A stretch of 38,742 nt of DNA, from positions 1 through 38,742 of the forward strand of contig JAKONH010000442.1 of the NCBI GenBank assembly GCA_022702045.1, given 5' to 3'. This DNA is from Spirosomataceae bacterium. Its GTDB lineage: Bacteria > Bacteroidota > Bacteroidia > Cytophagales > Spirosomataceae. A model generated the notes under the pieces. The model did not search any database. It saw only the letters and a list, made by a program, of their open reading frames with translations, and had not been told where the DNA came from. Both the position numbers and the translations under genes were made by a program. The first letter of the stretch is position 1. Every line of letters begins with the position of its first letter. Shown one piece after another: positions 1 to 38,742 of the stretch.

Positions 1-1150
1 GATCGAGCCAGAACAGCGCGTTCGACAGCAGGAACGAACGTACCTCCGGCCGACCGTAGTTAAAGATATAGCTCTTCCAGTCGGGGTGGTAGCCCTTCCG
101 CATATCCGGGTGCTCGTAGAGGTGCGATCCGTCGAACTCGTACAGGCCGTGGGCATCGCCGGGGAAGTGGCTGGGCACCCAGTCGAGCAACACGCCGATA
201 CCCGCCTGGTGGAACCGTTCGATCAGACGCATGAAATCCTGGGGTGATCCGAAACGACTGCTTGGCGCGAAATAGCCCGTGATCTGATAGCCCCACGAGG
301 GTGCATACGGGTATTGCATGACGGGCATAAACTCGACATGCGTGAAACCCATCTCCTGCACGTATGGTACCAGTGCATCGGCAATCTCGCCAAAGCTTAA
401 CTCGCGCTCCGGGTTGCCCGGGTCACGACGCCATGACGCCAGGTGAACTTCATAGACCGAAATAGGCGCATTTAGCGAGTTTTTAGCGCCCCGCTCCGCC
501 ATCCAGTCCTGATCGTTCCACTCGTAATACGTATCCCAAACCAGCGATGCCGTTTTGGGCGGTACTTCCCAGTAGTGGGCATACGGATCGCCCTTCTCCA
601 GTTCGCGACCACCTTCGTGGACGATAAAGTATTTATAAGTAGTACCCCGGCCAATGTTGGGAACGAAGATTTCCCAGATGCCCGAAGAGTCCCAGCGAAC
701 GTTCATCGCGTGGCTTCCTTTATCCCAGCCGTTGAAATCGCCGATGACGGCAACATATCGGGCAGAGGGTGCCCAAACCGCGAAGTATGTACCGGTTACG
801 CCGTTGTGCTCAACCACGTGCGAGCCAAACTTTTCGTAGAGTCGCTGGTGCTTGCCCGCTCGAAACAGGTGGACGTCGAAATCAGTGAAGCGGGAGTAGG
901 TACCCGTCGATTCGAAAGCCGCGGGTTGTGTAGTGTCGGCCATTTCGGCGGGTAGGGCAGGTGTGCTTTGAGCGGAAAGCTCGGCTGTGGGTGCGTCCAG
1001 GCCAGGTGATGTTACCTTGGATGGGTCTATGGGTCTTGATTTGCGGGCCGTTTTTTGTTTGGCTTCGCTGGTGGAAGAGGGCTGAACAGACTCGGTCTGC
1101 GGGTCAGGCTGAGTGCTGTCAGGTGTAGTGCTAGTCGTACGTTTTGCCAT
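1..1150 (-). CDS. glgB: 1,4-alpha-glucan branching enzyme, 3' part missing (window edge)
   Basis: The enzyme makes alpha-1,6 branches in glycogen or alpha-glucan in the cytoplasm. About 383 N-terminal residues are present from the ATG at 1148-1150; the rest lies beyond the left edge. The CBM48-type N-terminal module is visible (YFAVWAPSARYVAVIGDFNGW), followed by the start of the GH13 barrel (SVYEVHLASWRR, FTHVEFMPVMQYPYAPSWGYQ, GVLLDWVPSHFPGDAHGLYEFDG). All are typical of GlgB. The catalytic Asp/Glu residues fall outside the window. The first 80 or so residues are low-complexity, rich in Thr, Ser, Pro, Gln and Lys, and are not part of the core enzyme; this extension looks disordered. The gene lies downstream of the maltokinase on the same strand, which fits the GlgE route from trehalose/maltose to alpha-glucan. 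The identification is secure. The meaning of the N-terminal tail is unknown. Confidence 0.95.
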   Translation of the reverse strand, partial: MAKRTTSTTPDSTQPDPQTESVQPSSTSEAKQKTARKSRPIDPSKVTSPGLDAPTAELSAQSTPALPAEMADTTQPAAFESTGTYSRFTDFDVHLFRAGKHQRLYEKFGSHVVEHNGVTGTYFAVWAPSARYVAVIGDFNGWDKGSHAMNVRWDSSGIWEIFVPNIGRGTTYKYFIVHEGGRELEKGDPYAHYWEVPPKTASLVWDTYYEWNDQDWMAERGAKNSLNAPISVYEVHLASWRRDPGNPERELSFGEIADALVPYVQEMGFTHVEFMPVMQYPYAPSWGYQITGYFAPSSRFGSPQDFMRLIERFHQAGIGVLLDWVPSHFPGDAHGLYEFDGSHLYEHPDMRKGYHPDWKSYIFNYGRPEVRSFLLSNALFWLD

Positions 1151-1210
1151 TAGGTAGCGATTCGGAGTTACTGGTTGAACCCGGTGAACGGGCGGAAAGT
1201 TAGAAAAATC

Positions 1211-2044
1211 TCAGCCTTCCGTATTGAAGGTGCGGTCAATCTTACTGCGAATAATGGTCACGTAGCGAGTGGGCAACAGCCGCGTTACCCATTCGATTTG
1301 CCGGGCATCCGCTCCGATTAATACGCGTGCTTTATCCTGTCCGACGCCCCGCCATAGCTGTCGGGCGGCTTCATCGGGCGTGGTGCGGGCGGCTCTTTCA
1401 AAGCTGCTGACGATAGTTTGCTTCATATTGTCAGTCACCGGTGTGTTGATACCCTGCCGGGCACTGGCCGCGATGTTGGTTTTGATGCCGCCGGGGTGTA
1501 CGCAGGTGACGCGAATCGGTGTGTCGAGCAGCTCCATGCGTAGTACGTCGCTGAAGCCCCGGACGCCGAATTTGGCCGTGCAGTAGGCCGACTGATTCAT
1601 CACGCCCGCCAGCCCGAACACGCTCGACAGGTTAACGATGTGGCCGGCGTTCTGCTCGATCATGTATGGCAGAAAGGCTTTCGTCATGCGAATGACACCC
1701 CAAAGGTTGATACTGAGCAACCACTCGAAATCATCCAGTTCGGTAGTTGAAAACGGGCCACTGGCGAGCGCAACGCCCGCATTGTTGACCAGCAATAGCG
1801 GACGCCCATTCAATATGGGAATTGTGTCGCTGGCGAACTGCCGGATGGCCGTAGCATCCGACACGTCGAGCTGGTGGGTCGTTACGGTACCGCCGGCCAG
1901 CCGTGCTGTTTCCGCCAGTCCGTCGAGGTTGATATCAGTAGCGATGACCGGCGCACCGGTAGCGGCCGCCTGAATCGTCAGTTGCCGCCCGATCCCCGAA
2001 GCAGCTCCGGTGATGAGGATGGTATGTGTATGTAGTGACGACAT
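1211..2044 (-). CDS. short-chain dehydrogenase/reductase (SDR)
   Basis: This is a 277-residue classical-type SDR, an NAD(P)-dependent oxidoreductase of unknown substrate. The Rossmann signature TGAASGIG lies near the N-terminus, followed by the NNAG motif and the catalytic YxxxK (SAYCTAKFG) preceded by the active-site Ser in VNLSSVFG. The frame is open up to 2092, but the ATG at 2044 is preferred because it puts the Rossmann fold about nine residues from the start, as usual; the extra 16 codons would add an unrelated peptide. The gene sits between maltokinase and branching enzyme on the same strand, with a 138-bp gap upstream and 60 bp downstream. It may be co-transcribed with them without sharing their pathway. 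Substrate prediction is not possible from sequence alone. Confidence 0.88.
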   Translation of the reverse strand: MSSLHTHTILITGAASGIGRQLTIQAAATGAPVIATDINLDGLAETARLAGGTVTTHQLDVSDATAIRQFASDTIPILNGRPLLLVNNAGVALASGPFSTTELDDFEWLLSINLWGVIRMTKAFLPYMIEQNAGHIVNLSSVFGLAGVMNQSAYCTAKFGVRGFSDVLRMELLDTPIRVTCVHPGGIKTNIAASARQGINTPVTDNMKQTIVSSFERAARTTPDEAARQLWRGVGQDKARVLIGADARQIEWVTRLLPTRYVTIIRSKIDRTFNTEG

Positions 2045-2080
2045 GGGTGTTGGTTGAGTGGTGTAGCTTGGGAGTGTAGC

Positions 2081-2098
2081 CCAGACGTCCACGTCTGG
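2081..2098. repeat. short perfect palindrome
   Basis: CCAGACGT and ACGTCTGG are separated by two bases, in the gap between the maltokinase and SDR genes. It could be a protein-binding site or a remnant of a dispersed intergenic repeat; nothing further can be said from this copy alone. Confidence 0.4.
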
Positions 2099-2182
2099 AG
2101 GCCGTTAGGTCAACTGTTGCTGACGGAAGCTCTATCGGTCGCTGTCGCAACCTACTGACGTGAACGTCCAGGCTATACAGCC

Positions 2183-3838
2183 CTATTTCAGCAGGCCCTT
2201 TTGTAGCATGGGGATGTCAGTCAGTTGGGACGAGCCATCACTGATGCGGATCTTCTCAATCTCCGTGATGACGTCGATGATGCCCTTTAGGGGAATCTTG
2301 ACCCATGACGGTCGGTAGCTGATTTCGTAGCCAAGTTCGTACACTGCTTTTTCCAGGAGATAGATCAACAGCAGGAAGTTGGTCTCGTTGTTGTTTTTGA
2401 AGAGCGGATGCGGACTCCCGAACGTGTCGAAATAAGCCTCCAGATACGTGTCGCGGATAAGATGAAACCACCGGTCCGACACACGTTGCAGATAAGCCGG
2501 ATCAAGATCTTCAGTTTCCGCCGAGTTAAACAGCTTGGCGCAGACCGCGTAATGATACGAACGAATCATGCCGGCTACGTCTTTCAGGGGCGAATGCTTG
2601 ATTTTGCGGTCGGTGATGCTGCTTTCGGGTTCACCCTCGAAGTCGATAATGACAAAATCGTCTTCCGTGGCTAGCACCTGCCCCAGGTGGTAGTCGCCGT
2701 GAATACGCGTGCGCAGTGAACCGATCGGACGGGTACGGAAGTCGTTGATGAAGGCGTCGATCATCTCGCGGGCTTCCATAAACACCCAGGCCAGCCGCTG
2801 CGCCAGCGGATCGAGCTCGGTATACTTGTCGATCAGCAGCGTGTACCGTTGTTCGAGCAACGACTCGAAGCGGTTGATAATGAATGTTCGGTAATCATCG
2901 GTGAACGGTTCGGGGGCAAAAGCGGCATCGGCTCCCGTTTTGTAGAGCGCGTTGTGCATTTCGCCCGTCCGCCGACCCAGTAGTGCTACTTTCTCGAAAA
3001 CGTCTTCTCGAATGGTAAAAAACCGCTGGGGCACGGCATAAAGAAAATCGTTGAGGTAGTCGCCGGTTTGTCCCCACGAGTCTTTGTCATTGGGCACCAT
3101 ACGTTGCACCATGCCTAGCGTTACATCGGCAATACCGTCTCGTTGCCAGACGAAGCTGCCGCCGAAAGCGGGAATATTCGGGAAATGTCCCACGTCGGTC
3201 AGGAAGGCTACCATGTCGACTTCGGGATTGGTCTCGCGAAATAGCTTGCGGTAAAGCTTCATGAAGTATTTGTCGCCGAAGGCCAGCGCTGAATTGCTCG
3301 AGTCGACGGGGAGCACGCGCGAGGGGAGCTTGTCGTCACCATCTTCCAGACCCTGTCCCCGCTGGAACCGGACCTGTCCCTCCGGCATGGGTATTACTTG
3401 GCTGGCATAAATGGCTTCGAACAGGGCGCTGCGAAACCGTTCATCGTAAATAGCGTCAATCAGTAAGCCTGCCTGCCCAGCCAGTTGTACGTCGCCGATA
3501 CGGCCTTTTTGCGGTACGTCGGCTACGCTGAATGGCCGCCCCTGTGTGGCCCGATCTGAAACGAATGAAAGCGGAAGTAGATAGCTTTCTGGCGCCCCTT
3601 CAGCATAACTCACTGATAGAATAGTCAAGTACGCGATCTTACCGGACTCGGCGTCTATCGACAACGGCATGACCGTCCGTATATGCAGGCCCGTCTGTTG
3701 CCGGGCCTTACCCGCAAACCAGCGGCAGGTGTTGATATAAGGAGGCAGTAACGTCTGACAAAGTTCGGCCCAGAAGGCTGGTAGTTGGGCCGCGTCAGAC
3801 CAGGCAGTAGGGGAGATAAACGGCGAATTGATCGTCAT
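2183..3838 (-). CDS. mak: maltokinase-like protein (GlgE pathway)
   Basis: This 551-residue protein is predicted to phosphorylate maltose with ATP to maltose-1-phosphate, the donor used by GlgE for alpha-glucan synthesis. The N-terminal cap of maltokinases is recognisable (INTCRWFAGKARQQ, residues 35-48). The kinase lobe carries HGDYHLGQVL with H380-G381-D382 as the catalytic loop, and IIDFEGEP (397-404) as the metal-binding loop. It is longer than mycobacterial Mak (about 450 residues). In many bacteria this domain is fused behind trehalose synthase TreS; here the kinase is a separate protein, and any treS or glgE would lie outside this window. glgB lies downstream on the same strand after an SDR gene, supporting a polysaccharide role. 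No promoter box was found in the roughly 95-bp gap upstream. Confidence 0.88.
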   Translation of the reverse strand: MTINSPFISPTAWSDAAQLPAFWAELCQTLLPPYINTCRWFAGKARQQTGLHIRTVMPLSIDAESGKIAYLTILSVSYAEGAPESYLLPLSFVSDRATQGRPFSVADVPQKGRIGDVQLAGQAGLLIDAIYDERFRSALFEAIYASQVIPMPEGQVRFQRGQGLEDGDDKLPSRVLPVDSSNSALAFGDKYFMKLYRKLFRETNPEVDMVAFLTDVGHFPNIPAFGGSFVWQRDGIADVTLGMVQRMVPNDKDSWGQTGDYLNDFLYAVPQRFFTIREDVFEKVALLGRRTGEMHNALYKTGADAAFAPEPFTDDYRTFIINRFESLLEQRYTLLIDKYTELDPLAQRLAWVFMEAREMIDAFINDFRTRPIGSLRTRIHGDYHLGQVLATEDDFVIIDFEGEPESSITDRKIKHSPLKDVAGMIRSYHYAVCAKLFNSAETEDLDPAYLQRVSDRWFHLIRDTYLEAYFDTFGSPHPLFKNNNETNFLLLIYLLEKAVYELGYEISYRPSWVKIPLKGIIDVITEIEKIRISDGSSQLTDIPMLQKGLLK

Positions 3839-3934
3839 GGAGTAAAGGAAAGCCAGTCAGGCACGGCAATATCTTACTTATCGTGCTAGTTGGGCTGGGT
3901 TAGGATCAAATAAATCTTGGTTGGGTACTAAAAA

Positions 3935-4171
3935 TTAAGTTAGATTTTCCTGAATCGTTTGTTGGGTACCAGGAACCGGCATAAAGTGTTCAGTGCTGAC
4001 TGTCCAGTTGGGAAGCTGCTGTGCCAGGCGTTGAATCTGTTGTTCTGCGTCAGCCTCAACCAGTACGGCTCTGCGGCTGGTATCGACCAGCCTGGTTTGT
4101 TGCTCGATTAGCCGCAGGTCGTCGGCCGGTAAAGGAAGCGGGCCAGTAAAGGCAAATACGTAGCGTGCCAT
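3935..4171 (-). CDS. small protein resembling a stand-alone subtilase propeptide/inhibitor
   Basis: This 78-residue protein begins at the ATG at 4169-4171, 71 bp downstream of the subtilase gene on the same strand. The open frame extends further upstream, but the extension overlaps the protease gene and reads as low-quality coding sequence. The protein has no signal peptide. It starts ARYVFAF, and its body (LVDTSRRAVLVE, then IQRLAQQLP, then VSTEHFMPVP) can be aligned by eye with the N-terminal region of the neighbouring protease (VLDSTSKQGAKLV, LLRAQLP, VPEVFYYP). That pattern, a beta strand, helix and strand ending in Pro, resembles I9-type propeptides that inhibit and fold subtilisins. A role as inhibitor, chaperone or immunity-like partner of the upstream protease is inferred. 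Start choice and function are uncertain. Confidence 0.6.
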   Translation of the reverse strand: MARYVFAFTGPLPLPADDLRLIEQQTRLVDTSRRAVLVEADAEQQIQRLAQQLPNWTVSTEHFMPVPGTQQTIQENLT

Positions 4172-4242
4172 AAGAAAAGGGATAAAGATGGTAAGCGACA
4201 GCGTTGTCCCCGGCAGTAGAAAGCCGGGGATAATCCGTTTCG

Positions 4243-5754
4243 TCAGGAAATCGTGGGTTGGGTTGTTCCGTCGGGCAGGAGCAGCATACCGGTGCCCTCG
4301 AAGGTCGGGCCAAAACCCATTGGTCGGACATACTGCGCCAGCCGCTGAATCATAGCGTCGGCGCGGGCTGCCTTGCGGGGCATAGCCAGCAGATCGGCAT
4401 GACCCGATAGTAACCGGGCGGCCGCACCCGCTGCCGCCGGACAAGCCATCGACGTACCGCTCAGGGGGGAATACCCACCCGGTACGGTCGAGACGATACC
4501 TACGCCTGGCGCTGTAAAGTCGACGTTCGGACCAATATTCGAGAAGGCCGCGATAAAGTTCTTTTTGTCGGTACCATACGGAGCGGCCACGTTAGGTGCA
4601 TCGGTCGTACTAGCGGGAAACGTGCCTTTTCGACCCATCGCACTGACGGCCAACGACAGCGAAAAAGACGCCGGAAAACTAACCGGTTGCCGACCGTCGT
4701 TGCCCGTCGCAACAAAGCAGATCGTCCCGCTCTGGTAGGCAAACGTGATTGCTTCCTGTGTCGCCGTATCCACTGGACCACCACCCAAGCTCATGTTCAG
4801 AATGTCACACCCGTCGGCGACCGCCTGCTCAATCGCTTTAATAATAGCGAAGTTCGACGCCCCCTGACTGTTACGGCCAAAGACGCGATACGCCCGTAGC
4901 GTAGCACCGGGTGCAACGCCACGCACTCCCGTTGGGGGAGTACCCTGAGCCGCTATGATCCCCGATACATGCGACCCGTGTTCATCGACGTCGGCAAAGT
5001 CTTTTGGGTCATCGCCCGTCACGGTGCAGGCTCCGCCCGCGATGTTGAGGTCAGGGTGCGGTCCGGCTCCGGTATCGATTACCCCAACTGTCAGTCCGGT
5101 GCCGTCAGGCTCGCCGTCGGCCGGGGCGGGGTAGAAAAACGACTTTGCGTCCTGATAATCGAGTTTAACGGGTTGAATAGGTAATTTATCACCGGTTTTG
5201 AGCGTCACTTTCTGCTTCCAGTAGCTCCAGTACCCAACTTTCGGATAGACATACAGCTGGTCGATGGTCTGGTTGGTAATATTCTTGAAGGCCACAACCC
5301 CTTTCGCGTCTGATGTTGCCTGTTCACCTGTTCGGTCGGCAAAATTCGTGAACGCAACGACCGTCGCACCGACTACAGGCTTCGTGGTTTTGGCTTCGAC
5401 CAGTTGAATTTTCAGGGCCACCTTTGCCTGCCCCTGCAACGGGCGGGCAACTGTACGAATGGTTTCCCGAAAGAGTTGGGGGTAATAGAAAACTTCCGGT
5501 ACGATCAGTACACCCGGCAACTGCGCCCGCAGCAGCGGCACTTCCGCGTCCGAGAGCTGTACCAGCTTGGCGCCCTGCTTACTGGTCGAATCAAGCACAA
5601 CGGCCTGATTGGTCGGGTCGACCGACAGAACGTCGCTTAGTCGCGTATTGATGTTCAGGCTGTTGAGCGTCTCGTTGGTGGTGGTGGGCGTGTCGGAAAA
5701 CCGGAGGCCCATGCGGGGTAAGATGATGTAGTTGCGGGGAGGTAGTTTAGCCAT
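4243..5754 (-). CDS. S8 family serine peptidase (subtilisin-like), no signal peptide
   Basis: This subtilase has 503 residues from the ATG at 5752-5754 (MAKLPPRNY). The catalytic triad is complete: Asp227 in VGVIDTGAG, His259 in DEHGSHVSG and Ser435 in SGTSMACP, with oxyanion Asn352 in ATGNDG. Before the catalytic domain lie a roughly 100-residue region that may act as a built-in propeptide and a beta-sandwich-like segment (about 110-195, with KPVVGATVVAF and DAKGVVAFKNI) resembling carboxypeptidase-regulatory domains. No Sec signal is visible, so it may be cytoplasmic or use another exit route. Twelve further in-frame codons lie upstream of the chosen start but look non-coding. A small protein resembling the propeptide region follows 71 bp downstream. 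The protease identity is certain; its target is unknown. Confidence 0.92.
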   Translation of the reverse strand: MAKLPPRNYIILPRMGLRFSDTPTTTNETLNSLNINTRLSDVLSVDPTNQAVVLDSTSKQGAKLVQLSDAEVPLLRAQLPGVLIVPEVFYYPQLFRETIRTVARPLQGQAKVALKIQLVEAKTTKPVVGATVVAFTNFADRTGEQATSDAKGVVAFKNITNQTIDQLYVYPKVGYWSYWKQKVTLKTGDKLPIQPVKLDYQDAKSFFYPAPADGEPDGTGLTVGVIDTGAGPHPDLNIAGGACTVTGDDPKDFADVDEHGSHVSGIIAAQGTPPTGVRGVAPGATLRAYRVFGRNSQGASNFAIIKAIEQAVADGCDILNMSLGGGPVDTATQEAITFAYQSGTICFVATGNDGRQPVSFPASFSLSLAVSAMGRKGTFPASTTDAPNVAAPYGTDKKNFIAAFSNIGPNVDFTAPGVGIVSTVPGGYSPLSGTSMACPAAAGAAARLLSGHADLLAMPRKAARADAMIQRLAQYVRPMGFGPTFEGTGMLLLPDGTTQPTIS

Positions 5755-5820
5755 AGGAGGGATTATATGCGTTCCCTGTAATAACGCCATTTCGCCCGGT
5801 ATGGCTGTATAGATGGGGTG

Positions 5821-5854
5821 ATAAACAAAAAAATCCGCCGGTAAACCGGCGGAT
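5821..5854 (-). terminator. intrinsic terminator of the small secreted protein gene
   Basis: ATCCGCCGG (5833-5841) and CCGGCGGAT (5846-5854) form a 9-bp GC-rich stem with a TAAA loop. Read on the minus strand, a run of seven T follows. It lies 26 bp past the stop of the gene at 5880-6275. Confidence 0.9.
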
Positions 5855-5879
5855 CGGGTCAGTGAAGGTGGGTAGCGAA

Positions 5880-6275
5880 TTAATTCAGGGCGATTTGCCG
5901 TGATGGTGCTTCAGCTTTAGGGGTGTCGATCGTCAGTTCGTGCGTCGTCGTCTGAACGCCATTTGAAATCTCGACGCTATAGATGCCGTCGGGTAACTCG
6001 TTGACATTGAAGCTATATCGTGTCTTGGTTTCACCTTTGCCAGCGTACTCCGTGATCAGTTTTCTGCCCTGCGCATTTTTGATGCAGATCGTTACGCGTC
6101 CGCCTTTTTGTTTGTCGAGGGCCAGGCGCAGGTTGCCATCGACGGCTGTGTAGATGCCGACTTCATAGGCAGCCGCCTGTTTAACCGGGCGAACGATAGG
6201 CTTGGCAGTGCTGAACGTAGCAGCCGATGAAACAAGGGTCAGGGCAATGAGCAGGGTGTTTACGAGCGTTTTCAT
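5880..6275 (-). CDS. small secreted beta-rich protein
   Basis: This 131-residue protein has a clear N-terminal Sec signal peptide (MKTLVNTLLIALTLVSSAATF, cleavage near STA-KP). The mature part is about 105 residues. The pattern LRLALDKQKGGRVTICIKNAQG, then YSFNVNELPDGIYSVEISNG, then TTHELTI resembles the immunoglobulin-like sorting domains found at the C-terminus of type IX secretion cargo, here encoded as a free-standing protein. It may be periplasmic or surface-associated. It is monocistronic, with a TAnnTTTG-type box upstream and a strong terminator downstream. I do not recognise a characterised family, and a role in cell-envelope structure or stress would only be a guess. Confidence 0.82.
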   Translation of the reverse strand: MKTLVNTLLIALTLVSSAATFSTAKPIVRPVKQAAAYEVGIYTAVDGNLRLALDKQKGGRVTICIKNAQGRKLITEYAGKGETKTRYSFNVNELPDGIYSVEISNGVQTTTHELTIDTPKAEAPSRQIALN

Positions 6276-6335
6276 GGTGTTGTGTGTTTTTGGGGTTGAC
6301 TATGTTTTATGTGCTTTACTTGCTGATTGGTGAAA

Positions 6336-6343
6336 CAAAGATA
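6336..6343 (-). promoter_or_regulatory. candidate -7 promoter box for the small secreted protein gene
   Basis: On the minus strand this reads TATCTTTG, an exact match to the Bacteroidota -7 consensus TAnnTTTG, about 60 bp before the start codon at 6275. A TTTG lies upstream (6370-6373) but at 26 bp spacing, longer than usual, so the -33 element is unclear. Confidence 0.5.
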
Positions 6344-6436
6344 TAGGTCACGATGAGTACTATGCATTACAAACTACCGGAACGGTTTATAATCGGGATG
6401 AGTGGTTTTTCTGCCGGTGAACCGGGCTGAACGTTG

Positions 6437-6444
6437 TATATTCG
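6437..6444 (+). promoter_or_regulatory. candidate -7 box immediately before pgeF
   Basis: TATATTCG matches TAnnTTTG with one mismatch and is followed by four bases and then ATG at 6449. If used, the transcript would have almost no leader, and the in-frame TTG at 6434 could not be the start. Confidence 0.4.
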
Positions 6445-6448
6445 GACT

Positions 6449-7231
6449 ATGATGAGCTATATCCCGACTGAAGCGCAACTGCTGCCGCTTTACCGAACCC
6501 CGGAACTACTGGCGTCTGTCGACGGGCTGATCGCTGCTGAGAGTACGCGGCATGGGGGCGTTAGTCCGGCACCCTTTGCTTCGCTGAACTTGGGTATCAA
6601 TACCGACGACGTGCGTGCTAATGTCGATGAAAACCGACTCCACTTTTTTTCGGCTATTGGTGCCGAGGGGCTGGGCTTCGCATCGTCGTATCAGGTACAT
6701 GGGACAGCCGTACTGCACGCAACCGAAGCGGGGCGGTACGATGGGTATGACGCGCTGATGACCAATCAACCCGGTTTGCTGGTGGGTGTCACCGTTGCCG
6801 ACTGTGTACCCATTCTAATTTATGACAAGCTACAGCGGGCGGTAGCCGCCGTGCATGCGGGCTGGCGCGGTACGGTTGGGCGGATTGTGCAAACTACCCT
6901 GACGAATATGCAGCAACAGTTTGGCACCCGCCCGGTCGACTGCCTTATCTATATCGGTACGTGTATCGATGAAACTTCATTCGAAGTCGGCCCGGACGTT
7001 GCCGGGCAGTTCGACCCGTCGCTGTTGCAGACTGACCCGCAAACGGGCCGTACCTGCGCCGATCTGAAACGGGCGAATGTCGAGTTATGTGTGGCGATGG
7101 GTGTACCTGCGTCGCAGATCGATGTCTCGCCTTTTTCGACCGTACTTCACAATCAGGATTACTTTTCTTACCGGGCCGAACAGGGGCAAACGGGTCGAAT
7201 GCTGGCTGTTATCGGATTAAAGCCTGCTTAA
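6449..7231 (+). CDS. pgeF: PgeF/YfiH family protein (laccase-domain, purine nucleoside or peptidoglycan editing)
   Basis: This protein of about 260 residues belongs to the DUF152/YfiH family. Family members bind a metal through two His and one Cys. In E. coli the protein is linked to removal of misincorporated residues from peptidoglycan precursors, and in other bacteria to adenosine deamination and purine nucleoside phosphorolysis. The signature residues are all present: SSYQVHG (His), TVADCVPIL (Cys) and AAVHAGWRGT (His), with STRHGGVS and FASLNLG near the N-terminus. The length is normal. The start is placed at the first of two adjacent ATGs (6449 or 6452); an in-frame TTG at 6434 overlaps the likely promoter box. 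It is followed 60 bp later by a GlsB-like gene on the same strand. The family assignment is secure and the in vivo substrate is not. Confidence 0.93.
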   Translation: MMSYIPTEAQLLPLYRTPELLASVDGLIAAESTRHGGVSPAPFASLNLGINTDDVRANVDENRLHFFSAIGAEGLGFASSYQVHGTAVLHATEAGRYDGYDALMTNQPGLLVGVTVADCVPILIYDKLQRAVAAVHAGWRGTVGRIVQTTLTNMQQQFGTRPVDCLIYIGTCIDETSFEVGPDVAGQFDPSLLQTDPQTGRTCADLKRANVELCVAMGVPASQIDVSPFSTVLHNQDYFSYRAEQGQTGRMLAVIGLKPA

Positions 7232-7291
7232 ACAATGCCGGGTAGTCAGTGTTATAAGGCTGTCTACCAATTTTAAACACACCTTACTGCT

Positions 7292-7534
7292 ATGGGCATT
7301 TTAGTATCTATTCTCGTCGGGGCAGTAGCCGGATGGCTTGCTGACCTGGTTTTTAAGCGGTTTTCGTTTTCGCTGATCGTACAAATCCTGCTAGGTATCG
7401 TCGGCGGATTCGTAGGTGGCTTGATCTTCGGGAAATCCGAAGGTATTCTGGACAGTATTCTGACCTCGTTCGTTGGTGCTGTTATCGTTCTTGGCATCGC
7501 TGCGCTGATCAAGGGTCAGCAGAAAACGGCGTAG
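7292..7534 (+). CDS. GlsB/YeaQ/YmgE family small membrane protein
   Basis: This 80-residue inner-membrane protein has three hydrophobic stretches (about residues 2-18, 27-48 and 52-73). They are rich in small Gly/Ala residues, including ILVGAVAGWLADLVF and ILLGIVGGFVGGLIFG, the hallmark of the transglycosylase-associated GlsB/YeaQ family. These proteins are often stress-induced and have no proven enzymatic activity despite the family name. A hairpin terminator follows 20 bp after the stop. Confidence 0.88.
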   Translation: MGILVSILVGAVAGWLADLVFKRFSFSLIVQILLGIVGGFVGGLIFGKSEGILDSILTSFVGAVIVLGIAALIKGQQKTA

Positions 7535-7541
7535 AACTTTT

Positions 7542-7737
7542 AAGAAGAAAGAGAAAAGACGTTAGCCGAAAGATGCTTTACCCGACTCGGGCTGTACAGC
7601 ATTTTTTGGCTAACGTCTTTTTTTAGGCTTAAAAGGTTTTCAGAAACCTTTCAGGTCTGTTGATCAGCGAAGTATTTCAAAAGCGTTCGTTGAATCAACC
7701 ATAAATTACGTCTCTCACCTCTTTTCTCTTTCTTCTT
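7542..7737. repeat. 17-bp inverted repeat flanking the terminator
   Basis: AAGAAGAAAGAGAAAAG at 7542-7558 recurs exactly as its reverse complement at 7721-7737, about 160 bp apart, enclosing the terminator between two convergent genes. The purine-rich sequence resembles the quasi-palindromic element at 10594-10669 in arrangement, although the bases differ. Confidence 0.6.
7554..7621. terminator. bidirectional hairpin terminator between convergent genes
   Basis: AAAAGACGTTAGCC (7554-7567) pairs perfectly with GGCTAACGTCTTTT (7608-7621), followed by more T on the plus strand and by A/T-rich sequence on the other side. A smaller inner stem is possible (ATGCT at 7572-7576 with AGCAT at 7598-7602). 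It separates the GlsB-like gene from the convergent acyl-CoA dehydrogenase gene. Confidence 0.8.
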
Positions 7738-7748
7738 GCTTCTTTCCT

Positions 7749-8888
7749 CTACGTCAATATTTGCCGGGAAATGACAAGTTTTTGAATCTCGCTCGTACCC
7801 TCACCAATCGTGCAGAGTTTGGCGTCGCGGTAGAACTTCTCGACCGGGAAATCCTTGATATAGCCGTAGCCACCAAAAATCTGCACGGCTTCATTAGCGA
7901 CCCGTACGGCCGCTTCCGACGCGAACAGTTTGGCCATCGCCGACTGCTTGGTGACCGTTTTGCCTTCATCTTTCAGATCCGCAGCTTGGTAAGTCAGCAG
8001 TTTAGCCGCTTCCACATCCGTTGCCATATCGGCCAGTTTGAAGCTGATGCCCTGAAAGTTGGAAATAGGCTGGCCGAACTGTTGCCGTTCCTGTGCGTAG
8101 GCCAGGGCTGCATCGTACGCGCCCCATGCAATACCGAGGCTAAGGGCTGCAATCGAAATACGGCCCCCGTCAAGTACTTTCAGTGACTGTACGAAGCCAT
8201 CGCCAACGGCACCCAGCCGTTGACTATCCGAAATACGACAATCCGTAAAAATCAGTTCTGCGGTTTCGGACGCCCGCATACCCAGCTTATCTTCTTTTTT
8301 ACCACCCGCGAAGCCGGTTGTGTTTCGTTCGACGATAAAGGCCGTAGCGTTATGCGGGGTGTTGGGTTCGCCGGTGCGGGCAATGACAACGGCAACCTGA
8401 CCGCTGCGTCCGTGCGTAATGAAGTTTTTGGCACCGTTCAATACCCAGTCGTCGCCGTCGCGTACGGCCGTGGTGCGCATGTTTCCTGCGTCAGAGCCTG
8501 TATTCGGTTCCGTCAGGCCCCAGGCACCGAGCCACTCGCCCGTTGCCAGTCGGGGCAGGTATTGCTCTTTCTGCGATTCATTGCCAAACAGCAGAATGTG
8601 ATTGGTGCAAAGGGAATTATGAGCCGCCATCGATAAGCCAACGGACCCATCAACCCGCGACAGTTCGACGATTGCCGTTACGTATTCGCGATAACCCAGG
8701 CCTGCCCCGCCGTATGTTTCGGGGACTAGCATTCCCATCAATCCCTGTTCACCCAGTTGCCGAAACAGGTCGGCTGGGAAATACTGACTTTCGTCCCATT
8801 GGCGTATGTTCGGCCGGATCAGCCGCTCGCTTAAATCACGTACGGATTGGGCTATTAATTCTTGGTTTTCTGCAATTTCGCTAACCAT
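7749..8888 (-). CDS. acyl-CoA dehydrogenase
   Basis: This 379-residue FAD-dependent acyl-CoA dehydrogenase carries out the first oxidation of fatty-acid or branched-chain acyl-CoA breakdown, passing electrons to ETF. The middle-domain signature LTEPNTGSDAGNMRT and the C-terminal helical signature are present. Residues near the C-terminus (FGGYGYIKDFPVEKFYRDAK, then IGEGTSEIQ) include the Glu of EGT, which is the catalytic base position in short- and medium-chain enzymes. The start is placed at ATG 8888 (MVSEIAENQ); the 17 extra in-frame codons upstream look like leader sequence. It is a single-gene unit, convergent with the GlsB-like gene. Chain-length preference cannot be read from sequence. 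Confidence 0.94.
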   Translation of the reverse strand: MVSEIAENQELIAQSVRDLSERLIRPNIRQWDESQYFPADLFRQLGEQGLMGMLVPETYGGAGLGYREYVTAIVELSRVDGSVGLSMAAHNSLCTNHILLFGNESQKEQYLPRLATGEWLGAWGLTEPNTGSDAGNMRTTAVRDGDDWVLNGAKNFITHGRSGQVAVVIARTGEPNTPHNATAFIVERNTTGFAGGKKEDKLGMRASETAELIFTDCRISDSQRLGAVGDGFVQSLKVLDGGRISIAALSLGIAWGAYDAALAYAQERQQFGQPISNFQGISFKLADMATDVEAAKLLTYQAADLKDEGKTVTKQSAMAKLFASEAAVRVANEAVQIFGGYGYIKDFPVEKFYRDAKLCTIGEGTSEIQKLVISRQILT

Positions 8889-9257
8889 GTACGAGTTGGG
8901 ATTGATGAAGTGATAATACCCTAATATGCAAAAAATCATTGATGCTGCAAACTATTTTGGGCTCAGAATTGCACTGTACTGTAGTTATGTCGGAATAGGA
9001 ATATTTTCCTGCTGAAAAGTAGTTTAGCGATTGATAATTCGGTTTTTAGCGTCATCGGCAACGCCCTTTTTATTTACCAGCGCGTAAATTTGAGGGGGTA
9101 GAGCTGGCAACAAATCCGATATTGAACGGAACCGCTTAGTCACTATAAACTACTTACTAAGAGCGATTATTAAAAAACTCCTATTTTTGCGCATACCAGT
9201 CAGTTGGGCGACTGGCCAATGTAGCCCTAACCGAGGCATTACTTTTAACAAACTTAT
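8889..9257. other. divergent intergenic region (369 bp)
   Basis: This is the control region between the divergent acyl-CoA dehydrogenase and UDP-glucose dehydrogenase genes. It is AT-rich. Apart from one -7-type box near 9182 I see no coding potential, hairpin or repeat. No TAnnTTTG box was found facing the dehydrogenase. Confidence 0.6.
9182..9189 (+). promoter_or_regulatory. candidate -7 box for ugd
   Basis: TATTTTTG matches TAnnTTTG exactly, 68 bp before the ugd start codon. No convincing TTG -33 element lies at the usual distance, so this is a moderate call. Confidence 0.45.
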
Positions 9258-10589
9258 ATGAAACTGGCAGTCGTAGGAACCGGGTACGTAGGACTTGTGA
9301 CGGGGACCTGTTTTGCTGAAACCGGCAATCAGGTTACCTGCGTCGATATCGACGTACGGAAAGTTGAGAAGCTCAACAACGGTATTATTCCCATCTATGA
9401 ACCCGGCCTGGACATCCTCTTCAACCGCAACGTTGAACAGGGTCGGCTGACGTTCACGACCGATCTGGAAGAAGGCATCAAAGGCGCGGAAGTGATCTTC
9501 CTGGCGCTCCCCACCCCGCCGGGTGAAGATGGCTCTGCTGATCTGAAATACATACTGAAAGTAGCGTCGGACCTTGGCCCGATTCTGAGTCAGTACGCGG
9601 TGATCGTCGACAAGAGCACTGTACCGGTCGGAACGGCCGAAAAAGTACACGCGCACATCGCCGACAATGCAAAGGTTGATTTCGACGTCGTGTCGAACCC
9701 CGAATTCCTGCGTGAAGGTGTGGCCGTCGAAGATTTCATGAAGCCGGACCGCGTTGTCATAGGCACGAAATCAGAGCGGGCTAAAACCGTGATGAACCGT
9801 CTGTACGCTCCGCTTGTACGCCAGGGTAACCCCGTTATCTTCATGGATGAGCGTTCGGCTGAAATGACCAAGTATGCCGCCAACGCGTTCCTAGCGACGA
9901 AGATTACGTTTATGAACGAAATCGCTAACCTCTGCGAACGGGCCGGTGCCAACGTCGACGACATTCGTCGCGGTATCGGTACCGACAGCCGTATCGGTAA
10001 GCGGTTCCTGTTTGCTGGTATCGGTTATGGGGGTAGCTGCTTCCCTAAGGATGTGCAGGCACTGGCCAAAACAGCGCAGGATTTCGACTACGATTTCAAA
10101 GTGCTGAAGTCGGTAATGGAGGTTAATGACAAGCAGAAGGTGAAGATGCTGCCGTACGTGATGAACCACTTTGGGGGTGATCTGACGGGAAAAACCATCG
10201 CCGTATGGGGATTGGCTTTCAAACCATATACCGACGATATTCGCGAAGCACCTGCGCTCGATAACATCCGCGCGTTGCTGGAAGCCGGGGCAAAAGTTAC
10301 CGTGTACGATCCGGAAGCAATGGAAAACGTGCGTAACATTATGGGCAACAGCATCGTATACGCCCACACGCAGTATGCTGCGCTGGACGACGCCGATGCG
10401 CTGATGGTCGTGACTGAGTGGCCGCTGTTCCGTACGCCCGATTTCGACAAGATGAACCTGTTGATGAAAAGCCGGGTCATTTTCGATGGTCGTAACGTAT
10501 ATGAAATCGATCAGATGCGTGAACTGAACTACACCTACTACAGCGTTGGTCGCGAAGCTGTTACGGCCCCCATCGAGCAGAAAGCATAA
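9258..10589 (+). CDS. ugd: UDP-glucose 6-dehydrogenase
   Basis: This 443-residue cytoplasmic enzyme oxidises UDP-glucose to UDP-glucuronate using two NAD+. The N-terminal NAD-binding GxGYVG is at residues 7-12. The active-site Cys261 lies in GYGGSCFPKD, and the C-terminal UDP-binding domain has the typical WGLAFKPYTDDIREAP segment. The length is normal for the class. The UDP-glucuronate decarboxylase gene follows after 91 bp on the same strand, so the pair provides UDP-xylose, used in capsule or exopolysaccharide. The intervening gap holds a quasi-palindromic repeat. Confidence 0.97.
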   Translation: MKLAVVGTGYVGLVTGTCFAETGNQVTCVDIDVRKVEKLNNGIIPIYEPGLDILFNRNVEQGRLTFTTDLEEGIKGAEVIFLALPTPPGEDGSADLKYILKVASDLGPILSQYAVIVDKSTVPVGTAEKVHAHIADNAKVDFDVVSNPEFLREGVAVEDFMKPDRVVIGTKSERAKTVMNRLYAPLVRQGNPVIFMDERSAEMTKYAANAFLATKITFMNEIANLCERAGANVDDIRRGIGTDSRIGKRFLFAGIGYGGSCFPKDVQALAKTAQDFDYDFKVLKSVMEVNDKQKVKMLPYVMNHFGGDLTGKTIAVWGLAFKPYTDDIREAPALDNIRALLEAGAKVTVYDPEAMENVRNIMGNSIVYAHTQYAALDDADALMVVTEWPLFRTPDFDKMNLLMKSRVIFDGRNVYEIDQMRELNYTYYSVGREAVTAPIEQKA

Positions 10590-10593
10590 GTTA

Positions 10594-10669
10594 GTTTGTG
10601 GTTCGTAGTTCGTTGTTCGGAGTTTATTTCCTATACAGAACCGCAAACCACGAACAACAAACTACAAAC
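10594..10669. repeat. quasi-palindromic intergenic repeat
   Basis: The left arm (10594-10620, rich in GTTCGTAGTTCGTTG) is mirrored imperfectly by the right arm (10641-10669, rich in CACGAACAACAAAC). Both are built of short GTTCG/GTTTG words. It fills almost the whole gap between ugd and uxs and looks like a dispersed intergenic element, probably present elsewhere in the genome. Confidence 0.6.
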
Positions 10670-10680
10670 CCACATAGTAA

Positions 10681-11661
10681 ATGAAACGAGTACTTATCAC
10701 CGGTGGAGCCGGTTTTCTGGGGTCGCACCTGTGTGACCGGTTTATTAAGGAAGGGTATCACGTAATTGCGATGGACAACCTGATCACAGGCGACATCCGC
10801 AACATCGAGCACCTTTTCAAGCTGCCGAACTTTGAATTTTACCACCACGACGTATCGAAGTTCATTCACGTACCGGGTGAACTGGATTATATCCTGCACT
10901 TTGCGTCGCCGGCCAGCCCGATCGACTACCTGAAAATCCCGATTCAGACCCTGAAAGTGGGATCGCTGGGTATTCACAATTGCCTGGGTCTGGCCCGGGT
11001 GAAAAAGGCCCGTGTACTGATCGCGTCAACCTCGGAAATCTATGGTGATCCGACGGTTCACCCACAACCCGAAGAGTACTGGGGTAACGTAAACCCGGTT
11101 GGCCCGCGTGGTGTGTACGACGAAGCCAAGCGGTTCCAGGAAGCCATGACGATGGCGTACCACACCTACCACGGACTGGAAACGCGTATCGTTCGGATTT
11201 TCAATACTTACGGGCCGCGTATGCGCCTGAACGACGGTCGGGTATTGCCTGCGTTCATTGGTCAGGCATTGCGCGGAGAAGACCTGACGGTGTTCGGCGA
11301 TGGGAGTCAGACGCGTTCGTTCTGCTACGTCGACGATCTGGTTGAAGGTATCTACCGCCTGCTGCTGAGCGACTACGCGTATCCGGTCAACATCGGTAAC
11401 CCATCGGAGATCACGATTAAGGAGTTCGGCGAAGAGATCATTAAACTGACAGGTACAACCCAGAAGCTGGTATTGAAAGACCTGCCCAAAGACGATCCGA
11501 AGCAGCGCCAACCCGACATCACGAAAGCCAAAGCTATTCTCGACTGGGAGCCGAAAGTGTCTCGCTCGGAAGGGCTGCGGATTACGTACGATTATTTCAA
11601 AAGTCTGCCCGAAGAGGAGCTGTACCACGCAGCCTATCACCGGGAGTTTGAGAAAAAATAA
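10681..11661 (+). CDS. uxs: UDP-glucuronic acid decarboxylase (UDP-xylose synthase)
   Basis: This 326-residue extended SDR converts UDP-glucuronate to UDP-xylose with bound NAD+. The nucleotide-binding GGAGFLG is at residues 8-14 and the catalytic Y146-DEA-K150 is present. [20 protein letters not shown] and [20 protein letters not shown] are hallmarks of UXS. It follows ugd, which makes its substrate. A hairpin terminator lies about 80 bp downstream (11742-11776). Confidence 0.96.
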
Positions 11662-11693
11662 AGTGAACGGCTTCGCGATAGACAGCGGAGTCG

Positions 11694-11776
11694 TATATTT
11701 GTCACCTTACTGCGTTGAGCAGTAATACTTTAGCTGTCTTTAAAAACCTGCACGCTTGCTGGCATGCAGGTTTTTT
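11694..11776 (+). ncRNA. candidate short RNA with its own promoter and terminator
   Basis: TATATTTG at 11694-11701 is an exact -7 box. A 6-bp hairpin follows at 11708-11724 (TACTGC, loop GTTGA, GCAGTA), and a strong intrinsic terminator ends at 11776. A transcript of roughly 65-70 nt would contain just these two hairpins. No -33 TTG is seen, and part of the hairpin would overlap the expected start site. It could instead be the 3' end of the uxs transcript or an attenuator for the downstream three-gene cluster. Confidence 0.35.
11742..11776 (+). terminator. intrinsic terminator downstream of uxs
   Basis: AAAAACCTGCA (11742-11752) pairs with TGCAGGTTTTT (11765-11775), an 11-bp stem with a 12-base loop running into a T tract. 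Confidence 0.88.
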
Positions 11777-11938
11777 GTTTTACAGCAATTTTGCTCCTGC
11801 TCGCATAGTTCGCTTCCGGCCAATGTGTGCCCGAGAATAGGTAGTTTACCGAACGCTACCCATTGGGTGAAAACCACACCATCCGCCGAACATTTGCCCT
11901 TGTTGCCGGTTCTGTCTCAATACAAACTCAGCAACGTT

Positions 11939-12334
11939 ATGTCACAGGAAAAAGAAAAAATAGACAGTATGGTCGACCGTACCCTGTCTGTTTTGGGTGG
12001 TGATTTATCCGCCACTACACCCGACGAGGGCGCCGATCTGGTGCAGGAATGGATCTTCCTGGTTCGCTCCAATGTCAGTACACAATGGGTCGCCGAGCCG
12101 CTTGAGAAACTGCGCGACGCTATTTACAAGAACGATCTCCACGAAATTGACGGCCTGATGCATGGCTTGTCGGGGATGACCATCGACCTGGCCAACAATG
12201 CAGCCGCGAGCGAGTATATCGCCGAGTTGCGTAACGTATCGACCGTGCTGAAAACCTTTGCCGACAAACTGGCCGAACCGCAGTCTGGGCAACAGATCGA
12301 ACAAACCGACGAATCCGACGAACCTTCGCTATGA
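11939..12334 (+). CDS. uncharacterised helical protein, tandem paralog 1
   Basis: This 131-residue protein has the ATG at 11939-11941 (MSQEKEKIDSM). An in-frame open stretch continues upstream, but it runs into the terminator and is not protein-like. I do not recognise the family. It is predicted to be all-helical and acidic, with no signal peptide or membrane segment. The conserved block shared with the next two genes is EGADLVQEW (residues 30-38, pattern [DE]G-x2-L-[IV]-x2-W), then PLEKLRDAI, a helix with HGLSGMTIDLA, and a final helix. Its stop overlaps the next start by four bases (ATGA), so the two are translationally coupled. Function is unknown. A weak AACATTTG box lies at 11889-11896. 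Confidence 0.8.
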   Translation: MSQEKEKIDSMVDRTLSVLGGDLSATTPDEGADLVQEWIFLVRSNVSTQWVAEPLEKLRDAIYKNDLHEIDGLMHGLSGMTIDLANNAAASEYIAELRNVSTVLKTFADKLAEPQSGQQIEQTDESDEPSL

Positions 12335-12711
12335 TTTCGAACGACAAAAACCAGCTCTCGCTTATTGACGAGACGGTAAACACGCTGGACGGTAATATCG
12401 ATACGACGACCGGTACAGAAGGATTATCGCTTATTGACAAATGGCTGAACCGGGTCAACGATGCGGGCTCCGAGCAGGCGCAGGACATTCAGGCAACGCT
12501 GGAAATGCTGCGCCCCGAAATCGATACTGCCCAACGATACAACCGGCCCAATAATCAGCGCATTGCCGAACTGCTCGAGCAACTGGTAACTAAAACCCGC
12601 GCTATTGCTGATACTGCAGAAGCCAGCGCGGAGCAGACTGAACTCGCGCAACTGATTGCCGTATTGGAAAATTTACATCAGCAGGCTGTTCGCCTTGCAT
12701 CACAAGCATAA
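12331..12711 (+). CDS. uncharacterised helical protein, tandem paralog 2
   Basis: This 126-residue protein overlaps the preceding gene by four bases. It carries the same core as its neighbours: EGLSLIDKW at residues 30-38 (exactly the position seen in paralog 1), TLEMLRPEI, a LLEQLVTKTRAIAD helix and a closing Leu-rich helix (LIAVLENLHQQAVRLA). It is predicted to be fully helical and soluble, with no cysteines. Four-helix or coiled-coil packing and hetero-oligomerisation with its neighbours are plausible inferences. I cannot name a family or function. Confidence 0.8.
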   Translation: MISNDKNQLSLIDETVNTLDGNIDTTTGTEGLSLIDKWLNRVNDAGSEQAQDIQATLEMLRPEIDTAQRYNRPNNQRIAELLEQLVTKTRAIADTAEASAEQTELAQLIAVLENLHQQAVRLASQA

Positions 12712-12723
12712 CCCTTAGAAACC

Positions 12724-13419
12724 ATGGCACTTGACCAACATGCCGAAAACCTGATCACGCTGACGAAGAAAGCCTTCGGGGGCGATGCCAACAGCGTATC
12801 AATGACCGATGGTATTTCCCTGATCGACAGCTGGACCAGTTTTCTGAAAGCAGACCCATCGACAGGAAACGACGTACTGGCCGGACTGCATGATCTTCGT
12901 TCAGAACTAGCGAAAGGGAATCCCGACACGACGCAGGTACAGCATCTGCTCCAAAACCTGTCGCAGCAGACCGAAAGGCTAGCGGACACTGTCGATGCGG
13001 ATGATAAATCGACCCTGACTACACTGGCAGGGTCGATTCACGGCCTGAGTCAGCAGATTGGCGGTACGGGTCATCCGGCTCCTACCGGTGGCGAAGCGCC
13101 TATCACCAGTACGGTAGGTGGGGAGTCGTCGCGCAGTGGGAGCGGTGCGTCTGCCCTGCGCGACGACGAGGATCTAACTGAACGTCAAGGCGGTACGCGC
13201 GACGACGGCGATGACATCGATTATATGGACGATACGACAGGCAGCGATGGGGGTATCAGGGCGGGTGAAGCGGAAGGGGATAGTGGCTATAGTTCACAGG
13301 ATGACAATTCCTCCGCGGAGCCGTCGCGTAGTAATGCATCGCGTGTCAGTGGCATGGGTGTTTCGGGCGGCACTGCCGACTCGGACTCATCGCAATCGGA
13401 AGGCCGCTCACAGTATTAA
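12724..13419 (+). CDS. uncharacterised helical protein with disordered acidic tail, tandem paralog 3
   Basis: This 231-residue protein starts 12 bp after the previous stop. Residues 1-110 repeat the helical core (DGISLIDSW, GLHDLRSEL, LLQNLSQQTERLAD). From about residue 112 to the end the protein is low-complexity, rich in Ser, Gly, Asp and Glu (for example EDLTERQGGTRDDGDDIDYMDD and repeated SSRSGSG-like stretches), and almost certainly disordered. Only this member of the trio has such a tail, which could recruit partners or set solubility. A terminator follows 18 bp downstream, closing a three-gene operon. Function is unknown. Confidence 0.8.
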   Translation: MALDQHAENLITLTKKAFGGDANSVSMTDGISLIDSWTSFLKADPSTGNDVLAGLHDLRSELAKGNPDTTQVQHLLQNLSQQTERLADTVDADDKSTLTTLAGSIHGLSQQIGGTGHPAPTGGEAPITSTVGGESSRSGSGASALRDDEDLTERQGGTRDDGDDIDYMDDTTGSDGGIRAGEAEGDSGYSSQDDNSSAEPSRSNASRVSGMGVSGGTADSDSSQSEGRSQY

Positions 13420-13436
13420 GCGGCTATTTTGATACC

Positions 13437-13469
13437 AAACGCCCTGCCGGCATTGCTGGCAGGGCGTTT
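13437..13469 (+). terminator. intrinsic terminator closing the three-paralog operon
   Basis: AAACGCCCTGCC (13437-13448) pairs with GGCAGGGCGTTT (13458-13469), a 12-bp GC-rich stem with a nine-base loop. The downstream T run is short and interrupted by C (TTTCTGTTT). Confidence 0.85.
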
Positions 13470-13819
13470 CTGTTTACAGGTAGCAGTAACACACAGATTA
13501 GGAGCGAGGGGCACCTGGAAACCAGTAGGACAAGCTGACGAATGAATTAGTCCACGGGTTCTCAGCCTGATGACAATCGCCAGTTAAAAATGGCATTCAC
13601 AAGCATGCAACACCACTTTTGACTGAGAATTAGTGCGACATATAGCACATGAATAAAGCTGTATATATAGTGTAAATCGTTACAACTGTTCAGGCTTTCT
13701 GGCGGGCTGAGTTTGTCTGTCTACGGTTGTCATAACAAACCTATTCGGATGGTAGAATTAACATATATAGCCCCGTATTTGTTACATTGCGCTACGTTGC
13801 CCACACCGATTTATAGTAT
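13470..13819 (+). other. upstream region of the retron-associated operon (350 bp)
   Basis: No gene is seen here. The second half is AT-rich and contains several TATATAG/TATAG-like words (near 13637, 13668, 13762 and 13812). A TTTG occurs at 13778-13781, but no TAnnTTTG box follows at the expected spacing. The operon promoter should lie here, yet I cannot point to it with confidence. Confidence 0.5.
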
Positions 13820-16800
13820 ATGAAATTGATCAAGCAGATTAAACTTTACTTTAAGGAAGGTAATTCCGATAAGGTTTATGAGGTCGATCTATGTGACGTT
13901 GGCGCTGACCAATATGTCGTTAATTTCCGCTTTGGCCGACGCGGGGCTACGCTGAAAGAAGGAACCAAAACACCCGCGCCCGTATCGCTGGTGACCGCTG
14001 AGAACTTCGTTAGCAGCCTGGAAGTCGAAAAGCGAAAAAAAGGGTATCAGTCTGAAGATGAGATGTTTCAGCCTATGCCTACAGTGGTAGTTGATGACTC
14101 GAAACCGCAGACCCGTGAAGCGGCTATTCTGAAACGACTGAGTGCACTAGCCAGTGGACAAACGGCGTTCCGAACGGCCTGGAAACCGTCGCGGGTAATT
14201 TGGCGGGCGGGACAGCTTCGGCTCACCGAATCCATTCCCTTCCTGATTCGGCTGGTCGACCGGGGCGACGAAATGCAGCGTTATGCCACACTCTGGGCGT
14301 TAGGACGTTGCGCCGATCCACAAGCTGCCCGAACGCTTCAGGTCTACTTCTCAAACCAGAAGTATTCTGATAAAATCCGGCGCGTGGCGGCCGAAGCCTT
14401 GCTGCATGTACTGAAAGACGATGAATTGCGGGCGCACAATCAACACATTGAAAGTCGGTTACCACCGTCTGTTCGGCAGGCCATTACCGAGCCCGATGCT
14501 GCGACGCTGACAGCGTTACTGGCGGGTAGCGTGCAGAACCAAAGCCTGCCGGACTATTTCTTGCTGGAAGACTTGTACACGCTGACATTGAGTAACCCGA
14601 TTATTCGGACGCCGTTGCTAAATGTACTGCGCACTATCATGTTGAAGCCAGGCTGGTTCCGGCATGTTCGGCACATACTGAAAATGGCGGAGTTGCGTGA
14701 TGACTTTGAGGTTCAGGGTTTACTAGCCTATCGTTTTGAACGAACGATGTCTTTCTTCCACAAGCCAGCCTATTATTACTACGATGAGGACAGTAACGAT
14801 CCATCGATCTACATTGCGGCTTTGGGCCAGCGCGTTCGAATAAAGGCGGAACTTCGTAAGCCGGAGAGTCGGCTGGCGTATTCTAACCGAACCCGCAATT
14901 ATTTGCGGAAACGGCTGTTGCGGACGTTAAATCAGTTTGGCAAACAGAAAAACGTCGACTACGTACGGCTGGCAACGGCTATACTGCTGTCGTACGATAA
15001 AGCTACCGACTACCGGCCACCACACGACGAGATTACGTATAGGTGGGATCAGACGCAGCAGCGAAGCGTATTGTATACCCGTCAATACCCAGCCTACGAC
15101 AACGCTTATCTGTTGAACTGGATTCTGTACGGTGGAAGTGATAAGCTGGAAATCAACTACCTGGGGTTGTGGCACTATCGTGACTTGGTGCCGTACGACA
15201 CTCAGGTCCAGGCAGATGCGCAACCGGCTGCCAAACCGACAGAAGCGGGCTTATTCACCAATCTGCTTAGCCGTTTTTCCCAGTTACTGAGCAAGGAGAC
15301 GACCGGTACGGCCCCAGAACACGTAGACACGCCCGCGCCCTGGGTTCGTGACGAGTATTTCCCGGAACTCTGGGATCAGATGCCTCAGGCGTATGTCCAA
15401 CTGCTGCTACGGGCACGGGTCGACGAGGTTCATGCGTTTGCCTATCAGAACCTGCGTCAGCATGCGGCTTACCTCGCGCTTGAGGAGAAAATAGACGATC
15501 AGCTGTTGCAGCAACTGCTAACTTCGGCGTTCGAAATTCCGGCCCGGTGGGGTGTCGAGATACTGCGTAACCGACTGCCACACGGAGCCGATCGTTCGCT
15601 GGTACTGCTTCTGTTGAACAGTCCCTTTGCCGACGTACGTAAACTGGGGCAAGAATGGATCCAGCAAAACAGCCAACCCTTCGTCGATGACTCTGGCTTT
15701 GTTATAGCGATGCTTTTCTCACCCCATGACGAATTGAGAAGCTGGATGAATCGCCTGCTCGCCAACGTAACGTTAACGGCTACGCAGCAACAAGTGCTGA
15801 TTGGACGAGCAGTTGCCAGGCTGCTCACCCTGACCAACGATACGCCCGAAACCAATGCGCTCATCAGCGATGCGACGCAAAGCTTACTTCGGTACACCGC
15901 CGATGCGCTTCCGTTGCTTAGCCAGCAGGTCGTGGCTGAACTGCTTCAACGGCCCGTAGCGTCCATTCAGGCGTTTGCGGTCAGGCTGCTGATTCTGAAA
16001 AACAGTCGACCTTCAGCATCTGTCCTGGGGGCACTGCTTGTGAGTGCCTACGTCGACGTGCGCCAGGCCGGACAACAATTGTATGCGGGCATGCTGCCAG
16101 GCCTGACAACCGACACGACGTATGCCGATGAGTTGACCGAGCTGTTGCTGCATGCGCTGATTCGAAAAGAAGTGGCTGAGGGCATACACGATGAACTGGT
16201 AACGTTACTGCGTGGTCCGTTGTTGACGTCGGTAGCTAAACTTGATCGGGCGACAACGCTGCGGCTGGTATATGCTCATTTTCGACCAGCGCAGGAACTG
16301 GGCCTGTTTATCCTGGACCGCTACCAGAATCCGCACGACCTCACCATTCGGCAAATCATCGCCCTGGGCAACCACGAGTTGCTGGCCGTCAGGCAGTGGT
16401 GCTGGGACTACTTCCGGCAAAACGTGGCGCGTATCCGCTACGAGCGTGATGAAGCAATCCGACTACTGGATGCTACCTGGGAAGATACCCGACAGGCCGC
16501 TATGAACTTTTTCTGCGATGCGTTTACCGAAACTGACTGGACACCGGAAACGCTGATCGGCATTGCAGATTCGGTACGACCCGATGTTCAGGCGTTTGGG
16601 CGCGAACTAATCACCCGTTTCTTCACGGATGACGACGGACCGGAATTCCTGCTCAAATTAAGTCAGCATCCAACGGCGGCCGTTCAGGTATTCACGACCA
16701 ACTACCTGGAGCGGTACGCAACTGATCAGCCCGACCGCCTTAAAGCGCTTACTTTCTACTTTCGGTCGGTGTTGCTACGCGTCCACCAAAGCCGAACGGC

Positions 16801-17005
16801 CAAAACCCGCGTCTTTGCCTTTCTCCGGCAGGAGGGGCTCAAATCGGAAGACAATGCCCGCTTCGTTGCCCGGATACTGACCGATGTGTCGGCGACAACT
16901 GCCATTGGCGACAAGGCCAGTTGTATTCAGATTATGCGGGACCTACAGCAACAATTCAACGAGTTACCCTTGCCAATTCGACGGCATCAACCGGACATTC
17001 GGTAA
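13820..17005 (+). CDS. WGR-domain protein with long HEAT/ARM-repeat body (retron-associated)
   Basis: This is a 1061-residue protein. Residues 1-80 form a WGR domain (LYFKEGNSDKVYEVDL, VNFRFGRRG, ENFVSSLEVEKRKKGY), a fold found in PARPs and MolR-like proteins that often contacts nucleic acid. From about residue 100 to the end the protein consists of alpha-helical repeats of HEAT/ARM type, for example IPFLIRLVDRGDEMQRYATLWALGRC, DKIRRVAAEALLHVL, FADVRKLGQEWI and ELLAVRQWCWDYFRQN. There is no enzymatic motif that I can see and no signal or membrane segment. It is the first gene of a tight plus-strand run with two further accessory genes, a structured RNA and a reverse transcriptase. A scaffold or sensor in a retron-type system is inferred. 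As I recall, HEAT/ARM proteins accompany retrons of type XIII. Confidence 0.85.
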   Translation: MKLIKQIKLYFKEGNSDKVYEVDLCDVGADQYVVNFRFGRRGATLKEGTKTPAPVSLVTAENFVSSLEVEKRKKGYQSEDEMFQPMPTVVVDDSKPQTREAAILKRLSALASGQTAFRTAWKPSRVIWRAGQLRLTESIPFLIRLVDRGDEMQRYATLWALGRCADPQAARTLQVYFSNQKYSDKIRRVAAEALLHVLKDDELRAHNQHIESRLPPSVRQAITEPDAATLTALLAGSVQNQSLPDYFLLEDLYTLTLSNPIIRTPLLNVLRTIMLKPGWFRHVRHILKMAELRDDFEVQGLLAYRFERTMSFFHKPAYYYYDEDSNDPSIYIAALGQRVRIKAELRKPESRLAYSNRTRNYLRKRLLRTLNQFGKQKNVDYVRLATAILLSYDKATDYRPPHDEITYRWDQTQQRSVLYTRQYPAYDNAYLLNWILYGGSDKLEINYLGLWHYRDLVPYDTQVQADAQPAAKPTEAGLFTNLLSRFSQLLSKETTGTAPEHVDTPAPWVRDEYFPELWDQMPQAYVQLLLRARVDEVHAFAYQNLRQHAAYLALEEKIDDQLLQQLLTSAFEIPARWGVEILRNRLPHGADRSLVLLLLNSPFADVRKLGQEWIQQNSQPFVDDSGFVIAMLFSPHDELRSWMNRLLANVTLTATQQQVLIGRAVARLLTLTNDTPETNALISDATQSLLRYTADALPLLSQQVVAELLQRPVASIQAFAVRLLILKNSRPSASVLGALLVSAYVDVRQAGQQLYAGMLPGLTTDTTYADELTELLLHALIRKEVAEGIHDELVTLLRGPLLTSVAKLDRATTLRLVYAHFRPAQELGLFILDRYQNPHDLTIRQIIALGNHELLAVRQWCWDYFRQNVARIRYERDEAIRLLDATWEDTRQAAMNFFCDAFTETDWTPETLIGIADSVRPDVQAFGRELITRFFTDDDGPEFLLKLSQHPTAAVQVFTTNYLERYATDQPDRLKALTFYFRSVLLRVHQSRTAKTRVFAFLRQEGLKSEDNARFVARILTDVSATTAIGDKASCIQIMRDLQQQFNELPLPIRRHQPDIR

Positions 17006-17034
17006 GCCTTTTTTAACCTATCTCACCTTTTATC

Positions 17035-18474
17035 ATGTTGACGAATTATTTGGAACTCTCGGAAGATCAGGGAGCTGCCCATAAATTTTATGAAGTTACG
17101 GTCGACCAAACGGCTGTGACCATTCGCTTCGGGCGGATTGGCGATCATGGACAAAGCCAAACAATCTCATTCGGTGATACCGCCGAAGCGACAAAATTTG
17201 CCGAAAAGAAAATTAAGGAAAAACAAAAGAAAGGCTACGCACTGGCTGTTCAGGGACAGCGTCAAAAACGGGGTGTCACAAGGCGTGCCGTAGCGAGTAA
17301 GCCTGCTGCCGTAAAGCAAAGTCTGCCTATCATCTGGCGGTTCAATACGGGTTCTGCTGCTTTTGGCATTTATGTAAACGAGCACACCTGCTGGGCTGGC
17401 AATGAACGGGGCGACGTATTTCGACTGAACCACGATGGTGAAGTTGGCTTACACTATCGGCTGCCCGACGGTGTTAAGTGTATCGTCGCCGATAATGAGT
17501 GGATCTACGTAGGCTGCGATGATGGGAACGTCTATGATTTAACCGGTAAACGCCCGCGTCTGTCCTACGAAATCAATGACAAAATTGAAATTTACTGGCT
17601 CGACATTAACGATGGTTTATTAGGTGTATCGGATGCAACAGGTAAAGCAACGATCATCAACTACGAGGATGAAGAACAGTGGAATAAACAGCAGGATGGT
17701 AAATCCGCCTGGATGATTCGTTGTGACGAACGAGGCAAAGTCTTTTGTGGCGATTCGGCTGGAATCGTTTGTTATAATGGCCCTGATGGGCAATTTGATT
17801 GGAAAGTAACTACGGAAGGATCTGTTCTCTTCGGCTGGGCTGAAAGCGATAAAATTTATGCGGCCACAGCCAGAAATCTAGTGCAGGCGTTCACGAAGAC
17901 AGGTGAGCACGTACGAAATTACCGTACCGACGCCGTCGTGTATTCGTGTGCTACATCGCCTAATGGTGATTTTGTGTTTGCCGGCGATAACTATTCCGCC
18001 ATTTACTGTTTCGATGCGGCCGGAAACCGACTCTGGAAGCTAGCTACGGGCTGTGGGTCGGCCCTGTCGATGCAGTATGTTGATGAACGGCTCTACGTCG
18101 TAACCACAGATGGCTCACTAGCTTGTATCGATGCCCGGCAGGAAGCGATTACTGACGCCCAAAACGGAATTACCCCGGCGGTGACGGACGTTAAAATAGC
18201 CGCTGTAGAACTGTCGGCGGCTATCACGTCGACCGATACCGCTGTTCTGGAAACAACCTCCGCTATGAGCGGTATACGGGTACATTGTGTGAAGGAAGGC
18301 GGAAAGCTACGGGTAAGGCCAGTGTCGGAAGGCTTTCATACTGACTGGCATGTTCAGTTTCCCAAGAACCTTCGCCAGGAAAATACCACCTATGTTGTTG
18401 ATGAATTGAAGGAAGCCGCGCAGGGTGGTTTCTACCGCGTATTTGGCAACATTCTGAAGTATACGTCTAACTGA
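17035..18474 (+). CDS. WGR-domain beta-propeller protein (retron-associated)
   Basis: This 479-residue protein starts 29 bp after the WGR-HEAT gene. The WGR domain spans residues 1-80 (EDQGAAHKFYEVTV, IRFGRIGDHG, EKKIKEKQKKGY). Residues about 95-375 are beta-propeller repeats of the WD40/PQQ kind, with repeated short motifs such as WAGNERGDVFRLN, YVGCDDGNVYDL, VFCGDSAGIVCYN, VFAGDNYSAIYCFDAAG and YVVTTDGSLACID. A separate C-terminal module follows (about 408-479, including VHCVKEGGKLRVRPVSEG and GGFYRVFGNI) that I do not recognise. No enzymatic residues are apparent. Two successive genes that each begin with a WGR domain suggest both proteins bind the same kind of ligand, perhaps the RNA-DNA made by the linked reverse transcriptase. 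That is inference. Confidence 0.85.
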   Translation: MLTNYLELSEDQGAAHKFYEVTVDQTAVTIRFGRIGDHGQSQTISFGDTAEATKFAEKKIKEKQKKGYALAVQGQRQKRGVTRRAVASKPAAVKQSLPIIWRFNTGSAAFGIYVNEHTCWAGNERGDVFRLNHDGEVGLHYRLPDGVKCIVADNEWIYVGCDDGNVYDLTGKRPRLSYEINDKIEIYWLDINDGLLGVSDATGKATIINYEDEEQWNKQQDGKSAWMIRCDERGKVFCGDSAGIVCYNGPDGQFDWKVTTEGSVLFGWAESDKIYAATARNLVQAFTKTGEHVRNYRTDAVVYSCATSPNGDFVFAGDNYSAIYCFDAAGNRLWKLATGCGSALSMQYVDERLYVVTTDGSLACIDARQEAITDAQNGITPAVTDVKIAAVELSAAITSTDTAVLETTSAMSGIRVHCVKEGGKLRVRPVSEGFHTDWHVQFPKNLRQENTTYVVDELKEAAQGGFYRVFGNILKYTSN

Positions 18475-18487
18475 TTTTAGACAAACC

Positions 18488-20131
18488 ATGCGCTTCAACT
18501 ATAAATTCGGTGGCAGCACATCCATAGTCAGTAACGCCAATTCGGTGGGTATGTCGTTTGCCCCCAATGTCAATCGGAGCCCCACGTTTTTTGTCGGGAA
18601 ACTGCATCGGAAACTGGCTTTTCGTGAAGCTATTTCGGCCTTACACGATGTCGTGGTATCAGATATGCGCTTCGTTCCGCGCGACAAAACAGTCTACAAG
18701 GAATGGGCCGCGCAGCAGGAAGTGATCTGGCTATCAAAATTTATGGCCGATCAGCAGATCGATGACGGGAAAGAACGGATCGCTGAGGTTAGAGCGGAAC
18801 TGACGTCATTGTACCGCGATCAGGATCGGGTTATGAAACCGTTTTACGAAGCACGGCAACGGTACTATAACTACCTCTACGAACGCGATCGGGATGCCTG
18901 GTTTGTACTGGACCCCGTTATCACGGTACACCCCGATGAAGTATTTTTCGAATGTTTCTCGCAGGATGAATCGTCGTATGGAAAACTGTCGGCCAACTAC
19001 AACGTGTTCAAGCACATCAGCGAATTCGCCTGCGGCACCACCAATATTGATTACTCGTCAGCGCTCTACAACGAGTTTCAAAAAATTCGCGACTATAAAG
19101 AAACCGATTTTAAGATCGATCCCAGTGGCTTCGACGTACAAACGACTGACGAAGACGCGTATAAAGAAGTAAAAATCGATCTGCCTGATAGCTGGGTGCG
19201 CGGTTTTCTGCAGGTGAGTTCGGCTATGACGCTGCCGGCGACGACGCTCGAATTGCATCCGATGGACGTGTACGGTATTTGCTCGCTGCTGCGTCGGTTC
19301 AAGGAAAAAACAGGACCAAGGTCCATCCGATTTCAGCTGACACCCGGAAAACCGATCAAACTGGTGTTTGACCCCTGGGGCAAAGAACTGGTCTGTAGCC
19401 GGTCCGTTTACGAGGGTACAGCGGCCAAGGAAATTCGGATTTGGGGTCGTCGCCGATTGCTTATTCTGGAGCGATTGATTCCGGTTAGTCGCCGGTTCAC
19501 GGTTCACCTGTTGGGGTCGGGTTTACCTTCATTTTACATAGCCGATCTGGGTGATATGAGCTTTACGCTCGGTCTTTCAGGCTGGTCGGCCAATGACTGG
19601 TCGCGGCTGGGAAATTTTGACCTGATGGCCCCGCGTGCCGACGTGTCGCCGGCTACGGCCCAACTGATATTTGAGACGCTCAAACAAAACTGGTACGAAA
19701 AGCCCGAAGTGCTGGCTAAACGAATGGGACTGGATACGAAAACCGTGCTGGGCGCACTCGGGACTTATACACAGGCGGGGCGGGCCATTTTCGATGTACA
19801 GCAGGGTGTTTACCGGGTTCGGGAACTAACGCAGGAGCCATTACCGATGGCACAGCTACGGTTTGACAACCCGCGTGAAGCTACTGCGCACCAGTTGTTC
19901 GACGACAAGACTGTTCAGGTTATAGCAACCACTGAATCGGAAGGAACACGACTAACAGGTACTGTCAGAACCGAAAGTCGAACATACAACCCCAGCCTGG
20001 TAATTGATGCTGACGAACGACTGGCAAAAGGAAGCTGTGATTGTGATTTTTATGGTCAGAACAAGCTTCACAAAGGTCCTTGTGAGCATATGCTGGCGCT
20101 ACGGATTGCCTGTCGAAGTCAACTGACATAA
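18488..20131 (+). CDS. winged-helix/SWIM zinc-finger protein (retron-associated)
   Basis: This 547-residue protein starts 13 bp after the previous stop. At the C-terminus a SWIM-type zinc-binding motif is clear: Cys517-x-Cys519, twelve residues, Cys532-x-His534. Just before it (about 400-460) lies a winged-helix-like segment (YEKPEVLAKRMGLDTKTVLGALGTYTQAGRAIFD). The N-terminal 380 residues are mixed alpha/beta with no motif that I recognise. SWIM domains bind nucleic acid or protein partners. As I recall, a protein called WHSWIM is a marker of type XIII retrons, which matches the adjacent RNA and reverse transcriptase. No terminator separates it from the RNA, although the RNA has its own promoter 60 bp downstream. 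It could be the effector or a regulator; the sequence does not decide this. Confidence 0.85.
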   Translation: MRFNYKFGGSTSIVSNANSVGMSFAPNVNRSPTFFVGKLHRKLAFREAISALHDVVVSDMRFVPRDKTVYKEWAAQQEVIWLSKFMADQQIDDGKERIAEVRAELTSLYRDQDRVMKPFYEARQRYYNYLYERDRDAWFVLDPVITVHPDEVFFECFSQDESSYGKLSANYNVFKHISEFACGTTNIDYSSALYNEFQKIRDYKETDFKIDPSGFDVQTTDEDAYKEVKIDLPDSWVRGFLQVSSAMTLPATTLELHPMDVYGICSLLRRFKEKTGPRSIRFQLTPGKPIKLVFDPWGKELVCSRSVYEGTAAKEIRIWGRRRLLILERLIPVSRRFTVHLLGSGLPSFYIADLGDMSFTLGLSGWSANDWSRLGNFDLMAPRADVSPATAQLIFETLKQNWYEKPEVLAKRMGLDTKTVLGALGTYTQAGRAIFDVQQGVYRVRELTQEPLPMAQLRFDNPREATAHQLFDDKTVQVIATTESEGTRLTGTVRTESRTYNPSLVIDADERLAKGSCDCDFYGQNKLHKGPCEHMLALRIACRSQLT

Positions 20132-20190
20132 GCGGTTTGGGTAACGATGAAATGCGTTTAAGTAAATCAAAACAAATAGTGTGTTGACTC

Positions 20191-20221
20191 TTTGCAGGGT
20201 AACCAGTTCGGTATAAATTTG
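20191..20221 (+). promoter_or_regulatory. promoter of the retron RNA
   Basis: TTTG (20191-20194), nineteen bases, then TAAATTTG (20214-20221) is a textbook Bacteroidota promoter (TTTG-N17-23-TAnnTTTG). Transcription should begin a few bases before the a1 arm at 20237. Confidence 0.8.
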
Positions 20222-20236
20222 CGGAATCAAGTGTCC

Positions 20237-20471
20237 AAACGGTCAGGCACGCACAAGACCTTGCGTTTCCTTCGGGAAAAGAACGATGCTTCGTCGTTCA
20301 TGCCAACTGACTTCACACGCATCATTACGTGCAATCGTTACTGTGGGGGGCTTCGTACTAGTAGCACCTTTTCGGTACGACTCCTGCGGACTAAAAGGTG
20401 CTACTAGTACGGCCCCCCGGGAGTTGATTGACGTAATCCTGAGATTGTTCGAAGGCCGTGTCTGACCGTTT
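20237..20471 (+). ncRNA. retron msr-msd non-coding RNA
   Basis: This is the proposed template/primer RNA of the reverse transcriptase encoded 62 bp downstream. Its ends pair as the a1/a2 stem: AAACGGTCAGGCACG (20237-20251) with CGTGTCTGACCGTTT (20457-20471), 15 bp with one G-U. Next come two msr hairpins: TTTCC-TTCG-GGAAA (20266-20279) and GAACGA/TCGTTC (20281-20299). The msd is a long rod. An outer 12-bp stem with one bulged G pairs 20324-20336 with 20426-20437. After an internal loop, six G pair with six C (20345-20350 with 20413-20418). The top is a perfect 18-bp stem (20355-20372 with 20393-20410) closed by a 20-base loop. The branching G is not certain (candidates 20251 and 20257). A T-rich tract follows a2. 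Confidence 0.88.
20324..20437 (+). other. msd hairpin of the retron RNA
   Basis: This 114-nt inverted repeat is the predicted reverse-transcribed part. Counting outer, middle and inner stems, about 38 base pairs form, interrupted by one bulged G, an 8x7 internal loop and a two-base bulge (20352-20353). The inner arm reads GTACTAGTAGCACCTTTT. In DNA form it would fold into the same rod. Confidence 0.85.
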
Positions 20472-20533
20472 TTGTTTTCCCCGCCTGTATCGCTGTCTGT
20501 CTGCACCGGTCAACTCAGGAACACCCCTGTAAC

Positions 20534-22021
20534 ATGACTCGTCAGGAAATTTATGACCGAATCCGTGGGCTGGGTTCAAAAGATTCGTTTGTGTTGGCCG
20601 AAATGAAACGGCTTGGCTTCTGGGAGCCGACTACCGATATACCCAGTCTGCCGGAGCAACTCATCGAACGGCAGGGCCAGCTTCAACGAGAGCTAAACGA
20701 ATTACTGGAGAAGCAGCGCCGGTACGAAAATCGGAAAGCCATGCTGGCCGAGATGCGGAAAGCCCGCATGGCCGAATCCAAACGGAAGCAGCAGGAAACG
20801 AAGCAACGCAACGAGCAGAAACGTCAGGAACGGACCGCGCAATGGAAACGTCAGCAGGAGCAGACGGTTGTTTACCTGGGCAAGAACGTCTCCGGCAGTT
20901 TACAGCCAGGAACGGCCAACAACGATCAGTTGCGCCGGTTTGGCCTTCCGGATTTCGACAGCCCACTGGCGCTGGCTCAGGTAATTGGTGTAACGCTCAG
21001 TCGGTTGCGCTTTCTGGCGTACGATCGTTCGGTGTCTACGGTGTCGCATTACAAGCGATTTTACCTGCTCAAAAAATCGGGTGGAAAACGCTTGATTTCG
21101 GCACCGATGCCGTATCTGAAAACGGCTCAATACTGGATTCTGAACCATATTCTTCGGAAAATTCAACCTACGGAACAGGCGCACGGCTTTACAAGCGACC
21201 GATCCATCGTGACCAACGCGCAGCCACATACAGGCAAGGATGTGGTAGTAAACCTGGACTTGAAAGACTTCTTTCCCAGTATCAGCTATCGGCGGGTCAA
21301 AGGGTTATTTGTGATGGTTGGATATGCCGAAAACATAGCGACCATCCTGGCGCTGCTTTGCACGGAGCCTGACAGCGACATGATCGAGTTAGATGGAAAA
21401 ACGTACTACGTTGCCAAAGGTAGTCGCGTACTACCCCAGGGTGCCCCGACCAGCCCAGCGCTGACCAATCTGATCGCCTACCGCCTTGACCATCGGCTAC
21501 GGGGCATTGCGGATAAATTCGGCTATACATACACGCGCTACGCTGATGACTTAACCTTTTCTGCATCTGGCGAAGCGGCCGGGCGCGTGGGGCAGTTGCT
21601 CTGGTCGGTCAGGCAAGTGATCGACGGGGAGGGATTTGTGCTGCACCCGGACAAATTACAAGTGATGCGCAAGGGAAGCCAGCAGCGTGTGACGGGCCTG
21701 GTTGTGAATGACCAGCTAGGTATCGACCGGACCATGCTGCGGAAGTTTCGGGCCTTACTGCACCAGATTGACCAGTCGGGATGGCAAGGTAAAACGTGGG
21801 GTAAAGGCCAGATTCAGAATACCGTACTGGGTTACGCGAATTTCGTCGCTATGGTAAAGCCGGAACAGGGAAAGCGGCTGGTAGAGACGGTCAAAAGGCT
21901 GATGCTGCCCGCTCTCGATTCGGCAAGTGAACTACCTAGGCAGAAACCGTCGACTAGTGATCAAATCAATCAACTGCCCAAGGATACGAATTTATCTACG
22001 GACTGGTGGGATGTGCTATAA
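20534..22021 (+). CDS. retron-type reverse transcriptase with N-terminal coiled-coil extension
   Basis: This 495-residue RNA-directed DNA polymerase is predicted to copy the msd part of the RNA encoded just upstream into msDNA. Catalytic blocks in order: motif A LDLKDFFPSI (catalytic Asp242), QGAPTSP (302-308), and YADD (336-339) with Asp338 and Asp339. Two retron-specific signatures are present: NAQPH (228-232, the NAxxH motif) and VTG (386-388). Retron enzymes are usually about 300-400 residues. Here residues 1-150 form an extension in which about 45-110 is a highly charged coiled-coil (many Lys, Arg, Glu and Gln). The C-terminal 40 residues (to DWWDVL) are also extra. There are no group II intron maturase or endonuclease domains. 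The gene ends in a terminator and follows the WGR/WGR/SWIM genes, indicating one functional unit. Confidence 0.95.
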   Translation: MTRQEIYDRIRGLGSKDSFVLAEMKRLGFWEPTTDIPSLPEQLIERQGQLQRELNELLEKQRRYENRKAMLAEMRKARMAESKRKQQETKQRNEQKRQERTAQWKRQQEQTVVYLGKNVSGSLQPGTANNDQLRRFGLPDFDSPLALAQVIGVTLSRLRFLAYDRSVSTVSHYKRFYLLKKSGGKRLISAPMPYLKTAQYWILNHILRKIQPTEQAHGFTSDRSIVTNAQPHTGKDVVVNLDLKDFFPSISYRRVKGLFVMVGYAENIATILALLCTEPDSDMIELDGKTYYVAKGSRVLPQGAPTSPALTNLIAYRLDHRLRGIADKFGYTYTRYADDLTFSASGEAAGRVGQLLWSVRQVIDGEGFVLHPDKLQVMRKGSQQRVTGLVVNDQLGIDRTMLRKFRALLHQIDQSGWQGKTWGKGQIQNTVLGYANFVAMVKPEQGKRLVETVKRLMLPALDSASELPRQKPSTSDQINQLPKDTNLSTDWWDVL

Positions 22022-22024
22022 CAG

Positions 22025-22064
22025 CGAACGCCCTGGCCGTGAGTGAGACAGGGCGTTCGTTTGC
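22025..22064 (+). terminator. intrinsic terminator of the retron operon
   Basis: CGAACGCCCTG (22025-22035) pairs with CAGGGCGTTCG (22049-22059), an 11-bp stem with a 13-base loop, followed by TTTGCTT directly after the reverse transcriptase stop. Confidence 0.88.
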
Positions 22065-22083
22065 TTCATTATCTGGGTAGTGA

Positions 22084-23277
22084 CTAGCTCAACCGGTCTT
22101 TGAAGCTTTCGTAGCCGTACGAACGTTTCAGTGAAAAAGTGTCGTCTTCGTTCCAGATACCGATGCTGGGCAGGTTGACACCGTTAAATGTGGTTGTTTT
22201 TACCATAGTGTAATGAATCATATCATCGAACACCAGCTTGTCGCCGACAGCCAAAGGTGCGTCGAATGAGTAGTCGCCCATAAAGTCGCCGGCCAGGCAG
22301 GTCATGCCGCCGAGCCGGTACGTAGGCTTACTGGCTACCGGTTCATGGTACGCATTCAGGATGCGTGGCTTGTACGGCATTTCAAGCGTATCGGGCATGT
22401 GCGCGGCAAACGACGTATCGAGAATGGCGACGTCGATGCCCTGACTATCAACAACATCCAAAACTGTCGAGACGAGGATGCCCGTTTGCCAGGCGATGGC
22501 CGATCCGGGTTCAAGAATGATGTCGACATTGTATTTGGCACGGAATGCCTTGAGCAGTCCGATGAGGTGGTCGGTATCGTAGCCCTCGCGGGTCATCAGG
22601 TGGCCACCGCCAAAGTTGACCCATTTGGCCTGGTGCAGCAGCTTGTCGAAGCGTTCTTCGAGCGCCGTCAGCGTCCGTTCGAGCGTAAACGAATCGTTTT
22701 CACAAAGCGTGTGAAAGTGAATTCCTTCCAAACCATCGGGTAACTGATCGGGCAGTTGGTGGCGCGTAGCGCCGAGCCGGGAGCCGGGTACGCAGGGATT
22801 GTACATCTCTGTCGCTACTTCCGAGTATTGCGGATTGACGCGGATGCCGCATGAAACGGTCGGTTTGCCGTCGGTCTGCTGTTGGGCGTTGTAAGCCGCC
22901 ACCCGCTCATTGAACCGATCCCACTGATTCCAGGAGTTAAACGTCAGGTGACTGCTGCGCGTCAGTACCTCATCGAACTCGTCGTCGCGGTAGGCGGGGA
23001 TGTAGGTATGGGCCGGGACGTTCATGTAGTCGTTGACCAGCTTGATTTCGTTGAGCGATGAGGCTGTAGCACCACTTAGGTACTCGCGTACGAGCGGAAA
23101 GACGCTGTACATCGAAAAGCCTTTCAGGGCCAGAATGATCGTGATACCGGCTGATTGTTGCACCGAGTCGATGAGCTGAAGATTCCGGCGGAGTTTGGCT
23201 TCTTCGAGTACGAAACAGGGGGAAGGAATGCTCGGCCCAGTTGGGTTGTCGAGATACTGTAGCAGGGGCGAATTCAT
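22084..23277 (-). CDS. nspC: carboxynorspermidine decarboxylase
   Basis: This 397-residue PLP-dependent, fold III decarboxylase removes CO2 from carboxyspermidine or carboxynorspermidine, the last step of the alternative polyamine pathway common in Bacteroidota. PLP-lysine is in ILALKGFSMY near the N-terminus. HFHTLCEND, WVNFGGGHLMTREGYD and EPGSAIAW form the cofactor pocket, and MTCLAGDFMGDYSF contains the conserved active-site Cys. The start is set at ATG 23277 because a promoter -7 box ends five bases upstream, so the longer frame would not be transcribed from it. A partner carboxyspermidine dehydrogenase is not in this window. Confidence 0.94.
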   Translation of the reverse strand: MNSPLLQYLDNPTGPSIPSPCFVLEEAKLRRNLQLIDSVQQSAGITIILALKGFSMYSVFPLVREYLSGATASSLNEIKLVNDYMNVPAHTYIPAYRDDEFDEVLTRSSHLTFNSWNQWDRFNERVAAYNAQQQTDGKPTVSCGIRVNPQYSEVATEMYNPCVPGSRLGATRHQLPDQLPDGLEGIHFHTLCENDSFTLERTLTALEERFDKLLHQAKWVNFGGGHLMTREGYDTDHLIGLLKAFRAKYNVDIILEPGSAIAWQTGILVSTVLDVVDSQGIDVAILDTSFAAHMPDTLEMPYKPRILNAYHEPVASKPTYRLGGMTCLAGDFMGDYSFDAPLAVGDKLVFDDMIHYTMVKTTTFNGVNLPSIGIWNEDDTFSLKRSYGYESFKDRLS

Positions 23278-23281
23278 ACCG

Positions 23282-23312
23282 CAAAGGTAGGCAGGGCGCA
23301 AGGGCCTGCCAA
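23282..23312 (-). promoter_or_regulatory. nspC promoter giving a near-leaderless transcript
   Basis: On the minus strand TTG (23312-23310), twenty bases, then TACCTTTG (23289-23282) matches the Bacteroidota consensus. Only four bases separate the -7 box from the nspC ATG. The -33 part lies just upstream of the decayed TonB gene's old stop codon. Confidence 0.6.
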
Positions 23313-23313
23313 G

Positions 23314-23767
23314 TTAATTCCCCCGCCCGAAGAGGACGGGTATGTTAAACTTTACCTTCACCGCTCGATAGCTTTGGGTTTCCAGCATGGTATTTCCCGA
23401 ACAAGCCGTTCGGCTTGTCGATGGTAAACTAAATATATACCCGATCGATGATTTGGGATTTGGCAGTTGTAGCCGGATACCATTTATGCTGGTTTATGTA
23501 GGCCATTAGCGTGTCGGTACCAGCGGGAAATTCAGCGTCACGGTTTATCATAGAACACCGGTAGGAAGTCAGATCGGGTAGGATGGCGAGTACAGTATTT
23601 GATGTTACTGTACAGGTAGAGAGTTGTACAGTCAAAGCGATTAGCCAGCCTGACAGGCTATGTTGGTTTGCTGGCGCTATAAGAAATAACAAGTGGTTTT
23701 GTGAACGTAACAGGTCAGCAGGTGGCTGTCGCGAGTGTGTCAGGTCGGGGACTTGACACCACAGCAA
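23314..23767 (-). pseudogene. decayed TonB C-terminal-domain gene
   Basis: Two pieces of a TonB-like domain are visible. In one frame, AEFPAGTDTLMAYINQHKWYP and SQIIDRVYI (about 23536-23432) match the first half of the domain in the neighbouring intact gene (PSFPGGQKAFRQYVRRNQLYP, ISGRVYVSF). A TAG stop then follows at 23429. After about 45 bp, in another frame, SYRAVKVKFNIPVLFG (ending at a TAA at 23314) matches its last strand (GRIVRVKYNLPIAFG). The middle, about 40 residues, is missing. The sequence upstream of 23540 is not protein-like in this frame. The gene therefore looks inactivated by a stop codon, a frameshift and an internal deletion, probably after duplication of the neighbour. 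The 5' boundary is approximate. Confidence 0.7.
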
Positions 23768-23798
23768 GTCTGCGGATAGCTAACTTGTACGGGCTGAT

Positions 23799-24236
23799 TT
23801 AGTCAGCAACGCCGAAGGCGATAGGTAGGTTGTACTTCACCCGAACAATTCTGCCTGATTGGCTGCCGGGTATCCAGTTCGGCATATGGTTAACTAGCCG
23901 AATAGCCTCTTCGTCGCACCCCATGCCAATGCCTTTAAGCAGTTCAACGTTCTGTATACTACCGTCAGTGTTGATAATGAAGGACACGTATACCCGGCCT
24001 GAAATGGTCGCTTTTCGGGCCGCAGCAGGGTAGAGCTGGTTTCGCCTGACGTACTGCCGGAACGCTTTCTGGCCGCCCGGAAACGATGGCTGTTTCTCAA
24101 CCACAGTAAACACTTCCCCTGTTTGATTGGGCTGACGCAGCAGCAGGTCCTGTGCTATTACCTGCTGGGCGAACAGGGGTTGGCCGAAACACAATAGCAG
24201 CCAGAAGAGCAGGAAGACAAATGGGAAGCGTGTCAT
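23799..24236 (-). CDS. secreted TonB C-terminal domain protein
   Basis: This 145-residue protein has an N-terminal signal peptide or anchor (FPFVFLLFWLLLCFGQPLFAQ). A TonB-type C-terminal domain occupies about residues 45-143 (EKQPSFPGGQKAFRQYVRRN, ATISGRVYVSFIINTDGSI, GCDEEAIRLVNHMPNWIPG, VKYNLPIAFG). TonB transmits inner-membrane energy to outer-membrane transporters. This copy lacks the Pro-rich spacer and a clear retained anchor, so it may be a periplasmic TonB-like protein. It lies downstream of a SusC/SusD operon, with a terminator between them. The decayed relative follows on the same strand. Confidence 0.85.
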   Translation of the reverse strand: MTRFPFVFLLFWLLLCFGQPLFAQQVIAQDLLLRQPNQTGEVFTVVEKQPSFPGGQKAFRQYVRRNQLYPAAARKATISGRVYVSFIINTDGSIQNVELLKGIGMGCDEEAIRLVNHMPNWIPGSQSGRIVRVKYNLPIAFGVAD

Positions 24237-24294
24237 GGTATAGACAGTTTTTTAAATGGATGCCTTGCCTGACTCGATTGCACAGGAATAAACA

Positions 24295-24331
24295 AAAAAG
24301 TCCGGCAGACATTATGCCTGCCGGACTTTTT
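24295..24331. terminator. strong hairpin terminator after the SusCD operon
   Basis: AAAAAGTCCGGCAG (24295-24308) pairs perfectly with CTGCCGGACTTTTT (24318-24331), a 14-bp stem with T runs on either strand. It ends the minus-strand SusC-SusD-lipoprotein operon. Confidence 0.9.
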
Positions 24332-24347
24332 ATATACTCGTAGTGGA

Positions 24348-24914
24348 TTAGTTCGCTACGTTGATACGGTACGTGAAGGGCGAACTGTAAAAAGCGCCCC
24401 CCGTTATGTTGGCTCCCGTATTGGCCGCCGAAAACGACTTGCCGTTGGTAAGCCGCATAACCGCTGTTACCGTAAAATAATCACTAGCTGTGATGTCGGT
24501 AGTGGCCAGTTTGACGGCATTCAGGGCCTCGGTACCCGTGATTGCCAACGTTGCGCGGGGGTAGCCCGTCGTGGCGTCTTTGGTGAAATTGGCTGGCGTG
24601 AGCGATTTCAGCGCTACGGCCGATACGCTCTTGGTGCCATTACTCGGTGTCGCATCGATGAAGGCGATCGACAGGTCGTAGGATTCGAGTAGAGCGCCGT
24701 AGTTGGCCGTAACCGCTTCGGCTACCAGCTCCATCTTTGTACCACTCAGGTTAGCTTTACTGACACTGAACGTGCTGTTGACTACCGGGTAGGGGGTAAC
24801 GGTGCGCATGTAGCCGCCGTTTTCCAGCGTTTTATCGTCGATGTGGTTGACGATGTCTGTCTGACAGGCTGTGATAGCGAGGCCGACAAACAAAAAGGAT
24901 ATGATCTTTTTCAT
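24348..24914 (-). CDS. SusE-like outer-membrane lipoprotein
   Basis: This 188-residue lipoprotein has signal MKKIISFLFVGLAITAC with the lipobox Cys17. The mature part is predicted to be beta-rich, in two immunoglobulin-like halves (MRTVTPYPVVNSTFSVSKANLSGTKMELVAEAV, YFTVTAVMRLTNGKSF). It is the third gene of the SusC-SusD operon, 35 bp after susD, a position usually held by a surface glycan- or ligand-binding accessory lipoprotein. The ligand is unknown and I cannot assign a named family. A terminator lies directly downstream. Confidence 0.8.
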   Translation of the reverse strand: MKKIISFLFVGLAITACQTDIVNHIDDKTLENGGYMRTVTPYPVVNSTFSVSKANLSGTKMELVAEAVTANYGALLESYDLSIAFIDATPSNGTKSVSAVALKSLTPANFTKDATTGYPRATLAITGTEALNAVKLATTDITASDYFTVTAVMRLTNGKSFSAANTGANITGGAFYSSPFTYRINVAN

Positions 24915-24949
24915 GAACAGATACGAATCGTTTTGATCGGGAATATGAC

Positions 24950-26599
24950 CTATCGGAGCAGGCTGGTCGGGTTGTTATCCCAGAACACGGGTACCGTTAC
25001 GCTGGCTTTTTGTTTAGCATTGGCGTTGCGGGTGATATACGAGGCTGGGTAGTACAATGAGCGGGCAAACGCACCGGGGTTCGGGTCGAGGGCTGGCTGC
25101 TGATTCGCCGGTTTGCCCGTCCGGCGGTACAGATTATACGACTCGATACCATTGCCGTAGAGCGCCAGCCAGTACTCGGTACCGATCACGTTGAGCCGGG
25201 CATCGTCGGTCGTAGCTGCGTCGTAGTTGGCCAGTACGGCGTTTACGTATTTCGTTACCTCAGTAGACCAGCTAATTTCATTAGTAGACTCGTACGTCGC
25301 AATTTTGCTGCTTTCCGTGGTGCCAAGTACCATCGTGCGTACATCGGCCATCGACTTCTCGATAGCTGATTTCAGCAGGTCGCGGGCCGAACCGGTCGTA
25401 CCCAGCGTCAGGGCAGATTCAGCCAGCATAAAGTCGACGAAGGAGCGCATCAGTATTGGGTGAATTCCCGCGCCACCGGCTCCGGCGCCCAAAGACACCG
25501 GTACACCTGCGTTGTTGTCATACAGCCCGCCAGCCGGATAAACCCCCCAGGCCGTCCGTAGCAGGCCATCCGGTGGAATACCCTCGTTGCTCAGGTGATC
25601 GCGCCCCCAATACCCTACGCTGGTAGGCAGACAGAACACATCCGCGTTGGAATAGTGCGATGGTTTGGCGTTTGTGATGCAGCGCAGCGCGTTGACGTCT
25701 GTCGGGTTACGCACCGTTTGCCGATAGAAGTAGAACCGGATACGCGGATCAGGAAAACCTTTTGCCGAATACAGCGTCCCCATGTACGAGTTCGACTGGT
25801 AATCGCCACCACCCGATGGTCCGTACTGATCCCGATAGCGGGGGTGACGTGTGTCGGGGTTGGTCAGGTTGGTACCAAACTTGAATACGAAGTTTTGCGT
25901 ATTGGTCGAGATCAACTTATTCCCAGCGATTAGCGTATTGATCGCTGATGTCGAACCGGATTTATCGATCAGGCGCCGGTTCAGGTAGATTTTTAGCTTG
26001 AGCGTGTTCACCGTGCGTATCCAGCTATCCGTCGTTCCGGCGAAGATCAAATCTCCACTGGCGCCGGCGCTGGAGGTAGCCGAAAAGTTTTCGATCGCCT
26101 TGTCCAGTTCAGCCAGTGCGGCCGTGTAGATAGCTGCCCCCCCATCTGTCTTTGGGTTGAAGTTGGCAGGATCAATGGCTTCCGTATAAGGCACGTCGCC
26201 GAAGGCATCGACCAGATTCACCATCGTCGACGCGCGCAGCGTCCGAGCAATACCGGCATGTACAAACAACTGCCGTGATTCAGCAAGCGGAATGAGCGTT
26301 TTTGCATCGGTTAGGAGACCTGCGTAGGCCGTTTCCCAGACACCGTTGTAGTTACCTGGCGACACAGCATTATCATAAATCGCTGATCCCTGATTAATCA
26401 TCCGGGTCAGACGCATACCCGGATCACCGATACCGTTGAAATGATCCCGGTACGTCAACTCGATGGAGTTGAGCAGGTAGTTGATATCGGTATTGCTGGT
26501 CGTTACGGCGTTCGGGTTGTCGAGCAAATCGAGTTTGCAGGCACCCGCCCCCAGCATACTAGCCGCCAGTAACGTAATTCCTATAGATCGTTTTAGCAT
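24950..26599 (-). CDS. SusD/RagB-family outer-membrane lipoprotein
   Basis: This 549-residue surface lipoprotein forms the lid over its SusC transporter and binds the incoming nutrient. Signal MLKRSIGITLLAASMLGAGAC ends in lipobox Cys21. The helical TPR-like SusD scaffold shows YNGVWETAYAGLLTDAKTLIPLAESR, LVDAFGDVPYTEAIDP, AALAELDKAIENFSA and DSWIRTVNTLKLKIYLNRRL. Near the C-terminus the segment YWLALYGNGIESYNLYRRTGKP is typical of the family. The gene lies 70 bp downstream of the SusC gene. The substrate (glycan, peptide or other) cannot be inferred from sequence. Confidence 0.93.
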   Translation of the reverse strand: MLKRSIGITLLAASMLGAGACKLDLLDNPNAVTTSNTDINYLLNSIELTYRDHFNGIGDPGMRLTRMINQGSAIYDNAVSPGNYNGVWETAYAGLLTDAKTLIPLAESRQLFVHAGIARTLRASTMVNLVDAFGDVPYTEAIDPANFNPKTDGGAAIYTAALAELDKAIENFSATSSAGASGDLIFAGTTDSWIRTVNTLKLKIYLNRRLIDKSGSTSAINTLIAGNKLISTNTQNFVFKFGTNLTNPDTRHPRYRDQYGPSGGGDYQSNSYMGTLYSAKGFPDPRIRFYFYRQTVRNPTDVNALRCITNAKPSHYSNADVFCLPTSVGYWGRDHLSNEGIPPDGLLRTAWGVYPAGGLYDNNAGVPVSLGAGAGGAGIHPILMRSFVDFMLAESALTLGTTGSARDLLKSAIEKSMADVRTMVLGTTESSKIATYESTNEISWSTEVTKYVNAVLANYDAATTDDARLNVIGTEYWLALYGNGIESYNLYRRTGKPANQQPALDPNPGAFARSLYYPASYITRNANAKQKASVTVPVFWDNNPTSLLR

Positions 26600-26669
26600 T
26601 TGATAAGGCTTTTTTAGTGGCTTCGAAGAGCGTAGAGAAGTATTCGATATGCTTCGAAATCAAGTCTGG

Positions 26670-29600
26670 TTAAAACGTCAGCCGCAGTGTACCACCCAAT
26701 CGACGCGAGCTGGGACCCGTCAGGAATTCAAAGCCCATACCGTTGCCTACGCCAAGGCCCAGGTTGTCGGTATCGAAATTGAGGCCTTTGGGGAAATAGA
26801 GCGCCCGGTACCAGAGGTTATTCCCTGTTAGCGCGATCGACGCGCCTTTGATGCCTACTTTATTCAACAGACGCTTGGGGAGTCGGTACGACAGCGATAC
26901 TTCCTGCAGTCGAATCGTCGATCCATCGTAGATACGACCTTCGTCGCCGAAGAAGTAGTAGTTGTTGAAGTAAAAGTCCGACGCGGTGATCTGCGTGGTG
27001 TTCGGCGTACCGTCAGCCAGTTTTACACCGGGAATGATCATTGTCTGCGACCGGTCGATACCACCCGTCAGCGCATTGTCGATGGTCAGACCACGACCCA
27101 GCAGCGCCCCGGCCGTTGTAGAATACATAGCTCCACCATGCCGGTAAGCGACCATCACTTCCAGCGACAGATCTTTGTAGGTGAAATTGTTGATCAAACT
27201 GGAGGTAAAGGCCGGGTTGGGATCGCCCAGTACGACGGGTGAGGTCGTCGTCAGCAGGTAGCCACCGCCGTCGATCAGGTACTGCCCCTGCTCGTTACGC
27301 CGGAAGCCAGTGCCTTTGATGACGTTGAACGGCTGCCCCACCACGGCATAGTTACCCAGCGAGCTACCGAAACCAGCCACCTGTACTTCCTGTAGGGTAC
27401 CACCCAGATCGAGTACTTTAGGCCGGTTACGCGAGAAGACGAGGGTCGGTGTCCAGGCGAAGGATGCCGTTTTGAAGAACGTCCCGCTCAGGTTCAGCTC
27501 GATACCTTCGTTACGAATCTTACCAATGTTGATCGTCGTGTTGGTGTATCCCGTCGATGCGTCGAGGGGGCTGTACGTAATTAGGTTGCTGGTGTTGCGT
27601 TGGTAAACTGTAAGGTCAAAGTTCAGCGTGTTGTTGAACATCCGGCCTTCCACGCCCGCTTCGTATTCGGTATGCAGCTCTGGCATCAGGTTGGGATTCC
27701 CCAGCGTATTGTCGACAGCGTGTGTCTGAACTGTAGTTCCGGTAGAGGTCAGCCAGGCCCGCGCGCTCTGATTCAGCACGTTCCGGGTACTGTAGGGATT
27801 CGGAAAGCCCGCCGACGTACCGACACCGGCACGCAGTTTCAGGAAGTTAAGTACGCCACCCCCCTGCAGGCCCGTAAAGGCCGTTGTTGGTACGAACGAC
27901 AGGCTGGCCGACGGGTAGAAAATCTCCCGGTTCGCCACTTCTACCGTCGATGTCCAGTCGTTCCGGCCGGCCAGGTTCAGGAAGAGGTAGTTGTTGAAAT
28001 CAGCTGTTATTTCGCCGAAAATGCCGATCCGGGTTTGCTCTGTAGAACCGTTGGACGCTACGTTATCGATAAAATTGTTGTGCCGGAATAAGTTACGGGC
28101 CAGCTGGTTCTGACTGACAACTGAGGTTGCATTGTAGCGGTCGTTCCGCATGTTGGCGCCCAGCCGGGCCGAGAGCGCAAACTTGTCGTTGACAGGTTTG
28201 GTGAACGACAGAATCGCGCTGTTATCCCAGATGGTGTTTCGAACGTCAAAGGTATTGTAGAACCCATTGACTAGGTCAGCCCCGCCTTTGTTAAACATGT
28301 ACTGCTGGTTCTCCGTATACGTGTCCAGACCGACTTTGTAGAGGAATGTCAGGTCTTTGGCAATGTCGTAGGTTAGCGATGTCGAGGCAAATAGACGATT
28401 GACAACGCCCGTCGTCTTATAATTGTCCAGAATCCAGCGTGGGTTCGGTATGTCGTTGCCGCTACGGAAATAGACTGATCCGCCCGTAATCGGGTTTTCG
28501 TAAGGCCAGCCCATCAGGTCGACCTGCCGGGGGGTGTACAGCACGTTAGCCAGTACCGACGGAAAACCGCCCAGCGTATTGTTACCCTGGCCGGCGTTAA
28601 GCGGGGGCGAAAACTGATCGGTATTGGCGAAGTTCAGCGAGGTAACGATGCTCACTTTCTTGCTCAATTGCGCGTTGACACCCAGACCCAGGTTTAGCTT
28701 GCGCAGACCGTTGTTGGGAATGTAGCCCTGCTCGTTGTGGTAGCCCGCCGAGATGTTGTAGCTTACTTTCTCGCCACCACCCGACAGGTTGAGCGAGGTT
28801 GTCGCGACCTGACCGGTACGGAAGAAATCCTTCACGTTGTTGGGATATATCTGCATCTGGTACTGGCCCAGCGACGAGACGTAAGGCGCCATGGCATCCC
28901 GGAGTGACGCCAGGCTGAAAAAGGCGTACGGATGATTGGTCAGCGCCGTATTGGTGTTCTGCGAGGGATAGGCGTAAGCTTCGGGTAAGGTAGGGCCGAA
29001 GTTACTGAAGAAGTACCCCAGGTTCTGCTGGAAACCACCCACGTAATCGTTCTGATAGGTGGGCAGATTGGCCGTGTTGGTGAAGAACGACTGCGTAACG
29101 GCTACTTCCGTCGGTCTAGCCGAGCGGGTGCCGTTTTTCGTCGTGACCAGAATAACCCCGTTTCGTCCCTGATCGCCATAGGTAACGGTAGCCGCCAAGC
29201 CTTTCAGTACCGTTACGTTTTCGATGTTGTTGGGGTCGAGGTCTAAAAAGCGGCTCGATGCCGATTGGCCACCCTGCGTGAAACCATCCCGCGCATTGGT
29301 GTTCGAGTTGAACGGAACACCGTCAACAACGAACAACGGCTGTGTCGAGCCGGTGATCGAGGAATAGCCCCGGATCGTAATGTTGGTGCCTGTCCCTGAT
29401 ACGCCTGATGTTGCCGTGATGTTGACGCCCGGAATCTTGCCCTGTAGAATCCGGCCAACGTCGGCCTGCGGGCGGTCTTCGATGAGCTTCTTGTCGAGCG
29501 CGGTAACGGCGTAACCGAGTGCTTTTTTCTCGCGCGCAATTCCCTGGGCGGTGATGACCACTTCCTGAAGCTGCTTGTTGTCGGATGACAGCACCACATC

Positions 29601-29876
29601 GAGCACCGATCGGGTGCCAACCTGAACCTCGCGCGATGTCATACCGACAAAGCTGAACACCAGCGTAGTATTGTCGCTGGGTATACTGATCGAATATTGT
29701 CCGTCAGCGTCGGTCGTTGCGCCGGTTGTCGTTCCTTTCACTACAACTGACACCCCTGGGATGTCTGTTCCGTCTTCACCGGAGGTTACCTTACCGGTGA
29801 TTCGTCGGGACTGACCATAGGCGGTTGTGCCCAGGAGCCAAATCCCCAGTAAGCACATTAATAAACGTTTTGCCAT
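26670..29876 (-). CDS. SusC/RagA-family TonB-dependent transporter
   Basis: This outer-membrane transporter has about 1068 residues from the ATG at 29876; a GTG two codons upstream is in frame but less likely. Signal peptide: MAKRLLMCLLGIWLLGTTAYGQ. Next comes a carboxypeptidase-regulatory-like domain (RRITGKVTSGEDGTDIPGVS to VLDVVLSSD). The TonB box/plug region follows (QEVVITAQGIARE, GRILQGKIPGVNITAT, PLFVVDGVPFNSNT, NIENVTVLKGLAATVTYGDQGRNGVILVTT), then a 22-strand barrel ending in the C-terminal aromatic LRLTF. It heads the SusC-SusD-lipoprotein operon. About 360 bp of AT-rich DNA precedes it. Confidence 0.95.
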   Translation of the reverse strand: MAKRLLMCLLGIWLLGTTAYGQSRRITGKVTSGEDGTDIPGVSVVVKGTTTGATTDADGQYSISIPSDNTTLVFSFVGMTSREVQVGTRSVLDVVLSSDNKQLQEVVITAQGIAREKKALGYAVTALDKKLIEDRPQADVGRILQGKIPGVNITATSGVSGTGTNITIRGYSSITGSTQPLFVVDGVPFNSNTNARDGFTQGGQSASSRFLDLDPNNIENVTVLKGLAATVTYGDQGRNGVILVTTKNGTRSARPTEVAVTQSFFTNTANLPTYQNDYVGGFQQNLGYFFSNFGPTLPEAYAYPSQNTNTALTNHPYAFFSLASLRDAMAPYVSSLGQYQMQIYPNNVKDFFRTGQVATTSLNLSGGGEKVSYNISAGYHNEQGYIPNNGLRKLNLGLGVNAQLSKKVSIVTSLNFANTDQFSPPLNAGQGNNTLGGFPSVLANVLYTPRQVDLMGWPYENPITGGSVYFRSGNDIPNPRWILDNYKTTGVVNRLFASTSLTYDIAKDLTFLYKVGLDTYTENQQYMFNKGGADLVNGFYNTFDVRNTIWDNSAILSFTKPVNDKFALSARLGANMRNDRYNATSVVSQNQLARNLFRHNNFIDNVASNGSTEQTRIGIFGEITADFNNYLFLNLAGRNDWTSTVEVANREIFYPSASLSFVPTTAFTGLQGGGVLNFLKLRAGVGTSAGFPNPYSTRNVLNQSARAWLTSTGTTVQTHAVDNTLGNPNLMPELHTEYEAGVEGRMFNNTLNFDLTVYQRNTSNLITYSPLDASTGYTNTTINIGKIRNEGIELNLSGTFFKTASFAWTPTLVFSRNRPKVLDLGGTLQEVQVAGFGSSLGNYAVVGQPFNVIKGTGFRRNEQGQYLIDGGGYLLTTTSPVVLGDPNPAFTSSLINNFTYKDLSLEVMVAYRHGGAMYSTTAGALLGRGLTIDNALTGGIDRSQTMIIPGVKLADGTPNTTQITASDFYFNNYYFFGDEGRIYDGSTIRLQEVSLSYRLPKRLLNKVGIKGASIALTGNNLWYRALYFPKGLNFDTDNLGLGVGNGMGFEFLTGPSSRRLGGTLRLTF

Positions 29877-30237
29877 AAGCACGTCATGTTGACTTGTTAA
29901 GTGAGAATTAATGAATGTTAAAAATAGATGAAATATGAGAATGAATTAAAAATAGCTTAAAAACTAATAAAAGAAAATTCGTTAAATTATACTTCTATGG
30001 ATATAATATTCTAGCAACGCGAATAAATTCGGTACTATAGTTTGTTTGTGGATATTGGCTATAAAGAGCATATAAGTGTAATTACTGAGTATTATTTCGT
30101 AGGCGTAGCGTATAAATTACAGTCTGAGGTGGACTTGGCGCGCAACCTGGAATCAGTAGCCATGACTGGCTGATACGGCTGCAAAGGTCAGGAAGCAGTC
30201 ACGGCCCGGTAGGGCGGGGCAGGTATCCTGCTTTGTA
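29877..30237. other. AT-rich divergent intergenic region (361 bp)
   Basis: This is the control region between the SusC operon and the ThuA-like gene. It is markedly AT-rich from about 29900 to 30110, with poly-A patches. I found no exact TAnnTTTG box on either strand. The last 50 bp turn GC-rich and form a hairpin at the downstream start codon. Confidence 0.5.
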
Positions 30238-30249
30238 ATGGATACCTGC
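30219..30249 (+). promoter_or_regulatory. hairpin covering the first start codon of the ThuA-like gene
   Basis: GCAGGTATCC (30219-30228) pairs with GGATACCTGC (30240-30249), loop of 11 bases. The ATG at 30238-30240 sits at the loop/stem junction, so this start would be partly hidden in RNA. Confidence 0.5.
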
Positions 30250-31038
30250 AGCGATATGGATAGACAGCCGGGTCGTTTTTTGATGAGCATTATAGGGCTC
30301 TGGTTACTGATGGGCAGCGTTGCGCTGGCACAGTCGAAGCCGACTGTTCGGGTGCTGGCTATCGCTGAAGCGGGGGGGATTCATCAGCCATTTGTTCGGG
30401 CGGCAAAAAAGTGGTTGGCAACACTAGGCCGCGAGCAATCCTTTTCCGTCGACTATATTACGACGACCGATTCTATTGACCGACAGTTTCTGAGTCAGTA
30501 CCAGTTGTTCATTCAGCTAGACTATCCGCCATATCGGTGGACCGACCGGGCAAAGGCGGTGTTCGTCGACTATGTCGAACAGGGGCGGGGGGGCTGGATC
30601 GGTTTTCACCACGCCAGTCTACTGGGTGAGTTCGACGGTTATGCGCTGTGGCCGTGGTTTTCGGAGTTTATGGGCGGTATCCGCTATAAGGATTATATCG
30701 CCAGTTTTGTTACGGCGACGGTGCGGGTCGAGAACCGGCAACATCCGGTGATGCAGGGCGTACCGGCGTCGTTTACGATTGAGCGGGAAGAATGGTACAC
30801 GTATAACAGGAGCCCGCGCCCGAACGTCGACGTGTTGGCTACCGTCGATGAGTCGACGTACCAGCCTGATTCGCCGAAGAAGATGGGAGACCATCCGGTG
30901 ATCTGGTCGAATGAGCGGGTCAAGGCGCGAAACGTATACTTCTTTATGGGGCACCACCCCGACCTGTTCCGAAATACAACATACACTACTATGGTGCGCA
31001 ACGCTATTCGGTGGGCCGCCCAGTTACCATCGAACTAG
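30238..31038 (+). CDS. secreted ThuA-like domain protein
   Basis: This protein has up to 266 residues. The first ATG (30238) lies in a hairpin; ATGs at 30256 or 30283 are good alternatives and would leave the signal segment MSIIGLWLLMGSVALAQ intact. The mature domain has the flavodoxin-like ThuA pattern: VRVLAIAEAGGIHQPF, YQLFIQLDYPPYRW, YVEQGRGGWIGFHHASL, RQHPVMQGVPASFTIEREEWYTYNRSP and VYFFMGHHPDLF. ThuA-type proteins in Bacteroidota are tied to sugar catabolism but the reaction is not settled. It stands alone on the plus strand, upstream of a DinB-like gene. The substrate is unknown. Confidence 0.88.
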   Translation: MDTCSDMDRQPGRFLMSIIGLWLLMGSVALAQSKPTVRVLAIAEAGGIHQPFVRAAKKWLATLGREQSFSVDYITTTDSIDRQFLSQYQLFIQLDYPPYRWTDRAKAVFVDYVEQGRGGWIGFHHASLLGEFDGYALWPWFSEFMGGIRYKDYIASFVTATVRVENRQHPVMQGVPASFTIEREEWYTYNRSPRPNVDVLATVDESTYQPDSPKKMGDHPVIWSNERVKARNVYFFMGHHPDLFRNTTYTTMVRNAIRWAAQLPSN

Positions 31039-31221
31039 CTCCATTACCTGCTCGACGGCGTACACTGATACTCTCGTTACTGGCTAGTGCCGTTTGCTCT
31101 AGTCAATTTGGCGGTGGCGGATTCGTATCGCCGGCAGCATTCGCTACTGACATAGGGCTGTCACTCCCCTGGCTTTGCTTCGTGTCGTCAATAAATCGAC
31201 AATGTCAATCACTAGCCGATT

Positions 31222-31737
31222 ATGGAAAACACAGCACAGCCTACCCCGACGATGTATCCGGTCGTCCTATCCCCCGAGCAACTTCGTGCCCATTGGCAGG
31301 CACACCGGGGACTTACCCGCCGATTGATTGAGATCTACCCCGACGAGCACTTCTTTTCGTACACACTGGGCGGCATGCGCCCCTGCTCGGCGCTGATTGA
31401 GGAAGTGCTGAACATGGCCGACCTAAGTATGCCGGGCGTTCGTTCGGGCGAGTGGCCTTCATTCACGGAGGGTTCTGAAGGAGAACGCGCACCAACGAAA
31501 GAACAGGTACTGGCGCGGTGGGACCGGGTGACCGAGAAGATCGACGCCTATTGGCCACAGATTCCGCCTACTCGTTTTCAGGAAGTCGACAAGGCTTTTG
31601 GGCTATACGAAGGCCCTATCTACTGGTTTATTTTCTACCTGATCGACAACGAGATTCACCACCGGGGTCAGGCCTATGTCTACCTGCGTACCTTGGGCGT
31701 AGAACCGCCTGCGTTCTGGGATCGCCCGCAGGTGTAG
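31222..31737 (+). CDS. DinB family protein
   Basis: This 171-residue protein has the four-helix DinB/YfiT fold, often a metal-dependent enzyme of thiol transfer or unknown type. The metal-ligand motif at the C-terminal helix, NEIHHRGQAYVYLRTLGV, is a family hallmark. FFSYTLGGMRPCSALIEEVLNMADL marks the first helix pair, although a Cys stands near where a first His ligand is often seen. There is no signal peptide. It is preceded by 183 bp without recognisable features. The family call is good; the reaction is unknown. Confidence 0.85.
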   Translation: MENTAQPTPTMYPVVLSPEQLRAHWQAHRGLTRRLIEIYPDEHFFSYTLGGMRPCSALIEEVLNMADLSMPGVRSGEWPSFTEGSEGERAPTKEQVLARWDRVTEKIDAYWPQIPPTRFQEVDKAFGLYEGPIYWFIFYLIDNEIHHRGQAYVYLRTLGVEPPAFWDRPQV

Positions 31738-31898
31738 TCTGCGATAAACTTCTCTCTGCCAACAGATGATTGCTTCGGTTATACACGAGTAGCGCATCAG
31801 GTCGGACGGCCCACGCGTCCCAGCCCGGCTCTTGGGCTGTATGTATACTATGTAGTGCTAGCTGACTTTTGGCTAAAGCAAACCGTAGTTCGGCTAAA

Positions 31899-31926
31899 TT
31901 GGTCCTGCTGACAGTGCCCACCTTTG
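31899..31926 (+). promoter_or_regulatory. candidate promoter of the oxidoreductase-AraC operon
   Basis: TTG (31899-31901), seventeen bases, then CACCTTTG (31919-31926) matches the consensus with one mismatch in the -7 box, 21 bp before the start codon. Confidence 0.4.
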
Positions 31927-31947
31927 CCTAAACAAAAAAGCAGAACA

Positions 31948-32922
31948 ATGAAAGCGATTCGAGTATACGCCTTTGGTGGGCCAGAAGTGATGCAACTGGT
32001 CGAAGTGGAGCGACCCGTACCTGCCGCAGACGAAATCCTGGTCAAGGTGTACGCCAGCAGCGTCAATCCGGCTGATTACATTATGCGGGAAGGCGGTAAT
32101 GATGCATTACGGGCTTTACTCAACTTGCCCCTCGGTCTGGGGTTAGACGTGGCCGGACTGGTCGAAGAAACCGGTAGTGACGTTACCCGGTTTAAAAAAG
32201 GGGACAAAGTCTACGGCGTCCCTAATTTTCCGGGCGATGGCAGCTATGCGGAATATGTTGCGGCTAAGGCTAGCCAGTTTTGGCTCATGCCGCAGCGTAG
32301 TTCATTCAACGAAGCGGGGGCGTTGCCTTCGTGTGCCCTCATCGCCTGGGATGGTATCGTCGACCTGGGTAACGTAGGGCCGGGCAAGCGGGTACTGATT
32401 CACGGGGCAGCCGGTGGTGTGGGTAATCTGGCAGTGCAGTTTGCCAAAGCGAAAGGCGCTTATGTAATTGGAACGGCATCTGCTTATAATAGTGATTTCT
32501 TACGCGAGTTGGGGGCCGATGAGGTGATCGATTATCACAACCAGCGATTCGAGGAATTGCTGCGTGATATCGATGTGGTGTTCAATGCCTCACCCGTTCG
32601 TGACGAACAGCTACGGTTAAAATCAGTTGACGTACTCAAGGCGGGGGGCATGTTTGTGTGTACGCATCTGGATGAGCCCTTCAGCCCGAACTTTTTGCAG
32701 GCCCTGTCTGGCAGGAATGCGACGGCAGCCATGGTTGGGTCAGGTCGTATAACAACCTACAGTGCATCGCTGGATGGGGTCACGCAACTCATTGACGACG
32801 AGGAAGTAAAAGCCGTCATCAGCCAGGTGTATCCGCTGGAGGCTGTAGCTGAGGCCCATCGGCAAAGCGAAACCAAGCATGTGCGGGGTAAACTAGTACT
32901 GGAAATACGAACCGAATCTTAA
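31948..32922 (+). CDS. NADP-dependent quinone-oxidoreductase-like protein (MDR family)
   Basis: This zinc-free medium-chain dehydrogenase/reductase has 324 residues from ATG 31948; an in-frame TTG at 31924 overlaps the likely promoter and is not favoured. The N-terminal GroES-like part shows MKAIRVYAFGGPEVMQLVEV, YASSVNPADYIMREG, LGLDVAGLVEETGSDV and FKKGDKVYG. The Rossmann motif is GAAGGVGNLAVQFAKAKGA. The C-terminal HVRGKLVLEI is typical. The catalytic zinc Cys/His set is absent. It is expected to reduce quinones or enals with NADPH. The AraC-type regulator starts four bases after the stop, so the regulator probably controls this operon. The physiological substrate is unknown. Confidence 0.92.
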   Translation: MKAIRVYAFGGPEVMQLVEVERPVPAADEILVKVYASSVNPADYIMREGGNDALRALLNLPLGLGLDVAGLVEETGSDVTRFKKGDKVYGVPNFPGDGSYAEYVAAKASQFWLMPQRSSFNEAGALPSCALIAWDGIVDLGNVGPGKRVLIHGAAGGVGNLAVQFAKAKGAYVIGTASAYNSDFLRELGADEVIDYHNQRFEELLRDIDVVFNASPVRDEQLRLKSVDVLKAGGMFVCTHLDEPFSPNFLQALSGRNATAAMVGSGRITTYSASLDGVTQLIDDEEVKAVISQVYPLEAVAEAHRQSETKHVRGKLVLEIRTES

Positions 32923-32926
32923 GTCA

Positions 32927-33844
32927 ATGAAACGCTTCAACACCATCAGCGAATTCCTCCAGTTTCGGCAGCTACCCCGCCCCGACCATCCGCTGATCAG
33001 CGTCTTCAAGGTGGCGTCTGTCGATAGTGCAACGCTGGATGAGGCCGCAGCCTGGTGCTATGATTTTTACTGTATAGCGCTCAAACGGGTTGCCAACGCG
33101 CAGCAAATCAAACTGAAGTACGGCCAGCAGACCTATGATTATGATGAGGGCATCTTGTCCTTCGTTGCGCCTGGTCAGGTATTACGGTTTTCTGTCGATC
33201 AGGGAGCGGTCCAACTGAATCAATCGGGGTGGGTGTTACTCGTTCACCCCGATTTTCTTTGGCATACACCTTTGGCCAAAACGATTGGTCAGTACGATTT
33301 TTGGGGCTACTCGGTGCACGAAGCCTTATTTCTTTCCGAGTATGAAGAGACTGTGTTGACGACTATTCTACAAACGATTCAGCAAGAGTGTCGTGCCAAT
33401 CTGGACGCGTTCAGTAAGCGGATTATCGGCTCGCAACTGGAAACGCTGCTAAACTATGCCGACCGGTTTTACCATCGGCAGTTTATGACCCGCGAGAAGA
33501 CGAATCATCAACTGCTGGAACGGGTGGAAAGCGTGTTAACTGCTTATTTTAGCCACCCTGATTTAACCATACATGGATTGCCAACGGTTGGTTATCTGGC
33601 CGACGCTTTACACGTTTCCCCCAAATACCTGAGCAGTTTGCTTAAAGTGTTGACCGGCCAAACGGCCCAACAGCATATCCACGACAAGCTGATTGAGCGG
33701 GCAAAGGAAAAACTGTCGACTACGGAGTCGAGCGTTAGTGAAATTGCGTACGAACTGGGCTTTGAACATTTGCCATCGTTCAGTAAGCTGTTCAAGGCGA
33801 AAACGGCTCAGTCTCCGCTGGATTTTAGGGCTTCCTTTCAGTGA
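32927..33844 (+). CDS. AraC family transcriptional regulator
   Basis: This 305-residue regulator has a C-terminal double helix-turn-helix. The first is VGYLADALHVSPKYLSSLLKVLTG; the second is SSVSEIAYELGFEHLPSFSKLFKAKTAQSPLDFR, the AraC signature. The N-terminal about 190 residues form a cupin-like sensing part (QQTYDYDEGILSFVAPGQVLRF). It is co-transcribed with the oxidoreductase gene, with a gap of four bases. Control of that gene by an aromatic or electrophilic effector is a reasonable inference. It is convergent with the methyltransferase gene; no terminator is seen in the 43-bp gap. Confidence 0.93.
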   Translation: MKRFNTISEFLQFRQLPRPDHPLISVFKVASVDSATLDEAAAWCYDFYCIALKRVANAQQIKLKYGQQTYDYDEGILSFVAPGQVLRFSVDQGAVQLNQSGWVLLVHPDFLWHTPLAKTIGQYDFWGYSVHEALFLSEYEETVLTTILQTIQQECRANLDAFSKRIIGSQLETLLNYADRFYHRQFMTREKTNHQLLERVESVLTAYFSHPDLTIHGLPTVGYLADALHVSPKYLSSLLKVLTGQTAQQHIHDKLIERAKEKLSTTESSVSEIAYELGFEHLPSFSKLFKAKTAQSPLDFRASFQ

Positions 33845-33887
33845 GTCGCGTTGCTTTGCCTGCCCCGCGCGATAGATTCGTTTTGGC

Positions 33888-34505
33888 TTACTTGTACAGA
33901 AAAAGCGTAAAATCATCCGGCCAGTAGCCAGTTCGAAGCGTCACTGTTTTGGTCAGGCTTCGACAAAAATCGCCTATCTCTTCGGGGTCGTACGTCTGAA
34001 GCAGATTGCCTGCACCGACCCCGCCACTCAGCAGGTTAAATCCCAAGCCGATACGACAACTGGCGAACAGTGTCGCGATGGCCTTATAGATGAAACGCGC
34101 GTCGCTATGTCGGTAGGTCAGCGAGCCGCTTGCCAACACAAAATCGGTCGTTGGCATTGTATCGGCAAGGAAGTCGCCCGGCAGCAGGGTAATCTCCGAC
34201 GCGCGTCGATAGCGCTGAATTGCCACGTTGAGCAAGTCAGGAAGTTGCTCACACCCGTAGTAGATAAGTGATGAAAAGCGTTTGGTCAGGAAGGGGAATA
34301 GATCCGCGTGTCCACAGCCCGCATCCAGTACGGAGTGACCGCTGAGGTCTGCTATCTGGCATAACATGTCGAAGCGTGCCCGTTGACCGTCGAAGCTGCG
34401 CCAGCCCTGTGCCCGGGTTGTACCCGCTCCATACTGATCAATAAGCCGTTTATGATACTGAAGTACAGTCTCTGCATCACCCCGATTGGTCGTGTCGTTC
34501 GCCAT
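33888..34505 (-). CDS. class I SAM-dependent methyltransferase
   Basis: This methyltransferase has 205 residues from ATG 34505 (MANDTTNRGDAETVLQYHKRL); the frame stays open to 34685, but the extra segment looks non-coding. Motif I is HSVLDAGCGHADLFPFL. LIYYGCEQLPDLLNVA, LPGDFLADTMPTTDFVLASGSLTY and FNLLSGGVGAGN are later motifs of the fold. The substrate cannot be assigned. It stands alone, in an isolated position between the AraC gene and a SusCD pair. Confidence 0.87.
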   Translation of the reverse strand: MANDTTNRGDAETVLQYHKRLIDQYGAGTTRAQGWRSFDGQRARFDMLCQIADLSGHSVLDAGCGHADLFPFLTKRFSSLIYYGCEQLPDLLNVAIQRYRRASEITLLPGDFLADTMPTTDFVLASGSLTYRHSDARFIYKAIATLFASCRIGLGFNLLSGGVGAGNLLQTYDPEEIGDFCRSLTKTVTLRTGYWPDDFTLFLYK

Positions 34506-34699
34506 GGTCAGGTAGTTCGTGGGTAAGAAACGCATGGCGCGTGATCCTGCAAGCGGGCTGCAACAGCGACTAGCTGAAGTGTGACTCGTAGCCGTACAGG
34601 CAGGTCCGTATCTCAATAAAGGCATTCGATGGTAATAGCATACTGATAGTGAAGCAAGCATCGTAAAAGCGTCATTAGCTAGCAAAGGGTATTTATAAA

Positions 34700-34753
34700 C
34701 ACTCGGCGGTCATCGACTCGAAAACTAGCTTCCGGGTTGATGACCGCCGAGTG
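34700..34753. repeat. 15-bp inverted repeat, possible terminator
   Basis: CACTCGGCGGTCATC (34700-34714) pairs with GATGACCGCCGAGTG (34739-34753), with a 24-base loop. No long T run follows on either side, so it may be a Rho-assisted terminator or a binding structure. Confidence 0.5.
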
Positions 34754-34789
34754 CGGAATACTGATCTCGTTCACGCTACTGTCGTGCTG

Positions 34790-34821
34790 GTACGACTAAT
34801 GGTGAACCGCTTTAGTCGTAC
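34790..34821. repeat. 10-bp inverted repeat after the second susD
   Basis: GTACGACTAA (34790-34799) and TTAGTCGTAC (34812-34821), loop 12. A word CGCTACTGT recurs on both sides (34774-34782, 34821-34829). It is probably a 3'-end structure of the SusCD transcript. Confidence 0.45.
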
Positions 34822-34848
34822 GCTACTGTGAAGAATCTTTATCGATAG

Positions 34849-36237
34849 TTATTTATTGACGTCCCACCACACCCGGTCGGTTAGTTTAACGTTTTGGCCG
34901 GGTTGCGGATTTGTTGTCAGCTCCGAACGAGGGTACAGGAAACGGCGGGGAATGTCGGATAGCGCATTCGGTACTTTAGTAAGCAGAGGATACCCTGTTC
35001 GGCGCCAGTCTGTATAATTTTCGGGCGACAGGTAATCGGCGATTACTTTCTCTTCGATAATCAGGCGCAGGGCATTGCTGCTGGTGAGCTTACCCCGCCG
35101 GGTCAGGTACTCGCTTGCATCCGCATCGGATACACCCAGTGCACTCATGTTGGCTTTTATGGCGTTCTGGTAGATGGGTTCGGCCGCTGCTGCTCCGGAT
35201 TTGTACAGTGTCGCTTCCGCTTTCAGGAACTGAGCTTCGGCGTACGTCAGGATATACAGATTCGCGCCGGTGGCTCCGTAGAAATCGCCCAGAATCGAGT
35301 AGGAGGCAAGCGAGCCTATATCCTGCAACCCAATCGCCCGGCCGGTATAGCTGCCCGTTTCCTCTGCAGGAGCAATGATTTTACTCAGCCGGGGGTCGTT
35401 GCGAAGCACCAGCGTATCGACCGCCGGTTTCGCCATGACCTGCGTCGATACCGGCAGGAAGTTCTGATTCTGCTTGTTCTGCTGACCAGCACCACCGAGG
35501 TAGAACATCTTCATATCGTCGCTGGTCGAGGTCATACCGTTTTGTAGCGCGGCCAGTGCCAGGTCCGCCTGTGACGCGGCTGTATGGCCGGGCGCTTTGA
35601 TCAGGTGCATGGCAAAGCGGGCTTTGAGCGTATACGCGGCCCGACGCCACTTGCTCATATCGCCACCGTAGTAATAATCGTCGCCACCTGGTTTGAGCGA
35701 TGCCTTTTTGTCGATACTGGCGATGGCCCGGTCTAGTAGCAGATCAAGCGTTTTGTAGATGTCCTCCTGCTTGTCATAGGAAGGGCGGAAGTTGTCGCTG
35801 CCCTGAAACGCCTGCGAGTACGGCACGTCGCCCCACAGATCCGTTGTCATGCCCAGCGTCAGCGCGGTCAGTATATCGGCAATGGCCGAATAGTTATAGC
35901 TGTTGTCGGCTTCGGCCCGCTCACGCAGCACCCGCATATTTTGCAGGCAGGTGGTATAGTTGGTGCCCCACTGACCGTTGAGGTCTTCGTTCAACTGACG
36001 ATAGGTTCCCTCGTTGGGAGCCGGCTGGTTAGACGCGATCATCTGGGTCCAGTGATTGGTGAACCGGGCTGCATCGCCTGCCATCAGCTCGTTGGCCACA
36101 GTCAGTTCCAGGGGCGCCAGCAGTAGCGCCGGTTGCACAGTAAGGGGCTGATTCGGATTCTTGTTGACGTCGATATAAGTCTGGCAGCCCGTCAGACTCA
36201 GCAGCAGGCTTCCCAAGGTAATAATATGTTTTTTCAT
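34849..36237 (-). CDS. SusD-like outer-membrane lipoprotein (SusD_RagB-2 type)
   Basis: This 462-residue lipoprotein has signal MKKHIITLGSLLLSLTGC with lipobox Cys18. It is shorter than the first SusD in this window and has the features of the SusD-like group 2: YIDVNKNPNQPLTVQPALLLAPLE, QNMRVLRERAEADNSYNYSAIADILTALT, DLWGDVPYSQAFQG, IYKTLDLLLDRAIASID, LKARFAMHLIKAPGHTAAS and ENYTDWRRTGYP. It lies 19 bp downstream of its SusC, with which it should form a lidded transporter. The substrate is unknown. Confidence 0.92.
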   Translation of the reverse strand: MKKHIITLGSLLLSLTGCQTYIDVNKNPNQPLTVQPALLLAPLELTVANELMAGDAARFTNHWTQMIASNQPAPNEGTYRQLNEDLNGQWGTNYTTCLQNMRVLRERAEADNSYNYSAIADILTALTLGMTTDLWGDVPYSQAFQGSDNFRPSYDKQEDIYKTLDLLLDRAIASIDKKASLKPGGDDYYYGGDMSKWRRAAYTLKARFAMHLIKAPGHTAASQADLALAALQNGMTSTSDDMKMFYLGGAGQQNKQNQNFLPVSTQVMAKPAVDTLVLRNDPRLSKIIAPAEETGSYTGRAIGLQDIGSLASYSILGDFYGATGANLYILTYAEAQFLKAEATLYKSGAAAAEPIYQNAIKANMSALGVSDADASEYLTRRGKLTSSNALRLIIEEKVIADYLSPENYTDWRRTGYPLLTKVPNALSDIPRRFLYPRSELTTNPQPGQNVKLTDRVWWDVNK

Positions 36238-36256
36238 GACTGGGTGCGCTGAATCG

Positions 36257-38742
36257 TTAGAAGCTGAAGCGAAGCGAAAACATAACCGAGCGTGACGTAG
36301 GCGCGGAATTGGCGTATAGCCCCTGGGCCGAATTGGATGAACCGTAAGAGCTTACCTCCGGGTCCGGGCCGGTAAAATGCGGCCGGTAGATAAACAGGTT
36401 ACGACCCGTTACGCTCAGCGAAGCGGTTTTAAACGGTGTCTTGGCCAGTAAAGCGGAGGGAACGGCATAGGTCAGGCCCAGTGTCCGGAGTTTGATATAG
36501 GTGACGTCCTGAACGACCGACTCGCCAATACCATTCAGCCGCTGATAATAATCCTGCGCCTGTACTACTGTCGTATTCGGACTGCCATCGGCGGCATTGA
36601 CCCCGTCGACGACGCGTGGCTCGCGATTTTCGGTGACTTTGGGCGTACCGTAGAAATAGCCGTAACGGTCGTCGGAGTTGATGATGTCTCCGCCTTTGCG
36701 CATGTCGGCGAAGGCGTTGAGCGAGAACGCACCGTAGCGCAGGCTGTTGTTAAGGCCCATCAGCCAGTCGGGCGACAGGTTTCCTAGGATTCCCGTATTG
36801 CCGCCGTATGGTAGTCCCTGACCGTCGATCAGCAGTTGACCTTTGTCGTTGCGAGCAAATTGATTGTCGATCAGAACGCCGTATTGCTGACCGACAACAG
36901 CCCAGGATGAACCGATCTGTACCCGATCCAGGCCGCTGTTGACCTGCGTAACGATGCTGCGGATCCGGGTAAAGGTGTAAGTCATGTCCCAGGCGAACTT
37001 GCCGGTTCGAACGGGCGTCGCATTCAATAAGAATTCAAATCCTTTGGTCTGCATCGAGCCGGCGTTCAGAATTGTACTGCCATAGCCTGAAGCCGCCGAT
37101 ACCGGGATACCATCGGTGAGCAGGTCGACGCTGTTCTTACGGAAATAAGACGTTTCAAAACTCAGACGATTTTTCAGGAAGCGCATCTCAAGGCCCACTT
37201 CAACTTCATTGGTACGTTCATTGCGCAGGTTGGCGTTGCCCAGGTTCGAACTCAGCAGGAAGCCATTCTGCCCCTGAAATGGGAAGGCATAAGCCCCGAT
37301 GCTGGCCGCCTGAAACGGGGTGTTCAGTCGGTAGGCCCCGATATTATCGTTGCCGACGCTGGCTGCCGATACGCGTAGTTTACCGAAGCTGATCGCCGAC
37401 GACAGACTGGCCGGAAGCAGTTCCGAGAAGATAAAGGCGAAGGCCGCCGACCCATAGGGATAAAACTGGCGCTCCTGCGACAAGACCGAACTACCGTCGT
37501 AACGGCCCGTCAGCGCCAGTACCAGCGTTCGGTGATAATCAAAGTTCGCCTGGGCGTAGAAGCCAATCTTACGGGTGAGGTAATGCCCTTCCGAGTAGGT
37601 TTGTTTTTCGGTGTTCGACATATTGTCGAAGTTGGCGATGGCAACTCCGACGCCCCGCGTAGTGATGTACTGTCCGTACGACGAATACAGGTTGTTGCCC
37701 AGCGTCAGCCCCATGTCCAGATCGCCAAACTGTTTGTTGGCCCGCACGATCAGGTCGTTGTTGAATTGCCGGAAGGTGTTGACCTGGTCCACAATCTGTC
37801 CGGTCGGTACGTTGGTCGACCCCCGGGCTTCGGAATATTTTACCTGCTCGCCGTACATGTCGGCCCCGGCCCGCTCCGTGATCGTCAGCCAGCTCGTAGG
37901 CTGGTAGTTGATCGTTACGACCGGAATATAACGGTTGACGAGCGAGCGGTTATGGATGTTATCGAGCCCCCAGAACGGGTTATTTCGCGAAAAACGGAAC
38001 ACCCGCTGACTACCATCGGCATTGGTCGTTGGAAAAGGATTCCAGGAGACAGGCCCCGCGTATACGGTCCAGAGTGGACTTTGCAGGCCGTAGCCTTCCG
38101 GTACGCGGTTGTTGTCGGTACTGGAATAATTTAACTGAAACGTAGCATTAACAGTCGGCGAAATCTGAGTGGTGTATTTGGCAAACAGCGTGTGCCGGAG
38201 CAGGTCCGTCGTCGGAATGGTACCCAGTTGCTTGAAGAAGGTGTAGGACGCAAAATAGGTAGAGCGGTCGCCTGAACTGCCACTTAGACTGACCGAGTTA
38301 TTGGTACTCATGCCAGTACGGAAAAACAGGTCGGGCAGAAAATACCGGGGGGCCGGTTGGCCGTTGATGCGCAATGTGTCCATCAGAGGTCCCCAGGAGA
38401 GACTCGTTTTCTGGTTCTCTCCGTTGAAGAACACGCCCCGGCTACCCTGTGCGTACTTTTGCTGCAGATCCGGATACAATGCCTTATCGAACGACAGATC
38501 AGACGAAACGGCAACCGTCGGCTTCCGGTTGCCCGATCCGCTTTTGGTCGTAATGATCACGACCCCGCGCGCACCTGCCGACCCGTACAGGGTCGTAGCC
38601 GCTGCGCCTTTCAGCACGTTGACACTTTCGATGATCGATGGATCCAGATCGACCAGTCGACTACCACCGCCACCCTGATCGGCATTGCCGGTTTCGTCGT
38701 TGTTGATTGGAATCCCGTCGAGAACGATCAGCGCCTGATTAT
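36257..38742 (-). CDS. SusC/RagA-family TonB-dependent transporter, N-terminus missing (window edge)
   Basis: The frame runs to the right edge of the window, so the signal peptide and the first part of the plug lie outside. About 828 residues are present, beginning in the plug domain (ALIVLDGIPINNDE, DLDPSIIESVNVLKGAAATTLYGSAGARGVVIITT). The large barrel follows, ending with VMFSLRFSF (terminal Phe for BAM insertion). The gene lies 19 bp upstream of susD on the same strand. It is clearly a different transporter from the first, with different plug and barrel sequences. Confidence 0.94.
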   Translation of the reverse strand, partial: NQALIVLDGIPINNDETGNADQGGGGSRLVDLDPSIIESVNVLKGAAATTLYGSAGARGVVIITTKSGSGNRKPTVAVSSDLSFDKALYPDLQQKYAQGSRGVFFNGENQKTSLSWGPLMDTLRINGQPAPRYFLPDLFFRTGMSTNNSVSLSGSSGDRSTYFASYTFFKQLGTIPTTDLLRHTLFAKYTTQISPTVNATFQLNYSSTDNNRVPEGYGLQSPLWTVYAGPVSWNPFPTTNADGSQRVFRFSRNNPFWGLDNIHNRSLVNRYIPVVTINYQPTSWLTITERAGADMYGEQVKYSEARGSTNVPTGQIVDQVNTFRQFNNDLIVRANKQFGDLDMGLTLGNNLYSSYGQYITTRGVGVAIANFDNMSNTEKQTYSEGHYLTRKIGFYAQANFDYHRTLVLALTGRYDGSSVLSQERQFYPYGSAAFAFIFSELLPASLSSAISFGKLRVSAASVGNDNIGAYRLNTPFQAASIGAYAFPFQGQNGFLLSSNLGNANLRNERTNEVEVGLEMRFLKNRLSFETSYFRKNSVDLLTDGIPVSAASGYGSTILNAGSMQTKGFEFLLNATPVRTGKFAWDMTYTFTRIRSIVTQVNSGLDRVQIGSSWAVVGQQYGVLIDNQFARNDKGQLLIDGQGLPYGGNTGILGNLSPDWLMGLNNSLRYGAFSLNAFADMRKGGDIINSDDRYGYFYGTPKVTENREPRVVDGVNAADGSPNTTVVQAQDYYQRLNGIGESVVQDVTYIKLRTLGLTYAVPSALLAKTPFKTASLSVTGRNLFIYRPHFTGPDPEVSSYGSSNSAQGLYANSAPTSRSVMFSLRFSF

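Follow-up and report, generated by a model that had tools for sequence, protein, structure and literature searches.

A conserved RNA beside a reverse transcriptase in a Spirosomataceae genome, best read as the msr-msd of a type XIII retron, with rod-diversified tandem relatives

What is the structured RNA that precedes a reverse transcriptase (RT) gene on a contig of a Spirosomataceae bacterium, and does it form part of a retron? In the window (the whole stretch of DNA analysed here, 38,742 nucleotides), the original prediction had placed a complete msr-msd RNA within a 402-bp gap between a SWIM gene and the RT gene. The gap exists as described, extending over positions 20132-20533, between the SWIM stop at 20131 and the RT start at 20534. 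The RNA, at 20237-20471, is very probably the msr-msd of a type XIII retron, contained within a block with the order WGR1 - WGR/propeller - SWIM - ncRNA - RT (13820-22021). The features of the block are as follows.

13820-17005, plus strand: WGR_XIII protein (WGR1), 1061 aa, a WGR domain followed by a HEAT/ARM solenoid (PADLOC WGR_XIII, E 0)
17035-18474, plus strand: accessory WGR and beta-propeller protein, 479 aa (WGR, E 2.8e-18; propeller families)
18488-20131, plus strand: SWIM_XIII protein, 547 aa (PADLOC SWIM_XIII, E 7.5e-239)
20191-20221, plus strand: candidate Bacteroidota-type promoter, TTTG (20191-20194), N19, TAAATTTG (20214-20221) (pattern match)
20237-20251, plus strand: a1 arm of the closing stem (both folds; own-partner pairing in 42 copies)
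20259-20264, plus strand: CCTTGC, of which CCTT pairs with AAGG at 20452-20455 and G20263 is the proposed priming guanosine (conservation; by analogy with retrons in PMC6868368)
20266-20279, plus strand: msr hairpin 1, 5 bp with a UUCG loop (minimum-energy fold only; variable in relatives)
20281-20299, plus strand: msr hairpin 2, GAACGATG-CTT-CGTCGTTC (folds, covariation)
20325-20336, plus strand: 5' arm of the msd base helix, partner 20426-20436 (second fold, covariation)
20344-20372, plus strand: 5' arm of the variable msd rod (both folds; own-partner pairing)
20373-20392, plus strand: apical bulge and small hairpin of the rod (C117 and G119 of the alignment, at 20373 and 20375, invariant in 28 rows)
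20393-20419, plus strand: 3' arm of the msd rod (both folds; own-partner pairing)
20420-20456, plus strand: conserved 3' part of the msd, GGAGTTGATTG...TCCTGAG...CGAAGGC, including the 3' arm of the base helix at 20426-20436 (alignment, covariation)
20457-20471, plus strand: a2 arm of the closing stem (both folds; own-partner pairing)
20534-22021, plus strand: retron reverse transcriptase, 495 aa (RT_XIII, RVT_1; NAQPH, YADD and VTG motifs)

The PADLOC models for a class XIII RT and for its WGR/HEAT and SWIM partners all match in the window (RT_XIII, 610 bits; WGR_XIII, 1127 bits; SWIM_XIII, 792 bits), and the block is therefore assigned to the type XIII retrons, reportedly a class in the Mestre et al. 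2020 classification. The RT_XIII match (E 7e-184) is followed by a runner-up family at 324 bits, and the best 25 of the 46 RT families matched all carry retron-type or RT_other/outgroup names. The RT contains NAxxH in region X, YxDD, and VTG in region Y, in the forms NAQPH, YADD and VTG, and residues N228, H232, Y336, D338, D339, V386, T387 and G388 are invariant across 38 aligned RTs; NAxxH, VTG and YADD are given as motifs of retron RTs in PMC6868368. The window shares RT_XIII, WGR_XIII, SWIM_XIII and an ncRNA beside the RT with the type XIII retron but differs from it by the additional WGR-beta-propeller gene, which sits between WGR1 and SWIM. A type XIII retron detected by PADLOC is listed for Variovorax (PMC11953036), and the PADLOC server searches with msr-msd covariance models (PMC9252829). 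Among the matches listed in the open-licence literature, we found no paper on the function or mechanism of type XIII.

The layered pairing that the original prediction had drawn by hand, with a 15-bp closing stem enclosing two small msr hairpins and one long msd rod, was recovered by computation. Folding of 20225-20480 yielded -112.5 kcal/mol compared to -73.1 +/- 4.5 for dinucleotide shuffles (z -8.8), none of 200 being as good. The a1/a2 stem (20237-20251 with 20457-20471; 15 bp, with one G-U at 20247/20461) is present in the centroid and in the second fold, 14 of its 15 pairs occur in the minimum-energy fold of the same segment, and in the second fold it resumes inward past an interruption (20259-20262 with 20452-20455). 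The rod, with its asymmetric apex, spans 20344-20419 in both folds. Hairpin 2 of the msr likewise stands in both folds, whereas hairpin 1 forms in the minimum-energy fold and is the least certain part of the structure because it is missing from the second. Beneath the rod, the msd is closed by a helix of its own (20325-20336 with 20426-20436); this helix, the inner continuation of a1/a2 and the promoter pattern upstream are features additional to those originally predicted. No gathering-level match to Rfam 15 was obtained in the window.

The ncRNA beside the RT accordingly combines complementary a1 and a2 ends, which are weak in several AT-rich relatives, with msr hairpins and an msd hairpin between them, as a retron does. 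With the experimentally studied retrons covered by PMC6868368, the window shares the a1/a2 stem, the msr hairpin, the msd hairpin and the NAxxH, VTG and YADD motifs, whereas its family differs in the TTGC priming context, the separate conserved msd base helix, the variable rod with a conserved apex and the tandem copies present in some relatives. The priming contexts listed in that text are TAGC, CAGA, CAGC, GAGC and ACGC, TAGC being the usual one; in our 28-copy alignment, TTGC is invariant at the expected priming position, with CTTGC present in 28 of 28 rows and the CUU/AAG pairs kept in all 28.

The non-canonical TTGC context and the long, basic and unusual N-terminus of the window RT would also suit a non-retron RT defence system (a DRT/UG-type RT with its own ncRNA), in which the structured RNA would act as template or cofactor and no branched msDNA would be made; branched msDNA is, so far, only predicted here. 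We consider this reading very unlikely in view of the RT_XIII score and the names of the best-matching families, the presence of both NAxxH and VTG, and the canonical order of a1/a2 stem, msr hairpin and msd rod. The RNA family, its helices, the RT class and the partner genes are, at the level of sequence comparison, established.

For the putative msr-msd RNA, transcription would start at about 20226-20229 from a promoter of its own. The pattern TTTG-N17-22-TAN1-2TTTG, which we take to be the Bacteroidota promoter form and in which the N1-2 spacing was relaxed after inspection of the relatives, occurs upstream of 17 of the 42 ncRNA copies, window included; 200 shuffles gave 0.35 on average and never more than 3. 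Neither sigma-70-type promoters nor intrinsic terminators were called at 20100-20700.

We compared 41 loci, window included. WGR1 and/or SWIM are encoded upstream of the RT in 25 of these (SWIM in 25, WGR1 in 23), and any ncRNA detected in these loci lies between SWIM and RT; 12 loci have the order ncRNA-RT-WGR1, with SWIM following WGR1 in nine and the stretch ending first in three. A WGR1 or SWIM relative is thereby found beside the RT in 37 of the 41 loci, and neither is present in the fetched stretches of L053, L071, L072 and L081. Anchor patterns, searched only within 1.6 kb before the RT, identified 42 ncRNA copies in 35 of the 41 loci, which is not a blind count because the patterns were loosened twice. 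No complete ncRNA was identified by anchors in L053, L062, L071, L072, L076 and L081 (6 of 41 loci); L076 carries the 5' part of the RNA near a contig end. A covariance model of the 5' part built from 20 copies (R1) was searched against the 41 sources (681 kb) and produced 39 hits at E<=1 in 31 sources, 20 of the 39 being the training copies. All 39 lie upstream of the RT by coordinates, and the single hit in the window's own genome is the window RNA. Only the anchors detected the ncRNAs of L054, L055, L073, L074 and L080, and in L053, L062, L071, L072 and L081 no hit of the unfiltered model fell below E 1.9.

Several of these loci depart from the common arrangement. L053 and L072 encode the RT and the WGR-propeller protein, with neither WGR1 nor SWIM in the fetched stretch and no recognisable ncRNA, and are possibly a reduced or divergent variant. 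In L071, the RT stands alone in the fetched stretch. The RTs of L062 and L081 are distant, with identities of about 39-40%, and R1 has no match at either locus; in L062, a different palindrome lies upstream.

Covariation was assessed on an alignment of 28 of the 42 copies (the two L061 copies, which are close to L059, as well as L074, L080 and ten copies of a GC-rich subgroup were omitted) for three helices defined by the fold of the window RNA itself. Among 641 cells, 94.9% are paired, and 40 are two-sided compared to 12.6 +/- 2.4 in shuffles that ignore relatedness, none of 500 reaching this number; slid controls gave 0-3 two-sided cells. There is no excess of further pair types (11 vs 11.0 in shuffles). 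Hairpin 2 has 8 pairs, with 98.2% of the cells paired and two-sided changes at three pairs, and the msd base helix has 11 pairs, with 93.4% of the cells paired and two-sided changes at five, one of its pairs being unpaired in 18 of 26 copies.

For the a1/a2 stem, in which the original prediction had proposed to look for compensatory changes, own and permuted partners were compared across the 42 copies: a1 pairs with its own a2 at -20.1 kcal/mol compared to -9.4 for permuted partners (z -15.8), the own a2 being best or tied in only 20 of the 42. Given these own-versus-permuted results, the stem is on the whole strong, with weak pairing in several AT-rich copies, down to -3.2 kcal/mol in L069 copy 1. 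The rod arms give -34.6 with their own partners vs -12.6 when permuted (z -25), own partners being best or tied in 38 of 42. In homologous loci that keep the RT, the pairing is mostly kept as well, with compensatory changes and own-partner pairing, contrary to the refuting outcome that the original prediction had named. Conservation indicates that the RNA is real, and it is best read as a putative type XIII retron msr-msd.

The rod by itself, a long near-perfect palindrome, could be a palindromic repeat or a terminator that landed beside the RT, with the nested pairing around it a chance addition; a T-rich stretch 3' of a2 fits a terminator, and the palindrome draws hits to microRNA models, all below gathering (best mir-277, 32.1 bits, E 4.7e-5). 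We regard such an origin as extremely improbable, considering that 42 copies display the same architecture, that covariation is found in helices outside the rod, that a promoter pattern is present upstream and that no intrinsic terminator pattern was called; moreover, the RNA is single-copy in its own genome, where the rod arm occurs nowhere else at <2 mismatches. The below-gathering hits were taken as generic long-hairpin matches, and a microRNA identity of the palindrome was rejected.

If the RNA is the msr-msd of a retron, is that retron intact? The fragmented assembly (646 contigs, 82.85% complete), in which one such RT and one such RNA were found, and the stops inside the RT match in the relatives L014 and L041 are compatible with a decayed, inactive block. 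Decay is nevertheless highly improbable for the window, where all four genes of the block are open, the catalytic residues of the RT are kept, and the two changes that separate the rod from that of Spirosoma oryzae (L002; RT 93% identical to the window RT) are both compensated on the opposite arm.

The partner proteins were analysed through predicted structures. An AlphaFold2 model of the SWIM protein, built from 24 sequences, has a moderate mean pLDDT of 64.7, with mostly good confidence at about 251-360 and low confidence for much of the first domain. Foldseek matched this model to PCNA/9-1-1 clamps (best E 2e-8), and VIA-align superimposed residues 33-366 of the model on two-domain clamps with Z 20.2 and an rmsd of 2.6 over 241 residues, that is, the model has the two-domain fold of a clamp. 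At sequence level, no clamp homology was found for this protein in PDB sequences or Pfam up to E 10, the sole PDB sequence hits being to FANCL (E 0.066 and 0.97), and we therefore term the protein clamp-like, not a clamp. According to the model, it is predicted to contain a clamp-like fold at about 33-366; compared to PCNA/9-1-1 clamps, with which it shares the two-domain fold, it adds a SWIM finger and a winged-helix-like part. The SWIM zinc finger is C-terminal and was detected by Pfam in 23 of the 24 members, the window copy falling under the Pfam cutoff, and weak winged-helix Pfam hits point to a possible winged helix.

The WGR1 model (pLDDT 85) consists of a WGR domain and a HEAT/ARM solenoid. 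A toxin domain in WGR1 was considered and rejected, the 50 Foldseek matches listed all being HEAT/ARM proteins, other solenoid proteins or complexes. Pfam and Foldseek revealed no catalytic toxin domain in any of the partner proteins. The WGR-propeller protein, encoded in 11 of the 41 retron loci at differing positions, also occurs away from retrons: among 390 genomes of the order, 15 have it, only 8 of the 15 beside the RT, and we do not treat it as a strict retron partner.

In the mechanism that we propose, the RT would hold the conserved msr, namely hairpin 2 and the CCUUGC/CGAAGG junction, and would use as primer the 2'-OH of G20263, which faces the inner end of a2. The msd would be copied leftwards to near 20325-20340, yielding an msDNA from about 20325-20456 in the form of one long, nearly perfect hairpin. 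By extension from other retron types, the RT-msDNA would form an inactive complex with the SWIM and WGR/HEAT proteins, and binding, cleavage or modification of the rod by a phage product would lift the inhibition, whereupon the partner proteins would halt growth. The msDNA-linked trigger is a phage methyltransferase for the Asa1/Squ1 retrons (PMC12548924) and the phage protein D5 for the Kva2 retron (PMC13405049); these are examples of msDNA as a phage-protein sensor from other retron types with other effectors, and they serve here as analogies only. The locus offers a testable ncRNA model of a type XIII retron, with promoter, helices and a likely priming site, and comparison across the family singles out the msd rod as what varies in an otherwise conserved machine, with a clamp-like protein as partner.

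The surprise in this family is the presence of tandem ncRNAs. By anchors, two or three complete copies were identified in six loci, L051, L059, L060, L061, L069 (three copies) and L077, and the covariance model added a second copy with the full fold in L070, for a total of seven tandem loci. Every one of them has the ncRNA-RT-WGR1 order seen in 12 loci; the 25 loci with the partners upstream include no tandem case. L059, L060, L061 and L077 belong to one genus, and the seven are therefore not independent events. In the arrays of these four loci, the promoter pattern was matched before the first copy only, and in the L051 and L069 arrays no match to TTTG-N17-22-TAN1-2TTTG was found.

Copies in one array share a similar or even identical scaffold and diverge more in the rod. 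The copies of L060 have 0/90 and 0/34 differences in the scaffold (one gap) and 20/76 in the rod; the corresponding values are 1/90 and 2/34 (one gap) and 28/76 for L077, 2/85 and 0/34 and 13/76 for L051, 5/91 and 0/34 and 19/76 for L059, and 8/91 and 0/34 and 18/76 for L061. Copies 1 and 2 of L069 differ at 0/86 and 1/34 positions of the scaffold and at 28/76 of the rod, and the difference between the rods of copies 2 and 3 is smaller (6/76). The rod is not consistently the faster-changing part when single-copy relatives are compared: L050/L068 have 11/73 differences in the 5' part and 7/76 in the rod, and L059.1/L061.1 have 5/91 and 1/76.

The rods share recurrent words. TACTA/TAGTA occurs in 19 of 38 distinct rod arms (2.2 expected) and CTACTA/TAGTAG in 12 of 38 (0.4 expected), whereas ATC, CAA and GGA are rare; the 38 distinct arms, out of 42, were cut by automatic folding, some with loop letters, and the expectations come from single-base shuffles that ignore relatedness. 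From this k-mer bias, the rod appears to be a stem that varies in sequence yet draws on a common set of words, possibly a degenerate site for a protein. An origin of the rod as a copy of phage or host DNA was also considered and rejected: a 14-mer scan of viral contigs matched at least 120 stretches, too short to be meaningful, with no rod 19-mer found in the viral contigs, and in the own genome the 15-mers at <2 mismatches matched only the two rod arms, the remainder being no commoner than a reversed control.

Because the rod diversifies most in the tandem arrays and the scaffold hardly changes, the msd rod is likely the sensor part. A speculative and somewhat doubtful extension is that type XIII retrons diversify their sensor, combining a near-fixed scaffold with an interchangeable rod. 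Tandem ncRNAs, with a first-copy promoter only in four arrays, might let one RT make a repertoire of msDNAs, each directed against a different phage protein, and the guard might be the PCNA-like, SWIM-finger clamp riding on or held by the rod duplex; the window would then be the single-copy form with the same scaffold. If the tandem ncRNAs yield several msDNAs per RT, the retron would have a repertoire-type sensor, and the arrays would also provide a ready-made multiplex scaffold for producing DNA in cells. Among the matches listed in the open-licence literature, we found no paper on tandem retron ncRNAs; the arrays with diversified rods, together with the clamp-like SWIM protein, merit follow-up.

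The occurrence of the retron is patchy, which, like the gene found at the same site in one relative, is an indirect hint at a possible anti-phage function. RT matches, own genome included, were found in 12 of the family's 222 genomes at E<=1e-60 and, in overlapping sets at E<=1e-90, in 31 of 390 genomes from the order and 5 of 395 from the phylum. In the congeneric genome G200, no RT match was obtained at E<=1e-60. This genome retains the same two neighbours (91% and 79% identical) about 730 bp apart; at the site between them (L099 482-1086, against window 13420-22083), the retron is replaced by a PIN-domain gene with a small ORF ahead of it, for which no Pfam match was found, in an arrangement that resembles a toxin-antitoxin pair. 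Judging from this one example, modules of this kind seem to be exchanged at the site; no tRNA that could mark an insertion site was found in the window. Among 72,556 plasmid records, a single one, from the alphaproteobacterium Methylobacterium bullatum, has an RT match (E<=1e-50; RT 53% identical). Just upstream of its RT (L098 8742-8940) lies a similar RNA with a long palindrome (model E 0.044), which suggests transfer between phyla.
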